A DNA stretch of 45,616 bases. Source: Syntrophobacteraceae bacterium. GTDB taxonomy: Bacteria; Desulfobacterota; Syntrophobacteria; Syntrophobacterales; Syntrophobacteraceae. Every line of letters begins with the position of its first letter. Position 1 is the first letter of the stretch. Of the stretch, positions 1 to 45,616 are shown in pieces. The translations under genes and the position numbers were made by a program. The stretch is taken from contig JARLHP010000120.1 in assembly GCA_031292195.1 (NCBI GenBank), positions 1 to 45,616 of the forward strand, read 5' to 3'. Under the pieces are notes generated by a model that did no database searches, was not told the DNA's origin, and saw only the letters and a list, made by a program, of their open reading frames with translations.

Positions 1-15
1 AACTTGGCATTTCCA

Positions 16-116
16 TGGTCGATGAAGGAAACGCATAATTTCATGGGCGTCCCCTATCCCCCCTATCCCCCCTCTGGTCGATGAAGGAAACGCATAATTT
101 CATGGGCGTCCCCTAT
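16..116 (+). repeat. Two tandem copies of a REP-transposase-associated leader sequence
   Basis: A block beginning TGGTCGATGAAGG occurs at 16 and again at 75, a 59-bp period. Each copy carries the same 31-bp sequence, at 27-57 and 86-116. That 31-bp sequence recurs exactly at 28002-28032, directly upstream of the broken REP-associated transposase. The copies are separated by runs of C and CCCCTAT. The most economical reading is that they are the 5' flank of another transposase copy lying beyond the left edge of the window, or an orphaned remnant of one. No coding sequence is visible in them. Confidence 0.7.
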
Positions 117-428
117 CCCCCCGGCGGTAATTTGCCATCCCGCCTCTCTCCCGGCATCCCATTGAATCCTGGGGCGCCATTCTTGTATCAAGCACCGGGG
201 TGGTGGGCACGATGAGACCGTGCCCACCCTACACAATTCCTGACATTTCAAGTGGATGGATGATATGTTGCTATCGGGATGCTGTCAATGATAAAGGACG
301 GCTCATCGACGGCATATTTCTCGTTCCGCTCAACCTTCCTTGCCAATGCGTTGAGTCGAAAGGGCAAGCCTCCGCATAACGAGCCATGAGACCACATATG
401 TGAACTCGCGTTGATGGATCGTTGCCTA
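117..428. other. Gene-free stretch at the left edge
   Basis: About 310 bp between the tandem repeat and the 3' end of the MFS gene. I see no open frame with a ribosome-binding site and no protein resemblance. A small inverted motif, GTGGGCACG...CGTGCCCAC, lies at about 202-228 and could form a hairpin (arms GTGGGCACG and CGTGCCCAC). It sits downstream of the MFS gene, so it could help end that transcript, but it has no T-tract. Confidence 0.4.
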
Positions 429-1646
429 TCAGGCCACAGCCTCCCGCGCCCCCGAAGCCCCGAGCCTTCTCAACACCACCAGCAACACCAGGTTCACAAA
501 AATAAACCCGCCGCAAAGGCTGAACAAAAACGCAAAAGACCCCCCGGAGCTAATCAAAACGCCTCCCAGCCAGGGGCTCAGGAAAAAACCGGCGTCCATG
601 GCAAAAAGTGCCAGGTTGACGTTTACTCCCCGAAGTTCGGGCGCCGACACATCGAAGAGCAAAGCGTTCAGCAGGGGCAGGATAAAACCGATGCAAAGCC
701 CGTAGTAGCCGGCCAAAAAAAAGAGCATGACATTGCTCCTCATGTGGCCGAGAAGCACGAAGCACGGGATCAGCAGAAGCATGAACACCTGGATCGTCCT
801 GGTCTTGTCGAGCTTGTCGAAAAAAACTCCTCCGGCCAGCCGCAGGGCTATCATGACCAGGGTGGCGATCGTGAAAAACCAGCCCACCGCGGTAATCGAG
901 CCGGCGGCGGCGTTGCCTTTCATAAAATAGAAGACCGTGGCGTACGAAATATAGATAAAGAGGTTCACCCCCAGCAAAAGGGAAATCCTTGGGTCTTTCA
1001 GGTTCTTCCGGATCTCATCGATTTTCGGCCGCCTTACAAGTACGCCCTCCACGCCGCCCAGCACCTTGCTTACTCTTTTTTTCAGCACGACGAGCAAAAG
1101 GAGCGCCGGGATGGCCAGAATGGAAACCCCGCGATAGATTTGAGCCTCATTTTGGGTGTATGCCTTGAGCAGTTCGGTTAGCGGAGGCATTATGGCATAG
1201 GGAACCAGCACGGAAACGCTTATAAAACCAAAACCCTGCCCGCTTTTCCCCTCGGGAATGAAATAGACCACCAGGGCCATGGCCGCCGATACGAGCAAAA
1301 CGAAGGCGGCCCCGTGGAGGACCCGAAGGATTATAAGACCGTGAACGGTGACCACCCACCCGTACGAGCACAGAGCGGCCATGATCACGATCAGGGCGAC
1401 TATCATGGCGGTGGCCGCGTTTTTGGCGTGCAAAAGAGGCACGGCCCCCAGGCGCAGCACAAAAGCGCTCATCGGCTCAAGCCCTACCAGAAACCCCCTC
1501 CAGTGGGCGGGAATCCCGATCCTGCCCAGGTAGTCGAAAAAGCTGTAGAAGACCGCCATGTTGCAAAAGGAAAAGAAAATGATGAGATTGAGCATTAAAA
1601 ATTCAATAGAGAAAAGCTTCCGGTCGTCCTGAGGCGGCAAGGTCAA
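429..1646 (-). CDS. MFS family transporter
   Basis: A 405-residue integral membrane protein with about 12 hydrophobic segments and a basic central loop (around residues 190-220, between TM6 and TM7). This is the length and layout of a major facilitator superfamily permease; the substrate cannot be read from sequence. Its start is a TTG at 1644-1646 that overlaps the TGA of the upstream aminotransferase by 4 bp (TTGA), so translational coupling is likely and explains the weak start codon. It is the last gene of the five-gene operon headed by the KptA-like gene and putA. By context it may import or export an amino acid or an aminotransferase product (inference). The C-terminus ends in a short polar tail after the last membrane segment. 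Confidence 0.85.
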   Translation of the reverse strand: MTLPPQDDRKLFSIEFLMLNLIIFFSFCNMAVFYSFFDYLGRIGIPAHWRGFLVGLEPMSAFVLRLGAVPLLHAKNAATAMIVALIVIMAALCSYGWVVTVHGLIILRVLHGAAFVLLVSAAMALVVYFIPEGKSGQGFGFISVSVLVPYAIMPPLTELLKAYTQNEAQIYRGVSILAIPALLLLVVLKKRVSKVLGGVEGVLVRRPKIDEIRKNLKDPRISLLLGVNLFIYISYATVFYFMKGNAAAGSITAVGWFFTIATLVMIALRLAGGVFFDKLDKTRTIQVFMLLLIPCFVLLGHMRSNVMLFFLAGYYGLCIGFILPLLNALLFDVSAPELRGVNVNLALFAMDAGFFLSPWLGGVLISSGGSFAFLFSLCGGFIFVNLVLLVVLRRLGASGAREAVA

Positions 1647-2767
1647 AATCGCTTCCTTTCCCCCAGGATTTTCGCCAGGGCCGCGGCGAAGGATTCGAGG
1701 GCTTCCAGGTGTGAGACGCTAATCCTGATCCAGTTGGGAAAACGAAACCCGGTCATTGCCCGCACCATGACGCCGTGGGTCATCAGTTTCCTGTAGGCCA
1801 GGCTGTCGCTCATCGGCAGCCGGGTCATCACGAAGTTGCCTTCTCCGTGAACAAAATCCAGTCCCATAAGGTCGAGTTCTTTTAGCAGGAACCGTTTGCC
1901 CGCCCTCACACTTTCGCGGGTGCGCGCCACGTGCTCTCTATCGTCCAGTGCCCAAAACGCCCCCACCTGCGCCATGGTGTTGACCGAGTAGACCACACAG
2001 GTCCGCCGGATAATATCTACCACCTCGCTGCTTCCCGCCAGATAGCCGATGCGAAGCCCCGCAAGACCGTACATCTTGGAAAAGGTCCGGAAGACCACCA
2101 GGTTCGGGTAGCTCGCGATTAAAGACATTGAATCCGGGAAATCGGGGTCCTCCACGAATTCCCGGTACGCCTCATCGACCACCACCACACACCGGCCATC
2201 GACCCTGTCCAGAAACGAACAGAGCGTGCGCGCGTCCCACCAGCTTCCGGTCGGGTTGTTGGGATTACAGACGAAGACGATCCTGCTGCGTTCGTCGATC
2301 TTTTCAAGCATCCCTTCGGCATCGAAGCCGTAATCCACCAGGGGAACCAGCCGCGCTTCGAACCCGGAAAATTGCGCCACCCATTCATAAACCGCGAAGG
2401 TCTTGTCGGCGGTAATTATGTTATCGCCATGCCGGCAGAATGCCTTTATGGCGAACGCGATCACCTCGTTTGCGCCGTTTCCCACCAGGAACTGGTCCGG
2501 GGCCATCCCGAAGATGTCCGCCAGTTTGTGCCTCAGGTGATAGCAGTCACCGCTGGGGTATACGGACGCCCCGGCCGAATCGAAGGCCTCGAGCGCTCTG
2601 CGCGCTGTCCGCGGCGGGCCCAGCGGGTTTTCGTTGTTGTTCAAACGGTAGAGCCTGGAGCATCCGTAGAGTTTTTTCAGTTCATCGTCGGGCTTGCTGG
2701 GTATGTAGGCTTCGAAAGTCTTGATATAATCCGGTACGAGCCTCTCCAGGCCGGGAAATGACTTCAC
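1643..2767 (-). CDS. Histidinol-phosphate aminotransferase-like PLP enzyme (class I/II)
   Basis: A 374-residue fold-type I PLP aminotransferase closest in motif pattern to HisC. It shows the substrate-loop YRLNNNENPLG, the cofactor motif CNPNNPTG, the VVDEAYREF strand, and the Schiff-base lysine in TFSKMYGLAGLR (Lys231). The start is taken as the GTG at 2765-2767, which overlaps the TGA of the upstream gene by 4 bp; a longer frame to 2881 exists but runs into that gene. HisC-type enzymes transaminate histidinol phosphate, and relatives act on aromatic or other amino acids. No other his gene is nearby, and the neighbours (PutA, a GNAT-like protein, an MFS permease) suggest a specialised amino-acid role rather than histidine synthesis (inference). 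Confidence 0.85.
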   Translation of the reverse strand: MKSFPGLERLVPDYIKTFEAYIPSKPDDELKKLYGCSRLYRLNNNENPLGPPRTARRALEAFDSAGASVYPSGDCYHLRHKLADIFGMAPDQFLVGNGANEVIAFAIKAFCRHGDNIITADKTFAVYEWVAQFSGFEARLVPLVDYGFDAEGMLEKIDERSRIVFVCNPNNPTGSWWDARTLCSFLDRVDGRCVVVVDEAYREFVEDPDFPDSMSLIASYPNLVVFRTFSKMYGLAGLRIGYLAGSSEVVDIIRRTCVVYSVNTMAQVGAFWALDDREHVARTRESVRAGKRFLLKELDLMGLDFVHGEGNFVMTRLPMSDSLAYRKLMTHGVMVRAMTGFRFPNWIRISVSHLEALESFAAALAKILGERKRF

Positions 2768-4083
2768 TGTCGTTTTCCCCCGTACTGAAAGAAAACGACG
2801 TCGCCCTTTCCGGCATAAGGCAGCACGAAGCGCGGCTCGAACCCGGCCCCCAGAAGTCCCGGCAGGAAGATGGACTGCCACGCCTCACCGAGATCGAGGG
2901 CGAAATGAATGTTTGGAATGTTTTCACTCTTCATGAGCTTCACATGACGGGCGATGTTTTCCGCCGCATCGCCGCCCGGCCACATGGGCCGAAGCATTAC
3001 CCGACCGCGGGGGCGATCGAATTCGGCGCTAAGAACGGAGTGGCGGGGAAGAGTCTCCCCGGAGGGACGGTCCACCCTGATCTCCCGTGGCAGAACCAGC
3101 TTCGCGAATTCACGCCGAATAAAAGCGTCCAGCTCCGGATGGACCCATACGGTTGCGCCGGTGTCCTCGCTGAGCATTCTGAACCAGGCCTCGACCGAGG
3201 TGGAAGACCCTTCCGGGCCATAGGAGTCGAAAGTCCCCAGAAGTTCGAACTGGGCTGCCGGAAATCCGGGAGGCGGCCCGATGTTGACGACGCCGGCGGC
3301 CCCGCTCCTGGCAACAGCGCCAATGCAGCCTTCCAGAAGCTCTTCGGCCATGCCGGATGTCGAAGACTGGTTGAATAGATACGGGCCGAAACACTCCACC
3401 ATGTTTTCCCCCAGCCTTCGCCAGAAAATCGCCCCCCCGATTTCCCCGGACTCTCCCACAGCCGCCAGACACGCATATTCCCCCGCGGCTATCATGTCCG
3501 AGAGTTTCCCCGGGTACAGCAGGATATCGGAAAGGGCGCCGGCATCGTAACAGGATACGGCAAGTCGGGAGATAAACTTGAGTTCTTCCGGCGCGACCGG
3601 TCTAAGTACTGTCTTTGACAGCGGGACCGCCACGGCCGGCTCAACCTGCGGGGGCGGGGGATAGGATTTTTCCTTGATGAGCGTAAGCTTGAGCTCCCCT
3701 CCTTTTTCCCGGCCCAACAGGAAGCGGTCGACCGACCGGGATGCTATCACCAGTCCCATCGAATCGAGTTCCGACTCGTCATCGAGGGAGATGGAGGCGG
3801 TAACGTTAAAGGCCTTCCAATCGAAGGAATCGGCCGGGAGTCGAAAGACCGCCTGCGCGAAGTACCCCCCGTTCGAACAACCAATTTGCAAGGGGCTGCC
3901 GGAGTGGGTCGCCTTCCGGCACAGGTGCATGAACACTTCCTCGGCCGCCAGGGTCAGCCGGAGTGCTTCAAACTCTCCCAGCCCGAAGCAGAAGGCCGCA
4001 TTTTCCACAAAGGCGGTTACAACCCGCAGGTATGCCTCGTCGGCTTCGACCGACAACAGGAGGTTTCCGGTCTCTGGTTTCAC
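2764..4083 (-). CDS. GHKL (anti-sigma-factor type) domain fused to a GNAT-like region
   Basis: A 439-residue protein. Residues about 1-140 resemble the RsbW/SpoIIAB-type HATPase_c_2 fold (helix with LRLTLAAEEVFMHL, later MGLVIASRSVDRF). The usual N-box Asn is not present (EEVFMHL rather than EExxxN) and the glycine box is poor, so ATP binding or kinase activity is doubtful. Residues about 165-330 look like a GNAT acyltransferase region (LRPVAPEELKFISRLA, then an EIGGAIFWRR strand). The C-terminal 100 residues are unassigned. Start is GTG at 4081-4083, 5 nt after the putA stop, with GGGAG upstream; the longer frame to 4260 lies inside putA. It overlaps the aminotransferase by 4 bp. A sensor or regulator of the proline operon, or an acyltransferase, are both possible. 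Confidence 0.65.
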   Translation of the reverse strand: MKPETGNLLLSVEADEAYLRVVTAFVENAAFCFGLGEFEALRLTLAAEEVFMHLCRKATHSGSPLQIGCSNGGYFAQAVFRLPADSFDWKAFNVTASISLDDESELDSMGLVIASRSVDRFLLGREKGGELKLTLIKEKSYPPPPQVEPAVAVPLSKTVLRPVAPEELKFISRLAVSCYDAGALSDILLYPGKLSDMIAAGEYACLAAVGESGEIGGAIFWRRLGENMVECFGPYLFNQSSTSGMAEELLEGCIGAVARSGAAGVVNIGPPPGFPAAQFELLGTFDSYGPEGSSTSVEAWFRMLSEDTGATVWVHPELDAFIRREFAKLVLPREIRVDRPSGETLPRHSVLSAEFDRPRGRVMLRPMWPGGDAAENIARHVKLMKSENIPNIHFALDLGEAWQSIFLPGLLGAGFEPRFVLPYAGKGDVVFFQYGGKRQ

Positions 4084-4088
4084 TATTT

Positions 4089-7000
4089 TTAAACTCCCGG
4101 GTTTTCCTCGAAAGGTGCAAAGCCCCTTCTGACCGTATTTTCGACTATGTTTCGGGCAACCATGAAGTGCAAAAGATAATCGGGGCCTCCCGCCTTGGAG
4201 CCCAGCCCGGACATCTTGAAGCCGCCAAACGGGTGACGTCCGACGATCGCGCCGGTACACCCCCTGTTGATGTAGAGGTTTCCGGTCCTGAAACTTTCAC
4301 AGGCCTTGCCGATATTTGCCGGGCTCCTGGAAAACAGTCCCCCGGTCAGTGCGTACCTGGTTCCATTGGCCACGCGGAGCGCTTCGTCGAAATCGCCCAC
4401 CTTCACCACCGAAAGCACCGGCCCGAAAATCTCCTCCTGCGCCAGCGGGTCGAGAGGGTCCACCTCTTTAAAAATGCACAGCGGAACGAAAAAACCGTTA
4501 TCCGCCGGGATCTTACGTTCGTAAACGGGGTAGCCGGCCTTTTTACCCATTTCGATATATCTGGAAATCTTCTTTTGCGCCGCCTCGTCTATCACCGCGC
4601 CCATAAAGTTTTCAGGAAATTCCACAGGCCCTATATCGATGCTTGCCGCCGCCGCTTCGAGCCTTTCCAGGAACCGGTCGTATATCTTCTCGCTCACTAT
4701 CAGCCGGGAACAGGCCGAACACTTCTGCCCCTGGTATCCGAAGGCCGACTGCAGCACATAGACCACGGCTTCATCCAGGTCCGCGTCCGAATCGATGATA
4801 ATGGCGTTTTTGCCTCCCATTTCCAAAACGACATTCTTTACGCACGAAGACTCCGCCGTCACCTGGTGGGCCTTGGCAATAATGTCGGTACCGACCTCCC
4901 TGCTGCCGGTAAAGGCGATCATCGCCACATCCGGATGCGTGGTAAGCACCTCTCCTATCGCACCGCCCGAACCCGGGAGAAAATTGAAAACCCCCGGCGG
5001 CAGCCCCGCCTCCTCGAAAAGGGAGTTCAGCATGTATCCGGTGACCGCGGAAAGGGACGCGGGCTTATATACCACCGTGTTGCCCGCTACAATCGCAGCC
5101 GAACTCATGCCCGTCGAAATGGCCAGGGGAAAATTCCACGGGGCGATCACCACCGCCACTCCGCGCGGTTCGTAGAGCAGCCTGCTCGTTTCACCCGGCG
5201 TGCTCCCCATTACGCGGGGGCTGGCAAAGCGCAGCATTTCCCGGCCGTAGTATTCCAGGTAGTCGATGGCCTCGCAAACATCCGCATCCGATTCACTCCA
5301 CGACTTGCCGACCTCCAGGACCTGAACGGCGGCAAGCTCGAAGCGCCTGCGCCTGGCGCGCTCCGCCGCCTCGAACAGGTACTCGGCCCTTTTTTCGGCC
5401 GGCGTGTCCCGCCACGCCGGGAAAGCCCGCCCGGCGGCGGCAACCGCCGCCTCGGCTTCCTCCATACCCGCCGAAGATATTATCCCCACGATTTCCTCTT
5501 TGCGGTCCGGGTTGGAAGACTCGAACCGCAAAGAGGTTTGAAATTTCTTGCCGTCTATTTGCAGCGGCGTCCGTATAGGAAAGCTCGCGCGCGCCTTCTG
5601 CAACGCATCACCAAACCCCTCTCGATTCTCGCGGCGCGACCAGTCGAAAACCGGCTCATTGGTAAAAGGGCGCTGAGACCGCCGGCCGGGGTCGCCATGT
5701 CCACCCGGGGGGCCTCCGGTTGGTTCTCGGCCTCCCGCGGAGACCCGAGGAGTGGTCCCTGAGCCCTCAACCTCCTTTTCCCGCCGGCCGTTTGCCCCTG
5801 CAAGCCTCTCTGCCGGATTTCTCAGCAGTTCCGCCCGGGAAATCCCCCGGGAAAAGGCCTGCCTCAGAAAGGACTGGTTCGCCGTGTTTTCCAGCAGCCT
5901 TCTCACCAGGTAGGACATCCCCTGGAGCATCTCGCCCACCGGGCAATAAACCCGCACCCGCAGACCGGCTTTTAAAAGAGCGTTTCGAACCGGCCGGCCC
6001 ATGCCGCGGAGCACCTGGAACTCCACCCCCTCCTCGCTTGCGCTAAGTTCCTTCGCCCTCTCGGCCACCGCCGCTATCGACCGGATATTGTGCGAAGCGC
6101 AGGCCAGCTTTATGCGATCCCTCTTTTCCAGAATGATTGCGGCCAGCCGCTCGAAATTGGCGTCTGTTTCGGCCTTGTCCGTAAATACCGGAACGGGCCA
6201 GTTCTTTTGCTTCGCGCCGATCACTTCCTGGTCCCAGTAGGCCCCTTTCACCAGTCGGATGGTAAGCCGGAAATCACCATTTTCAGCCCACCGGATCATC
6301 TCCCGTAGATCGCTTTCGCTCTCCCGCAGGTAGGCCTGGATAACGATCCCGGTGTGCGGATAGCCGCGAAACTCGTCCTCCTCCAGCAGACTTCGATAGA
6401 GGGCCAGCGTCAGGTCCTTTATGGCGTGATGTTCCATGTCGAAATGGACGAAAGCCCCGGCCTTGACAGCCCGGCGCAAAACAGGGCGCAGACGCTCCCG
6501 GGCTTTTTCGATCGAGTGCTCGAAGGCGCAACTGCTCATCTGGGAGTACATGGCGGAGGCCTTGATCGAAACGTTGAGCCGAGGGGCGCACCCCCAGTCC
6601 ATCGACCGCCCGGTCCCCGACGCAAACTCCAATACCTTTCCCGAACCGTGGCCCAACGCCGGAAGTTTTCCCTGTACGCCATCCAGGAAGTCCAGCAACC
6701 GAAGATACCGCTCCTGGTACTCTTCGGCTTCCCTTTCGGATACCACCGCCTCGCCCAGGAGATCCAGGGAGAAGGCAAATCCCGAGGAGCGCAACTCCAC
6801 GAGAGCAGGCAGAGCGCCTTCCGGCGAGGTCCCGGCAATGAACTGCGCGGCCGTTTTCCGGATGTTTCTACCAATGGCCCGGGCAATTATTCGGGAAGTC
6901 ATCCAGGAAGGGGCCACATACTTGATGCCCCAATTCAGGGCGGAGGGAAAATTCAGTTCGGGGTCCGAAAAATACTGCTGGAGATGGCTTATTACCGCAT

Positions 7001-7190
7001 TGGAATCCACCAGGGAGGGAAATACGTCGATGAAGCGAAACATCTGAACTTTGAACGCTTCGTTGTGCATGCACCAGTCGAAAAGTTTGCCCGCCCAGTA
7101 ATCCCGGCCGAAAATCGACCCGTCTTCGCCCTCCATCAGCTCATAGAGGCGATACCCCCTCCCGCGAATCCTGCTTTCGATATCAGGCAT
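4089..7190 (-). CDS. putA: Bifunctional proline dehydrogenase / L-glutamate gamma-semialdehyde dehydrogenase
   Basis: A 1033-residue bifunctional enzyme that oxidises proline to P5C (FAD-dependent, electrons to quinone) and then glutamate semialdehyde to glutamate (NAD-dependent). The PRODH barrel spans about residues 85-435, with the flavin/substrate-site motifs IKLACASHN and YCPVGEMLQGM. The ALDH domain spans about 490-1010, with APWNFPL, AFTGSREVG, VLEMGGKNA and the catalytic Cys824 in GQKCSACSR. A Gly/Arg/Pro-rich linker of about 60 residues joins them. There is no N-terminal ribbon-helix-helix DNA-binding domain, so it is not the autoregulatory type of PutA. The ATG at 7190 overlaps the end of the KptA-like gene by 8 bp; its SD is weak and coupling is likely. 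A longer frame starts at 7298 but lies inside that gene. Confidence 0.95.
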   Translation of the reverse strand: MPDIESRIRGRGYRLYELMEGEDGSIFGRDYWAGKLFDWCMHNEAFKVQMFRFIDVFPSLVDSNAVISHLQQYFSDPELNFPSALNWGIKYVAPSWMTSRIIARAIGRNIRKTAAQFIAGTSPEGALPALVELRSSGFAFSLDLLGEAVVSEREAEEYQERYLRLLDFLDGVQGKLPALGHGSGKVLEFASGTGRSMDWGCAPRLNVSIKASAMYSQMSSCAFEHSIEKARERLRPVLRRAVKAGAFVHFDMEHHAIKDLTLALYRSLLEEDEFRGYPHTGIVIQAYLRESESDLREMIRWAENGDFRLTIRLVKGAYWDQEVIGAKQKNWPVPVFTDKAETDANFERLAAIILEKRDRIKLACASHNIRSIAAVAERAKELSASEEGVEFQVLRGMGRPVRNALLKAGLRVRVYCPVGEMLQGMSYLVRRLLENTANQSFLRQAFSRGISRAELLRNPAERLAGANGRREKEVEGSGTTPRVSAGGREPTGGPPGGHGDPGRRSQRPFTNEPVFDWSRRENREGFGDALQKARASFPIRTPLQIDGKKFQTSLRFESSNPDRKEEIVGIISSAGMEEAEAAVAAAGRAFPAWRDTPAEKRAEYLFEAAERARRRRFELAAVQVLEVGKSWSESDADVCEAIDYLEYYGREMLRFASPRVMGSTPGETSRLLYEPRGVAVVIAPWNFPLAISTGMSSAAIVAGNTVVYKPASLSAVTGYMLNSLFEEAGLPPGVFNFLPGSGGAIGEVLTTHPDVAMIAFTGSREVGTDIIAKAHQVTAESSCVKNVVLEMGGKNAIIIDSDADLDEAVVYVLQSAFGYQGQKCSACSRLIVSEKIYDRFLERLEAAAASIDIGPVEFPENFMGAVIDEAAQKKISRYIEMGKKAGYPVYERKIPADNGFFVPLCIFKEVDPLDPLAQEEIFGPVLSVVKVGDFDEALRVANGTRYALTGGLFSRSPANIGKACESFRTGNLYINRGCTGAIVGRHPFGGFKMSGLGSKAGGPDYLLHFMVARNIVENTVRRGFAPFEENPGV

Positions 7191-7926
7191 CTCTTTTGTG
7201 TCTTTCTTTTCGGCTACTCTTTTTCCATCCTCCCTTGCCCCCCTTGCCGGGGCCTTTGGCGCCCCCCGGAATTCCAAGATGATGAGGCTGCACCACAAAA
7301 GAACCGGGAGTGGCGGGAGAGGGCAGGGCAGGCTTGGGTTTGCGGACAGGCTTGTTCAGTTTTTCGGCGAGTTCCTGCCGGATCATGGGAAAGACGATGA
7401 ACCGTGCCGGAACCGACTCCACCAGGTAGAGATGAGGTCCGGCGGTAAGAATTGAAAGCCCGTTGCGCGCACCTTCTTCCGCCATAATGTCGACCACGAT
7501 CGGGGCCGGTTCAGTCCTCCTGGCGATTCTTAAGGCAAATTCCTTCTCGTCGCAAAGCGGCAAAAACGGCCGGCGTCCAGGTCTTAGACCGTGTTCCCGG
7601 GCGGAGGCCAGATGTTTTGGCTTCATCCCGAAATAGAGCCTTTTGGGAATCTCCGCCGCAACCGGATAAACCGCCGGGCCGGTTTCCGGCCGAAGGCGCA
7701 AAAGACCCCCCTCCAGCACGAAGGGAAGCTCCACGCCCAGCAGCGCCAGTTCCCGTATGGTTGCTTCGCGCACAAACCGCAGCGAAGAATCCTCCTGGAG
7801 CGCCCAGTAGAATTCCTTCCAGGGCATGGTGGAGTCCGGGTCCCAAAAAAGGCCGTATTCCGCCGGAGAGTGCCAGCCGACGTAAGCGAGAGTTTTGGCG
7901 AGTGTCCCTGGTTGATGTTTCAGCAT
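7183..7926 (-). CDS. KptA/Tpt1-like RNA 2'-phosphotransferase
   Basis: A 247-residue protein resembling KptA/Tpt1 in both halves. The N-terminal winged-helix part holds LAYVGWHSPAEYG (compare LRHxPxxxG). The C-terminal ADP-ribosyltransferase-like part holds the AREHGLRPGRRPFLPL, IVVDIMA and VESVPARFI segments. Tpt1 enzymes remove an internal 2'-phosphate from RNA using NAD+. Here the Arg of the LRH motif is Trp and the usual YHGT is YFGM, so catalysis may be altered. The last 60 residues form a Pro/Gly/Lys/Arg-rich tail that could bind nucleic acid. Start ATG at 7926. It is the first gene of the proline operon, 29 nt downstream of a TATAAT box; why an RNA-repair-type enzyme leads a proline operon is unknown. 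Confidence 0.7.
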   Translation of the reverse strand: MLKHQPGTLAKTLAYVGWHSPAEYGLFWDPDSTMPWKEFYWALQEDSSLRFVREATIRELALLGVELPFVLEGGLLRLRPETGPAVYPVAAEIPKRLYFGMKPKHLASAREHGLRPGRRPFLPLCDEKEFALRIARRTEPAPIVVDIMAEEGARNGLSILTAGPHLYLVESVPARFIVFPMIRQELAEKLNKPVRKPKPALPSPATPGSFVVQPHHLGIPGGAKGPGKGGKGGWKKSSRKERHKRDA

Positions 7927-7955
7927 ATTCGCTCTGGGATTAAAAGGGTGCTCTG

Positions 7956-7983
7956 ATTATACGGCATCTGCCCAATAGTTCAA
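7956..7983 (-). promoter_or_regulatory. Predicted sigma-70 promoter of the putA operon
   Basis: On the minus strand, TTGAAC (7978-7983) and a perfect TATAAT (7956-7961) are separated by 16 nt. Transcription would start near 7949, about 23 nt before the ATG at 7926. It is the only good promoter-like pair seen upstream of the five overlapping genes. Confidence 0.6.
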
Positions 7984-8315
7984 TCGGCAATCCGTGACCG
8001 GAGATTAGCACTTTTTGGCTCTTAACGGCCTTACTTTCGGGCAGGCTTAGCCGTGGAGGATGCCCCCCTCGGGATGTTCTCCGGAGTGGTTGCATTCCGG
8101 GAGAAAACCCGTTAACGTGCCCGCTTTTGGCGCCGCGATTCTGTGTCGACGTGCAGGGAAATGATCGACTCATAAACAGGGTAGGGCGCCCAGCCGGGAA
8201 TCGGGCGCCTGCCTGATTAAACTCGGCTATATACCGGCGCAAGACCCGGGATATGCCATAATCTCGCCACCTCCCACACGGGGGAATCCAGGCCGCAAGC
8301 AAAGGATTGAAGCCA
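7984..8315. other. Divergent intergenic region between the putA operon and the histidine kinase
   Basis: About 330 bp separate the divergent KptA-like and histidine kinase genes. A 120-codon minus-strand frame spans 7940-8302, but it has no ribosome-binding site, an Arg/Pro/Ser-rich composition and no family resemblance, so I do not call it. I found no convincing plus-strand promoter for the kinase. Confidence 0.4.
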
Positions 8316-11300
8316 GTGCGCGTAAAAGGTTTTTCCGCCCCGTTGTCTATTCAGAAAAAGCTGTTGCTGCTACTATTGGTGGTCTGCCTTCCCTCAGGCT
8401 GGATCATCGTTCAGTCTAGCCTGGACCAGCGCGGACGTGGAATTCAGAGGGCTCAAAACAATGCCATGTCAATTGTTCAAAGTCTGGTCGCCCAGCAGGA
8501 GCAGATCGCCGCGGGGATAGAACAGACGCTTGGCATTCTGGCCCAGTTACCCGAGGTTCAAAAGTTGGACGCTCCAGCCTGCAATCGACTGTTTCGTAAC
8601 TTAAACCGGAAATACCCATTCTTTTCCATCCTGTCGGAGGTCACAGCCGATGGGAACCTGTTTGCCGCCTCGGGGCCGTTTGAGCCGGGCACCGTCAATG
8701 TTTGCGATCGGAAGAACTTTAGAGACGCCCTATCCACGCTCGATTTTTCCGCCGGAGAATTTGTAGTCGGTAGAACCAGTAAAGTGCAGTCCATTAATTT
8801 TGCCTATCCTGTTTTTGATTTGCAAAAGAAGCTGATCGGTGTGGTCAATGCCGGCTTTAGACTTGAAGAGTACCCTCTTTTCCTGAGCAGGGTCAGTCTG
8901 CCCGCGGGGGCTGCCGTTATCATAACCGATCATGCGGGAGTGCGGTTGTACAGTACCCCCGAGACTTCGGCCGCACCTCCAGGCAAACCGGTTCCGGTAG
9001 ATTTGTTTCGACGCGCAAAGAGGCTCGACCACGGAATATTCGAGAGGATCGGTCAGGATGGGATAAGTCGCATCTATGCTTTTCAACCGATGCGTCTGCG
9101 GAAAAATTCTCCCATTTATATGTATGTGTTTGCAAGTTTACCCAAGGACGAGATTTTCAAAAGAGCCAACCGGGAGATGGCCAGAAATCTGTTTTGCCTG
9201 GGGATTGCCTCTCTTATCGCAGCCTGCCTGGCATGGGGCTTTGGAAATTTCTTTTTCATACGGCCAATCACCCGTTTAGTCGATGCTACAAAACGATTTG
9301 GGGAAGGCGACCTTCTTGCCCGAACGGGCTTGCCGCATAACTCCGGTGAAATGGGCCTCCTGGCTGAATCCTTTGACCGCATGGCCTCACAGTGTGAGCA
9401 GCGTGACGCTGAACGGATGATGGCCGAAGAGGTGCTGCAGAAAAGCGAAAAAAAGTATCGCGAATTGTTCAAAGCAGAGTCTGATGCTTTGTTCCTGGTC
9501 GAGCGGGATACGCTGAAATTCCTGGATGTCAATCCGGCGGCTGAAAAAATGTATGGATACAGTCGTGCAGAATGGCTGACAATGCATTCCCCTGATATCT
9601 CCGCCGAGCGGGAAAAAACCACTCTAGCCATCTTCCAGGAGCATGAGAATGTTTCCGTTCGCATGCATCGCAGGAAGGACGGTTCAATTTTTCCTGTCGA
9701 AATAACGGGTACGTACTTTGCCATGGATGGGGTCCGCATTCATTTGGCGGCCGTACGCGACATCAGTATTCGAGTCCAGGCGGAGCAACGGTTAAGGGAA
9801 AGCGAGGAGCGTTTTCGAATTATCTTCGAACAGGCCGGGGGAGGCGTGGCACAGGTGGATGCACGCACCGGCCGCTTCGTTCGAGTCAATAAGAAGTTTT
9901 GCGATATCGTGGGTTACTCGCACGAGGAGCTGCTGACCCTGCGTTACCTGGACATCACACACCCCGATCATGTCCAGGCTGGTTCGGCCGTGGTCGAGCA
10001 GATTTTAGCCGGCAAAATCAGCAGTTGCACCCTGGAGAAGAAATACATCCACAAAAACGGTTCCACGGTTTGGGTCACTCTCTCCGTTTCCTCGATGCGC
10101 GGGGATGATCGGCAAGCGCCTTTCTACATCGCTGTCGCTCAGGATATCACCGAGCACAAGCAGGCTGAAGCGGCACTGAAGGAACGCGAAGAAATTTTTT
10201 CGAGCCTGGTCGGTCAGGCCATGGACGCGATTGCTCTTGTCGATGCCGATGGGAGATTTATCGAGTTCAATACCGCGGCCCATGAAGGACTGGGGTATAC
10301 CCGGGAAGAGTTCGCCGCACTTACTGTCCTGGATATTCAGGAGAGGCCTTCGGCCGAAAGCACGCGTCGGGAGCTTGAACAGGTTCGGGCCCAAGGCGGG
10401 CTGGTATTCGAGACAAGGCATCTCCATCGCAGCGGTGAAATCCGTGATGTGCGTCTGAGTCTCAAGCCCCTTACGATCAGAGGCAGCGAATTCCTGGCAA
10501 CCGTTTGGACCGACTTGACCGAGCGCCGGCGCATGGAGGAGTCTCTTCGCGGGAGCGAGGAAAAATACCGCAACATTATCCAGGCTGCCATGGATGGTTA
10601 TGTGCTGATGGACATGACGGGGCGGATCATCGGTGTTAACGAGAGCTACTGCCGGATGAGCGGTTATAGCGCCGATGAGCTTCTAAAAATGCACGCCTCT
10701 CAACTGGATGCCGATCGCTCGGCAGAGGAAATTGCCGCTCACGGCCGCTGGATGATGCAACACGGGGAGACCCGCTTTGAAGTGCGCCATCGCCGCAAAG
10801 ACGGCGCCGTTTATGATGTCGAAATAAGCATTCAACACCGGGCCGCCGACGGTGGCCGGCTGGTATGTTTCTTAAGGGATATCAGTGAGCGCAAGAAGGC
10901 GGAAAAAGCCGTCCGACGGCTCGAAACGGCCATTGAGCAGGCTGCGGAGGTAATCGTCATCACCGACTCAGAAGGAAACATAGAGTACGTAAATCCGGCC
11001 TTCGAACGTTTGACGGGCTATAGTCGTGACGAAGCTCTCGGGCAAAACCCCAGGGTTCTCAAAAGTGGTGAGCACGATGACCTGTTCTACCGGGAGCTTT
11101 GGCTGAACATATCGAACGGCGGTACATGGCGCGGACATCTGGTCAATAAAAGAAAGGACGGGTCTATATTTACGGAGGATGCCGCGATTTCTCCAGTCCT
11201 CGATAAAGCCGGGCGCATTGTCAACTATGTGGCGGCCAAACGCGATATTTCCGAAGAGGTCCGACTGCAGGGGCAATTGTTTCAGGCCCAAAAGATGGAA

Positions 11301-12413
11301 TCCGTCGGGCGTCTGGCGGGGGGAGTAGCCCACGATTTCAATAACATGCTCGCCGTAATTCTTGGCCATTCGGAATTGGCCCTCGAGGATGTCGATCCCG
11401 CGCATCCCGTTTACCCCGCCCTGGAAGAAATCCGGACGGCTGCCAACCGTTCGGCCGACCTGGTCCGCCAGTTGCTCACCTTTGCCAGAAAGCAGACGAT
11501 CGCTCCCAGAGTGCTTGACATCAACGAGGCCGTCGAGAGTATGCTCAAGATGGTTCGACGACTTATCGGCGAGAACATCGAACTGACCTGGCGCCCGGGA
11601 GCCGATGTCTGGCCCGTCAAGATGGACCCTACCCAGATCGATCAGATTCTAGCCAATTTGTGCGTTAACGCCCGCGATGCCATTGCCGATGTGGGAAAGA
11701 TAAGCATAGAAACCGGCAACCGGGTACTTGATGAGGACTTTTCCAGAGAACACCTGGAGGCCGTCCCGGGCGAGTATGTGCTCCTTTCGGTCCGGGACGA
11801 CGGGTGCGGTATAGGGCAGGAAAACCTGGGCAAACTCTTCGAGCCCTTTTTCACCACGAAAGAGGTCGGCAAGGGGACAGGGTTGGGCCTTGCGACAGTT
11901 TACGGCATTATCAGGCAAAACAACGGGGTCATGACCGTTGACAGTGAAGTGGGCAGGGGAGCGACTTTCAGGATTTATCTGCCGCGAACCGCGCCTTCCG
12001 AGGGCAGGCAACACACCTCTGAACCCCTGTCTCAGCCGCGGAGAGGAACCGAAACCATCCTGCTGGTGGAAGATGAAAAATCGATCCTGGCTATGGGCAG
12101 AAAGATACTTGAGCGCCATGGATACAGTGTGCTGGCTGCAAGCGGCCCGCGGGAGGCCCTGGAATTGGCCGGGAAGCATTCCGGGCGGATAGATTTGCTG
12201 ATAACCGATGTAATCATGCCCGGCATGAACGGGAAAGAATTGGCTGTAAAGTTGTCCGGACTTGTCCCGGGCTTCAAAACCCTGTTCATGTCGGGATACA
12301 CCGGAGATGCCCTTACGGAAAGCGCCATGGTGGACGAGGCAGTGAACTTTCTCCACAAACCCTTTTCCTTAACGACTCTAACAACAAAAGTCCGGGAGGT
12401 ATTGAGGAGTTGA
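8316..12413 (+). CDS. Hybrid sensor histidine kinase with five PAS domains and receiver
   Basis: A 1365-residue membrane-bound hybrid kinase. TM1 lies at about residues 14-32, followed by a periplasmic Cache-like sensor (about 35-280). TM2 is at about 285-310 and HAMP at about 310-365. Five PAS domains begin near 385, 505, 630, 755 and 875 (for example KMYGYSRAEW and YCRMSGYSADEL). Then come HisKA with phospho-acceptor His1006 in GGVAHDFNNML, HATPase_c (LANLCVNARDA, DDGCGIG, GTGLGLATVYG) and a C-terminal receiver with Asp1298 in LLITDVIMPG. The GTG at 8316 has AAGGA 9 nt upstream; a TTG at 8307 gives three more residues. No partner regulator is adjacent, so it is an orphan. The core is very like that of the second kinase at 23380-27255. 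Confidence 0.95.
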   Translation: MRVKGFSAPLSIQKKLLLLLLVVCLPSGWIIVQSSLDQRGRGIQRAQNNAMSIVQSLVAQQEQIAAGIEQTLGILAQLPEVQKLDAPACNRLFRNLNRKYPFFSILSEVTADGNLFAASGPFEPGTVNVCDRKNFRDALSTLDFSAGEFVVGRTSKVQSINFAYPVFDLQKKLIGVVNAGFRLEEYPLFLSRVSLPAGAAVIITDHAGVRLYSTPETSAAPPGKPVPVDLFRRAKRLDHGIFERIGQDGISRIYAFQPMRLRKNSPIYMYVFASLPKDEIFKRANREMARNLFCLGIASLIAACLAWGFGNFFFIRPITRLVDATKRFGEGDLLARTGLPHNSGEMGLLAESFDRMASQCEQRDAERMMAEEVLQKSEKKYRELFKAESDALFLVERDTLKFLDVNPAAEKMYGYSRAEWLTMHSPDISAEREKTTLAIFQEHENVSVRMHRRKDGSIFPVEITGTYFAMDGVRIHLAAVRDISIRVQAEQRLRESEERFRIIFEQAGGGVAQVDARTGRFVRVNKKFCDIVGYSHEELLTLRYLDITHPDHVQAGSAVVEQILAGKISSCTLEKKYIHKNGSTVWVTLSVSSMRGDDRQAPFYIAVAQDITEHKQAEAALKEREEIFSSLVGQAMDAIALVDADGRFIEFNTAAHEGLGYTREEFAALTVLDIQERPSAESTRRELEQVRAQGGLVFETRHLHRSGEIRDVRLSLKPLTIRGSEFLATVWTDLTERRRMEESLRGSEEKYRNIIQAAMDGYVLMDMTGRIIGVNESYCRMSGYSADELLKMHASQLDADRSAEEIAAHGRWMMQHGETRFEVRHRRKDGAVYDVEISIQHRAADGGRLVCFLRDISERKKAEKAVRRLETAIEQAAEVIVITDSEGNIEYVNPAFERLTGYSRDEALGQNPRVLKSGEHDDLFYRELWLNISNGGTWRGHLVNKRKDGSIFTEDAAISPVLDKAGRIVNYVAAKRDISEEVRLQGQLFQAQKMESVGRLAGGVAHDFNNMLAVILGHSELALEDVDPAHPVYPALEEIRTAANRSADLVRQLLTFARKQTIAPRVLDINEAVESMLKMVRRLIGENIELTWRPGADVWPVKMDPTQIDQILANLCVNARDAIADVGKISIETGNRVLDEDFSREHLEAVPGEYVLLSVRDDGCGIGQENLGKLFEPFFTTKEVGKGTGLGLATVYGIIRQNNGVMTVDSEVGRGATFRIYLPRTAPSEGRQHTSEPLSQPRRGTETILLVEDEKSILAMGRKILERHGYSVLAASGPREALELAGKHSGRIDLLITDVIMPGMNGKELAVKLSGLVPGFKTLFMSGYTGDALTESAMVDEAVNFLHKPFSLTTLTTKVREVLRS

Positions 12414-13318
12414 GGGAGGGTTTCAACTGCCCGGGGGTACGCTCCGCATGAATTTCCAGCACGGGGTTATGCTGAGAGCGGAGTGCACACCCCAGCCCAT
12501 CCATAGACGACGGGTTCGCTCCTGCCGGCTTTTTATGAGTCCTATGCTTTCCATTCCGTGGACCTGCCTCCGTGCTGGCGGAGCTTGAATTTATCTCATC
12601 CAGCCTCCCTTTAAGAAGCGAGCAAAAGGTGATGGGGCCAACGACCTTATCCGGACCATCCCTCCGGCCCCCAGCATATTATGTAAACCTGAGCACTTAC
12701 CCCCGGCCCCGGGATATTATGCAAACCTGTCCCCTCCAGACAGGTTTACATAATATATATTATCAGACGTTATCCTACCATTTCCCACGCCCTCCCCATT
12801 CTCGGGGCTATCCCCATTTTCTTCCCCCCTAGGCCACCTAAGGCCGTGCCGCGCCATCCGCGGCATTCGCCGCACAATCCTCTTCCCGCTATGTTCTTCC
12901 CGCTGTGGTGATCGGATCAATCGTGATCGGATCATAGAACTAAAAGTCTGCAGCTAAAGTCTGTAACTAACGATCATGGCAAGTTGAATCTTTTTGGTTT
13001 CGGCCAGTGTCACCTGAAATTATCAGAACAGAGCCGTCCCCGGTTCGTTTCCGAATCGTTTCCGGTTTATCTAGTCAATCTTTCAGGCGAATCCATCATG
13101 CGAACAACTGGAATGGATTTTGCTCAACTTTTCCCGGGAATGATCTTGCTCGGGAAAATTCGACCATCTCCCGATCCTTTTGGGTGGCAAGCCAAACTTT
13201 GAGCCTTACAGTTCCTCAATGGCTGTAGACCCACCCGAAAACCACCAAAAGCCGCGGTGTGGACACGGGGTGGCCCGGACACGCAGTGTCCCCGGGGCGC
13301 GAAGCGCCGGGAGGGTCT
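12414..13318. other. Long repeat-rich non-coding interval
   Basis: Together with the fold-back repeat that follows, this forms a gap of 1.18 kb between the kinase and the beta-helix gene. It holds the three-fold ATATTATG-AAACCTG repeat (12676-12756). It also holds stem-forming runs such as GGACACGCAGTGTCC and GGCGCGAAGCGCC around 13275-13310, and a CTCCGC...GCGGAG pair around 12450-12493. Short frames (for example 12572-12832) are Pro/Ser-rich, span the repeats and have no RBS. I see no gene and no recognisable gene remnant. Confidence 0.5.
12676..12756. repeat. Three copies of an ATATTATG(T/C)AAACCTG unit, two forming a hairpin
   Basis: The unit appears at 12676-12691 and 12714-12730, and inverted at 12740-12756. 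The last two form 17-bp arms with a single mismatch and a 9-nt loop (CCCCTCCAG). It may be a transposon-end or REP-like remnant. It lacks a T-tract, and the spacing to the kinase (about 260 bp) is long for a terminator. Confidence 0.6.
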
Positions 13319-13463
13319 CATACCAGGTTGCGTTCAAGATTTGCCTGATGGATTGCGCTTCGCTCCGCCCATCCTACGCCAGTCCGTCGAGAGTCGCTGT
13401 AGGATGGGTGAAACGCAGTGAAACCCATCTGTTTGACGCGTCTTGAACATAACTTCGTATCAG
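13319..13463. repeat. Fold-back (MITE-like) repeat, copy A
   Basis: A 145-bp element with about 22-bp terminal inverted repeats (left end AGGTTGCGTTCAAG, right end CTTGAACATAACTT). Its interior is itself roughly self-complementary, with CCCATCCTAC and GTAGGATGGG facing each other. Near-identical copies lie at 44149-44294 and, shortened, at 35181-35276. It encodes no protein. Clear target-site duplications were not seen. Confidence 0.75.
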
Positions 13464-13597
13464 CAGGAACTTGTCATAACAGCTACTCAGGTCGCCCCCG
13501 GACACCCACTGAATCAACAAAAAGTCCGTGGCATTGGCTTGGCAATCCCGACTGGCGGTCCCACCGCCCCGCCCCGCCCTCGATGGAGGATTTTTTG

Positions 13598-15019
13598 ATG
13601 CACGAATTAGAGAAGCTCATCGACCGTATCGTAGACCGCGTAAACATCAACCTGAGAAAGCCTGCCTTTGACGTGGGGCCCTATATTCGCCGACTGATCG
13701 AATTGGAGCAGTTCGTCCGTTTTTACGGATTTTACGGGCTTACCCAACACCACCCGATCCATTTTCTTTTCATTAATTCAAGCATCGCCGGGAGCTATTT
13801 CCTGGGCAAATGCATCGTCGATAATTCCGTTTTGTACAAAACCGACGTTAGAGGCGATGAGTTGAAGGCCAAGGGAGATTGCTTCGAATGCCAAAGCCTC
13901 ACCATCCCGCTGCACGATGACGAGGTGATCCACATAAAGGATAGCTATCTCATCAAGACCCTGGTTCACAATCATTCGCATGATCCCGAGAGCCCCGAAA
14001 AGTTTTTCATTCAGAATTCGGCGTCCATGCACTACGCCAACATTCATGGGTCTCCCATAGAAGGATGCTTCCTCGGTCCATTCGCCACGGTCGATCTCAC
14101 CAGGCTGCATGATTGTGTGATCGGGGCTCACGCCTACGTCATGGCCGGGGAGCTTGCTCATTGCTATATAAAACCGGGACAAATCTGGATTCAGGGCGGG
14201 GACTACTTCAACTTCATGTACCGCTTCCCCGAGGAGGTGCTGGACAAATACATCCATCTCCAGCCTGGCTGCCATCCAACTGGAATCTTTATGGATTTTG
14301 TGGGTGAGCACAAGGCCGACTTTGAAAGCGTATTCAAAGTTGTCCAGTCTTCCCGACCGATACCGGTGCCCGAGGGAGCATCTCTTAGCCGCTACGCTGT
14401 CGTAAAGGGAAACACCGAGATCAGTGAAAACGTGCTGGTGTCGCAAAGGGCCTATATTGAGAACTCATGGATCGGAAGGAGTTCGAACGCGCAGGAAAAT
14501 TGCTATATCATCAATTCCCGCCTGGAGGGGCAAAATATCACCGCCCACGGCGGCAAGGTGATCCATGCCCGGCTTGGCGAAAAAGTATTTGTCGGTTTCA
14601 ACTCCTTTCTGCGAGGAACTCCGGAGTGTGAACTGCGTATCGGGTCCGGAAGTATCGTCATGCCGCATACCATAATCGACCTGGAAGAGCCCCTGGAAAT
14701 TCCGGAAGGCAGGATTGTGTGGGGCTATATCCGGGGCGCTGAAGACCTTGAAGAAAACAGTCTTCCGCTTGAGCGGCTGGCCGCGATCAATGACCGATTC
14801 GAGTTGGGCCGCATGAGCTTTGACGGAAACGGGTTGCAACTGGTGGAAGCTTTCAGGCATCGCATCGATCACATCCTTGAGGCCAACGGGGCCAATTTCG
14901 ATGGAACGGCAAAGCATGGTCATGCTCAGAGGGCTCGAAACATTTCGTTCAACACCATCCAGCCCTATCCCGAAGGCAATTTCAAGGGACTTTGCCCCAG
15001 AATCGAGATCAGCCAGTAG
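13598..15019 (+). CDS. Left-handed beta-helix (hexapeptide-repeat) protein of unknown function
   Basis: A 473-residue soluble protein. Its middle (about residues 170-380) reads as stacked, loosely repeated strands typical of hexapeptide/left-handed beta-helix proteins (for example GCFLGPFATVDLTRLHDCVIG, quoted in part as CFLGPFATVDL, then YAVVKGNTEISENVLVS and AYIENSWIG). It lacks the clean acyltransferase active-site His pattern, so it may be a sugar-nucleotide- or acyl-transferase relative or a structural protein; I cannot name a substrate. The N-terminus is helical with no signal peptide. The ATG at 13598 has a perfect GGAGGA 7 nt upstream; a longer frame begins at 13418, inside the fold-back repeat, and is rejected. 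No operon partner: the flavoprotein begins 312 bp later. Confidence 0.7.
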   Translation: MHELEKLIDRIVDRVNINLRKPAFDVGPYIRRLIELEQFVRFYGFYGLTQHHPIHFLFINSSIAGSYFLGKCIVDNSVLYKTDVRGDELKAKGDCFECQSLTIPLHDDEVIHIKDSYLIKTLVHNHSHDPESPEKFFIQNSASMHYANIHGSPIEGCFLGPFATVDLTRLHDCVIGAHAYVMAGELAHCYIKPGQIWIQGGDYFNFMYRFPEEVLDKYIHLQPGCHPTGIFMDFVGEHKADFESVFKVVQSSRPIPVPEGASLSRYAVVKGNTEISENVLVSQRAYIENSWIGRSSNAQENCYIINSRLEGQNITAHGGKVIHARLGEKVFVGFNSFLRGTPECELRIGSGSIVMPHTIIDLEEPLEIPEGRIVWGYIRGAEDLEENSLPLERLAAINDRFELGRMSFDGNGLQLVEAFRHRIDHILEANGANFDGTAKHGHAQRARNISFNTIQPYPEGNFKGLCPRIEISQ

Positions 15020-15111
15020 GGTGGGCTAAGCGCAGAGCAGCCCGCCGCTCCCCCTTTCGCCGCCGCCTCTCACCTCCTTACACCCCCAAAGCTCCAAAAG
15101 TCACTGAACGA

Positions 15112-15153
15112 CGCTTGCGCGGCCCGCACACCCGGGTCCGGGCCGCGCAAGCG
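15112..15153. terminator. GC-rich hairpin downstream of the beta-helix gene
   Basis: Perfect 15-bp arms (CGCTTGCGCGGCCCG and its complement at 15139-15153) around a 12-nt loop, 93 nt after the stop of the beta-helix gene. Without a following T-tract it is either a factor-dependent terminator or a REP-like repeat. A run of ATTTGATCC-type tandem units follows at 15260-15305; nothing else is visible in this 312-bp gap. Confidence 0.5.
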
Positions 15154-15331
15154 CCAAGAGGGGGGCTGCAATATTGGCGGGATCGAGTGAAGCATGATAT
15201 ATTTGCTCCACGGCATGCCGCATATCGGCAAGTGGGGACTGCCCCCCTGCCCTATTATTATCCATTTGATCCATTTGATCCGGTTGATCTGGCATCCATG
15301 TGATCCGACGCCATAATTCGAGCTTGAGTCC

Positions 15332-16498
15332 ATGCAAAAAGACGTAATAATAATCGGGGCCGGCGCATCGGGCCTGATGTGCGCCCTCGAGGCGGCAAAC
15401 AGAGGACGCTCCGTCCTGGTCCTGGATCATTCCCCGAAGGCCGCGCGAAAGATACTCGTTTCGGGCGGAGGACGGTGCAATTTCTCGAACAGGATCATGG
15501 GACCGGAGTATTTTATTTCCCAAAATCCGAACTTCGTAACCTCGGCCCTCTCCCGATTTACCCCCTCGGATTTTATCTCCCTGCTGGAAGGCCATGGAAT
15601 CGAATACCAGGAGCGGGAGGAAGGCCGTCTTTTCTGCACTGGAAACTCCTCCCAGATCGTAGACTTGCTTTTCTCCGAGTGTTGCCGGGCGGCCGTTGGA
15701 TTCCGGCTCAACTGCGCCGTGTCGGGACTTTCCAATACGGACGGCTTCGAGGTGGAAACGGATCAGGGTGTTTTCAAATCGCACTCCCTGGTTATCGCCA
15801 CCGGAGGTTTGTCCTATCCCCAATTGGGGGCCGGAAATTTCGGGTACCTGGCCGCAAAACAGTTCGGAATGAGGGTCACCAAACTGCTCCCGGCGCTCAC
15901 CCCTGTCCGGTTCAGCGCCGAGGACGCCCCGGTTTTTGCGGGGCTTTCGGGGGTATCCATCAATTGCACGGTAAGTACGGGCGCCACCAGCTTTACCGGG
16001 AATCTGCTCTTTACCCACACCGGGGTGAGCGGCCCGGCCATCCTGCAAATATCCTCCTACTGGGATCGCCAGTCCAGCCTGAGTGTGGATCTTTTGCCCG
16101 AGCTGGACATTTATTCGCTCCTGATCGAGAAGCGCCGCTCCAAAATCCTTCTATCCACTATCCTCGATCAGCATCTTCCGAAAAGATTCGTTAAGCTCTG
16201 GTGCGATCTCCAGGGGGCGCCCAAGCCGCTCAACCAGTATTCAACGGAGGAAATCGCTTCGATCGCCCGGAGTCTACACGACTGGCCGCTGCGCGCCGAG
16301 GGGGCGGAAGGTTTCAACAAGGCCGAAGTTACCCTGGGAGGCGTCGATACGGTTGATCTCTCCTCCCGGACGATGGAATCAAAGAAGGCGCCCGGCCTTT
16401 ATTTTGTGGGGGAAGTAATCGACGTAACGGGGCGCCTGGGCGGATACAACCTGCATTGGGCGTGGGCTTCCGGGCATGCCGCGGGACAGTTCGCCTGA
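15332..16498 (+). CDS. BaiN/HI0933-type NAD(P)/FAD-dependent oxidoreductase
   Basis: A 388-residue flavoprotein of the HI0933/BaiN family. It opens with the Rossmann FAD motif VIIIGAGASGLMCALEAA and has the family hallmarks KILVSGGGRCNFSN (about 45-60), VIATGGLSYPQLGA (about 155-170), FTHTGVSGPA (about 228-237) and the C-terminal GEVIDVTGRLGGYNLHWAWASG. Length is normal. Family members are annotated as aminoacetone oxidases or bile-acid-type reductases, but the physiological substrate is mostly unknown. The ATG at 15332 has only a weak SD (TTGAG). YciH follows 42 nt downstream on the same strand and may be co-transcribed. Confidence 0.9.
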   Translation: MQKDVIIIGAGASGLMCALEAANRGRSVLVLDHSPKAARKILVSGGGRCNFSNRIMGPEYFISQNPNFVTSALSRFTPSDFISLLEGHGIEYQEREEGRLFCTGNSSQIVDLLFSECCRAAVGFRLNCAVSGLSNTDGFEVETDQGVFKSHSLVIATGGLSYPQLGAGNFGYLAAKQFGMRVTKLLPALTPVRFSAEDAPVFAGLSGVSINCTVSTGATSFTGNLLFTHTGVSGPAILQISSYWDRQSSLSVDLLPELDIYSLLIEKRRSKILLSTILDQHLPKRFVKLWCDLQGAPKPLNQYSTEEIASIARSLHDWPLRAEGAEGFNKAEVTLGGVDTVDLSSRTMESKKAPGLYFVGEVIDVTGRLGGYNLHWAWASGHAAGQFA

Positions 16499-16540
16499 TT
16501 TTGCCCAACCCCCCCCCCGCGGTTAGCGGAAAGAGGCGGT

Positions 16541-16897
16541 ATGAAAAAAAATGAATCGTCCGGTGTGGTCTACTCGACCGAACACGGCAGGATGTGTCCC
16601 GATTGCGGCCAGCCCGTCGCCTCCTGCCTGTGCGGCGGGACCCAGTCCATTCCCGCTGGCGACGGCATCGTTCGGGTTGGAAGGCAGACGAAGGGACGCA
16701 AGGGCAAAGGCGTAACGGTGATTACCGGCCTGCCCGCGGGTGAGGCGGAGCTAAAAGCCCTTGCAAAAGAGCTCAAAGCCAGGTGCGGCGCGGGCGGCGC
16801 CGTAAAAGACGGCGTGATCGAAATTCAGGGAGATCACCGCGACTTTCTGTTAGAGGAGCTTGGCAGGCGCGGGTGGAAAACGAAGCTGGCCGGTTGA
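16541..16897 (+). CDS. yciH: SUI1/YciH family translation initiation factor
   Basis: A 118-residue protein with an N-terminal zinc-finger-like motif CPDCGQPVASCLC (about residues 19-31) and a C-terminal SUI1 domain (about 45-118, with RQTKGRKGKGVTVITGL and the closing GDHRDFLLEELGRRG). YciH is the bacterial relative of eIF1; it binds the 30S subunit and is thought to influence initiation fidelity. The RBS region GGAAAGAGGCGGT lies just upstream of the ATG. A run of ten C residues sits between the flavoprotein stop and this RBS. The gene converges with uup, leaving only 4 bp between the two stops. Confidence 0.9.
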   Translation: MKKNESSGVVYSTEHGRMCPDCGQPVASCLCGGTQSIPAGDGIVRVGRQTKGRKGKGVTVITGLPAGEAELKALAKELKARCGAGGAVKDGVIEIQGDHRDFLLEELGRRGWKTKLAG

Positions 16898-16901
16898 GCC
16901 C

Positions 16902-18707
16902 TCAATTCCTGCTTACCGCTTCGGTAGCCTTCATTTCCAAAAACTCCCAGCGGCGGTATGACTCATCGAGTTGCTCTTCGACGGATTTCAGCCTGGCCAG
17001 TTCACTCGCCGCCCCGGCGCCGTTTTTTCGGTAAAATTCCGGGTCGGACATGGAGCGGTAAAGCTCCTCCTTTTCCGCTTCCAGGGTTTCGATCGCTTCC
17101 GGCAGTGCTTCCAATTCCCGTTGTTCCTTGAAGCTGAGCCCCGGTTTGGGGGCGCGTTTCGGCCGCTGAGTCTCCGGTTTGACCGCGGGCCGGGCAGCCT
17201 CGGGCCGAACCTCCGGTTGCCGTTGGCGCACCCAGTCGTCGTAGCCGCCTACGTACTCCCCTACCCTCCCTTCGCCCTCCAGCGCCAGAGTACTGGTAAC
17301 CACATTGTTTATAAACGTCCGGTCGTGGCTTACCAGGAGCAGCGTGCCGGGGTAATCCAGAAGCAGATCTTCCAGAAGTTCGAGCGTTTCGAGATCCAGG
17401 TCGTTTGTCGGCTCATCGAGCACCAGCAGGTTGGAGGGCTGGGTGAACATGCACGCCAGCAAAAGCCGGTTGCGCTCGCCTCCGGAAAGCGATCTGACAG
17501 GGGTCCTGGCGCGTTCCGGGGAAAACAGGAAATCCCCCAGGTAACCGATTATGTGCTTGGGTTTGCCGTTGAACAGGATGGTGTCGTTTCCGCCCCCCAC
17601 ATTTTCGGCCACCGATTTGTTTTCATCCAGTTGGGCCCGCAGTTGATCGAAGTAGGCTATTTCCAGGTTCACGCCCAACCGCACCGTTCCCTTCGCCGGG
17701 GGAAGCTCTCCCAGAAGAACGCGCAGCAGGGTCGTTTTTCCCGAGCCGTTCGGGCCTATGATGCCGATCTTGTCGCCGCGCATAATCAGGGTCGAGAAGT
17801 CCTCGATAACGGGCTTTTTCTCGTAGCCGTAACTGAGCGCTTCGGCCTCGATCACCAGCTTGCCGGAGTTGCCCGCATCCTGGGTTTTCATCCGAACGGA
17901 GCCTATCAGCTCCCGGCGGGCCTGCCTTTCCGCGCGCATCTTTTCGAGTTCTCTTACCCGCCCCTCATTGCGTGTTCGTCTCGCCTTTATGCCCTTTCGA
18001 ATCCACGCTTCTTCGCGAGCCAGCTTATCGTCGAAGCGTTTGCGATGGCCGGCTTCGGCGGCAAGAACGGCCTGCTTGCGCAACTGGAAGGTCTCATAAT
18101 CGCACGACCAGTCTATGAGGCTTCCTCGATCCAGTTCAACGGTGCGCGTCGCCACTTTCTTGAGAAAGCTCCTGTCGTGGGTGACCAGGAGCAGTCCGCC
18201 CTCGAATCGACTCAAGAAATCTTCCATCCAGGCGATGGCGCCGATATCCAGGTGGTTGGTAGGTTCATCGAGCAACAGCACATCGGGTTCACTCACCAGG
18301 GTCCGTGCCAGCATTACCCTGCGTTTCATGCCCGCGGACAGATTTTCATACCGCTCCTTGCCATCGAGTTCCATGCGCGTGAGGGTTTTCTCCGCCTGAT
18401 TGGTCCGGCGCCAGCCCTCCACAACCGCCCCCTCCAAGCCCGCGGCCACTATCTCCGCTACGCTCCCCTGCCCCGCCTCCGGGATCTCCTGGGGCAGAAA
18501 AGAAACCCGAACCCCCTGCATGGTGGTAATCTCACCCTCGTCCGGAACAATGTCGCTGTTTAAAAGACGCATCAGTGTGGACTTGCCGGTCCCGTTTCGC
18601 CCCAGGAGACAAACTCGTTCCCCACGCTCCATATTGAAGTTTACGTGGTCGAGCAGCAAAGACCCCCCGAAGCCGATGCACACATCCCGCATACCTATCA
18701 GCGCCAT
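16902..18707 (-). CDS. uup: ABC-F family ATPase Uup
   Basis: A 601-residue soluble protein with two ABC ATPase domains in one chain and no membrane domain, the ABC-F layout. Domain 1 has Walker A GRNGTGKS and Walker B LLLDEPTNHLD. Domain 2 has GPNGSGKTT, the signature LSGGERNRLLLA and LVLDEPTNDLD. A charged linker joins them (about residues 230-300), and the last 80 residues form the coiled-coil typical of Uup. ABC-F proteins act on the ribosome; Uup also influences branched DNA intermediates and precise transposon excision. The ATG at 18707 is chosen over an upstream TTG at 18743, since the sequence matches the family from MALIGMRDV onward. It is divergent from the selenopeptide locus. Confidence 0.93.
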   Translation of the reverse strand: MALIGMRDVCIGFGGSLLLDHVNFNMERGERVCLLGRNGTGKSTLMRLLNSDIVPDEGEITTMQGVRVSFLPQEIPEAGQGSVAEIVAAGLEGAVVEGWRRTNQAEKTLTRMELDGKERYENLSAGMKRRVMLARTLVSEPDVLLLDEPTNHLDIGAIAWMEDFLSRFEGGLLLVTHDRSFLKKVATRTVELDRGSLIDWSCDYETFQLRKQAVLAAEAGHRKRFDDKLAREEAWIRKGIKARRTRNEGRVRELEKMRAERQARRELIGSVRMKTQDAGNSGKLVIEAEALSYGYEKKPVIEDFSTLIMRGDKIGIIGPNGSGKTTLLRVLLGELPPAKGTVRLGVNLEIAYFDQLRAQLDENKSVAENVGGGNDTILFNGKPKHIIGYLGDFLFSPERARTPVRSLSGGERNRLLLACMFTQPSNLLVLDEPTNDLDLETLELLEDLLLDYPGTLLLVSHDRTFINNVVTSTLALEGEGRVGEYVGGYDDWVRQRQPEVRPEAARPAVKPETQRPKRAPKPGLSFKEQRELEALPEAIETLEAEKEELYRSMSDPEFYRKNGAGAASELARLKSVEEQLDESYRRWEFLEMKATEAVSRN

Positions 18708-18888
18708 ACCGATCCCGTTTTCCTTCCCGGTTAAATTAATCAACTCTTCACGGCCTTAATGATAACCGGACGCCGGTCGAAAGTGGCCTATATATCATAA
18801 GCGGGAAATATTGTTTGGGCTTTGTGGGTGCTTCGTGTCCTTCTTGTCCTTCGTGCTCTCCGTGGATCCCGCCTTTTGCCCTTAGCCG

Positions 18889-18917
18889 TTGACACGCCCA
18901 GCCCACGGCAATATATT
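18889..18917 (+). promoter_or_regulatory. Sigma-70 promoter of the selenopeptide locus
   Basis: A perfect TTGACA (18889-18894), a 17-nt spacer and TATATT (18912-18917). The predicted start is near 18924, about 44 nt before the peptide ATG. Nothing else lies between, so this promoter serves the peptide gene and probably the maturase. Confidence 0.75.
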
Positions 18918-18967
18918 CCCTTGTCGGCGGATGGGGATGAAGTTCACTATCCCTGAGGAACAAAACT

Positions 18968-19225
18968 ATGGACATAATAGATGTGAAGAAGGTCCTGGCA
19001 GGATTATGCGTTGCCACTCTGGTGTCGGGCGCCGCGATTTCCATGGCGCAATCGCCGCGGGATGGCAACCTGATCCTGGCGAGCTGAAGCAGTTGAAGCG
19101 GAGCTAAAAAAGGCGCCGGGAGCGCCTTAAAACAAAAGAAAAAGAGTCCGAAAAAACCGGGAACGGCAGGGCCAAAAGAAAACCGGCCTGTTCCTCCGAG
19201 CAACGAGGGATCCAACAGAGGTTAA
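18968..19225 (+). CDS. sbtA: SbtA-type selenocysteine-containing RiPP precursor (two in-frame UGA)
   Basis: Read conventionally this is a 39-codon stub, so automatic callers miss it. Decoding UGA at 19085-19087 and 19094-19096 as selenocysteine gives 85 residues to a TAA at 19223. The leader has DVKKVLAGLCVATL (residues 5-18), two Lys before a hydrophobic stretch. The core is ASUSSUSGAKK, with Sec40 and Sec43 each flanked by Ser, followed by a Lys/Pro-rich tail. A GAGGAA RBS lies 7 nt before the ATG and a near-consensus promoter precedes it. A hairpin follows the second UGA, and the SbtM maturase starts 48 nt after the stop. From memory, this matches the family named SbtA thio(seleno)oxazole RiPP precursor. 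Two chance nonsense mutations would be the alternative, but the frame stays open for 42 codons after the second UGA. Confidence 0.85.
19110..19128 (+). promoter_or_regulatory. Candidate bacterial SECIS hairpin inside sbtA
   Basis: A 7-bp stem (AAGGCGC / GCGCCTT) closes a 5-nt loop CGGGA. It starts 13 nt after the second UGA, and its loop lies about 20-34 nt after the two UGAs. This is the position expected of a bacterial selenocysteine insertion element read by SelB, and the loop contains the GG typical of such elements. One hairpin may serve both codons. This is a fold by eye, not a computed or tested structure. Confidence 0.55.
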
Positions 19226-19273
19226 GAATCAGGTTGGCTGGATACCCCCCTCCGCCGATTCAAAGGACCCGAC

Positions 19274-20848
19274 ATGAACAGGGTTTTCAAAGCTTCAAAA
19301 GCGCACATGGGCCATGAGGCATGGGAAACCCTCCTTGCCCTGACCCCCTCGATTCCGGACTTTCCAGACCTGTTGGAACACCAAACCGAAGCTCTTGGCT
19401 TGCCCGCCTACCTGCCCGAACTTGCCCGTCTTGAGTGGACCGTGCACGAAGCGAAGGCTTCGGCCCGGCGAAGCCGTACCGCCCAACCCGAAAGCCGGAT
19501 AGCCGTAAATCCAACCCTGTCCATGCTCCGTTGCTCGTGGAAAGGCCTCCCTGCCCTTCTAAACTCAAAGGGCCGCCGGCCGGCGCCAAATCCGGAAAAA
19601 GGCGAGGAGTTGGTGCTCCTGTTTCGGCATCCGTCAGGCGGAAAATTGAGAGTTCTCTCCCCGCTGGCCGAAGACCTCCTGGTCCTCAAGATGACCGTTG
19701 AAAAAATCACGCCCGCAGAAGCCGCCGCCGAGGGCGGTGCATCGGTCCACGCCATCCAAGAGGCTATCGAACGGGTGATCGGAAAAGGACTTGTCCTTGC
19801 GCCGGCCTCCAAAATCCGGCGCGATCGCTCCGCGTTTTCAGCCGGCGCGCAAATAGATGACGTTTCGGCTTTTACCCTCCAGTGGCACATGACCCAAGCC
19901 TGCGACCTCCATTGCAGGCATTGCTACGACCGGGGCGATAGAGAGCCGATGGATTTACCGCGGGCGCTTTCTCTCCTGGACGATTTTGGCAGATTCTGTG
20001 AAGACCGTCACGTAAAGGGGCAGATATCCTTTACCGGGGGCAACCCTTTTCTCCATCCTCACTTCCCGGCTCTTTACCGGGCTGCCGCGGATCGGGGCTT
20101 CAACGCCGCGATCCTAGGGAATCCCACATCGGTTGAAAGACTCGAGGAACTGATCGCCATTCGCCGTCCGGAGTTTTTCCAGGTGAGCCTGGAGGGCCTG
20201 CCCGACCACAACGACTGGGTCCGCGGGCCGGGGCACTTCAGCCGGACTATGCGCTTTCTCGACCTGCTCCGCGAACTCGGCGTCTATTCCATGGTCATGC
20301 TGACCCTCACAAAGCATAACATTGCCCAGGTGCTTCCCCTTGCGGACAGGCTCGCGAACAAGGCCGACCTGTTCACTTTCAACCGCCTCTCTTTGATGGG
20401 GGAAGGCGCGAATCTCGAACTCCCCACAAAGGAAGAATACATAAAATTCTTACACCAATACAATGATGCCGCCTCCCATAATCCCATGCTGGGTCTTAAG
20501 GATAACCTGCTGAACACGGTTCGCTTCAAAGAAGGTTTGGATCTGTCCGGCGGCTGCTCCGGGTATGGCTGCGGGGCCGCTTTTAACTTCATGGCGGTCT
20601 TACCCGATGGCGAGGTCCATGCCTGCCGCAAATTTCACTCGCCCATCGGCAACCTGGTCCGCGACTCCATCTCGGCTGTCTACGACTCCGAAGCGGCCCA
20701 ACGCTACCGCGCCGGCTGCAGTGCCTGCGGCTTGTGTGCGATCAGACACGTCTGTGGAGGATGCCTTGCAACGGCCCGCAGCTTTGGACTGGACCCCTTT
20801 AAAGACAAAGACCCCTACTGTTTCATCGATTTGATCAGTCCAGATTGA
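19274..20848 (+). CDS. sbtM: Radical SAM/SPASM peptide maturase, SbtM type
   Basis: A 524-residue radical SAM enzyme. The [4Fe-4S]-SAM motif is C210-x3-C214-x2-C217 (TQACDLHCRHCYD). An N-terminal region of about 200 residues is without a clear motif and may bind the leader peptide. The C-terminal SPASM-like region carries clustered cysteines (SGGCSGYGCG at about 425-434, CSACGLCAIRHVCGGC at about 480-495, and a final PYC) for auxiliary Fe-S clusters. From memory it matches the family named thio(seleno)oxazole modification radical SAM maturase SbtM. It follows sbtA by 48 nt with AAAGGA 6 nt before its ATG, so the precursor and its enzyme form one unit. The chemistry at Sec40/Sec43 is inference. 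No transporter, protease or sel gene is adjacent. Confidence 0.9.
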   Translation: MNRVFKASKAHMGHEAWETLLALTPSIPDFPDLLEHQTEALGLPAYLPELARLEWTVHEAKASARRSRTAQPESRIAVNPTLSMLRCSWKGLPALLNSKGRRPAPNPEKGEELVLLFRHPSGGKLRVLSPLAEDLLVLKMTVEKITPAEAAAEGGASVHAIQEAIERVIGKGLVLAPASKIRRDRSAFSAGAQIDDVSAFTLQWHMTQACDLHCRHCYDRGDREPMDLPRALSLLDDFGRFCEDRHVKGQISFTGGNPFLHPHFPALYRAAADRGFNAAILGNPTSVERLEELIAIRRPEFFQVSLEGLPDHNDWVRGPGHFSRTMRFLDLLRELGVYSMVMLTLTKHNIAQVLPLADRLANKADLFTFNRLSLMGEGANLELPTKEEYIKFLHQYNDAASHNPMLGLKDNLLNTVRFKEGLDLSGGCSGYGCGAAFNFMAVLPDGEVHACRKFHSPIGNLVRDSISAVYDSEAAQRYRAGCSACGLCAIRHVCGGCLATARSFGLDPFKDKDPYCFIDLISPD

Positions 20849-20879
20849 ACCGAATGAAAAGAGATAAAAAGAGATAAAA

Positions 20880-20904
20880 GAGCGGGGAAGCGTCTGCCCC
20901 GCTC
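20880..20904 (+). terminator. Hairpin terminator after sbtM
   Basis: Arms GAGCGGGG and CCCCGCTC around a 9-nt loop, 31 nt after the sbtM stop. A C-rich run follows instead of T's. It is well placed to end the selenopeptide transcript. Confidence 0.55.
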
Positions 20905-20917
20905 CCCCCCCGGGATT

Positions 20918-20946
20918 CGTCCATACGCGCTGCGCGCGTGTGGACG
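20918..20946. terminator. Second hairpin between sbtM and hicB
   Basis: Arms CGTCCATACGCGC and GCGCGTGTGGACG (12 of 13 pairs) around a 3-nt loop. It lies between two convergent transcripts (sbtM and the hic pair) and may act as a bidirectional block, or be a repeat remnant. Confidence 0.45.
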
Positions 20947-20988
20947 AGCGCTCGGCGATTTCTGCGCCAGGCCGCCGACCGTCCCTTG

Positions 20989-21204
20989 TCACGCAGCATC
21001 CACGTTAACGTATTCGCTAACTGATGATGGCATTGGAACAGGTTCGCCGGCCCCTTTCAGCCCCTCTATATGCAGCTCGATCGCTTCTCTTATCAATCCG
21101 AGGACTTCCTCCCGACTTTGTCCGACGGCAATGCATCCCGGGAGATCCGGAACGTGAGCGCCATAGCTTGCCACACCCTTTTCAATGACCACCATATATT
21201 TCAT
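20989..21204 (-). CDS. hicB: HicB family antitoxin
   Basis: A 71-residue HicB-type antitoxin. It has the characteristic N-terminal partial RNase H-like fold: MKYMVVIEKG, then YGAHVPDLPGCIAVGQS and EEVLGLIREAIELHIE. It neutralises HicA, an mRNA-cleaving toxin, and usually represses the pair's promoter. It appears to lack a separate C-terminal DNA-binding domain (71 residues is a short HicB). RBS GGAGG lies 6 nt before the ATG at 21204. It is the downstream gene of the pair; its partner hicA, 13 nt upstream, has a nonsense codon. Confidence 0.85.
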   Translation of the reverse strand: MKYMVVIEKGVASYGAHVPDLPGCIAVGQSREEVLGLIREAIELHIEGLKGAGEPVPMPSSVSEYVNVDAA

Positions 21205-21217
21205 ATTTTTCCTCCAG

Positions 21218-21403
21218 TCACTTCAGGCCGGCCAGTTTCAAAATGCTCGCCAATGTTCCCGGCGGAATATCAACATTTGCATTGCCTGCCACCGTTATTG
21301 TGCCAGGTTTTGAATCGTGCCGAAACTACCGATGGCTGCCACTCATGCGCACCTGCCGCCATCCGTCCGCTTCGATCATTTTGATAAGGTCCCTGATCTT
21401 CAT
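21218..21403 (-). pseudogene. hicA: HicA toxin gene with an in-frame amber codon
   Basis: Read through, the 61-codon frame is a standard HicA double-stranded-RNA-binding-like mRNA interferase. It has IRDLIKMIEADGW, the catalytic GSH motif with His24, then FRHDSKPGTITV and a closing ILKLAGLK. Codon 26 (21326-21328) is TAG where the family has Gln (GSHRQFRH), a single C-to-T change. Translation would end two residues after His24, so no toxin is expected. The antitoxin behind it is intact. Pyrrolysine readthrough is conceivable in a few Desulfobacterota but has no support here. Confidence 0.85.
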
Positions 21404-21686
21404 GAATCGAATTCATTCCTAGTATTACGTCCCTTAAGTTACATGATATTAGAATTGACCGTGAATGTAGGTTGGGCTGAGCATAGCGATGCCCAACATG
21501 GGACGTGGAAATATCATCGAATTTACGGGACGCGCCACTAGTCGCGCTGGGGTGGAATCTGTTTTAAGGACAACATACATCTGACTCTGTACACAATCAA
21601 GGGTGACAACCGCCGTGCGGGGTTCGCAGACAACTAACTGACCAGCCCAAGAGGTTGATTCCATTTAAGTCAATGGCCCATATCTA
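21404..21686. other. Gap between hicA and vapC
   Basis: The full gap is about 360 bp (21404-21762) and AT-richer than its surroundings. It holds a small hairpin GTTGGGC...GCCCAAC at 21471-21497 and, at its far side, a single end of the fold-back repeat (21687-21708). No gene is visible. Short frames here have no RBS. Confidence 0.45.
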
Positions 21687-21708
21687 CTTGAACGCAACCC
21701 GGTATGAG
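21687..21708. repeat. Solo right end of the fold-back repeat, copy D
   Basis: CTTGAACGCAACC followed by GGTATGAG matches the terminal inverted repeat of copies A, B and C, but no other end lies nearby. It is either a deletion remnant or a degenerate copy. Confidence 0.55.
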
Positions 21709-21762
21709 TAGGTGGATAATAAGGTTCGTTGTGCGGTCAAGTTTATTGCTTAGAATTGCTCA

Positions 21763-22185
21763 TCAAACGGGACACAAAAACTCTATCTTCACTGAAGGCA
21801 GCCTATTTCTGATGATTTCAAAATGCCCCCTGTCCTCCGTATATAATGTGGCCCCAACGGACAGCGCCATAAAGGCAATGAAAACATCATTGAGAAACGC
21901 CGCCCTCTGGATCAGCGTACCGTATTGCCCGGGCAGCTCTGAGATGAATCGTCCAATGTCAACGTAGTGTTCCCGGCGAGTAGTGATCACGCGACCGGTT
22001 GACACGTACGCGCTCAGGTTCCTGTCTAGAAACCTCTCAGCCTCCCTGCTCTTCGCCCCGGCATACAACTCCATCAGTACTATGCCGGAAAGATACTTGA
22101 CCGTTCCCCGCCTCTCGAGTTCCTCTTTGTGCGAGCCGTTTCTTATATAGGAGATGTAAATATTGGTATCGAACATTACCTTCAT
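21763..22185 (-). CDS. vapC: PIN domain toxin, VapC type
   Basis: A 140-residue PIN-domain ribonuclease. It opens with MKVMFDTNIYISYI (Asp6 is the first metal ligand). The second acidic residue is in VLMELYAGAKS, and the third acidic cluster is in LNDVFIAFMALSVGATLYTEDRGHF. VapC proteins cleave specific tRNA or rRNA sites using Mg2+. The ATG at 22185 overlaps the TGA of the antitoxin gene by 4 bp (ATGA), the usual coupled order of antitoxin first, toxin second. The length is normal and the frame intact, so the toxin is probably functional. Confidence 0.88.
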   Translation of the reverse strand: MKVMFDTNIYISYIRNGSHKEELERRGTVKYLSGIVLMELYAGAKSREAERFLDRNLSAYVSTGRVITTRREHYVDIGRFISELPGQYGTLIQRAAFLNDVFIAFMALSVGATLYTEDRGHFEIIRNRLPSVKIEFLCPV

Positions 22186-22376
22186 TCAAAAACACTCTCA
22201 ATGACAGTTCCCGCTTCTCTCATTCTCCTGTGGGCTTTGATGATCTCGTCGTCAACAAGCGCCATCTCCAGGGCTTTATTCACTGCCTCTTTTTCAGTAC
22301 GCACCCCGAAAATCACACGCAGCCTGTCGATATACTCCTGGTTCATTTCCATTGTCTTTTTCACCATCTCGGCCAT
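22182..22376 (-). CDS. vapB: VapB-type antitoxin
   Basis: A 64-residue protein with a ribbon-helix-helix-like N-terminal half (TMEMNQEYIDRLRVIFGV, then TEKEAVNKALEMAL) and an acidic-to-charged C-terminal tail (DDEIIKAHRRMREAG) that would wrap the VapC active site. The gene overlaps vapC by 4 bp, and the pair presumably autorepresses a promoter upstream on the minus strand. The family assignment rests on size, fold pattern and the position before a PIN toxin, not on a strong motif. Confidence 0.8.
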   Translation of the reverse strand: MAEMVKKTMEMNQEYIDRLRVIFGVRTEKEAVNKALEMALVDDEIIKAHRRMREAGTVIESVFE

Positions 22377-22508
22377 AATTTATCCCCTTGGTTGCAGCCA
22401 TATACTTTCCAGTATTATATGGTTTCCATGGCTCGATGACAATCCATTCCCGCCAGTTTGTTCCGCCCTGAACACGGAGACATGAATTGCATCCCGGGCG
22501 ACCGCCCT

Positions 22509-22550
22509 GGGGGATACTGCGAGAACCAGGACCATGTGGGAGGGGTCGGG
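22509..22550. repeat. Direct repeat 1 flanking the parE module
   Basis: GGGGGATACT is followed by GGACCATGTGGGAGGGGTCG. The same two blocks recur in the same orientation at 23271-23311. Together they bracket the parE/antitoxin pair. Confidence 0.6.
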
Positions 22551-22594
22551 CATTAAATCCACACCGCGAATTTGCCTGCCGACATCCAGACAGC

Positions 22595-22900
22595 CTAATG
22601 GAAATCTTCTTGCACGGGATCATCAGGCAATGAACGCGCGCAATGGACAACGGCAATCACGTCTATTTGATCCTGCTTTATCCGGTAAATGATTCGGTAT
22701 GGCGCTTCAATGATTTCCGGGATGTCCTCGGCATCATACTGCGGGACTTTACGGCCTGAAAAAGAATAATCGGCGATTTGTTCGGAACGGCGGGTGAGCT
22801 TGTCAATAAGGCCTTTGGCGTATAACGGGGAATTGATGGCGATGTGTTCATATATGCCGACAAGGTGGTCAATGGCATTTCGGGTCCAGTGCACCTTCAT
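22595..22900 (-). CDS. parE: RelE/ParE family toxin
   Basis: A 101-residue toxin of the RelE/ParE superfamily with the usual beta-alpha-alpha-beta pattern. The N-terminus is MKVHWTRNAIDHLVGIYEHI, the helix ends in the SFSGRKVPQYD turn, and the final strands are IIEAPYRIIYRI and QIDVIAVVHCARSLP. ParE relatives poison DNA gyrase and RelE relatives cut mRNA on the ribosome; sequence alone leans to ParE. The ATG at 22900 overlaps the antitoxin TGA by 4 bp. A longer frame to 23020 lies inside the antitoxin gene and is rejected. Confidence 0.88.
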   Translation of the reverse strand: MKVHWTRNAIDHLVGIYEHIAINSPLYAKGLIDKLTRRSEQIADYSFSGRKVPQYDAEDIPEIIEAPYRIIYRIKQDQIDVIAVVHCARSLPDDPVQEDFH

Positions 22901-23085
22901 TCCGGCAATCCGAACCTTCGGCGAACCTCCTTCACATCCACCGTCCTGCCTTGATCGCTGTCTCCAAGGCCTGCTTCGACGGCTTGCCGGACATAGATTT
23001 GGTAGATAAGGTCTTCCCACGTCGCTGAATCCGGCAGGTTTTCAAGCAACCGGCGCGCTTGCTCTTTAATCCCTTCGGTTTCCAT
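22897..23085 (-). CDS. Antitoxin of the ParE module
   Basis: A 62-residue small helical protein. Its core, LLENLPDSATWEDLIYQIYVRQAVEAGL, quoted here as LPDSATWEDLIYQIYVRQ, is followed by a short VDVKEVRRRFGLPE tail. This sequence pattern is very common in antitoxins that precede ParE-like toxins in Desulfobacterota and cyanobacteria (from memory). GGAG lies about 9 nt before the ATG at 23085; the frame opens further upstream to 23202, but that part has no RBS and no family resemblance. Confidence 0.82.
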   Translation of the reverse strand: METEGIKEQARRLLENLPDSATWEDLIYQIYVRQAVEAGLGDSDQGRTVDVKEVRRRFGLPE

Positions 23086-23270
23086 TTTTTCTGTCTCCGT
23101 AAAATTTCCGTAAGCACCACAGCTCAAACTCTGATTAATAATATAGCAAAAGTGCCGCTGAAAGCAATTTTTCCTAATCTGGCTTCCGATGGCTGCGCCC
23201 ACCGGAGGGATACTACGAGGTTGAGACCACGTAGGATGCCGCAGGCAGGCGATTCCACACTACATCCCCC

Positions 23271-23311
23271 GGGGGATACTCCATGATCGGGGACCATGTG
23301 GGAGGGGTCGG
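23271..23311. repeat. Direct repeat 2 flanking the parE module
   Basis: The second copy of GGGGGATACT plus GGACCATGTGGGAGGGGTCG; compare 22509-22550. It lies in the 294-bp gap between the antitoxin gene and the 3' end of the second histidine kinase, in which I see no gene. Confidence 0.6.
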
Positions 23312-23379
23312 AGGGGCAATTAGCACACTGGGAAAGTCGGTTGATTGCGCCTGCTCCGATAAGGCCACGGAAACAGTTA

Positions 23380-26300
23380 TCATCCATCAAGCGCCCCCCG
23401 GACTTTCTCAAGCAGGGTCTGTACGGAAAACGGTTTTTGCAAAAAGTCGATACTCTCATCAAGAATACCGTGATGGGCGATAACGTTGGCCGTGTACCCA
23501 GACATGAAGATGCTTTTGAACCCGGACTTTAATTCAGCGAGCCTATCTTTGAGGTCCTTTCCGTTCATTTCGGGCATTACCACATCGGTAAGAAGCAGAT
23601 GTATGGGACCGGGGTGACTCTGCGCTATTCCTAAAGCTTCAGTCGGACTGTTAGTTGCCAGGACCTCATAGCCGTGTCGCTGTAAAATAGTCTTACCCAG
23701 AGCCAGCAACGGTTCTTCGTCCTCCACCAGAAGCACGGTTTCCGTTCCTCGCAGGTCTATCCTCAACTTCACAGGAGGCTTCTCCGTGGTTTGCTCCTCG
23801 GCGCGGGGTAAATAGATTTTGAACGTCGTTCCTTGACCCGGTTCACTGTAAACATTGATAAAGCCGCTATTTTGCTTGACGATGCCATATACCGTCGCTA
23901 ATCCAAGCCCGGTCCCTTCACCCACACCTTTGGTGGTGTAGAAGGGTTCGAAGATATTGTCCATAGTCTCCTTGTTCATGCCACTGCCGTTGTCGCTTAC
24001 GGCAAGCATAACGAACTCGCCGGGCACAACCCCCGGATTCTGATAGCAATAGTCTTTGTCGAAGATGGTGGTCGCCGTTTCGATGCTGAGCTTGCCGTTA
24101 CCCGCGAGAGCGTCTCGGGCGTTCACGCACAAATTGGCAAGGATCTGGTCGATCTGGGATGGGTCTACTTTAACAGGCCACAGGTTATTGTCCGGCAGCC
24201 AGGCAAGGTCGATGTCCTCTCCGATCAGGCGCCGAAGCATCTTGAGCATTCCTTCAACAGTTTCATTTAAATCGAGAATTCTAGGGGATACTGTCTGCCT
24301 GCGGGCGAAAGCCAGCAACTGTCTGGTCAGGTCGGCGGATCGCAAGGCGGCCTTCCTGATTTCCGTCAAGTCCTCCCAAAGTGGGTTCGCCTGGTCAAGC
24401 TGCTCCATGGCCATCTCCGAATGGCCCAAAATTACACCCAGCATGTTGTTGAAATCATGAGCTACCCCACCCGCAAGCCTGCCAACAGATTCCATTTTCT
24501 GGGCTTGGCTGAACTGCGCCAAGAGTTGGAGATGCTCCTCCTCGGTACGTTTTTGCTCGGTTACATCCATGATGACGCCGTTTAGCTCTTTGGGCCTTCC
24601 TGTTTCGTCACGATGCAATTTGCCATGAGCTTTAATGTAATGAACGCTCCCGTCTTGCCAGATTGCGCGGTACTCGGTCTCATACGGGACATCCTCATTC
24701 AGCACTCGGTGCAAGGCTGCTCCGATTGTCTCGTGGTCATCCGGATGCACCACCCGGAAAAACTCTTTAGCCTCGCCGGAGAATGTTGCCTGATTTATCC
24801 CAAGAACATGACAGACCTGGTTATCGAAATATCGTTTATCCTCGTCAATGCTCCAGGACCACACGCCCATATTGGCTGATCGAATTGCAAGATCGAGCCG
24901 TTCTTCGCTATTCTTAAGAGCATCAAATGATTGGTTGTTCTGGAATGCAATTGAGCAGAGTTCGCCAAGAGCTGCTGTCATTCGAGCATCGTTTTCGTTG
25001 AATCCCTCCGGTTTATTGGCCAATCCGATAACACCCAGAGCCTTCCCATCAACAACTATTGGGGCAAACAACACACTTTCAAGGGGGACATGACCTTTGG
25101 GCATGAACTTCTGAAACCGGCTGACCGGAAATTCATTATTAAAAACCGGCTCGTCTTTGGTGTATGCTTCCTGGCGCAAACCCCTTATGGGCATCGGTAA
25201 GGCCGGATCTACGGTGCAACTCGACCCGCCTGCGTCCAAGAACAGCACTTCATTCTCCATGCCATCAGGGCTTAACAGTGCGACGTATCCGGACGTCGCA
25301 CCAACCAACTTTTTACAGACATCGAAAATTGCCCTGGCTGCCGGTTCAAAGCCTTTATAACGCATCACCGCTTGAGCTCCGTCCAGGAGAGCAGTCACTT
25401 CATTGCTGCGTCTCATAGCGTCGCGTAAAGCATTTTGCACCGCATCTTCCGCCTGCTTACGCTCAGTGATGTCACGGATATTACACTGGATGACTTTGGT
25501 GTGGTCAACCAGGTAGACATTGCTGACAAACTCCACGTCGATGTGCCGCCCATCAAGGGCTTCCAACGGCAAATCCTCGTAACGGATGTATTCGCTATCT
25601 TGCAGGACCTTGAAGGCTTCCTTGGATGTAGCAGTGTTTTTGAATGCACCTATTTCCCAAATATGTTTTCCGCATAATGCGTCGTAGGAATAACCGAGTA
25701 ACTGCGACAGGAACGGATTGACGTCAACCACCTTGCCCGTATCGAAATCGAGAATCAGTATGCCGTCCTTGGCCGATTCAAAAAGCCGTCGGTAACGCTT
25801 CTCGGAATCCTGGAGCACCTCCGCTGCCGCGCGTTCCACGCTCTGATCGCGGAACACCAGGACCACTCCGATAATAGTTTCGCCATCGACTCGGACTGGC
25901 GCGCCACTGTCGGCGATAGGGCGTTCTGTACCGTCTTTGGCGATGAGCAAGGTATGATTGGCCAGGCCCACCACAACGCCGTCCCTCAACACGCGCGCCA
26001 CGGGGTTCTCAACCTCCGCCCGCGTATGTTCGTTGACTATGCGAAAGATCTCCTCCAGCGGCCTGCCGCGAGCCTCCCTGTCGCTCCAACCTGTGAGCGT
26101 CTCGGCCACGGGGTTAAGCAGTTCCACCCGGCCTTGGGCATCGGTTGCGATTACGCCATCGCCAATGGCCTTCAAGGTGATGCTATGACGCTCCACGCTT
26201 TGGCGTAGCGCGAGCTCTGAGTGGTAAAGCTCCCGGTAGTGCTTCTTTTGCTCCCGTTGCCGGAAAACGATTCCGAAAGCAACCGCCAATCCGGTCAAAC

Positions 26301-27255
26301 CCATGAGCAGCGCCAGGATGAGGACCGACTGGAAGCGCCATGCAGCGAAAATCTCCGCCGAGTCCATCTTAGCCACCATGAACCAAGGCGAGTCAGGAAT
26401 GGGCATGAGAACCGAGACAACATCAACCCCGCGATAGTCCTTGCCCAACATAACGCCCTCATGGCCAAGCACGGCCATCACGGCGGGCACCTCGGCATGG
26501 CTTAGGGGAATGCGTAGTTTCAATGCCGTGGCGGCCCGATAACGCAGGTCGTTAAGGAAAAGCACGTCGTCGCCGTCACGCCGGACGAGCAAGGTTTCCG
26601 CAGTCTTTGCGGGTGTGGGCCAGGACTGGACAAGAGGATAGAGGTATTGAGAGGCGTTACAAACCATGATAACAGCGCCAACGGCTTTCCGGGCCGGCTT
26701 GTCACCGGTGAAAAGCGGTGCGATTACGGATAGGTGGGGTGTCGGCATTCGCACTTCACTGAGCAAATCGGTGAAACGGGGTTTGCCGTCGCGCAATGCG
26801 ACGGCGAGCGCTGATGCATATGCGCCGTCGACTTCGGTCTGTCCGCTCAGGTCCAGGAGTACTCGCCCGTCCGGGTCAACCAGCATTATGTTGGCGTAGC
26901 CGTAGTGCTTCGAAAGACTTTCGAACAGGGCGCGGATCTCCACGGCATCCTCGTCACGCGGGTCGGCCTGAAGGCGTGCAACTCCTCGGACAAAGCGAGG
27001 GTTTTCCATTAGCACGGCGGCATCTGCCAACCGATCTTCTCGCCACGCCGCTATTTGGTGCGCCTTGAGCCTCACGACAGCAGACAGATCAGTTTCCATC
27101 TCCTTCTGCAACGTTTGCTCCTGGATGCGGTAGAACCACCCGCCACCGAACATCAGGACCAGGAGCGTCAATGTTAAGGCAACTTTGATCCAACGGGACG
27201 ATATGTTCATGTGGATATTCCCCATCGCGTTTGAGGCCGTTCTGGCTGTTTCCAT
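23380..27255 (-). CDS. Hybrid sensor histidine kinase with Cache, PAS and GAF domains
   Basis: A 1291-residue membrane kinase. TM1 is at about residues 20-42, a periplasmic double-Cache-like sensor spans about 45-310 and TM2 lies at about 312-335. PAS domains begin near 355 and 480, a GAF domain spans about 620-780, and another PAS begins near 800. Then come HisKA with His933 in GGVAHDFNNML, HATPase_c (LANLCVNARDA, SDNGSGM, GTGLGLATVYG) and a receiver with Asp1224 in LLLTDVVMPE. The start is uncertain: the ATG at 27255 gives the longest form, while the ATG at 27210 has GGGGA 7 nt upstream. No cognate regulator is adjacent. The kinase core closely matches that of the kinase at 8316-12413, suggesting paralogues that differ mainly in sensing modules. 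Confidence 0.95.
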   Translation of the reverse strand: METARTASNAMGNIHMNISSRWIKVALTLTLLVLMFGGGWFYRIQEQTLQKEMETDLSAVVRLKAHQIAAWREDRLADAAVLMENPRFVRGVARLQADPRDEDAVEIRALFESLSKHYGYANIMLVDPDGRVLLDLSGQTEVDGAYASALAVALRDGKPRFTDLLSEVRMPTPHLSVIAPLFTGDKPARKAVGAVIMVCNASQYLYPLVQSWPTPAKTAETLLVRRDGDDVLFLNDLRYRAATALKLRIPLSHAEVPAVMAVLGHEGVMLGKDYRGVDVVSVLMPIPDSPWFMVAKMDSAEIFAAWRFQSVLILALLMGLTGLAVAFGIVFRQREQKKHYRELYHSELALRQSVERHSITLKAIGDGVIATDAQGRVELLNPVAETLTGWSDREARGRPLEEIFRIVNEHTRAEVENPVARVLRDGVVVGLANHTLLIAKDGTERPIADSGAPVRVDGETIIGVVLVFRDQSVERAAAEVLQDSEKRYRRLFESAKDGILILDFDTGKVVDVNPFLSQLLGYSYDALCGKHIWEIGAFKNTATSKEAFKVLQDSEYIRYEDLPLEALDGRHIDVEFVSNVYLVDHTKVIQCNIRDITERKQAEDAVQNALRDAMRRSNEVTALLDGAQAVMRYKGFEPAARAIFDVCKKLVGATSGYVALLSPDGMENEVLFLDAGGSSCTVDPALPMPIRGLRQEAYTKDEPVFNNEFPVSRFQKFMPKGHVPLESVLFAPIVVDGKALGVIGLANKPEGFNENDARMTAALGELCSIAFQNNQSFDALKNSEERLDLAIRSANMGVWSWSIDEDKRYFDNQVCHVLGINQATFSGEAKEFFRVVHPDDHETIGAALHRVLNEDVPYETEYRAIWQDGSVHYIKAHGKLHRDETGRPKELNGVIMDVTEQKRTEEEHLQLLAQFSQAQKMESVGRLAGGVAHDFNNMLGVILGHSEMAMEQLDQANPLWEDLTEIRKAALRSADLTRQLLAFARRQTVSPRILDLNETVEGMLKMLRRLIGEDIDLAWLPDNNLWPVKVDPSQIDQILANLCVNARDALAGNGKLSIETATTIFDKDYCYQNPGVVPGEFVMLAVSDNGSGMNKETMDNIFEPFYTTKGVGEGTGLGLATVYGIVKQNSGFINVYSEPGQGTTFKIYLPRAEEQTTEKPPVKLRIDLRGTETVLLVEDEEPLLALGKTILQRHGYEVLATNSPTEALGIAQSHPGPIHLLLTDVVMPEMNGKDLKDRLAELKSGFKSIFMSGYTANVIAHHGILDESIDFLQKPFSVQTLLEKVRGALDG

Positions 27256-27324
27256 TCTACACTACTGGCAATAGGATAGCACCTTTTTGTACCAGAATCG
27301 AAGGAAAGAGCGGGTCTATAGGCA

Positions 27325-27378
27325 GGATAGGGTAGAGTAGAGAGCAGGTTTAAACCTGCTCTCTACTCTACCCTATCC
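27325..27378. repeat. Perfect 54-bp palindrome
   Basis: Two 27-bp arms with no mismatch and no spacer, centred between 27351 and 27352 (GCAGGTTTAAACCTGC at the middle). The palindrome covers the stop codon of the transposase pseudogene at 27373-27375 and lies 70 bp before the kinase start. Zero-spacer palindromes of this length are unstable unless they have a role. It may be the REP-type hairpin handled by such transposases, or a transcription stop. Confidence 0.9.
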
Positions 27379-27970
27379 CCAAACCGCCCCGGTCAACTCC
27401 GGCCTTTCCCCCGTGGACAACCCACTGTGCACAAAATCACGATACCTGATGCGAGCCTCCGGCTTGCATTCAGCAAAAAGGATCAATACCGATTCTGTCT
27501 CCTGCCAACCATCGTCGAGACCCCCCGCCAGCCGACTGCGCCCGCTGTATGGATAACGATCCAGTTCGCTCAAATCCGAAACGATTCCCGCTCGCAGTGG
27601 ATTCAAGTGAATGTAGCGCACCAGTTCGAGCAGATCCGGATCCTGCTGGCACAGGATGGACTTGTAGCGGTTCTGGAAGACGTGTCCCGATCGGTTGATG
27701 ACGGCGGTTGAAGTGAACCGCATAGCTTGTCAGGAGGCGTAGCATGACTGTGGAAACCGGCACGCAACCCGTTCGAACGAGTTAATGGAAATGGTTGGGA
27801 ATGAGTGCCCAGGCAAAACAACTCGTGGAGGTCTCCGAGAAAAGAGCTGCAAGGCGCTCGACAAAACGATCCCGGTCGGCGTCGTCGAGGAAGATTCGCC
27901 CCCGCTCGATTCCACAGCATACGATGTGGTGCAATGCACCCGGTGCATCAATGCGAGCTCGTCGTGTCAT
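27373..27970 (-). pseudogene. REP-associated tyrosine transposase (IS200/Y1 family), broken
   Basis: Reading all frames together gives a standard REP-associated Y1 transposase. It starts at MTRRARIDAPGALHH (27970), passes through the HUH-type motif ALIPNHFH, then LLTSYAVHFNRRH, and ends with HVFQNRYKSILC and ELVRYIHLNPLRAGIV. Two lesions are visible: a TAA at 27782-27784 directly after NHFH (a Leu TTA is expected), and an extra C near 27694-27696 that shifts the frame before SGHVFQNRY. The gene is therefore dead. Its 5' flank carries the 31-bp sequence shared with the left edge of the window, and its 3' end runs into the perfect palindrome. Confidence 0.88.
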
Positions 27971-28001
27971 GGAAAGGACCATAGCACAAATGGAGAAAGA
28001 G

Positions 28002-28032
28002 GGAAACGCATAATTTCATGGGCGTCCCCTAT
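28002..28032. repeat. Third copy of the transposase-leader 31-mer
   Basis: Identical over 31 bp to 27-57 and 86-116 (it contains CGCATAATTTCATGGGCGTC). It lies between the transposase start and the truncated decarboxylase gene, and is followed by two tandem ATCAACACACT-like units (28031-28050). It marks the outer edge of the inserted transposase segment. Confidence 0.75.
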
Positions 28033-28042
28033 CAACACACTA

Positions 28043-28174
28043 TCAACACAGGTTTCCGAATATGGTCGTCAATCCGAGCCTGCGCAGGAGGTTGTACGTC
28101 GCGTCCTGTACGGTTCCGATATCTGGGGAATGCCCGGTCGAAGGCACTGAGATTTTCTTTTTTTCTTTTCTCAT
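28043..28174 (-). pseudogene. 5' stub of a thiamine-diphosphate decarboxylase-like gene
   Basis: Forty-three codons starting with an ATG at 28174 that has an excellent AAGGAG 7 nt upstream. Residues about 25-41 read TYNLLRRLGLTTIFGN, the N-terminal signature of benzoylformate decarboxylase/acetolactate-synthase-type ThDP enzymes, which normally continue as GNPGSTE. Here homology ends exactly after the Gly-Asn codons (near 28053). The frame then runs into the transposase flank and stops at TGA 28043. The gene was cut by the insertion or an associated deletion; the rest is not in the window. It sits 33 bp downstream of the enoyl-CoA hydratase gene and was probably in its operon. Confidence 0.7.
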
Positions 28175-28207
28175 CGGATAACTCCTTTCCTTAAGTACAC
28201 TTACGGG

Positions 28208-28987
28208 TCATTGAACACCTTCGGTGTGGGTTGCAAAGTGCGGCGCGCGTTTCTCAAGGAACGCCGCGAACGCTTCCCTTGTGTCCGCCGAGTGAAGTCG
28301 CGAGGCATACTCTTCGTTTTCGACATTCATCGCCTGCTCGATATACTCGCGTGAAAAACGCTTCATGAGCATCTTGCAAGCCTGGAGCGCGCCAGCCGGT
28401 TTCTCTGTCAATTTCCGGGCGGTTTCGGTTGCGGTGGCCAGCAGTTTTTCGTCGGGCACAACCCGGGTCACAAATCCAAGCTCGGCAGCCCGCCTGGCAT
28501 CGAAAGGCAGTCCCAACAGAATTAATTCGGCCGCATGGATATATCCCATACGCGTTGGGACCGAAAAGCTCGATCCAAACTCCGGCACCAGGCCAAGATT
28601 GACAAAGGGCATTTGGAACTTCGCGCTCTCGCCCGCGTACACGAAGTCGCAGTGCATCAGCATGGTGGTTCCGCCCCCGATAGCTGCGCCGTGTACGGCT
28701 GCGATCAGTGGCTTGTCGAAGTTGATCAGCGCATTTTCCAGGAGTGCCTGCGGACTTTCCCCTGGTCCCGGAGGGTTTTTCAGGAAATCCTCCACGTCGT
28801 TGCCCGCGCAGAACGAATCTCCCGCGCCATACCAAAGCACGACGCGAATGTGATCGTCATTTGCCGCATCGTTTAAGAGTTCCGCCAGAGTCGCGTACAT
28901 GTTCAAAGTCATCGCGTTTTTCTTGGCAGGACGATTCAACTGGACACGCAGAATGCTTCCTGAACGTTCGGTAATAATCTCACTCAT
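28208..28987 (-). CDS. Enoyl-CoA hydratase/isomerase (crotonase) family protein
   Basis: A 259-residue crotonase-fold enzyme. It has FCAGNDVEDFL (about 58-68, part of the oxyanion/CoA site), KPLIAAVHGAAIGGGTTMLMHCD (quoted as AAVHGAAIGGGTTM, the second oxyanion-hole strand) and MPFVNLGLVPEFGSS, where the catalytic glutamate region lies (Glu in LVPEFGSS). It likely hydrates or isomerises an acyl-CoA; the substrate is unknown. GGAGG precedes the ATG at 28987. It is the only intact member of a former minus-strand operon, with the CoA-transferase remnant upstream and the decarboxylase stub downstream. It may still be expressed. Confidence 0.9.
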   Translation of the reverse strand: MSEIITERSGSILRVQLNRPAKKNAMTLNMYATLAELLNDAANDDHIRVVLWYGAGDSFCAGNDVEDFLKNPPGPGESPQALLENALINFDKPLIAAVHGAAIGGGTTMLMHCDFVYAGESAKFQMPFVNLGLVPEFGSSFSVPTRMGYIHAAELILLGLPFDARRAAELGFVTRVVPDEKLLATATETARKLTEKPAGALQACKMLMKRFSREYIEQAMNVENEEYASRLHSADTREAFAAFLEKRAPHFATHTEGVQ

Positions 28988-29041
28988 TGCTTGCCTCCTG
29001 AGGTTGCCGCTTCCCCTTTCCTTAGCTGTAGATTTGGAAGT

Positions 29042-29266
29042 TTATGCCGCCGTCGCAAGTTGTTCCTTTGTTCCGGGGATGGCGCCGCCGGCACGAAAAT
29101 TTTCGATTTCCTTCGCGCCAAACCCTAGCTCTTTGAGAATCTCTTCGTTGTGTTCCCCAATTTCCGGTGCGCGCTTTGGGTGTACTTTAGCGACATCGTG
29201 CACCTGAATAGGACTGCTGATCGTCGAATTAAGCCTGTCGCCGGCTCCTTCCAGCGGGACAACGAT
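29042..29266 (-). pseudogene. C-terminal remnant of a CaiB/BaiF (family III) CoA-transferase
   Basis: The last 75 codons of a family III CoA-transferase survive without a start. They contain VVPLEGAGDRLNST, SPIQVHDVAKVHPKRAPEIG and GEHNEEILKELGF, ending at TAA 29042-29044. The N-terminal four-fifths, with the catalytic Asp, is missing. At its upstream side the sequence passes within a few bases into the 3'-truncated NADH dehydrogenase gene in another frame. The enoyl-CoA hydratase gene follows 54 bp downstream, a typical partner for such a CoA-transferase. Confidence 0.8.
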
Positions 29267-29267
29267 G

Positions 29268-29999
29268 TCACTGTTCCACGCCTTGTCCGAGCCGCACCTC
29301 CACGCCCAACTTACTCAGCCGCTTCTCCGCAGCCTCGGAAATTTCCTCCGAAAAGGTTCCCAACACGCGATCGCCCATGTCAACCAATACAATCCGTGCT
29401 GAGGTGGGATCAATCCGTCGGAAATCGGATCGAAGCGTTGTGCGGACCATTAGCGCGATCTCGCCGGCTAATTCAACGCCGGTCGGACCAGCCCCCACAA
29501 GCACGAATGTCAGAAGATCACGGTGGCGGCTTGGGTCTTCTTCGGCCTCGGCTTGCTCGAACCCTTGTAAAATCTTGTTCCGTACAGCGACAGCATCCGC
29601 GAGGCCTTTCAGACCCGGCGCGAACTTTTCAAATTCGTCGTGTCCAAAATAGCTGTGGCGCACACCCGTTGCCAAAATCAGATAATCGTACGGCAGCGGC
29701 ACTTCTTCTCGATCTGCGGAGTTTGCGAAAACACACCGCCGATCTTTGTCTACACCCGTGACTTCTGCCAAAATTACGGTGATATTCTTTTGATTCCGCA
29801 AAATCCCGCGGATCGGTGAAGCAATGTGTCCCGGTGTGAGCACAGAGGTCGCGACTTGATATAGTAGAGGTTGAAATAAGTGATGATTGGTGCGGTCAAT
29901 GAGAGTTATGTGAGCCGGCGTGTGTCTGAACGCTTTTGCCGCTGCCAACCCGCCGAAACCTCCCCCGACAATCACGATACGTGGAATGCTTTCGTCCAT
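29268..29999 (-). pseudogene. Type II NADH dehydrogenase (NDH-2), 3'-truncated
   Basis: A 243-codon frame with the N-terminal half of a type II NADH:quinone oxidoreductase. It has the FAD Rossmann motif IVIVGGGFGGLAAAKA (residues 7-22), HHLFQPLLYQVA, LILATGVRHSYFG and the second dinucleotide motif FVLVGAGPTGVELAGE. Family members are about 400-450 residues. Here homology stops near LSKLGVEVRLGQGV, where the sequence joins the CoA-transferase tail. The missing part includes the C-terminal membrane-anchoring region, so a working enzyme is unlikely. The start at 29999 (ATG) is normal for the family. Confidence 0.8.
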
Positions 30000-30280
30000 G
30001 GTATTCTACATTGCCTTCCGGAATTTTCATTTTTGACAGCTCGCATTCGAGAGGGATTTTCCCTCATAAATAAACGCTAATTACTACGCTCTCGCCCGCA
30101 ACCCATTGAGAATTTACCTTTTTTAAATGGATCGTGTGGGATTTGAATTTGCGGGAAGCTGCCTCGCTTCCTGAAAATTTCACTGCGGCCATTTTTCAAA
30201 ATTTGTCACGAATTTTCGCGGGAGTTGATGGATTTGAACATGCTGCAAGAGAAAGACCCCTTATCGAGGAGGAAAATACG

Positions 30281-30484
30281 GTGGATATCCAACAATATTT
30301 CCTTGCCAACGTTTTCACCTGGTCTGTGGCAGTCCAGCTTGCTGCCGGTGTGATTGCTTTCGTGGCGGCCCATAAGGCTACCGGGGCGGTTTGCTCGTGG
30401 TTTGGACACCAAATGGTGCTATCCGCGTTGAGCGAGGGATGTTCGTATCGAGTTGCCCTATCCTCAGAGGGTTTTACACCATAA
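30281..30484 (+). pseudogene. Short membrane-protein stub, possibly MscS-like N-terminus
   Basis: A 67-codon frame starting with GTG at 30281, with AGGAGG 8 nt upstream. It opens DIQQYFLANVFTWSV and continues through one hydrophobic segment (QLAAGVIAFVAAH), resembling the first helix of a mechanosensitive channel. After AVCSWFGHQ the sequence loses any such character and stops. It is either a decayed fragment or a novel single-span small protein. The good RBS is the main support. Confidence 0.35.
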
Positions 30485-31085
30485 ATCCATACCTCGGGTT
30501 CGAGTTGTGACGGACGCAAAGGCTGAGAACGCCGGTCAAAGAGGCTGCATTGAAGACAGCAGTTCCCCGGGAATCAATTGAGGAACTCGATGATCCGCTG
30601 TGCATAGCCTTTGGGTAGAGGCGGCGATCGGCTTTCGGAAATGGAGCCGCAGCGAAATCGTTCCTGCAGTGACCGAAGTAAGTCCTCTCCCGTCATTTGA
30701 CAAGCGCCGGCGGCATATCGCCGCAAAAGTGGAAGTGCTACAGGTCGAGCATCAGTCAGACATCCTTCCAGTTGACGATTCCCGGCAGGAATGCATCCAT
30801 CAGCACTACACGCACGGTGGACTGCGGAAACTGCTCGCTATTTTTTCCGTATCGTGAGCAGCTCCCAATAATGGCGTCCATTCCGCATACCTGCCAATGA
30901 CCGCAAGAGTTTTCCGGCGTGTGACTCCCTAAAAGTGGAATGGACACCAGTTTGGGCACAATTTTCACTCAAGCAATTCACCGATCTGCCGTAAGAGATA
31001 TTGATCGCGGTTTATATCCGCAGGGGAATTTATGGTGGAAATCGGACTAGTCTTTTCCCGAAGAGCTGTCGAAAAGGAGCATAGC
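30485..31085. other. Gene-free 600-bp stretch
   Basis: No frame with both an RBS and a recognisable product is present. The pair TGGCGTCCATTCC (about 30871) and GGAATGGACACC (about 30938) is inverted and could be a decayed insertion-sequence end. The plus-strand frame 30600-30857 and the minus-strand frame 30756-30968 overlap each other and resemble nothing I know. The region reads as continuing gene decay from the left. Confidence 0.4.
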
Positions 31086-31898
31086 ATGCGCATTACCGGA
31101 TTTTCATGTTCGAAGACGAGCCTTGCGGGCGCAAAGCAAGGCAAAAGGGGCCATACCAACGGTTGCCGGTTGACAGCGTCTCTATTGGGGGCGGCTCTTC
31201 TCACCCTGGCCATGGCGCCTGTGGTTTATGCGGTGCCGAAGAGGATTATCATCCTGCGCCATGGCGAGAAGCAGGTGAATACTGATCAATGCACTTATGG
31301 AAGCTATGCGCTATGTTCTATCGGCCAACAGCGTTCCTTGGCCCTGCAGTTGAACTATCTTGGCAAGGGTGCGGCCAACAGCCTGTTTCCCCGTAACGGC
31401 AAACCGGCCGCCATTTTCGCCGTCACTTTGCACTGTCTGGAACTGGCCGGGCCCACCGCGCTTAGCTGGGGGATACCGATGCAGTTATACTCCGTGACGC
31501 CGCTCGATGGCGAGACTAACAATGAGGAGTTGCTCCAACTGAACGAGCGCACGCGGGAGGCGGCAAAATCCATCCTCCACGACCCGCGCTGGAACGGCAA
31601 GACCCTGATCGTGTTTTGGGAGCACGACCACATTGCCAATACGATTCTCAATAATGACAACGCGACGCTCTATACGCTGCTCAATCTCGATAAGCTCCCC
31701 AATACCCCGAATGAGTGGAATGGTGATAACTACGACTATTTTTGGATTGTCGATTATGGCAATGCCAGTTGGGGCTCGACCTTTCCGACCAAGCTAACTA
31801 TAAAAAAACAGGTGTTTTTGCCCCCTTACGATACCCTGCCCACCAACGACTGGGGCATTCCGGAAGGTTTGCCGGAGACTTGCGGGTGCGTGCAATAG
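31086..31898 (+). CDS. Secreted histidine-phosphatase-superfamily protein
   Basis: A 270-residue protein with a basic N-terminal region and a hydrophobic stretch (about residues 30-48, LTASLLGAALLTLAMAPVVYA) ending in a signal-peptidase-like VYA site, so export is likely. The mature part opens with RIIILRHGEKQ, the RHG motif whose His is phosphorylated in histidine phosphatases. Later it has LHCLELAGPTALSWG and IVFWEHDHIANTI, where His residues may complete the pocket. The C-terminus has three Cys (one in ETCGCVQ, plus earlier pairs), which could form disulfides outside the cytoplasm. The ATG at 31086 has AAGGAG 6 nt upstream. No neighbours share its role; the substrate is unknown. Confidence 0.75.
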   Translation: MRITGFSCSKTSLAGAKQGKRGHTNGCRLTASLLGAALLTLAMAPVVYAVPKRIIILRHGEKQVNTDQCTYGSYALCSIGQQRSLALQLNYLGKGAANSLFPRNGKPAAIFAVTLHCLELAGPTALSWGIPMQLYSVTPLDGETNNEELLQLNERTREAAKSILHDPRWNGKTLIVFWEHDHIANTILNNDNATLYTLLNLDKLPNTPNEWNGDNYDYFWIVDYGNASWGSTFPTKLTIKKQVFLPPYDTLPTNDWGIPEGLPETCGCVQ

Positions 31899-31923
31899 AG
31901 AGCGGCGTTCGCGGCGCCCTCTA
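31896..31923 (+). terminator. UUCG-capped hairpin at the end of the phosphatase gene
   Basis: TAGAGAGCGGCG and CGGCGCCCTCTA pair at 10 of 12 positions around a TTCG loop. The stem begins at the stop codon itself. The stable tetraloop suggests a transcript end or a 3' stabiliser, although no T-tract follows. Confidence 0.45.
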
Positions 31924-32164
31924 TGCGGCGCCCGTCAGGGGGTGCCTTTCCGCAAGACCGGATCGTCCCTATTCCGACATTACTCCTATTTTGAACGGCC
32001 GGCGGCCCCCACGGTAGCGACCAGGGGGCTGCAGGACCGAGGCGCGCATTGTTTGTTGGCCGTTTGCCAAAGTAGTGCAACATGAAGCTATCGGGTATAT
32101 TATCCTCGTTTTTCTCGAACCGCCGTTGTTTACCGCTTCCCGTTTTCGAAGGGAGAAAAAGACA

Positions 32165-33010
32165 ATGAGGATCAAAGGCGTAGCAGTTATCGGGGCCGGG
32201 GTGATGGGCAGCGGTATTGCCCAGGTCAGCGCCTCGGCCGATTATCTCGTCACAATTCAGGATGTGGGCGAAGAAGCACTGAAAAGATCGAAATCAATTA
32301 TTGAGTCAAGCCTCAACAAGCTGGTCGCCAGGGGAAAAATGTCCCGGGAACAGGCCGATTCCGCGCTGGCAAGAATCGAGTTCACCACAGGCTTGGAAAA
32401 GGCGGTCCACAATAAGGATTTGGTGATCGAGGCGGTCTTTGAAAACCTGGCGATAAAACACGAGCTATTTAAAAAGTTGGAACCTCTGGTTGGACCCGAT
32501 GTCATCGTGGCCTCAAACACCTCCGCTTTGCCAATCACTGAAGTCTTCTCTGCGACCGGAATGGCGGAAAGGTCTCTTGGCCTCCATTTCATGAATCCCG
32601 TTCCTGTGATGCGCGGCGTGGAAATGATCCGGGGGCAGCTTACTTCGGAGGCCACCTTCGAGACCGCTCGCCAGTATGTGCTCAGTTTGGGCAAAGAACC
32701 CATCGAGGCGGTCGATTATGCGGGGTTTATCGTCAGCAGGCTGTTGGACGTGCTGATGAACGAGGCCGTCAAAATGATCCAGGAAGGCAATCGTCCGGAG
32801 GAGATCGACAAGGCCATGGAGTTGTGCGCCGGGCACCCCATGGGGCCGTGCAGGCTTCTTGACCTGGTCGGGGCCGAAATCGCCATGCATGGAATGGAGA
32901 CCATGGAGCGGGACCTCGGGCCTGGCTATAAGCCGCACCCCATGCTGCGAAAACGGGTTTTGGCCGGTTTGCTCGGCAAGAAGTCGGGTCGGGGATTCTA
33001 TACTTACTAA
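32165..33010 (+). CDS. 3-hydroxyacyl-CoA (3-hydroxybutyryl-CoA) dehydrogenase
   Basis: A 281-residue NAD(P)-dependent dehydrogenase of the Hbd/PaaH type. It has the Rossmann motif VIGAGVMGSGIAQ (residues 8-20), IEAVFENLAIKHELF, ASNTSALPITE, the catalytic-His segment GLHFMNPVPVM and the C-terminal AGHPMGPCRLLDLVG with GFYTY at the end. It oxidises 3-hydroxyacyl-CoA, most often 3-hydroxybutyryl-CoA, to the 3-oxo form in beta-oxidation or butyrate-type pathways. GGGAG lies 8 nt before the ATG at 32165. The frame opens upstream at 32075 but without an RBS. It heads a plus-strand set with two SDR genes, the first only about 30 nt downstream. Confidence 0.93.
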   Translation: MRIKGVAVIGAGVMGSGIAQVSASADYLVTIQDVGEEALKRSKSIIESSLNKLVARGKMSREQADSALARIEFTTGLEKAVHNKDLVIEAVFENLAIKHELFKKLEPLVGPDVIVASNTSALPITEVFSATGMAERSLGLHFMNPVPVMRGVEMIRGQLTSEATFETARQYVLSLGKEPIEAVDYAGFIVSRLLDVLMNEAVKMIQEGNRPEEIDKAMELCAGHPMGPCRLLDLVGAEIAMHGMETMERDLGPGYKPHPMLRKRVLAGLLGKKSGRGFYTY

Positions 33011-33039
33011 CGGTGGTAAATGAGCCCGTGAGGCGGATT

Positions 33040-33825
33040 ATGGAGTGTGTCATGGAGACAGCCAGGCTGTTTGACCTGCATGGAAAGGTGGCCATGGTTT
33101 CGGGAGGCGGAGACGGGCTGGGCCGAGCCATGGCGCTCGGTCTTGCTGATGCGGGAGCGGATATGATCATTTTTTCCCGTAGACTCGAGGTTTGCCAGGA
33201 GGTTGCCATCGAGATTCGCAAGCGCGGCGTGCGCGCCCTGCCCTTCCAGTGCGATCTTGGCCGTCTGGAAGATATCGAGGAGGTAGTAAGCAAATCGTTG
33301 GCCGAATTCGGTCGCATCGACATTCTGGTCAATAATTCCGGACGGACATGGGGGGCCGCCCCTGAAGATATAAAACTGGAAGATTGGCAAAAGGTTATCG
33401 ATATCAATGTAAACGGGACTTTCCGCTGCACTCAGGCGGTTGGCAAGGCTATGATCAGAGAGCGGAGCGGAAAGATCATAAACATTTCGTCCTACGCGGG
33501 CTCCCGAGGCGCCGATCCGCTATACCTTGACGCCCTGCCCTACAACACCTCCAAGGGGGCGCTCAACACCTTCACCAAAGATCTTGCCGTAAAGTGGGCG
33601 CAGTACAACATCACTGTGAACGCCATTGCGCCCGGCTGGTTTCCTACCCGGATGAGCAAATGGAGCCTCGAACAGGGGGGGGAGTCTCTGCTGTCCCGAA
33701 TCCCCATGAAACGGTACGGCAAAATGGAGGAACTGATGGGCGTAGTGGTGTTTCTGGCTTCACCCGCATCCGATTACATGACGGGCCAGATCATCGGCGT
33801 GGATGGCGGTCTGACTGCCTGGTAG
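33040..33825 (+). CDS. SDR family oxidoreductase
   Basis: A 261-residue classical short-chain dehydrogenase. The cofactor motif is VSGGGDGLGRAMA (a variant of TGxxxGxG), followed by NNSGRTWGA (NNAG position), the catalytic Ser in NISSYAGS and YNTSKGALN (YxxxK). The C-terminus GQIIGVDGGLTAW is typical of the family. It likely reduces or oxidises a hydroxy/oxo-acyl-CoA or a similar alcohol, given the preceding hydroxyacyl-CoA dehydrogenase (inference). Starts at ATG 33040 (GAGG 7 nt upstream) or 33052 (GGAG 6 nt upstream) are both possible. A GTG at 33013 gives a longer form. Confidence 0.9.
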   Translation: MECVMETARLFDLHGKVAMVSGGGDGLGRAMALGLADAGADMIIFSRRLEVCQEVAIEIRKRGVRALPFQCDLGRLEDIEEVVSKSLAEFGRIDILVNNSGRTWGAAPEDIKLEDWQKVIDINVNGTFRCTQAVGKAMIRERSGKIINISSYAGSRGADPLYLDALPYNTSKGALNTFTKDLAVKWAQYNITVNAIAPGWFPTRMSKWSLEQGGESLLSRIPMKRYGKMEELMGVVVFLASPASDYMTGQIIGVDGGLTAW

Positions 33826-34018
33826 CGGGCTTATGGTTGGACTACTCCGGCACAAAGGCGGCGGGTATCCGTCATGCCGAGGGTGATAGCGGGGCGCCGG
33901 CGACCGGCCGTTCCACTGGACACACGGAAGGCCGGGTGCTTATCATGGCAGTGAAACCTTTGGAAGAGGCCAAGCGTTGCGCCCCCAATCCGGGAGAACC
34001 CAGCAAGGAGAAAAGCGG

Positions 34019-34852
34019 ATGTCTGATCTGCGCGGACAAACCATCGTCATTACCGGCTCCAGCCGGGGCATCGGTCGTTGCATGGCCCTCGCGTTCGCCC
34101 GCGACGGGGCCAATCTGGTCATTGCGGCAAAGTCCGCCCAACCCCACCCGAAGCTGCCGGGCACCATCCATACAGTGGCCGAGGAGGTCCGGGCGGCAGG
34201 CGGCGAAGCCCTGGCGGTTCAAGTCGACGTGAGGCTGGAGGAGCAGGTGGGGGCCATGGTGGAGGCGGCGGTACAAAGATTCGGCCGCATCGACGCGCTC
34301 ATCAACAACGCTGGGGCGATAAGCCTTACACCCGTTGAAAAGACTTCCGTTCAGCGCTACGATCTCATGCAGGACATCAACGCCCGTGCGGTTTTCGTCT
34401 GTTCGCAGGCCGCCCTGCCCTACCTCAAACAGGCGCCCAATCCGCACATTCTGAGCATGGCGCCGCCCCTCAATTTGCACAGCGCCGGACTGCGGGACCA
34501 TGCGCCCTACACTTTGTCGAAATACGCCATGACCCTGCTCAGTCTGGGCATGGCCGAAGAATTCAGAAAGTATCGCATTGCGGTAAATTGTTTGTGGCCC
34601 AGGACGATCATCGCCACCGCCGCCATCGAGTTCGCCGTCGGCGACCGGAACATGCTGAAAGTGTGCCGCAAGCCCGAAATCGTGGCCGACGCCGCGTACC
34701 GGATCCTTACCGCTCCGAGCGACAGCCTGACAGGACAAACCCTCATCGACGAGGATATCCTGAGACGGCACGGAATCACCGACTTCGACCATTACGCCTA
34801 CGATCCGGATTTTGCAGGCAAGCCGCACCCCGACATCTTTCTGGATGGGTGA
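34019..34852 (+). CDS. SDR family oxidoreductase, HSDL2-like
   Basis: A 277-residue short-chain dehydrogenase with the N-terminal motif VITGSSRGIGRCMA (residues 10-23), NNAGAISLTP and YTLSKYAMT (YxxxK). The usual catalytic Ser strand reads ILSMAPPLNL. That pattern, and the C-terminal segment TGQTLIDEDILRRHGI, resemble the SDR domain of HSDL2-type proteins linked to fatty-acid metabolism. The sterol-carrier domain of HSDL2 is absent. AAGGAG lies 8 nt before the ATG at 34019. It follows the first SDR gene by 193 bp, so co-transcription is likely but not certain. Confidence 0.88.
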   Translation: MSDLRGQTIVITGSSRGIGRCMALAFARDGANLVIAAKSAQPHPKLPGTIHTVAEEVRAAGGEALAVQVDVRLEEQVGAMVEAAVQRFGRIDALINNAGAISLTPVEKTSVQRYDLMQDINARAVFVCSQAALPYLKQAPNPHILSMAPPLNLHSAGLRDHAPYTLSKYAMTLLSLGMAEEFRKYRIAVNCLWPRTIIATAAIEFAVGDRNMLKVCRKPEIVADAAYRILTAPSDSLTGQTLIDEDILRRHGITDFDHYAYDPDFAGKPHPDIFLDG

Positions 34853-34934
34853 ACATCGGCGGCGGTTTTTGATGCGAAGTTGCGCTCACGACGCAACCCG
34901 CAGACGGAGCGGCCTTGGAATTCAGCTATCGGGA

Positions 34935-35147
34935 TCAAACGGCGAACAGCTTAAAGCCATCCAGAAAAAGCACCAGCGCCAGGCCGGCCAGGGCGACCCC
35001 CAGGAGCCTGAGGGCATACTTATAGCCTTTGGTCCCCAGGCTGCCCCGCGACCGGCCGGCAAGCAGGGCGAGCGATATCGAGGACCCAACCAGACAGAGA
35101 TAGAATCCGACAACGAAGAGCAGCGGCCCCACAGCTGTCAATTGCAC
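34935..35147 (-). pseudogene. Small membrane protein, probable LysE-family C-terminal remnant
   Basis: A 70-codon frame from a GTG at 35147. It has two hydrophobic segments (GPLLFVVGFYLCLVG and LLGVALAGLALVLFLDG) separated by a basic loop (AGRSRGSLGTKGYKYALR). That loop-plus-helix pattern is like the end of LysE/RhtB-family amino-acid exporters, which are about 200 residues. The 5' side runs, 34 bp further upstream, into fold-back repeat copy B, which may mark where the gene was cut. No RBS precedes the GTG. A free-standing small membrane protein is the alternative. Confidence 0.45.
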
Positions 35148-35180
35148 AAGTCTATTTTTGAGACCTGAGTTTTCTGAATT

Positions 35181-35276
35181 GATAGCAGGTTGCGTTCAAG
35201 ATTTGCCTGATGGGTTGCGCTTCCGCTCCCGCGTCCGGGGACGTGGCGGCTGGGCTTGAACGCAACTTCGTATGAG
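35181..35276. repeat. Fold-back repeat, copy B (short form)
   Basis: The same ends as copies A and C (AGGTTGCGTTCAAG at the left; CTTGAACGCAACTTCGTATG at the right) enclose a shorter, GC-rich interior, 96 bp in all. The CCCATCCTAC stem of the longer copies is missing. It adjoins the truncated LysE-like frame on one side and the regulatory region of the first secreted peptide on the other. Confidence 0.7.
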
Positions 35277-35445
35277 ATGCCGACAGGGAAAAGCAGCTTC
35301 GTTCCATTCCGTTAAAAATGCCGAGTGCTTCTTTAAGGAGGCCGCCGCTTTGCACAGCTGCTTGCTGTTAGCGAAAGGATACGGCCCCCGGCATTAAAGT
35401 CGGTTTCCAGTCAAAATCATATGAAAAAGGATATTTAACGAATAA

Positions 35446-35466
35446 ATGTATCACATTTCCTAAATT
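35446..35466 (+). promoter_or_regulatory. Conserved upstream block of peptide gene 1
   Basis: A 21-bp block ending TTTCCTAAATT. Related blocks stand before the other two peptide genes, each ending exactly 82 nt before the -24 element. The distance and AT-rich character suit an activator site for sigma-54 RNA polymerase. Confidence 0.6.
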
Positions 35467-35547
35467 GCTGTTCGCGCCGATTAGAATGGGTCGTGACAAA
35501 TCTTAATTATTCTTTGAAATAGGACACTTAGAAAAAGACTCCTTCCT

Positions 35548-35563
35548 TGGCATCGGTGTTGCT
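35548..35563 (+). promoter_or_regulatory. Sigma-54 promoter of peptide gene 1
   Basis: TGGCAT-N5-TTGCT, matching the -24/-12 consensus TGGCAC-N5-TTGCW with correct spacing. It lies about 70 nt before the ATG at 35634, which has AAGGAG just upstream. The surrounding TTGGCATCGGTGTTGCTCA is identical at the third peptide gene. Confidence 0.75.
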
Positions 35564-35633
35564 CATAAGACGGTTAACTGCGGAATGTGAAGGCAGAAGA
35601 ACTAAACCAAATTGCTGAAGAAGGAGAAAAGAA

Positions 35634-35897
35634 ATGAAAACGATTTTGAGTGGTGCTTTGATTGCGTTGTCGATTATGGGGTTGACCCTGGTTTCCGGCG
35701 TAAATACCCCGGCAGTTGCCTCGAACATTGCTCCGATGTGCTTTGCCGGCTCCTGCACCGATATGAGCAAACCGGACGCCTTGCGCCCGAGCGGCCCGTA
35801 TAGTTGCGGCATCTCTACTCCGGCCTACCCCGGCTATTACGATGCCAAAGCCAATACCTGCCCTGCCGTCGGGAAACTGGCGGTCACTCCGAACTAA
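35634..35897 (+). CDS. Small secreted four-cysteine peptide 1
   Basis: An 87-residue protein with a clear signal peptide (MKTILSGALIALSIMGLTLV, then a likely cut after TPAVA, near residue 29). The mature part is about 57 residues with four Cys (MCFAGSC, YSCG and NTCP), enough for two disulfides, and rich in Pro, Gly and Tyr (PAYPGYYDA). It is paralogous to the product of 43450-43713, with the same Cys spacing and the motif LRPSGPYSCGIS / VRPGGPYACGIS. I do not recognise the family. A sigma-54 promoter and an upstream conserved block precede it, and a strong hairpin follows. It may be an exported signal, a toxin or a structural peptide; no processing gene is nearby. Confidence 0.8.
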   Translation: MKTILSGALIALSIMGLTLVSGVNTPAVASNIAPMCFAGSCTDMSKPDALRPSGPYSCGISTPAYPGYYDAKANTCPAVGKLAVTPN

Positions 35898-35936
35898 AAA
35901 AGGCGGCAAATAACACCTGAGTGTCCGCCTCAGTGT

Positions 35937-35981
35937 GAAAGGGATAAGAGAGATCGTTTAGCCGCCTCTCTTATCCCTTTC
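35937..35981 (+). terminator. Terminator of peptide gene 1
   Basis: Perfect 16-bp arms (GAAAGGGATAAGAGAG and its complement) around a 13-nt loop, 39 nt after the stop. The same arms, shortened to 12 bp, follow peptide gene 2. A smaller hairpin AGGCGG...CCGCCT (35901-35930) lies directly before it. Confidence 0.75.
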
Positions 35982-36226
35982 CAAATTTAAAGTCTGTGCT
36001 ACAACATACGAAGCGTACCGGCCAACGCCCATGATTGGGCGTATTGCCTGCTCCCCGGCCGGAATGGTGGTGGCGGCTGGTTCAACGGATTCACACATGC
36101 GCCAATCCCCATGGCGGTTTCCCGGCGGAAAAGAATCGATCCGGACGGATGGCTGCGGGGGGAAGCGGTCCTGGCCTCGACCGGCCGGCAAAGACAACTT
36201 TCAGAGCATTTCAGGGAGGAGTAAAA

Positions 36227-37291
36227 ATGCCAGTAGCCGACTATTCCACTTATTGCCGGATGCTCGACAGAGCCAGGGAGAACCATTTTGCCTACCCGGC
36301 AATAAACGTCAGTTCCCTCACCACAGCCAACGCCGTCCTGAAAGGGCTGGCCGAGAGCCGAAGCGACGGAATCATCCAGGTATCCACAGGCGGAGCCTCT
36401 TTCGCATCCGGGTTGTCGGTCAAGGATATGGTTTTGGGGGCCATATCGATAGCCGAGCACGTACACAGGGTGGCGGAACGCTATGACATATACGTCGCCC
36501 TGCATACCGATCATTGCCAGGCGCAGTTGCCGGACAAATTTCTCGTTCCTCTCATCGAGGAAACCGAGCGAAGGCGTAAAGCCGGGCGGACCAATCTTTT
36601 CAACAGCCACATGTTTGACGGCAGCGCCCTGCCGTTGAAGGAGAACCTCGACATCGCGGTCCCTCTTCTGGAGCGCTGTCAGCGAAACGAGCTGATCCTG
36701 GAGGTTGAGGCAGGGGTGGTGGGCGGCGAGGAGGATGGAATCCGGGCGCAGGGAGCAACCGCCCAAAAGCTCTACTCAACCCCGGAAGACATGCTGGAAG
36801 TTGTCGCCAGGCTTGGCGCCGTGGGCGGAGCGAGGTTCCTTCTTGCCGCAACCTTCGGCAATGTGCATGGTGTCTACAAACCCGGACACGTCAAGCTCAA
36901 ACCCTCCATTCTCAAGGATGGGCAGGATGCGGTGGAGAAAAAATACGGTAAGGCTGCCAAGCTCGATCTGGTGTTTCATGGCGGTTCCGGTTCGCTGCTC
37001 GAAGAGATTGGCGAGGCCGTCGATTACGGCGTCGTCAAAATGAATATCGATACCGATGCCCAGTACGCTTTCACCCGTGCGGTCGCCGACCATATCTTCA
37101 AAAATTATGACGGGGTGCTTAAGGTAGACGGTGAAATGGGGAACAAAAAGGCTTATGACCCACGCTCCTACCTGTCCGCGGCGGAGGCTGCCATGGCGGA
37201 GCGGGTGAAAGCGGCAGTCACGGCCCTGCGAGGAACCGGGACCACCCTTGGTGACGAAAACAGGACCGGCCCGGTTCGATCAGGCCATTGA
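36227..37291 (+). CDS. fba: Class II fructose-bisphosphate aldolase
   Basis: A 354-residue zinc-dependent aldolase of the FbaA type, which splits fructose-1,6-bisphosphate into DHAP and glyceraldehyde-3-phosphate. The signature VALHTDHCQ (about residues 90-98) holds the catalytic Asp and a zinc-ligand His. Further zinc and phosphate segments are LILEVEAGVVGGEEDG (about 153-168), ATFGNVHGVYKPGHV and LVFHGGSGS. NMNIDTD-type closure is seen as VKMNIDTDAQ. Length is normal for the class. GGGAGGAG precedes the ATG at 36227; the frame opens further upstream at 36035 but without support. Glycogen phosphorylase follows 45 bp downstream, so a shared transcript is likely. Confidence 0.93.
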   Translation: MPVADYSTYCRMLDRARENHFAYPAINVSSLTTANAVLKGLAESRSDGIIQVSTGGASFASGLSVKDMVLGAISIAEHVHRVAERYDIYVALHTDHCQAQLPDKFLVPLIEETERRRKAGRTNLFNSHMFDGSALPLKENLDIAVPLLERCQRNELILEVEAGVVGGEEDGIRAQGATAQKLYSTPEDMLEVVARLGAVGGARFLLAATFGNVHGVYKPGHVKLKPSILKDGQDAVEKKYGKAAKLDLVFHGGSGSLLEEIGEAVDYGVVKMNIDTDAQYAFTRAVADHIFKNYDGVLKVDGEMGNKKAYDPRSYLSAAEAAMAERVKAAVTALRGTGTTLGDENRTGPVRSGH

Positions 37292-37336
37292 AAACGGGGG
37301 TAAACATTCTTTGCTTCCGATTCGTGGAGTGCACAA

Positions 37337-39883
37337 ATGATCAAAGAATCGAAAAGTGAGAAAACCGGGTCGGGCATCACCGGCGGCCGCGCCGACATCA
37401 GCCTGAAGGGCTTACGGCGAACTTTCCGGGAGCACGTTTTTTATACTCAGGGGTGCTTTCCCCTGGTTGCCGGCCAAAACGATCTGTACATGGCGGCTGC
37501 GTATACCGTCCGGGACCTGATTCTGCATCGCTGGGTTGTGACGCTGCAGAAGCTGGGGCGAGAAAACATCAAAGGGGTGGCCTATCTGTCCGCGGAATTC
37601 CTCCTGGGGCCGCACCTGGAAAACAATATGGTCAACCTCGGTATTTACGATGCAATCCGGGAAGCCGCTGAAGCCGAAGGGATAGATATTCAGGCCCTTT
37701 TCGACCAGGAGGCGGAGCCCGGGTTGGGCAACGGCGGCCTGGGCAGGCTCGCCGCGTGCTATCTCGATTCCCTGGCAACTCTTGAGATTCCCGCTATAGG
37801 CTATGGCATTCGTTATGAGTTCGGAATCTTCGACCAGGAAATTAAAGACGGCTGGCAGGTGGAAAAGACCGACCAGTGGCTTCGACTGGGAAACCCCTGG
37901 GAAATAGTGCGGCCCGAAATTACCTGTTATGTGCACTTTGGTGGGCGCACCGAACACTATGTAGATGACCGGGGTGGTTTCCGTGTTCGCTGGATACCGC
38001 ATAAAACCGTAAAGGGAGTGGCATGCGACACGCCCATTTTGGGTTACCGCGTAAATACCTGCAACCTTCTGCGGCTCTGGAAAGCGGAAGCGGTGGAATC
38101 CTTCGAGCTGGAAGCATTCAATGTCGGCGACCACTACAGGGCCGTTTTTGAAAAAATTTATTCGGAAAATATCACGAAGGTCCTTTACCCCAATGACGCC
38201 CAGATCCAGGGCAAGGAACTCAGGCTCGAGCAGCAGTATTTTTTTGTCTCCTGCGCCCTGCAAGACATGTTGCGAATATACAAACTGTTTGCATGGGATT
38301 TGAGCCATTTTGCGGACCATTTTGCAATCCAGCTAAACGATACCCACCCGGCCATAGCCGTGGCCGAACTGATGCGTTTGCTCATGGATGAAAACGACCT
38401 GGACTGGGATAGCGCATGGGATATCACCCGGAACACATTCGGGTACACAAACCATACTCTTCTTCCGGAAGCCCTCGAAAAATGGCCGGTTGATCTTTTT
38501 GCCGGTCTGTTCCCACGACATATTGAGATAATCTACGAAATCAACCGCCGTTTCCTCGACGAGGTAGAAGAGAAATTCCCGGGAGATGCGGGCCGTGCGG
38601 CCAGGATGTCCCTTATCGACGAAAGCGGTCCGCGCTATGTGCGAATGGCCCACCTTGCCTGCGTCGGCAGCCATTCGATAAACGGGGTGGCCGAACTCCA
38701 CACCCGGTTGCTTAAGGAAGACGTTCTGCTCGATTTCTATGAACTGGCCCCGGAGAAGTTCAGCAATAAAACCAACGGGGTTACACCTCGCCGATTCATG
38801 GTTTTGAGCAATCCCGGGATGAGCGGCCTCATTTCGGAGACAATTGGCGACAACTGGATCAGGGAGCCCGAAGAACTCCGAAAACTCGAAGGGTATGCCC
38901 AAGACCCGGCCTTTCGGGAGGCCTGGCGGCGCATAAAGTTTGAAAATAAGCAAAACCTGGCCAGAGTCATAGGCCAACGCACGGGAATCGAGATAGACCC
39001 CTCCTCGATATTCGACATCCAGGTCAAAAGAATACATGAATACAAGCGCCAGCATCTGAATGTGCTGCATATTATTGCACTCTACAACCGGATCAAACAG
39101 GATCGGGCATGTGACATCCATCCCAGGACTTTTATATTCGGCGGGAAAGCCGCACCAGGCTATTTTCTGGCCAAGCGGATCATCAAACTCATCAACTCCG
39201 TCGCGGAAGTGGTGAACAGCGATCCGGACATCGCCGGGCGGCTTAAAGTTGTCTTTTTCCCGAATTTCAACGTCAAGAACGCGAAATTCATATACCCCGC
39301 AGCCGACCTCTCCGAACAGATCTCTACAGCAGGCATGGAAGCATCCGGGACCGGAAACATGAAATTCTGCATGAACGGCGCGCTTACCATCGGTACCCTG
39401 GATGGGGCCAATGTCGAAATCAGGGAAGAAGTGGGGACGGAGAATTTTTTCCTGTTCGGCCTTTCGGCCGAGGAGGTGATCGCACTGCGCAAAAGTGGAT
39501 ATCATCCCATGGACTATTACCGGCAGGACCCGGAACTGCGGCGTGTAATCGAGCTTGTTGGCTCAGGCCATTTCTCCCGCGGAGACCGGGAATTATTCAA
39601 ACCTTTGCTCGATTCGCTTCTTTTCCAGGATCCGTTCATGTTGTTTGCCGATTTTGCCGGCTACCTCGAGGCGCAAAAACAAGTTGATGAAGCGTACCGG
39701 GATCGGGAGCGATGGACCAGGATGTCCATACTCAATACGGCCCGCATGGGCAAGTTTTCCTCGGATCGCGCCATCCGGGAGTATTGCCGGGACATTTGGA
39801 AAGTCAAACCGGTCCATATCGAGTTAGGCGATATGCCGGTGGATACGACCCTTTTCAGGATAGACAATGATCCCCATCCATAA
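37337..39883 (+). CDS. glgP: Glycogen/starch/alpha-glucan phosphorylase
   Basis: An 848-residue PLP-dependent phosphorylase that releases glucose-1-phosphate from alpha-1,4-glucans. The family signature EASGTGNMKFCMNGALTIGTLDGAN (quoted in part as GTGNMKFCMNGALTIGT) places the PLP lysine at Lys676. Other hallmarks are LSAEFLLGPHLENNMVN near residue 85 (quoted as AEFLLGPHLENN), GLGNGGLGRLAAC, and IQLNDTHPAIAVAELMR near 335. It is full length. The start at 37337 has GGAG 8 nt upstream. It sits between aldolase and pyruvate kinase, consistent with glycogen breakdown to pyruvate. Confidence 0.96.
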   Translation: MIKESKSEKTGSGITGGRADISLKGLRRTFREHVFYTQGCFPLVAGQNDLYMAAAYTVRDLILHRWVVTLQKLGRENIKGVAYLSAEFLLGPHLENNMVNLGIYDAIREAAEAEGIDIQALFDQEAEPGLGNGGLGRLAACYLDSLATLEIPAIGYGIRYEFGIFDQEIKDGWQVEKTDQWLRLGNPWEIVRPEITCYVHFGGRTEHYVDDRGGFRVRWIPHKTVKGVACDTPILGYRVNTCNLLRLWKAEAVESFELEAFNVGDHYRAVFEKIYSENITKVLYPNDAQIQGKELRLEQQYFFVSCALQDMLRIYKLFAWDLSHFADHFAIQLNDTHPAIAVAELMRLLMDENDLDWDSAWDITRNTFGYTNHTLLPEALEKWPVDLFAGLFPRHIEIIYEINRRFLDEVEEKFPGDAGRAARMSLIDESGPRYVRMAHLACVGSHSINGVAELHTRLLKEDVLLDFYELAPEKFSNKTNGVTPRRFMVLSNPGMSGLISETIGDNWIREPEELRKLEGYAQDPAFREAWRRIKFENKQNLARVIGQRTGIEIDPSSIFDIQVKRIHEYKRQHLNVLHIIALYNRIKQDRACDIHPRTFIFGGKAAPGYFLAKRIIKLINSVAEVVNSDPDIAGRLKVVFFPNFNVKNAKFIYPAADLSEQISTAGMEASGTGNMKFCMNGALTIGTLDGANVEIREEVGTENFFLFGLSAEEVIALRKSGYHPMDYYRQDPELRRVIELVGSGHFSRGDRELFKPLLDSLLFQDPFMLFADFAGYLEAQKQVDEAYRDRERWTRMSILNTARMGKFSSDRAIREYCRDIWKVKPVHIELGDMPVDTTLFRIDNDPHP

Positions 39884-39988
39884 AACTGATCGGCAAGGTC
39901 TTGAATTCAGCATTCAACGGGTCATGTCGGCCAATGGCCCGTGATCAACCTTCACAGACAACATAGGTGTACAGGGAAAGGTATCTCG

Positions 39989-41449
39989 ATGGGACTTCCA
40001 CCACATAAGACGAAAATCCTATGCACGATAGGGCCGGCTTCAGAGTCCCCGGAAGTAATCAAGGACTTATTGCTGGCCGGCATGAACATCGCTCGGCTCA
40101 ATTTTTCACACGGAGATTTCTCGCGACATAAAGGGGTGATCGAGAATCTGCGCGCAGCCTCGAAGGCTACCGGGCGCCGCCTGGCCATAATGGCCGACCT
40201 GCCGGGTCCCAAGATGCGCATCGGCGAATTGGCCTCCGAGCCTATAGAGCTATCGCCGGGCAACACTTTCATTCTTACAACCGACAACATTATAGGGGAC
40301 GCGCAAAGAGTTTCGGTCACTTTTGAGCGCCTTCCGCTGGCGGTAAAACCCGGCGATCTTCTCTATCTCGACGACGGTCTCATCCAGATCGAAGTGGAGC
40401 GGGTGGAAAATCGCGACATTCACTGTCACGTTCTGGTTGGTGGAAAATTGCGATCGCGCAAGGGGCTGAACCTCCCGGATATCGACCTCGGTATCAGCGC
40501 ATTCACCGAACACGACCACAGTTGCCTGAAATTTGCCCTTGAAAACGGTGTCGACGCGCTCAGTCAGTCTTTTGTCGAGAAGGCCACGGAGATTGAGGCC
40601 GTGCGCAACGCCGCGGCAGCTCTCGGGTACGCCCCGTTCATCATAGCGAAAATAGAACGCTCGAGGGCCCTCAATAATCTGGCGGACATCATCGATGCGG
40701 CCGATGGTGTGATGATCGCCCGAGGCGACCTGGGAGTTGAACTGCCCATAGAACAGATACCGGTCGTACAAAAGCAGATAATGCTCAAGGCCAACAGGCG
40801 CGCCAAACCGGTGATCACCGCCACGCAAATGCTCGAATCCATGATTGCCAACCGTCGCCCGACCCGCGCGGAAGCAAACGATGTCGCCAACGCCATTCTG
40901 GACGGCACGGACTGCGTGATGCTCTCCGGCGAATCAGCGATTGGCGGCTACCCTGTCGAATCGGTGAAGATGCTTTCCAGGATCGCCGCCGCCATCGAAC
41001 CATACCGGGCCATGGTCAGTCCCGGCGAGATGTTCGTGGACTCCGAGCTGCGGAGCAGGATATCGCCGGCAAGGTTGATAGACTTGAGTGTGGAAAGAGT
41101 AATCGAGTACGCTGATTTGGCGGCGGTGTTCGTACCCACTCACGGTGGGCAAACAGCAAGAAGTCTCGCCCGGTTCCACTTGCCCAACTGGATAGTGGCC
41201 GTCAGCTCCGATGAGAAGACTTGCCAGGACCTGCAGTTTTCCTCGGGTGTCCACCCGGTTTATGAACCCGAGCACCCGGAGAACTGGAACGTTTTCGTTT
41301 CCAACTGGATCAAAGCTCACGGTTTGGAAGGAAGTTTGGCCCTGGTTACCGAGGGGCCCTCCAGGAGTCAGCCTCACGGCAATAACCGTCTTGAGTTGAT
41401 AGATCTGAACTTGAAAGAAGCCGACAGTGTTCTCGCGGGAAGCAACTGA
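39989..41449 (+). CDS. pyk: Pyruvate kinase
   Basis: A 486-residue enzyme that transfers phosphate from phosphoenolpyruvate to ADP. It has TKILCTIGPAS near the start, MNIARLNFSHGD, the family signature IAKIERSRALNNL (catalytic Lys region), MIARGDLGVELP (Mg-binding Asp/Glu) and TATQMLESMIANRRPTRAEANDVANAI (quoted as TATQMLESM and RPTRAEANDVANA). The C-terminal allosteric domain spans about 355-470. GGGAAAGG lies about 8 nt before the ATG at 39989; the frame opens 16 codons earlier. Its last 23 bp overlap the presumed start of the SulP gene. Confidence 0.94.
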   Translation: MGLPPHKTKILCTIGPASESPEVIKDLLLAGMNIARLNFSHGDFSRHKGVIENLRAASKATGRRLAIMADLPGPKMRIGELASEPIELSPGNTFILTTDNIIGDAQRVSVTFERLPLAVKPGDLLYLDDGLIQIEVERVENRDIHCHVLVGGKLRSRKGLNLPDIDLGISAFTEHDHSCLKFALENGVDALSQSFVEKATEIEAVRNAAAALGYAPFIIAKIERSRALNNLADIIDAADGVMIARGDLGVELPIEQIPVVQKQIMLKANRRAKPVITATQMLESMIANRRPTRAEANDVANAILDGTDCVMLSGESAIGGYPVESVKMLSRIAAAIEPYRAMVSPGEMFVDSELRSRISPARLIDLSVERVIEYADLAAVFVPTHGGQTARSLARFHLPNWIVAVSSDEKTCQDLQFSSGVHPVYEPEHPENWNVFVSNWIKAHGLEGSLALVTEGPSRSQPHGNNRLELIDLNLKEADSVLAGSN

Positions 41450-43172
41450 GCCGCTCCGAATCATCCGGCAAGGCCCGAGCCATTCCATCCTGCCGGATTG
41501 GATCAAGGGATACCGCAAGGAATGGTTGCGCATGGACGTGGTTTCCGGTCTAACGGCCGCGGCCGTGGTTATCCCGAAGGCCATGGCTTACGCAACCATC
41601 GCCGGCCTGCCTGTGCAGGTCGGGCTCTATACGGCGTTTTTGCCGATGCTGATCTATTCGGTATTGGGGACTTCCAGGCCGCTTAGCGTTAGCACCAGCA
41701 CGACGCTTGCTATCTTGACCGCGGCACAACTGGTCCAAATCGTCCCCGATGGTAATCCGGCATCTTTGATCATAACCACGGCGACCCTGACGATTCTGGT
41801 GGGAGCTATTTTGATCGGGGCCCGGCTTCTGAGACTGGGCTTTATCGCCAACTTCATTTCAGACCCGGTGCTCATCGGATTCAAGGGGGGTACGGGGCTG
41901 GTTATTATTTTGGATCAGGTCCCAAAGCTATTGGGTATTCATTTTCACAAGGGCGGCTTTGTTCACGATGTCCTTGCCATTTTTCAGGCCATCCCCCATA
42001 CGTCGTTACCTACCTTGGCGGTCGGCCTATTGATGATAGTCCTGTTGGTCGGGATCGAGCAAAAGATCTCGTGGCTGCCTGCGCCGCTGATCGCAGTGGC
42101 TGCCGGGATCGCTGGTTTTAGCCTGTTTGGATTGCAGGCTCATGGGGTGGAATCGGTCGGGTGGATCCCTCAAAGCTTACCTGCCTTGACTCTCCCGGAC
42201 TTCTCTTTAATTCCGCGCCTCTGGCCCGGCGCCCTGGCTATTGCACTGATGAGTTTCACGGAAACCGTTGCCGCCGGGCGGACCTTTGCAACCAGTGAAG
42301 AGCCGCAGGTTCGACCGAATCAGGAGTTGCTGGCCACCGGACTCGGGAATGCGTTTGGCGCGCTTTTGGGCGCCATGCCCTCGGGGGGCGGCGCCACGCA
42401 GACCGCGGTAAACCGTCTCGCAGGGGCTCGCACGCAGTTGGCCGAGCTTATCACTGCCATGGCCTCGCTGCTGACGATGCTCCTGCTTGCTCCTCTTATC
42501 GGACGTTTGCCGGAAGCCACTCTGGCGGCGGTGGTGATTGTCTACTCCACCGGACTCATCAGGCCGTCGGAGTTCCGCACCCTCCGCGAGGTGCGACAAA
42601 CCGAGTTCTTATGGGCAGTGACCGCTCTGGTCGGTGTCGTTTTGCTTGGGACCCTTGATGGAATTCTTGTCGCTATCGTTGTGTCCCTTGTAGCCCTTGC
42701 GCATCAGGAAACCTCGCCGCCCATTTACGTGCTTGGACGCAAGCCGGGCACCAATGTGTTTCGACCGCTTTCCAGTGAACATCCCGAGGACGAGACCTTT
42801 CCCGGTTTGCTCATAGTTCGGCTTGAAGGCCGTCTGTTCTTCGCCAATGTCGAGTACATTACAGAAAAGCTAAAGCCGCTTGTCGACCGGAAAAAGCCGA
42901 AGGTCTTGATGGTGGATCTCAGCGGGGCGCCGGATTTGGAGTACACCGCTCTCAAGATGTTGATCGAAGCCGAGAAAAAGGAACGCGGACGTGGAGTGGA
43001 ACTCTGGTTGGTGGGGCTCAACCAGGAAGTGCTCTCCGTCATTAGAAGGTCGTCGCTCGGCAAAATTTTGGGGCGAGACCGTATGTACTTCGATCTCGAA
43101 CAGGCGGTCGCCAAATACCTCGAATCTTCTCACTGGTTGGCACCAATCCCCCTACCCTCAGAAGCCGGATGA
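41427..43172 (+). CDS. SulP/SLC26 family anion transporter with STAS domain
   Basis: A 581-residue SulP-family permease. A long membrane domain (about residues 40-430, with VVSGLTAAAVVIPKAMAYATIAGLPV quoted as AVVIPKAMAYATIAGL, the family N-terminal motif) is followed by a cytoplasmic STAS domain (about 455-570, with LLIVRLEGRLFFANVEY and VLMVDLSGAPDLEYTA). Members carry sulfate, bicarbonate or other anions, and the substrate cannot be read here. The GTG at 41427 lies 23 bp inside pyk. The next in-frame ATG (41532) would remove conserved N-terminal residues (LPDWIKGYRKEWLR), so the overlapping start is preferred and implies coupling to pyk. Confidence 0.9.
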   Translation: MFSREATEPLRIIRQGPSHSILPDWIKGYRKEWLRMDVVSGLTAAAVVIPKAMAYATIAGLPVQVGLYTAFLPMLIYSVLGTSRPLSVSTSTTLAILTAAQLVQIVPDGNPASLIITTATLTILVGAILIGARLLRLGFIANFISDPVLIGFKGGTGLVIILDQVPKLLGIHFHKGGFVHDVLAIFQAIPHTSLPTLAVGLLMIVLLVGIEQKISWLPAPLIAVAAGIAGFSLFGLQAHGVESVGWIPQSLPALTLPDFSLIPRLWPGALAIALMSFTETVAAGRTFATSEEPQVRPNQELLATGLGNAFGALLGAMPSGGGATQTAVNRLAGARTQLAELITAMASLLTMLLLAPLIGRLPEATLAAVVIVYSTGLIRPSEFRTLREVRQTEFLWAVTALVGVVLLGTLDGILVAIVVSLVALAHQETSPPIYVLGRKPGTNVFRPLSSEHPEDETFPGLLIVRLEGRLFFANVEYITEKLKPLVDRKKPKVLMVDLSGAPDLEYTALKMLIEAEKKERGRGVELWLVGLNQEVLSVIRRSSLGKILGRDRMYFDLEQAVAKYLESSHWLAPIPLPSEAG

Positions 43173-43258
43173 GAAAGCTGAAAATTCTTTTCCAGCGCTC
43201 ATAGTTCTCTTCTTTGATTTTTCGCCAAATTGATCAAAACAGGATAATTCACACATAA

Positions 43259-43279
43259 ATATGTGGTATTTCCTAAATT
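43259..43279 (+). promoter_or_regulatory. Conserved upstream block of peptide gene 2
   Basis: A 21-bp block ending GGTATTTCCTAAATT, which matches the block before peptide gene 1 almost perfectly over its last 13 bases. It ends exactly 82 nt before the -24 element. Confidence 0.6.
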
Positions 43280-43360
43280 CTTAGGCAAATCAATTCAGAC
43301 AAGCCTTCGGTAATCCTAACTCTTAATTAAAATCAAACATTTAGGAAAAAAATCCTTCTT

Positions 43361-43376
43361 TGGCATCCCTGTTGCT
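43361..43376 (+). promoter_or_regulatory. Sigma-54 promoter of peptide gene 2
   Basis: TGGCAT-N5-TTGCT with the correct -24/-12 spacing, 73 nt before the ATG at 43450. The A-rich TTAGGAAAAA just upstream is shared with the other two peptide promoters. Confidence 0.73.
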
Positions 43377-43449
43377 CAATAAGTAAATCAACTGCGGAAA
43401 ACTGATGCAGAAATACAAAAACCAATAGCTGACAAAGAGGAGAAAGAAA

Positions 43450-43713
43450 ATGAGAAAGATTTTGAGTGGTGCTTTGATTGCGTTGTCGATTATGGGGTTT
43501 GCCCTGGTTTCCGGTATCCCTGCCCCGGCGGTTGCCTCCACTGTGGGTCCGATGTGCTGGGCCGGCTCCTGCCCCGCCATGAGCACGCCGGACGCGGTGC
43601 GCCCCGGTGGCCCGTATGCTTGCGGCATCTCTTCGCCGGCCAACCCCGGCTATTACAATGCCCGCGAGCTTGCCTGCCCTGCCGGCGGCAAACTGGCGGT
43701 CACTGCGAACTAA
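43450..43713 (+). CDS. Small secreted four-cysteine peptide 2
   Basis: An 87-residue paralogue of peptide 1, the same length. The signal peptide MRKILSGALIALSIMGFALV is nearly identical to that of peptide 1, even at DNA level. The predicted mature part begins near residue 29-30 and has four Cys at the same spacing (MCWAGSC, YACG, LACP). Differences are concentrated in the mature part (AMSTPDAVRPGG against DMSKPDALRPSG), so the family is diverging under constraint. GAGGAG-type RBS precedes the ATG at 43450. It follows the SulP gene by 277 bp that holds its own sigma-54 promoter, and is followed by a hairpin. Function unknown; not recognised. Confidence 0.8.
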   Translation: MRKILSGALIALSIMGFALVSGIPAPAVASTVGPMCWAGSCPAMSTPDAVRPGGPYACGISSPANPGYYNARELACPAGGKLAVTAN

Positions 43714-43752
43714 AAAGGGCGACAAATAACACCTGAGTGTCCGTCGCAGTGT

Positions 43753-43797
43753 GAAAGGGATAAGAGAGATGGAGGGTATGACTCGCTTATCCCTTTC
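43753..43797 (+). terminator. Terminator of peptide gene 2
   Basis: 12-bp arms (GAAAGGGATAAG and its complement) around a 21-nt loop, 39 nt after the stop. It is homologous to the hairpin after peptide gene 1 at the same distance. Confidence 0.65.
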
Positions 43798-43892
43798 CCT
43801 ATTTATGAAGGTGTCGATAATTGCAGTTTCCTGCGCGCCCACCGGGCAGTGCGCGATTTCTTCGGTACTTGTCTCAAGGAGTATTTTGACCA

Positions 43893-44153
43893 ATGCCTGT
43901 GTTGTTCATCTCACGAGGAAGCATGTCCGGCGCCTCCCAGGTGGTGGAGTGTCTTCAGAAAAACACCGGGATTAAACGCATCTCGCGCGAGAGCCTGGTC
44001 AAAAGAGCGATGCGCCACGGCGAGACGGCCCGCGAGTTAGTAGAAGGGCTCAACGGCGCTATCGCAAATTATGAGAAGTTCAGCGCATTGCGGTGGCGCT
44101 ACCTGGTGCTGCTGCGACATGCTTTATTGGTGCGGCAAGTTTTGGATTCATAA
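43893..44153 (+). pseudogene. Cytidylate-kinase-like protein, truncated by the fold-back repeat
   Basis: An 86-codon frame starting at ATG 43893 with AAGGAG 10 nt upstream. It begins MPVLFISRGSMSGASQVVECL, quoted in part as LFISRGSMSGASQ, like the P-loop region of cytidylate-kinase-like proteins common in Desulfobacterota, which are roughly 200 or more residues. Next come RISRESLVKRAMR and YEKFSALRWRYLVLL. The reading frame ends inside fold-back repeat copy C, which supplies the TAA, so everything beyond VRQVLDS is lost. The Walker A lysine is not visible in the surviving part. Probably inactive. Confidence 0.55.
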
Positions 44154-44294
44154 CAGGTTACGTTCAAGATTTGCCTGATGGGTTGCGATTTCGTTCCACC
44201 CATCCTACGCCAGCCCGTCGAGAGCCGATGCAGGATGGGTGAAACGAAGTGAAACCCGTCTGTTTGACGCGTCTTGAACGCAACTTCGTATCAG
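44149..44294. repeat. Fold-back repeat, copy C
   Basis: A 146-bp element very similar to copy A, with ends AGGTTACGTTCAAG and CTTGAACGCAACTT. The internal arms CCCATCCTAC and CAGGATGGG are present. It provides the stop codon of the cytidylate-kinase-like frame. The next gene's RBS starts 18 bp after it. Confidence 0.75.
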
Positions 44295-44324
44295 TCTTCT
44301 TCTACATACCCGGGGGAGTTCCCA

Positions 44325-44966
44325 ATGGGCGAGCATGACTTTCACGACCAGATCTCCGCGGCCCTTGACGCGATTCAAACACTGCTGGATCGATCCGTGG
44401 GCTGCCAGGAGGAAATAAAGGATATCCAGAGCAATATCCAGGAACTGGAAAAGGAAGGAACTTCAAATCTTATCGAGTCGGTGACTACAGCCAACACGCT
44501 CGCCGACCAGAGGACCGGCATGGCGCAGGAAAGAACGGCTCGTGTCCGGGAGCAGACCCGCCTGTCGACCAGATCGACCGAACTGGCGACGATTCGTACC
44601 GACCTGGCCCAAGACCGCACTTTGCTCGCCAGTCAGCGCACCGACCTGGCGGCCCTTCGCTCCAACCTCTCCCGGGCCAGGACCAATCAGGCATTGCAGC
44701 GCACCAATATGGCGGCTGATCGCACAACGTTTTCCCGGGTCCGAACCGAATTGTCCCGTGGACGAACATTCCTGGCGCTCGTCAGGACCGGCCTGGCGTT
44801 TCTGTCTTTGAGCGTAGGTTTCTTTCGTTTTTTCGGCCCTTCCTGGTGATCCATCTTCGACGGCCTGATCGCTCTTTTCAGCCTGGCTCTTACAATCGCG
44901 GGCTTTCTGGGCTATCGGCGCACATGGCAAACCATCAAAAATGTGGAACGGGCGCTCATCCCGTGA
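44325..44966 (+). pseudogene. DUF202-like membrane protein with RT-heptad array and in-frame UGA
   Basis: A frame of 213 codons with one internal TGA (44847-44849, codon 175). Residues 1-60 form a coiled-coil-like helix. Residues 61-158 are fourteen heptads of the form xxRTxLA. The last heptads merge into the DUF202-type segment RTFLALVRTGLAFLSL and the first membrane helix, ending GPSW. The family usually has WW here, so TGA sits where a second Trp (TGG) is expected. Beyond the TGA the frame continues with SIFDGLIALFSLALTI, a second helix, and ends at TGA 44964. A one-base nonsense change is likeliest. GGGGGAG lies 6 nt before the ATG. Expression to codon 174 would leave a one-helix protein. 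Confidence 0.7.
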
Positions 44967-45134
44967 TCGGGTTAGGCAGCGGCATGGGGACAATCGTCGG
45001 TAAGCCCGCATGAGGGGAAAAGAGCAGCAGGCCCGGGTCGAAAAAACTCAAACTGGAATTGATCATAAAATCTTCGCGCCAATAGACACTCGGGTTTTCA
45101 CCAATTTGGTCAAGAAACGATATTTCACGAAAAT
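44967..45134. other. Upstream part of the gap before peptide gene 3
   Basis: Part of a 350-bp gap that includes the regulatory elements of peptide gene 3. Base composition becomes AT-rich from about 45060. Frames such as 45010-45258 overlap the promoter elements and have no RBS, so I call none. Confidence 0.4.
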
Positions 45135-45155
45135 ATATATGATATTCCCAACATT
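45135..45155 (+). promoter_or_regulatory. Conserved upstream block of peptide gene 3
   Basis: GATATTCCCAACATT at its 3' end aligns with GGTATTTCCTAAATT of peptide gene 2. It also ends exactly 82 nt before the -24 element. Confidence 0.5.
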
Positions 45156-45236
45156 CCAGCTCGAAGCAATTCAACTTATTGTTTATGTGTCCGTATTATG
45201 CCAAATAATCAGTATGTTAGAAAAACGCTCCTCTTT

Positions 45237-45252
45237 TGGCATCGGTGTTGCT
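45237..45252 (+). promoter_or_regulatory. Sigma-54 promoter of peptide gene 3
   Basis: TGGCAT-N5-TTGCT, 66 nt before the ATG at 45319. The surrounding bases are the same as at peptide gene 1 over TTGGCATCGGTGTTGCTCA. Confidence 0.75.
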
Positions 45253-45318
45253 CAATAACCAGGTAAGTGCCCAAATGAATGCGGAAACACAAACTCAATC
45301 ATCACAAAGGAGAATAAA

Positions 45319-45615
45319 ATGAAAAAGGCATCAGCAACTCTGTTCTTGGTTTTCGCCATGGTCGCCCTTATAGGGCTGACCAGCGCGCCTGCCGGCGCAG
45401 CAACAAGCTCTGTCACCTGCAATCCCGCTTATACGGCTTGGATCGGAGCGCCGGGAAGCGAGGGCGCCGTGTGCTCGACGACCGTTGCCTCTGCCCCGGA
45501 TCCCGCACCGGTCTACTGCAGTTCCTCTTATACGGCTTGGATCGGAGCGCCGGGAAGCGAGGGGGCAACGTGCCGAGGGCTTGTCGCCAGTCACGGGAAT
45601 AATGCCGGAAATTAA
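45319..45615 (+). CDS. Small secreted peptide 3 with internal duplication
   Basis: A 98-residue protein. The signal peptide MKKASATLFLVFAMVALIGL ends near AGAA, and the mature part is about 70 residues. It consists of two copies, 33 residues apart, of the unit C-x3-YTAWIGAPGSEGA-x-C, giving four Cys in all. The two copies are identical over 37 bp of DNA (45428-45464 and 45527-45563), so the duplication is recent or maintained by conversion. AAGGAG stands 6 nt before the ATG. The mature sequence differs from peptides 1 and 2, yet the promoter, upstream block and export signal match theirs. Its stop TAA (45613-45615) lies just inside the window end. Family not recognised. Confidence 0.78.
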   Translation: MKKASATLFLVFAMVALIGLTSAPAGAATSSVTCNPAYTAWIGAPGSEGAVCSTTVASAPDPAPVYCSSSYTAWIGAPGSEGATCRGLVASHGNNAGN

Positions 45616-45616
45616 C

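Follow-up and report, generated by a model that had tools for sequence, protein, structure and literature searches.

Organization of the sbtA/sbtM locus

The window, that is, the whole stretch of DNA analyzed in our study, comprises 45,616 nucleotides of a Syntrophobacteraceae bacterium genome (assembly GCA_031292195.1, contig JARLHP010000120.1). It carries a pair of genes on the forward strand: sbtA, which encodes a short precursor peptide, and, after a gap of 48 nt between the TAA of the first and the ATG of the second (19274), sbtM, which encodes a radical SAM/SPASM maturase (Table 1). Translation of sbtA from its ATG at 18968 to its TAA at 19223-19225 finds UGA at codons 40 and 43 as the only interruptions, which bears out the 85-codon frame broken by two UGAs of the original prediction; the TTGACA-17-TATATT promoter, the GAGGAA ribosome-binding site, and the radical SAM/SPASM gene 48 nt further on were likewise recovered from the sequence. 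The promoter-like site is a consensus match, and our scan of positions 18500-21100 on both strands found two sites of this kind, compared with 0.8 ± 0.9 in shuffled sequences. Under the standard code, translation of sbtA stops after 39 codons, in line with the stub that standard callers had been expected to report. Selenium-containing ribosomal natural products are rare, and standard gene calls reduce such peptides to stubs.

Table 1. Positions of the features of the sbtA/sbtM locus within the window.
Feature	Position	Strand	Details
Sigma-70-type promoter-like site TTGACA-17-TATATT	18889..18917	+	11 of 12 consensus bases; consensus match only
Ribosome-binding-site-like GAGGAA	18955..18960	+	7 nt before the sbtA ATG; read from the sequence
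sbtA precursor gene	18968..19225	+	85 codons plus TAA; translation and TIGR04081
SbtA leader, residues 1-28	18968..19051	+	Signal-peptide-like by pattern reading: K7-K8, a hydrophobic stretch, and an A-x-A-like end
UGA codon 40, predicted Sec	19085..19087	+	Hairpin loop starts 29 nt downstream
UGA codon 43, predicted Sec	19094..19096	+	Hairpin loop starts 20 nt downstream
SECIS-type hairpin AAGGCGC-CGGGA-GCGCCTT	19110..19128	+	Encodes G-A-G-S; family-wide pairing
sbtM, 524-aa radical SAM/SPASM maturase	19274..20848	+	TIGR04082, 693.7 bits (cut-off 350)

The profile searches that had been proposed for both genes place them above the curated cut-offs of TIGR04081 and TIGR04082, in agreement with the predicted SbtA/SbtM assignment. 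The NCBIfam profile of the SbtA precursor, TIGR04081, covers residues 1-26 of the peptide with 38.9 bits (curated cut-off, 30.5), and sbtA is its sole match in the genome (39.8 bits in the genome search, E ≤ 0.001). In the maturase, PF04055 and PF13186 also exceed their cut-offs, and the cysteines of the radical SAM motif CX3CX2C (C210, C214, and C217) are invariant among 26 aligned sequences, as are eight more cysteines (428, 433, 451, 485, 488, 494, 497, and 516), whose C-terminal location is consistent with two putative auxiliary clusters in the SPASM region. The predicted model of SbtM has a pLDDT of 84.3, and its fold matches those of the RiPP maturases SuiB, SkfB, 5wgg (which we take to be CteB), and ChlB. 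These structure matches barely cover the N-terminal domain, whose model in isolation has a pLDDT of only 39.7; residues 83-171 of the SbtM model follow a strand-strand-strand-helix-helix-helix order with an extra short helix at 92-97, and this order of secondary structures, the one hint available, might point to an N-terminal leader-binding (RRE-like) domain.

Distribution of SbtA-type precursors

Our contig scan with a 26-protein SbtM alignment identified 287 relatives, and we used the best 80 of them; since these are the most similar relatives, the counts given here are not descriptive of the whole SbtM family, and related genomes are not independent of each other (L068 and L071, for example, lie in one assembly). 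With an iterated leader profile, we identified precursors of the SbtA type, with a Sec or Cys in a similar context, at 69 of the 80 SbtM loci. Given this frequency and a leader that scores above the SbtA cut-off, the two-UGA frame of the window is more than a chance occurrence. A renewed search of the 11 loci without a precursor, as well as of L021 and L023, found nothing convincing; in three of those 11 (L057, L109, and L110), the upstream sequence extends to about 400 nt at most. The 69 loci, the window, and L024 together make up our set of 76 precursors from 71 loci, which does not include L022, a copy of the window. Compared with these 76 precursors, the window has its Cys/Sec positions in the same S/A/G-U-S/G context after the leader, its core reading A-S-U-S-S-U-S-G; the symmetry that had been claimed for this context holds over SUSSUS but not beyond it, where the flanking residues A38 and G45 differ. 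Many of the relatives have a C-terminal Sec, and the tail of the window peptide is without it.

Among the 120 listed of 3087 protein matches, those with an organism name belong to Syntrophobacteraceae, Desulfobacteraceae, and Thermodesulfobacteriota. In 55 genomes of the class, SbtM exceeds its cut-off in four and TIGR04081 has a match in two (the window's genome and G031), so the sbtA/sbtM pair is patchy among relatives. The same-genus genome G041 has SbtM only over approximately residues 183-518, the C-terminal two thirds, and no precursor in the 9 kb read; the same-family genome G049, a single contig, has a whole SbtM, with the precursor absent both from the 12 kb read and from the genome-wide TIGR04081 search; and G031 has a precursor without the doublet next to an SbtM split over three frames. 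Consequently, no same-genus or same-family precursor in G031, G041, and G049 was found to have the doublet. Viral carriage was considered and rejected, as none of the 46 pattern matches in viral contigs is a relative.

Hairpins downstream of the UGA codons

In the 76 precursors of the 71 loci we counted 195 in-frame UGAs, a total that includes some that probably act as plain stops or are located beyond the real end of the peptide. The residue before the UGA is G, S, or A in 190 of them. A hairpin with its loop 16-25 nt downstream was found for 151 of the 195, compared with 182 of 3200 TGAs drawn at random from the 80 loci, and the commonest distance is 20 nt (67 UGAs). The loop is at 12-14 nt in nine cases and at 26-35 nt in ten, UGA40 of the window among the latter, and 25 UGAs have no hairpin; hairpins were not found after the early UGAs of L072, L085, L091, L095, and L119. 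At the other end of the range, L118 and L129 have four hairpin-backed UGAs each in one short peptide.

Conservation of the pairing was analyzed in codon-anchored hairpins, defined by GA[GVTM] after U, which gave 71 sites and 66 distinct sequences (five of the 71 sites, where 0 or 3 nt separate the motif from the UGA, were retained in the count). Among the 330 pair cells of the 66 distinct hairpins, 314 are standard, compared with a mean of 292.8 (sd 2.2, maximum 300) in 1000 shuffles in which kinship was ignored, and sliding the hairpin partner by 1-3 positions lowers the number to 99-213. Most of the change occurs in one pair, which is T-A in 44 hairpins, C-G in 11, and A-T in seven, the other four pairs being nearly invariant. 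In view of this family-wide pairing, the conserved G-A-G-[GS] peptide motif is the translation of hairpins such as GGTGC-AGGTG-GCACC. Moreover, in 50 of 68 precursors the loop that belongs to the last hairpin-backed UGA is located at or past an in-frame TAA or TAG, where the peptide sequence cannot account for the hairpin. The GAG[GS] motif of the SbtA family would thus be, at least in part, an RNA signal and not a peptide signal. Nine precursors have a further UGA two codons past the Sec UGA, only 12-14 nt from the loop; this second UGA is probably the stop, and the UGA-to-hairpin distance may distinguish a Sec codon from a UGA that acts as a stop two codons downstream.

In the window, UGA40 and UGA43 both lie upstream of one SECIS-type hairpin, and UGA40 has no hairpin of its own. 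Neither this hairpin nor its sharing by the two UGAs was part of the original prediction. It has been reported that the loops of bacterial SECIS elements lie mostly 16-37 nt from the UGA and carry a G within their first two positions (PMC13188914, in its accessible part), and the window loop, CGGGA, with its distances of 29 and 20 nt, fits this rule. The 20 nt that separate UGA43 from the loop are also the commonest distance in the SbtA family, and the 29 nt of UGA40 are outside the usual family range of 16-25 nt. Taken alone, the window hairpin is not more stable than its shuffles (z = -0.80, 38 of 200 shuffles being as good), and no Rfam match was obtained in the window at gathering thresholds. 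The same U-x-x-U spacing over one hairpin occurs in L087 (SSUSSUSAKQGAGG) and L054 (TAUNGUAGKKGAGG), with the loop 26 and 17 nt away in both; wider UGA doublets occur in L124 and L051 (35 nt for the first UGA), and for the lone last UGAs of L077, L089, L099, and L111 the best hairpin lies 30-32 nt away. Based on the doublets of L087 and L054 and on these lone last UGAs, a distance of 29 nt is within the family's reach, and we infer that one hairpin at 19110-19128 serves SelB for both UGA40 and UGA43.

It is important to consider that only UGA43 might be a natural Sec codon, UGA40 having arisen through a sequencing error or by recent mutation from a codon for Ser, Cys, or Trp, in which case this copy would be a normal one-Sec SbtA or a dead one. 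The canonical 20-nt position of UGA43 before G-A-G-S, next to a UGA40 at 29 nt, agrees with this possibility, as do the draft state of the assembly (311 contigs, 5.5 Mb, 94.9% complete) and the lack of the doublet in same-genus and same-family copies. However, we consider it improbable for two reasons. First, pairs of UGAs over one hairpin recur in L087 and L054 and, more widely spaced, in L051 and L124. Second, UGA40 is found in the family context S-U-S, at a distance inside the published range and near that of the four lone UGAs. U-x-x-U doublets such as these could be used to examine whether two UGAs can be served by a single bacterial SECIS.

Selenocysteine genes and the reading of the UGA codons

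Our search of the window's genome identified selA (626 bits), selB (368 bits), selD (386 bits), and tRNA-Sec (74 bits), each over its cut-off, which answers in the affirmative the check for selA, selB, selC, and selD that had been proposed; judged by these genes, the organism can make selenocysteine. Across the family, selA is missing in five of the six genomes with Cys-only precursors, compared with two of the 60 with hairpin-backed UGAs (Fisher p = 1.4e-5), a comparison in which an absent selA may be a gap because the genomes are mostly drafts. The exceptions are therefore one Cys-only genome with selA and two Sec-type genomes without it. The Cys-only set, as read by us, consists of L053, L060, L080, L088, L121, and L130, where L053 is included because its single UGA has no hairpin and was taken as a plain stop. 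The search for selA covered 78 genomes, and the resulting table omits L071, which shares its assembly with L068, as well as L100, whose one UGA has no hairpin, and the 11 precursor-less loci, two of which are without selA; L089 is not in the table either.

If the UGAs were true stops, sbtA would encode a plain small secreted peptide of 39 residues and the downstream codons would be non-coding. This is what standard gene finding delivers, and the hairpin at 19110-19128 overlaps a site that can also be read as terminator-like on the minus strand; nevertheless, the codons past the UGAs agree with the family (SGxKxGAGS), equivalent contexts in relatives contain Cys, the hairpin pairing is family-wide, and the genome has the full Sec gene set, all of which makes such an explanation extremely improbable. 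At the level of sequence, the Sec gene set, the family context, and the hairpin pattern bear out the reading of both UGAs as Sec. The findings that had been named in advance as speaking against it, namely an absence of selB or selC, stop codons scattered at other sites of homologous peptides, and an enzyme of an unrelated radical SAM family, were not encountered.

Leader peptides and gene neighborhood

The window leader ends in SMAQS and has no lipobox Cys at positions 24-30. A lipobox-like Cys preceded by G, A, S, or N was identified by pattern match at positions 24-30 in 48 of the 76 precursors (49 under another pattern), 40 of them having it exactly at position 29, after K7-K8 and a hydrophobic stretch; the remaining 28 leaders, the window's included, follow a loose A-x-A-like pattern. 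These patterns suggest that SbtA peptides are exported and often lipid-anchored, the window copy being without the Cys. In addition, leader positions L6, K7, L10, A11, G12, A16, and L18 are conserved, which is more than a signal peptide by itself should require and hints that the leader is read by SbtM as well. We found no statement of SbtA lipidation in the literature searched, a body of text that most subscription papers lie outside of, and the accessible part of the paper on DAG-RiPPs (PMC12636315) makes no mention of SbtM, selenium terms, radical SAM/rSAM, or Lewis. Lipobox-like leaders would shift the SbtA family from presumed bacteriocins to envelope peptides.

Next to the window pair, an ABC-F-type ATPase gene lies on the opposite strand, and a gene for a large sensor kinase lies 2.5 kb downstream. 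Clustering of the frames of at least 80 aa from the 80 loci and the window, with clusters named by eye and the window's own frames by Pfam, placed the SbtM cluster in 76 of 81 sources, followed by sensor kinases (19), GGDEF proteins (13), nuclease genes of one lineage (8), and ABC ATPases (7, including the window's ABC-F-type gene). The use of conserved neighbors as a clue to function was dropped, their offsets being scattered save for the synteny of one lineage. By eye, no exporter/transporter, peptidase, regulator, or immunity gene was recognized as common across lineages in the 81 sources, and neither the 24 window frames scanned nor SbtM gave an MNIO (DUF692) Pfam match.

Proposed maturation and function

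It has been reported that SbtM took four hydrogens from Cys and Sec peptides in vitro and that the Cys product is a thiooxazole; according to the accessible part of PMC11002830, this chemistry comes from a 2021 study (Lewis et al., doi 10.1021/acs.biochem.1c00469), and the earlier statement that the product structure is undescribed does not stand. A table in a 2026 review lists TIGR04081 as Selenobacteriocin, with the motif SGUG and two Sec, and places 2-3 Sec in a small subset of families (PMC13188914, in the part accessible to us). Considering this two-Sec listing and the SbtA/SbtM membership of both genes, the locus belongs to a known family with published chemistry and has an uncommon doublet. 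We estimate at about 90% the probability of our main reading, in which this is an SbtA/SbtM locus whose two UGAs are predicted Sec and whose radical SAM maturase likely makes both selenooxazole rings. The terms selenobiotic and selenooxazole had no match in the literature searched.

The sequence of events could be as follows. SelB would use the hairpin to decode UGA40 and UGA43 as Sec; SbtM would bind the conserved leader and take four hydrogens from each Ser-Sec unit; and the modified peptide would leave via the general Sec route, a step proposed because the leader is signal-peptide-like and no common exporter or peptidase gene was recognized. More speculatively, the exported seleno- or thiooxazoles might bind a soft metal, for example Cu(I), by analogy with the equivalent thiooxazole peptide made by an MNIO, for which Cu(I) binding has been reported (PMC12538549, in its accessible part). 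Metal binding is our favored guess for the function, and the role of metallophore is a tentative one, to which we give less than even odds.

This last, speculative step has a competitor, in which the peptide is a secreted antimicrobial, a selenobacteriocin, and not an envelope metal binder. Radical SAM RiPPs are often antimicrobial, and the name under which the review table lists the family points the same way; however, exporter, peptidase, and immunity genes were not recognized by eye as common beside SbtM across lineages, a lipobox-like Cys follows the signal-peptide-like leader in the majority of precursors counted above, and the MNIO-made counterpart binds Cu(I), so we regard an antimicrobial role as unlikely. 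The envelope reading can be extended to the family: SbtA peptides may be exported, mostly lipid-anchored selenooxazole metallophores, a selenium-based, radical-SAM counterpart of bufferins and DAG-RiPPs, with the one SECIS hairpin of the window decoding UGAs nine nucleotides apart into a U-x-x-U selenooxazole pair. We put this proposal forward as possible, though more doubtful than probable.

Comparison with known systems

The locus resembles the SbtA/SbtM system in its leader, in its Sec/Cys core in S-U-S/G context, and in its adjoining radical SAM/SPASM maturase, both genes being over their profile cut-offs. Unlike the usual members, the window has a Sec pair three residues apart over one hairpin and a K/P-rich tail, and it has neither a C-terminal Sec nor the lipobox Cys present in 48 of the 76 precursors.

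Bufferins, oxazolins, and their relatives share with SbtA the oxidation of Cys to a 5-thiooxazole or an isomer, a Sec-type signal peptide, which bufferin precursors have been reported to use (PMC12452194), and repeated modified units (PMC12452194 and PMC12538549, both in their accessible parts). They differ in that a multinuclear non-haem iron enzyme with a partner protein, and not a radical SAM enzyme, performs the modification, and in that the modified residue is Cys, not Sec. Hybrids of a RiPP and a lipoprotein have been demonstrated among MNIO products, and they are also predicted among autoinducing peptides (PMC12636315, in its accessible part); like these DAG-RiPPs, 48 of the 76 SbtA precursors have a lipobox-type Cys between the leader and the modified core, whereas the window's copy is without it and the lipidation of SbtA is a pattern-based prediction.

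Finally, the SbtA family is like bacterial SECIS-dependent selenoproteins in general in that a UGA is followed, at 16-37 nt, by a small hairpin whose loop carries a G within its first two positions. It is unlike them in having up to four hairpin-backed UGAs per short peptide (L118 and L129), in nine relatives where UGA is read as Sec and then, two codons on, probably as a stop, and, in the window, in placing two UGAs over one hairpin.

Probable dual use of UGA, and selenocysteine machinery

In nine relatives of the SbtA precursor (loci L054, L065, L073, L078, L086, L090, L103, L105, and L116), a U-x-UGA arrangement, where U is a predicted selenocysteine, is found close to the end of the peptide, and the hairpin loop lies 18-20 nt from the first UGA and 12-14 nt from the second. 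Judged from these sequences, the first UGA seems to be read as selenocysteine and the UGA two codons on as a stop. In the Nitrospirota precursors of L072, L085, L091, L095, and L119, the last UGA is backed by a hairpin, the first precursor of L119 being the exception. Under the rule applied, no clear hairpin follows the earlier UGA codons, which share the context of the last one. Inspection by eye identified instead a KGDA-type motif 3' of some of these hairpin-less early codons. In the window's own genome, selD contains an in-frame TGA (G000:C272:19072-19995, locus L018), which makes SelD itself a probable selenoprotein.

Precursor and maturase neighborhoods

A single SbtM is adjoined by two precursor genes in L075, L076, L091, L095, and L119; each pair combines one lipobox-type and one A-x-A-type leader. 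Within the class, the top-scoring SbtM (794.7 bits) belongs to G049, a genome of the same family (L021, L134; one contig), where no precursor was recognised near the gene and a TIGR04081 profile search of the whole genome gave no match. G041, of the same genus, encodes an SbtM relative (L133, 2016-3008) with no precursor nearby; it lacks about 180 N-terminal residues despite sitting within a 100-kb contig. The SbtM of G031 (L135, 2576-4146) adjoins a TIGR04081 precursor and is split over three reading frames, which points either to an error in the draft assembly or to gene decay.

Other genes in the window

Additional features of the window and their positions
Feature	Positions	Strand	Remark
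Very large multi-PAS hybrid histidine kinase	8307-12413	+	
Very large multi-PAS hybrid histidine kinase	23380-27255	-	
NAD(P)H-dehydrogenase-like frame	29268-29999	-	Pyr_redox_2 match; early TGA end

The two kinases flank the sbtA/sbtM locus, one on each side. Past its early TGA, the NAD(P)H-dehydrogenase-like frame passes, by eye, into a CoA-transferase-like C-terminal end that extends to about 29040, and the combined stretch looks like a deletion junction or a decayed chimera.
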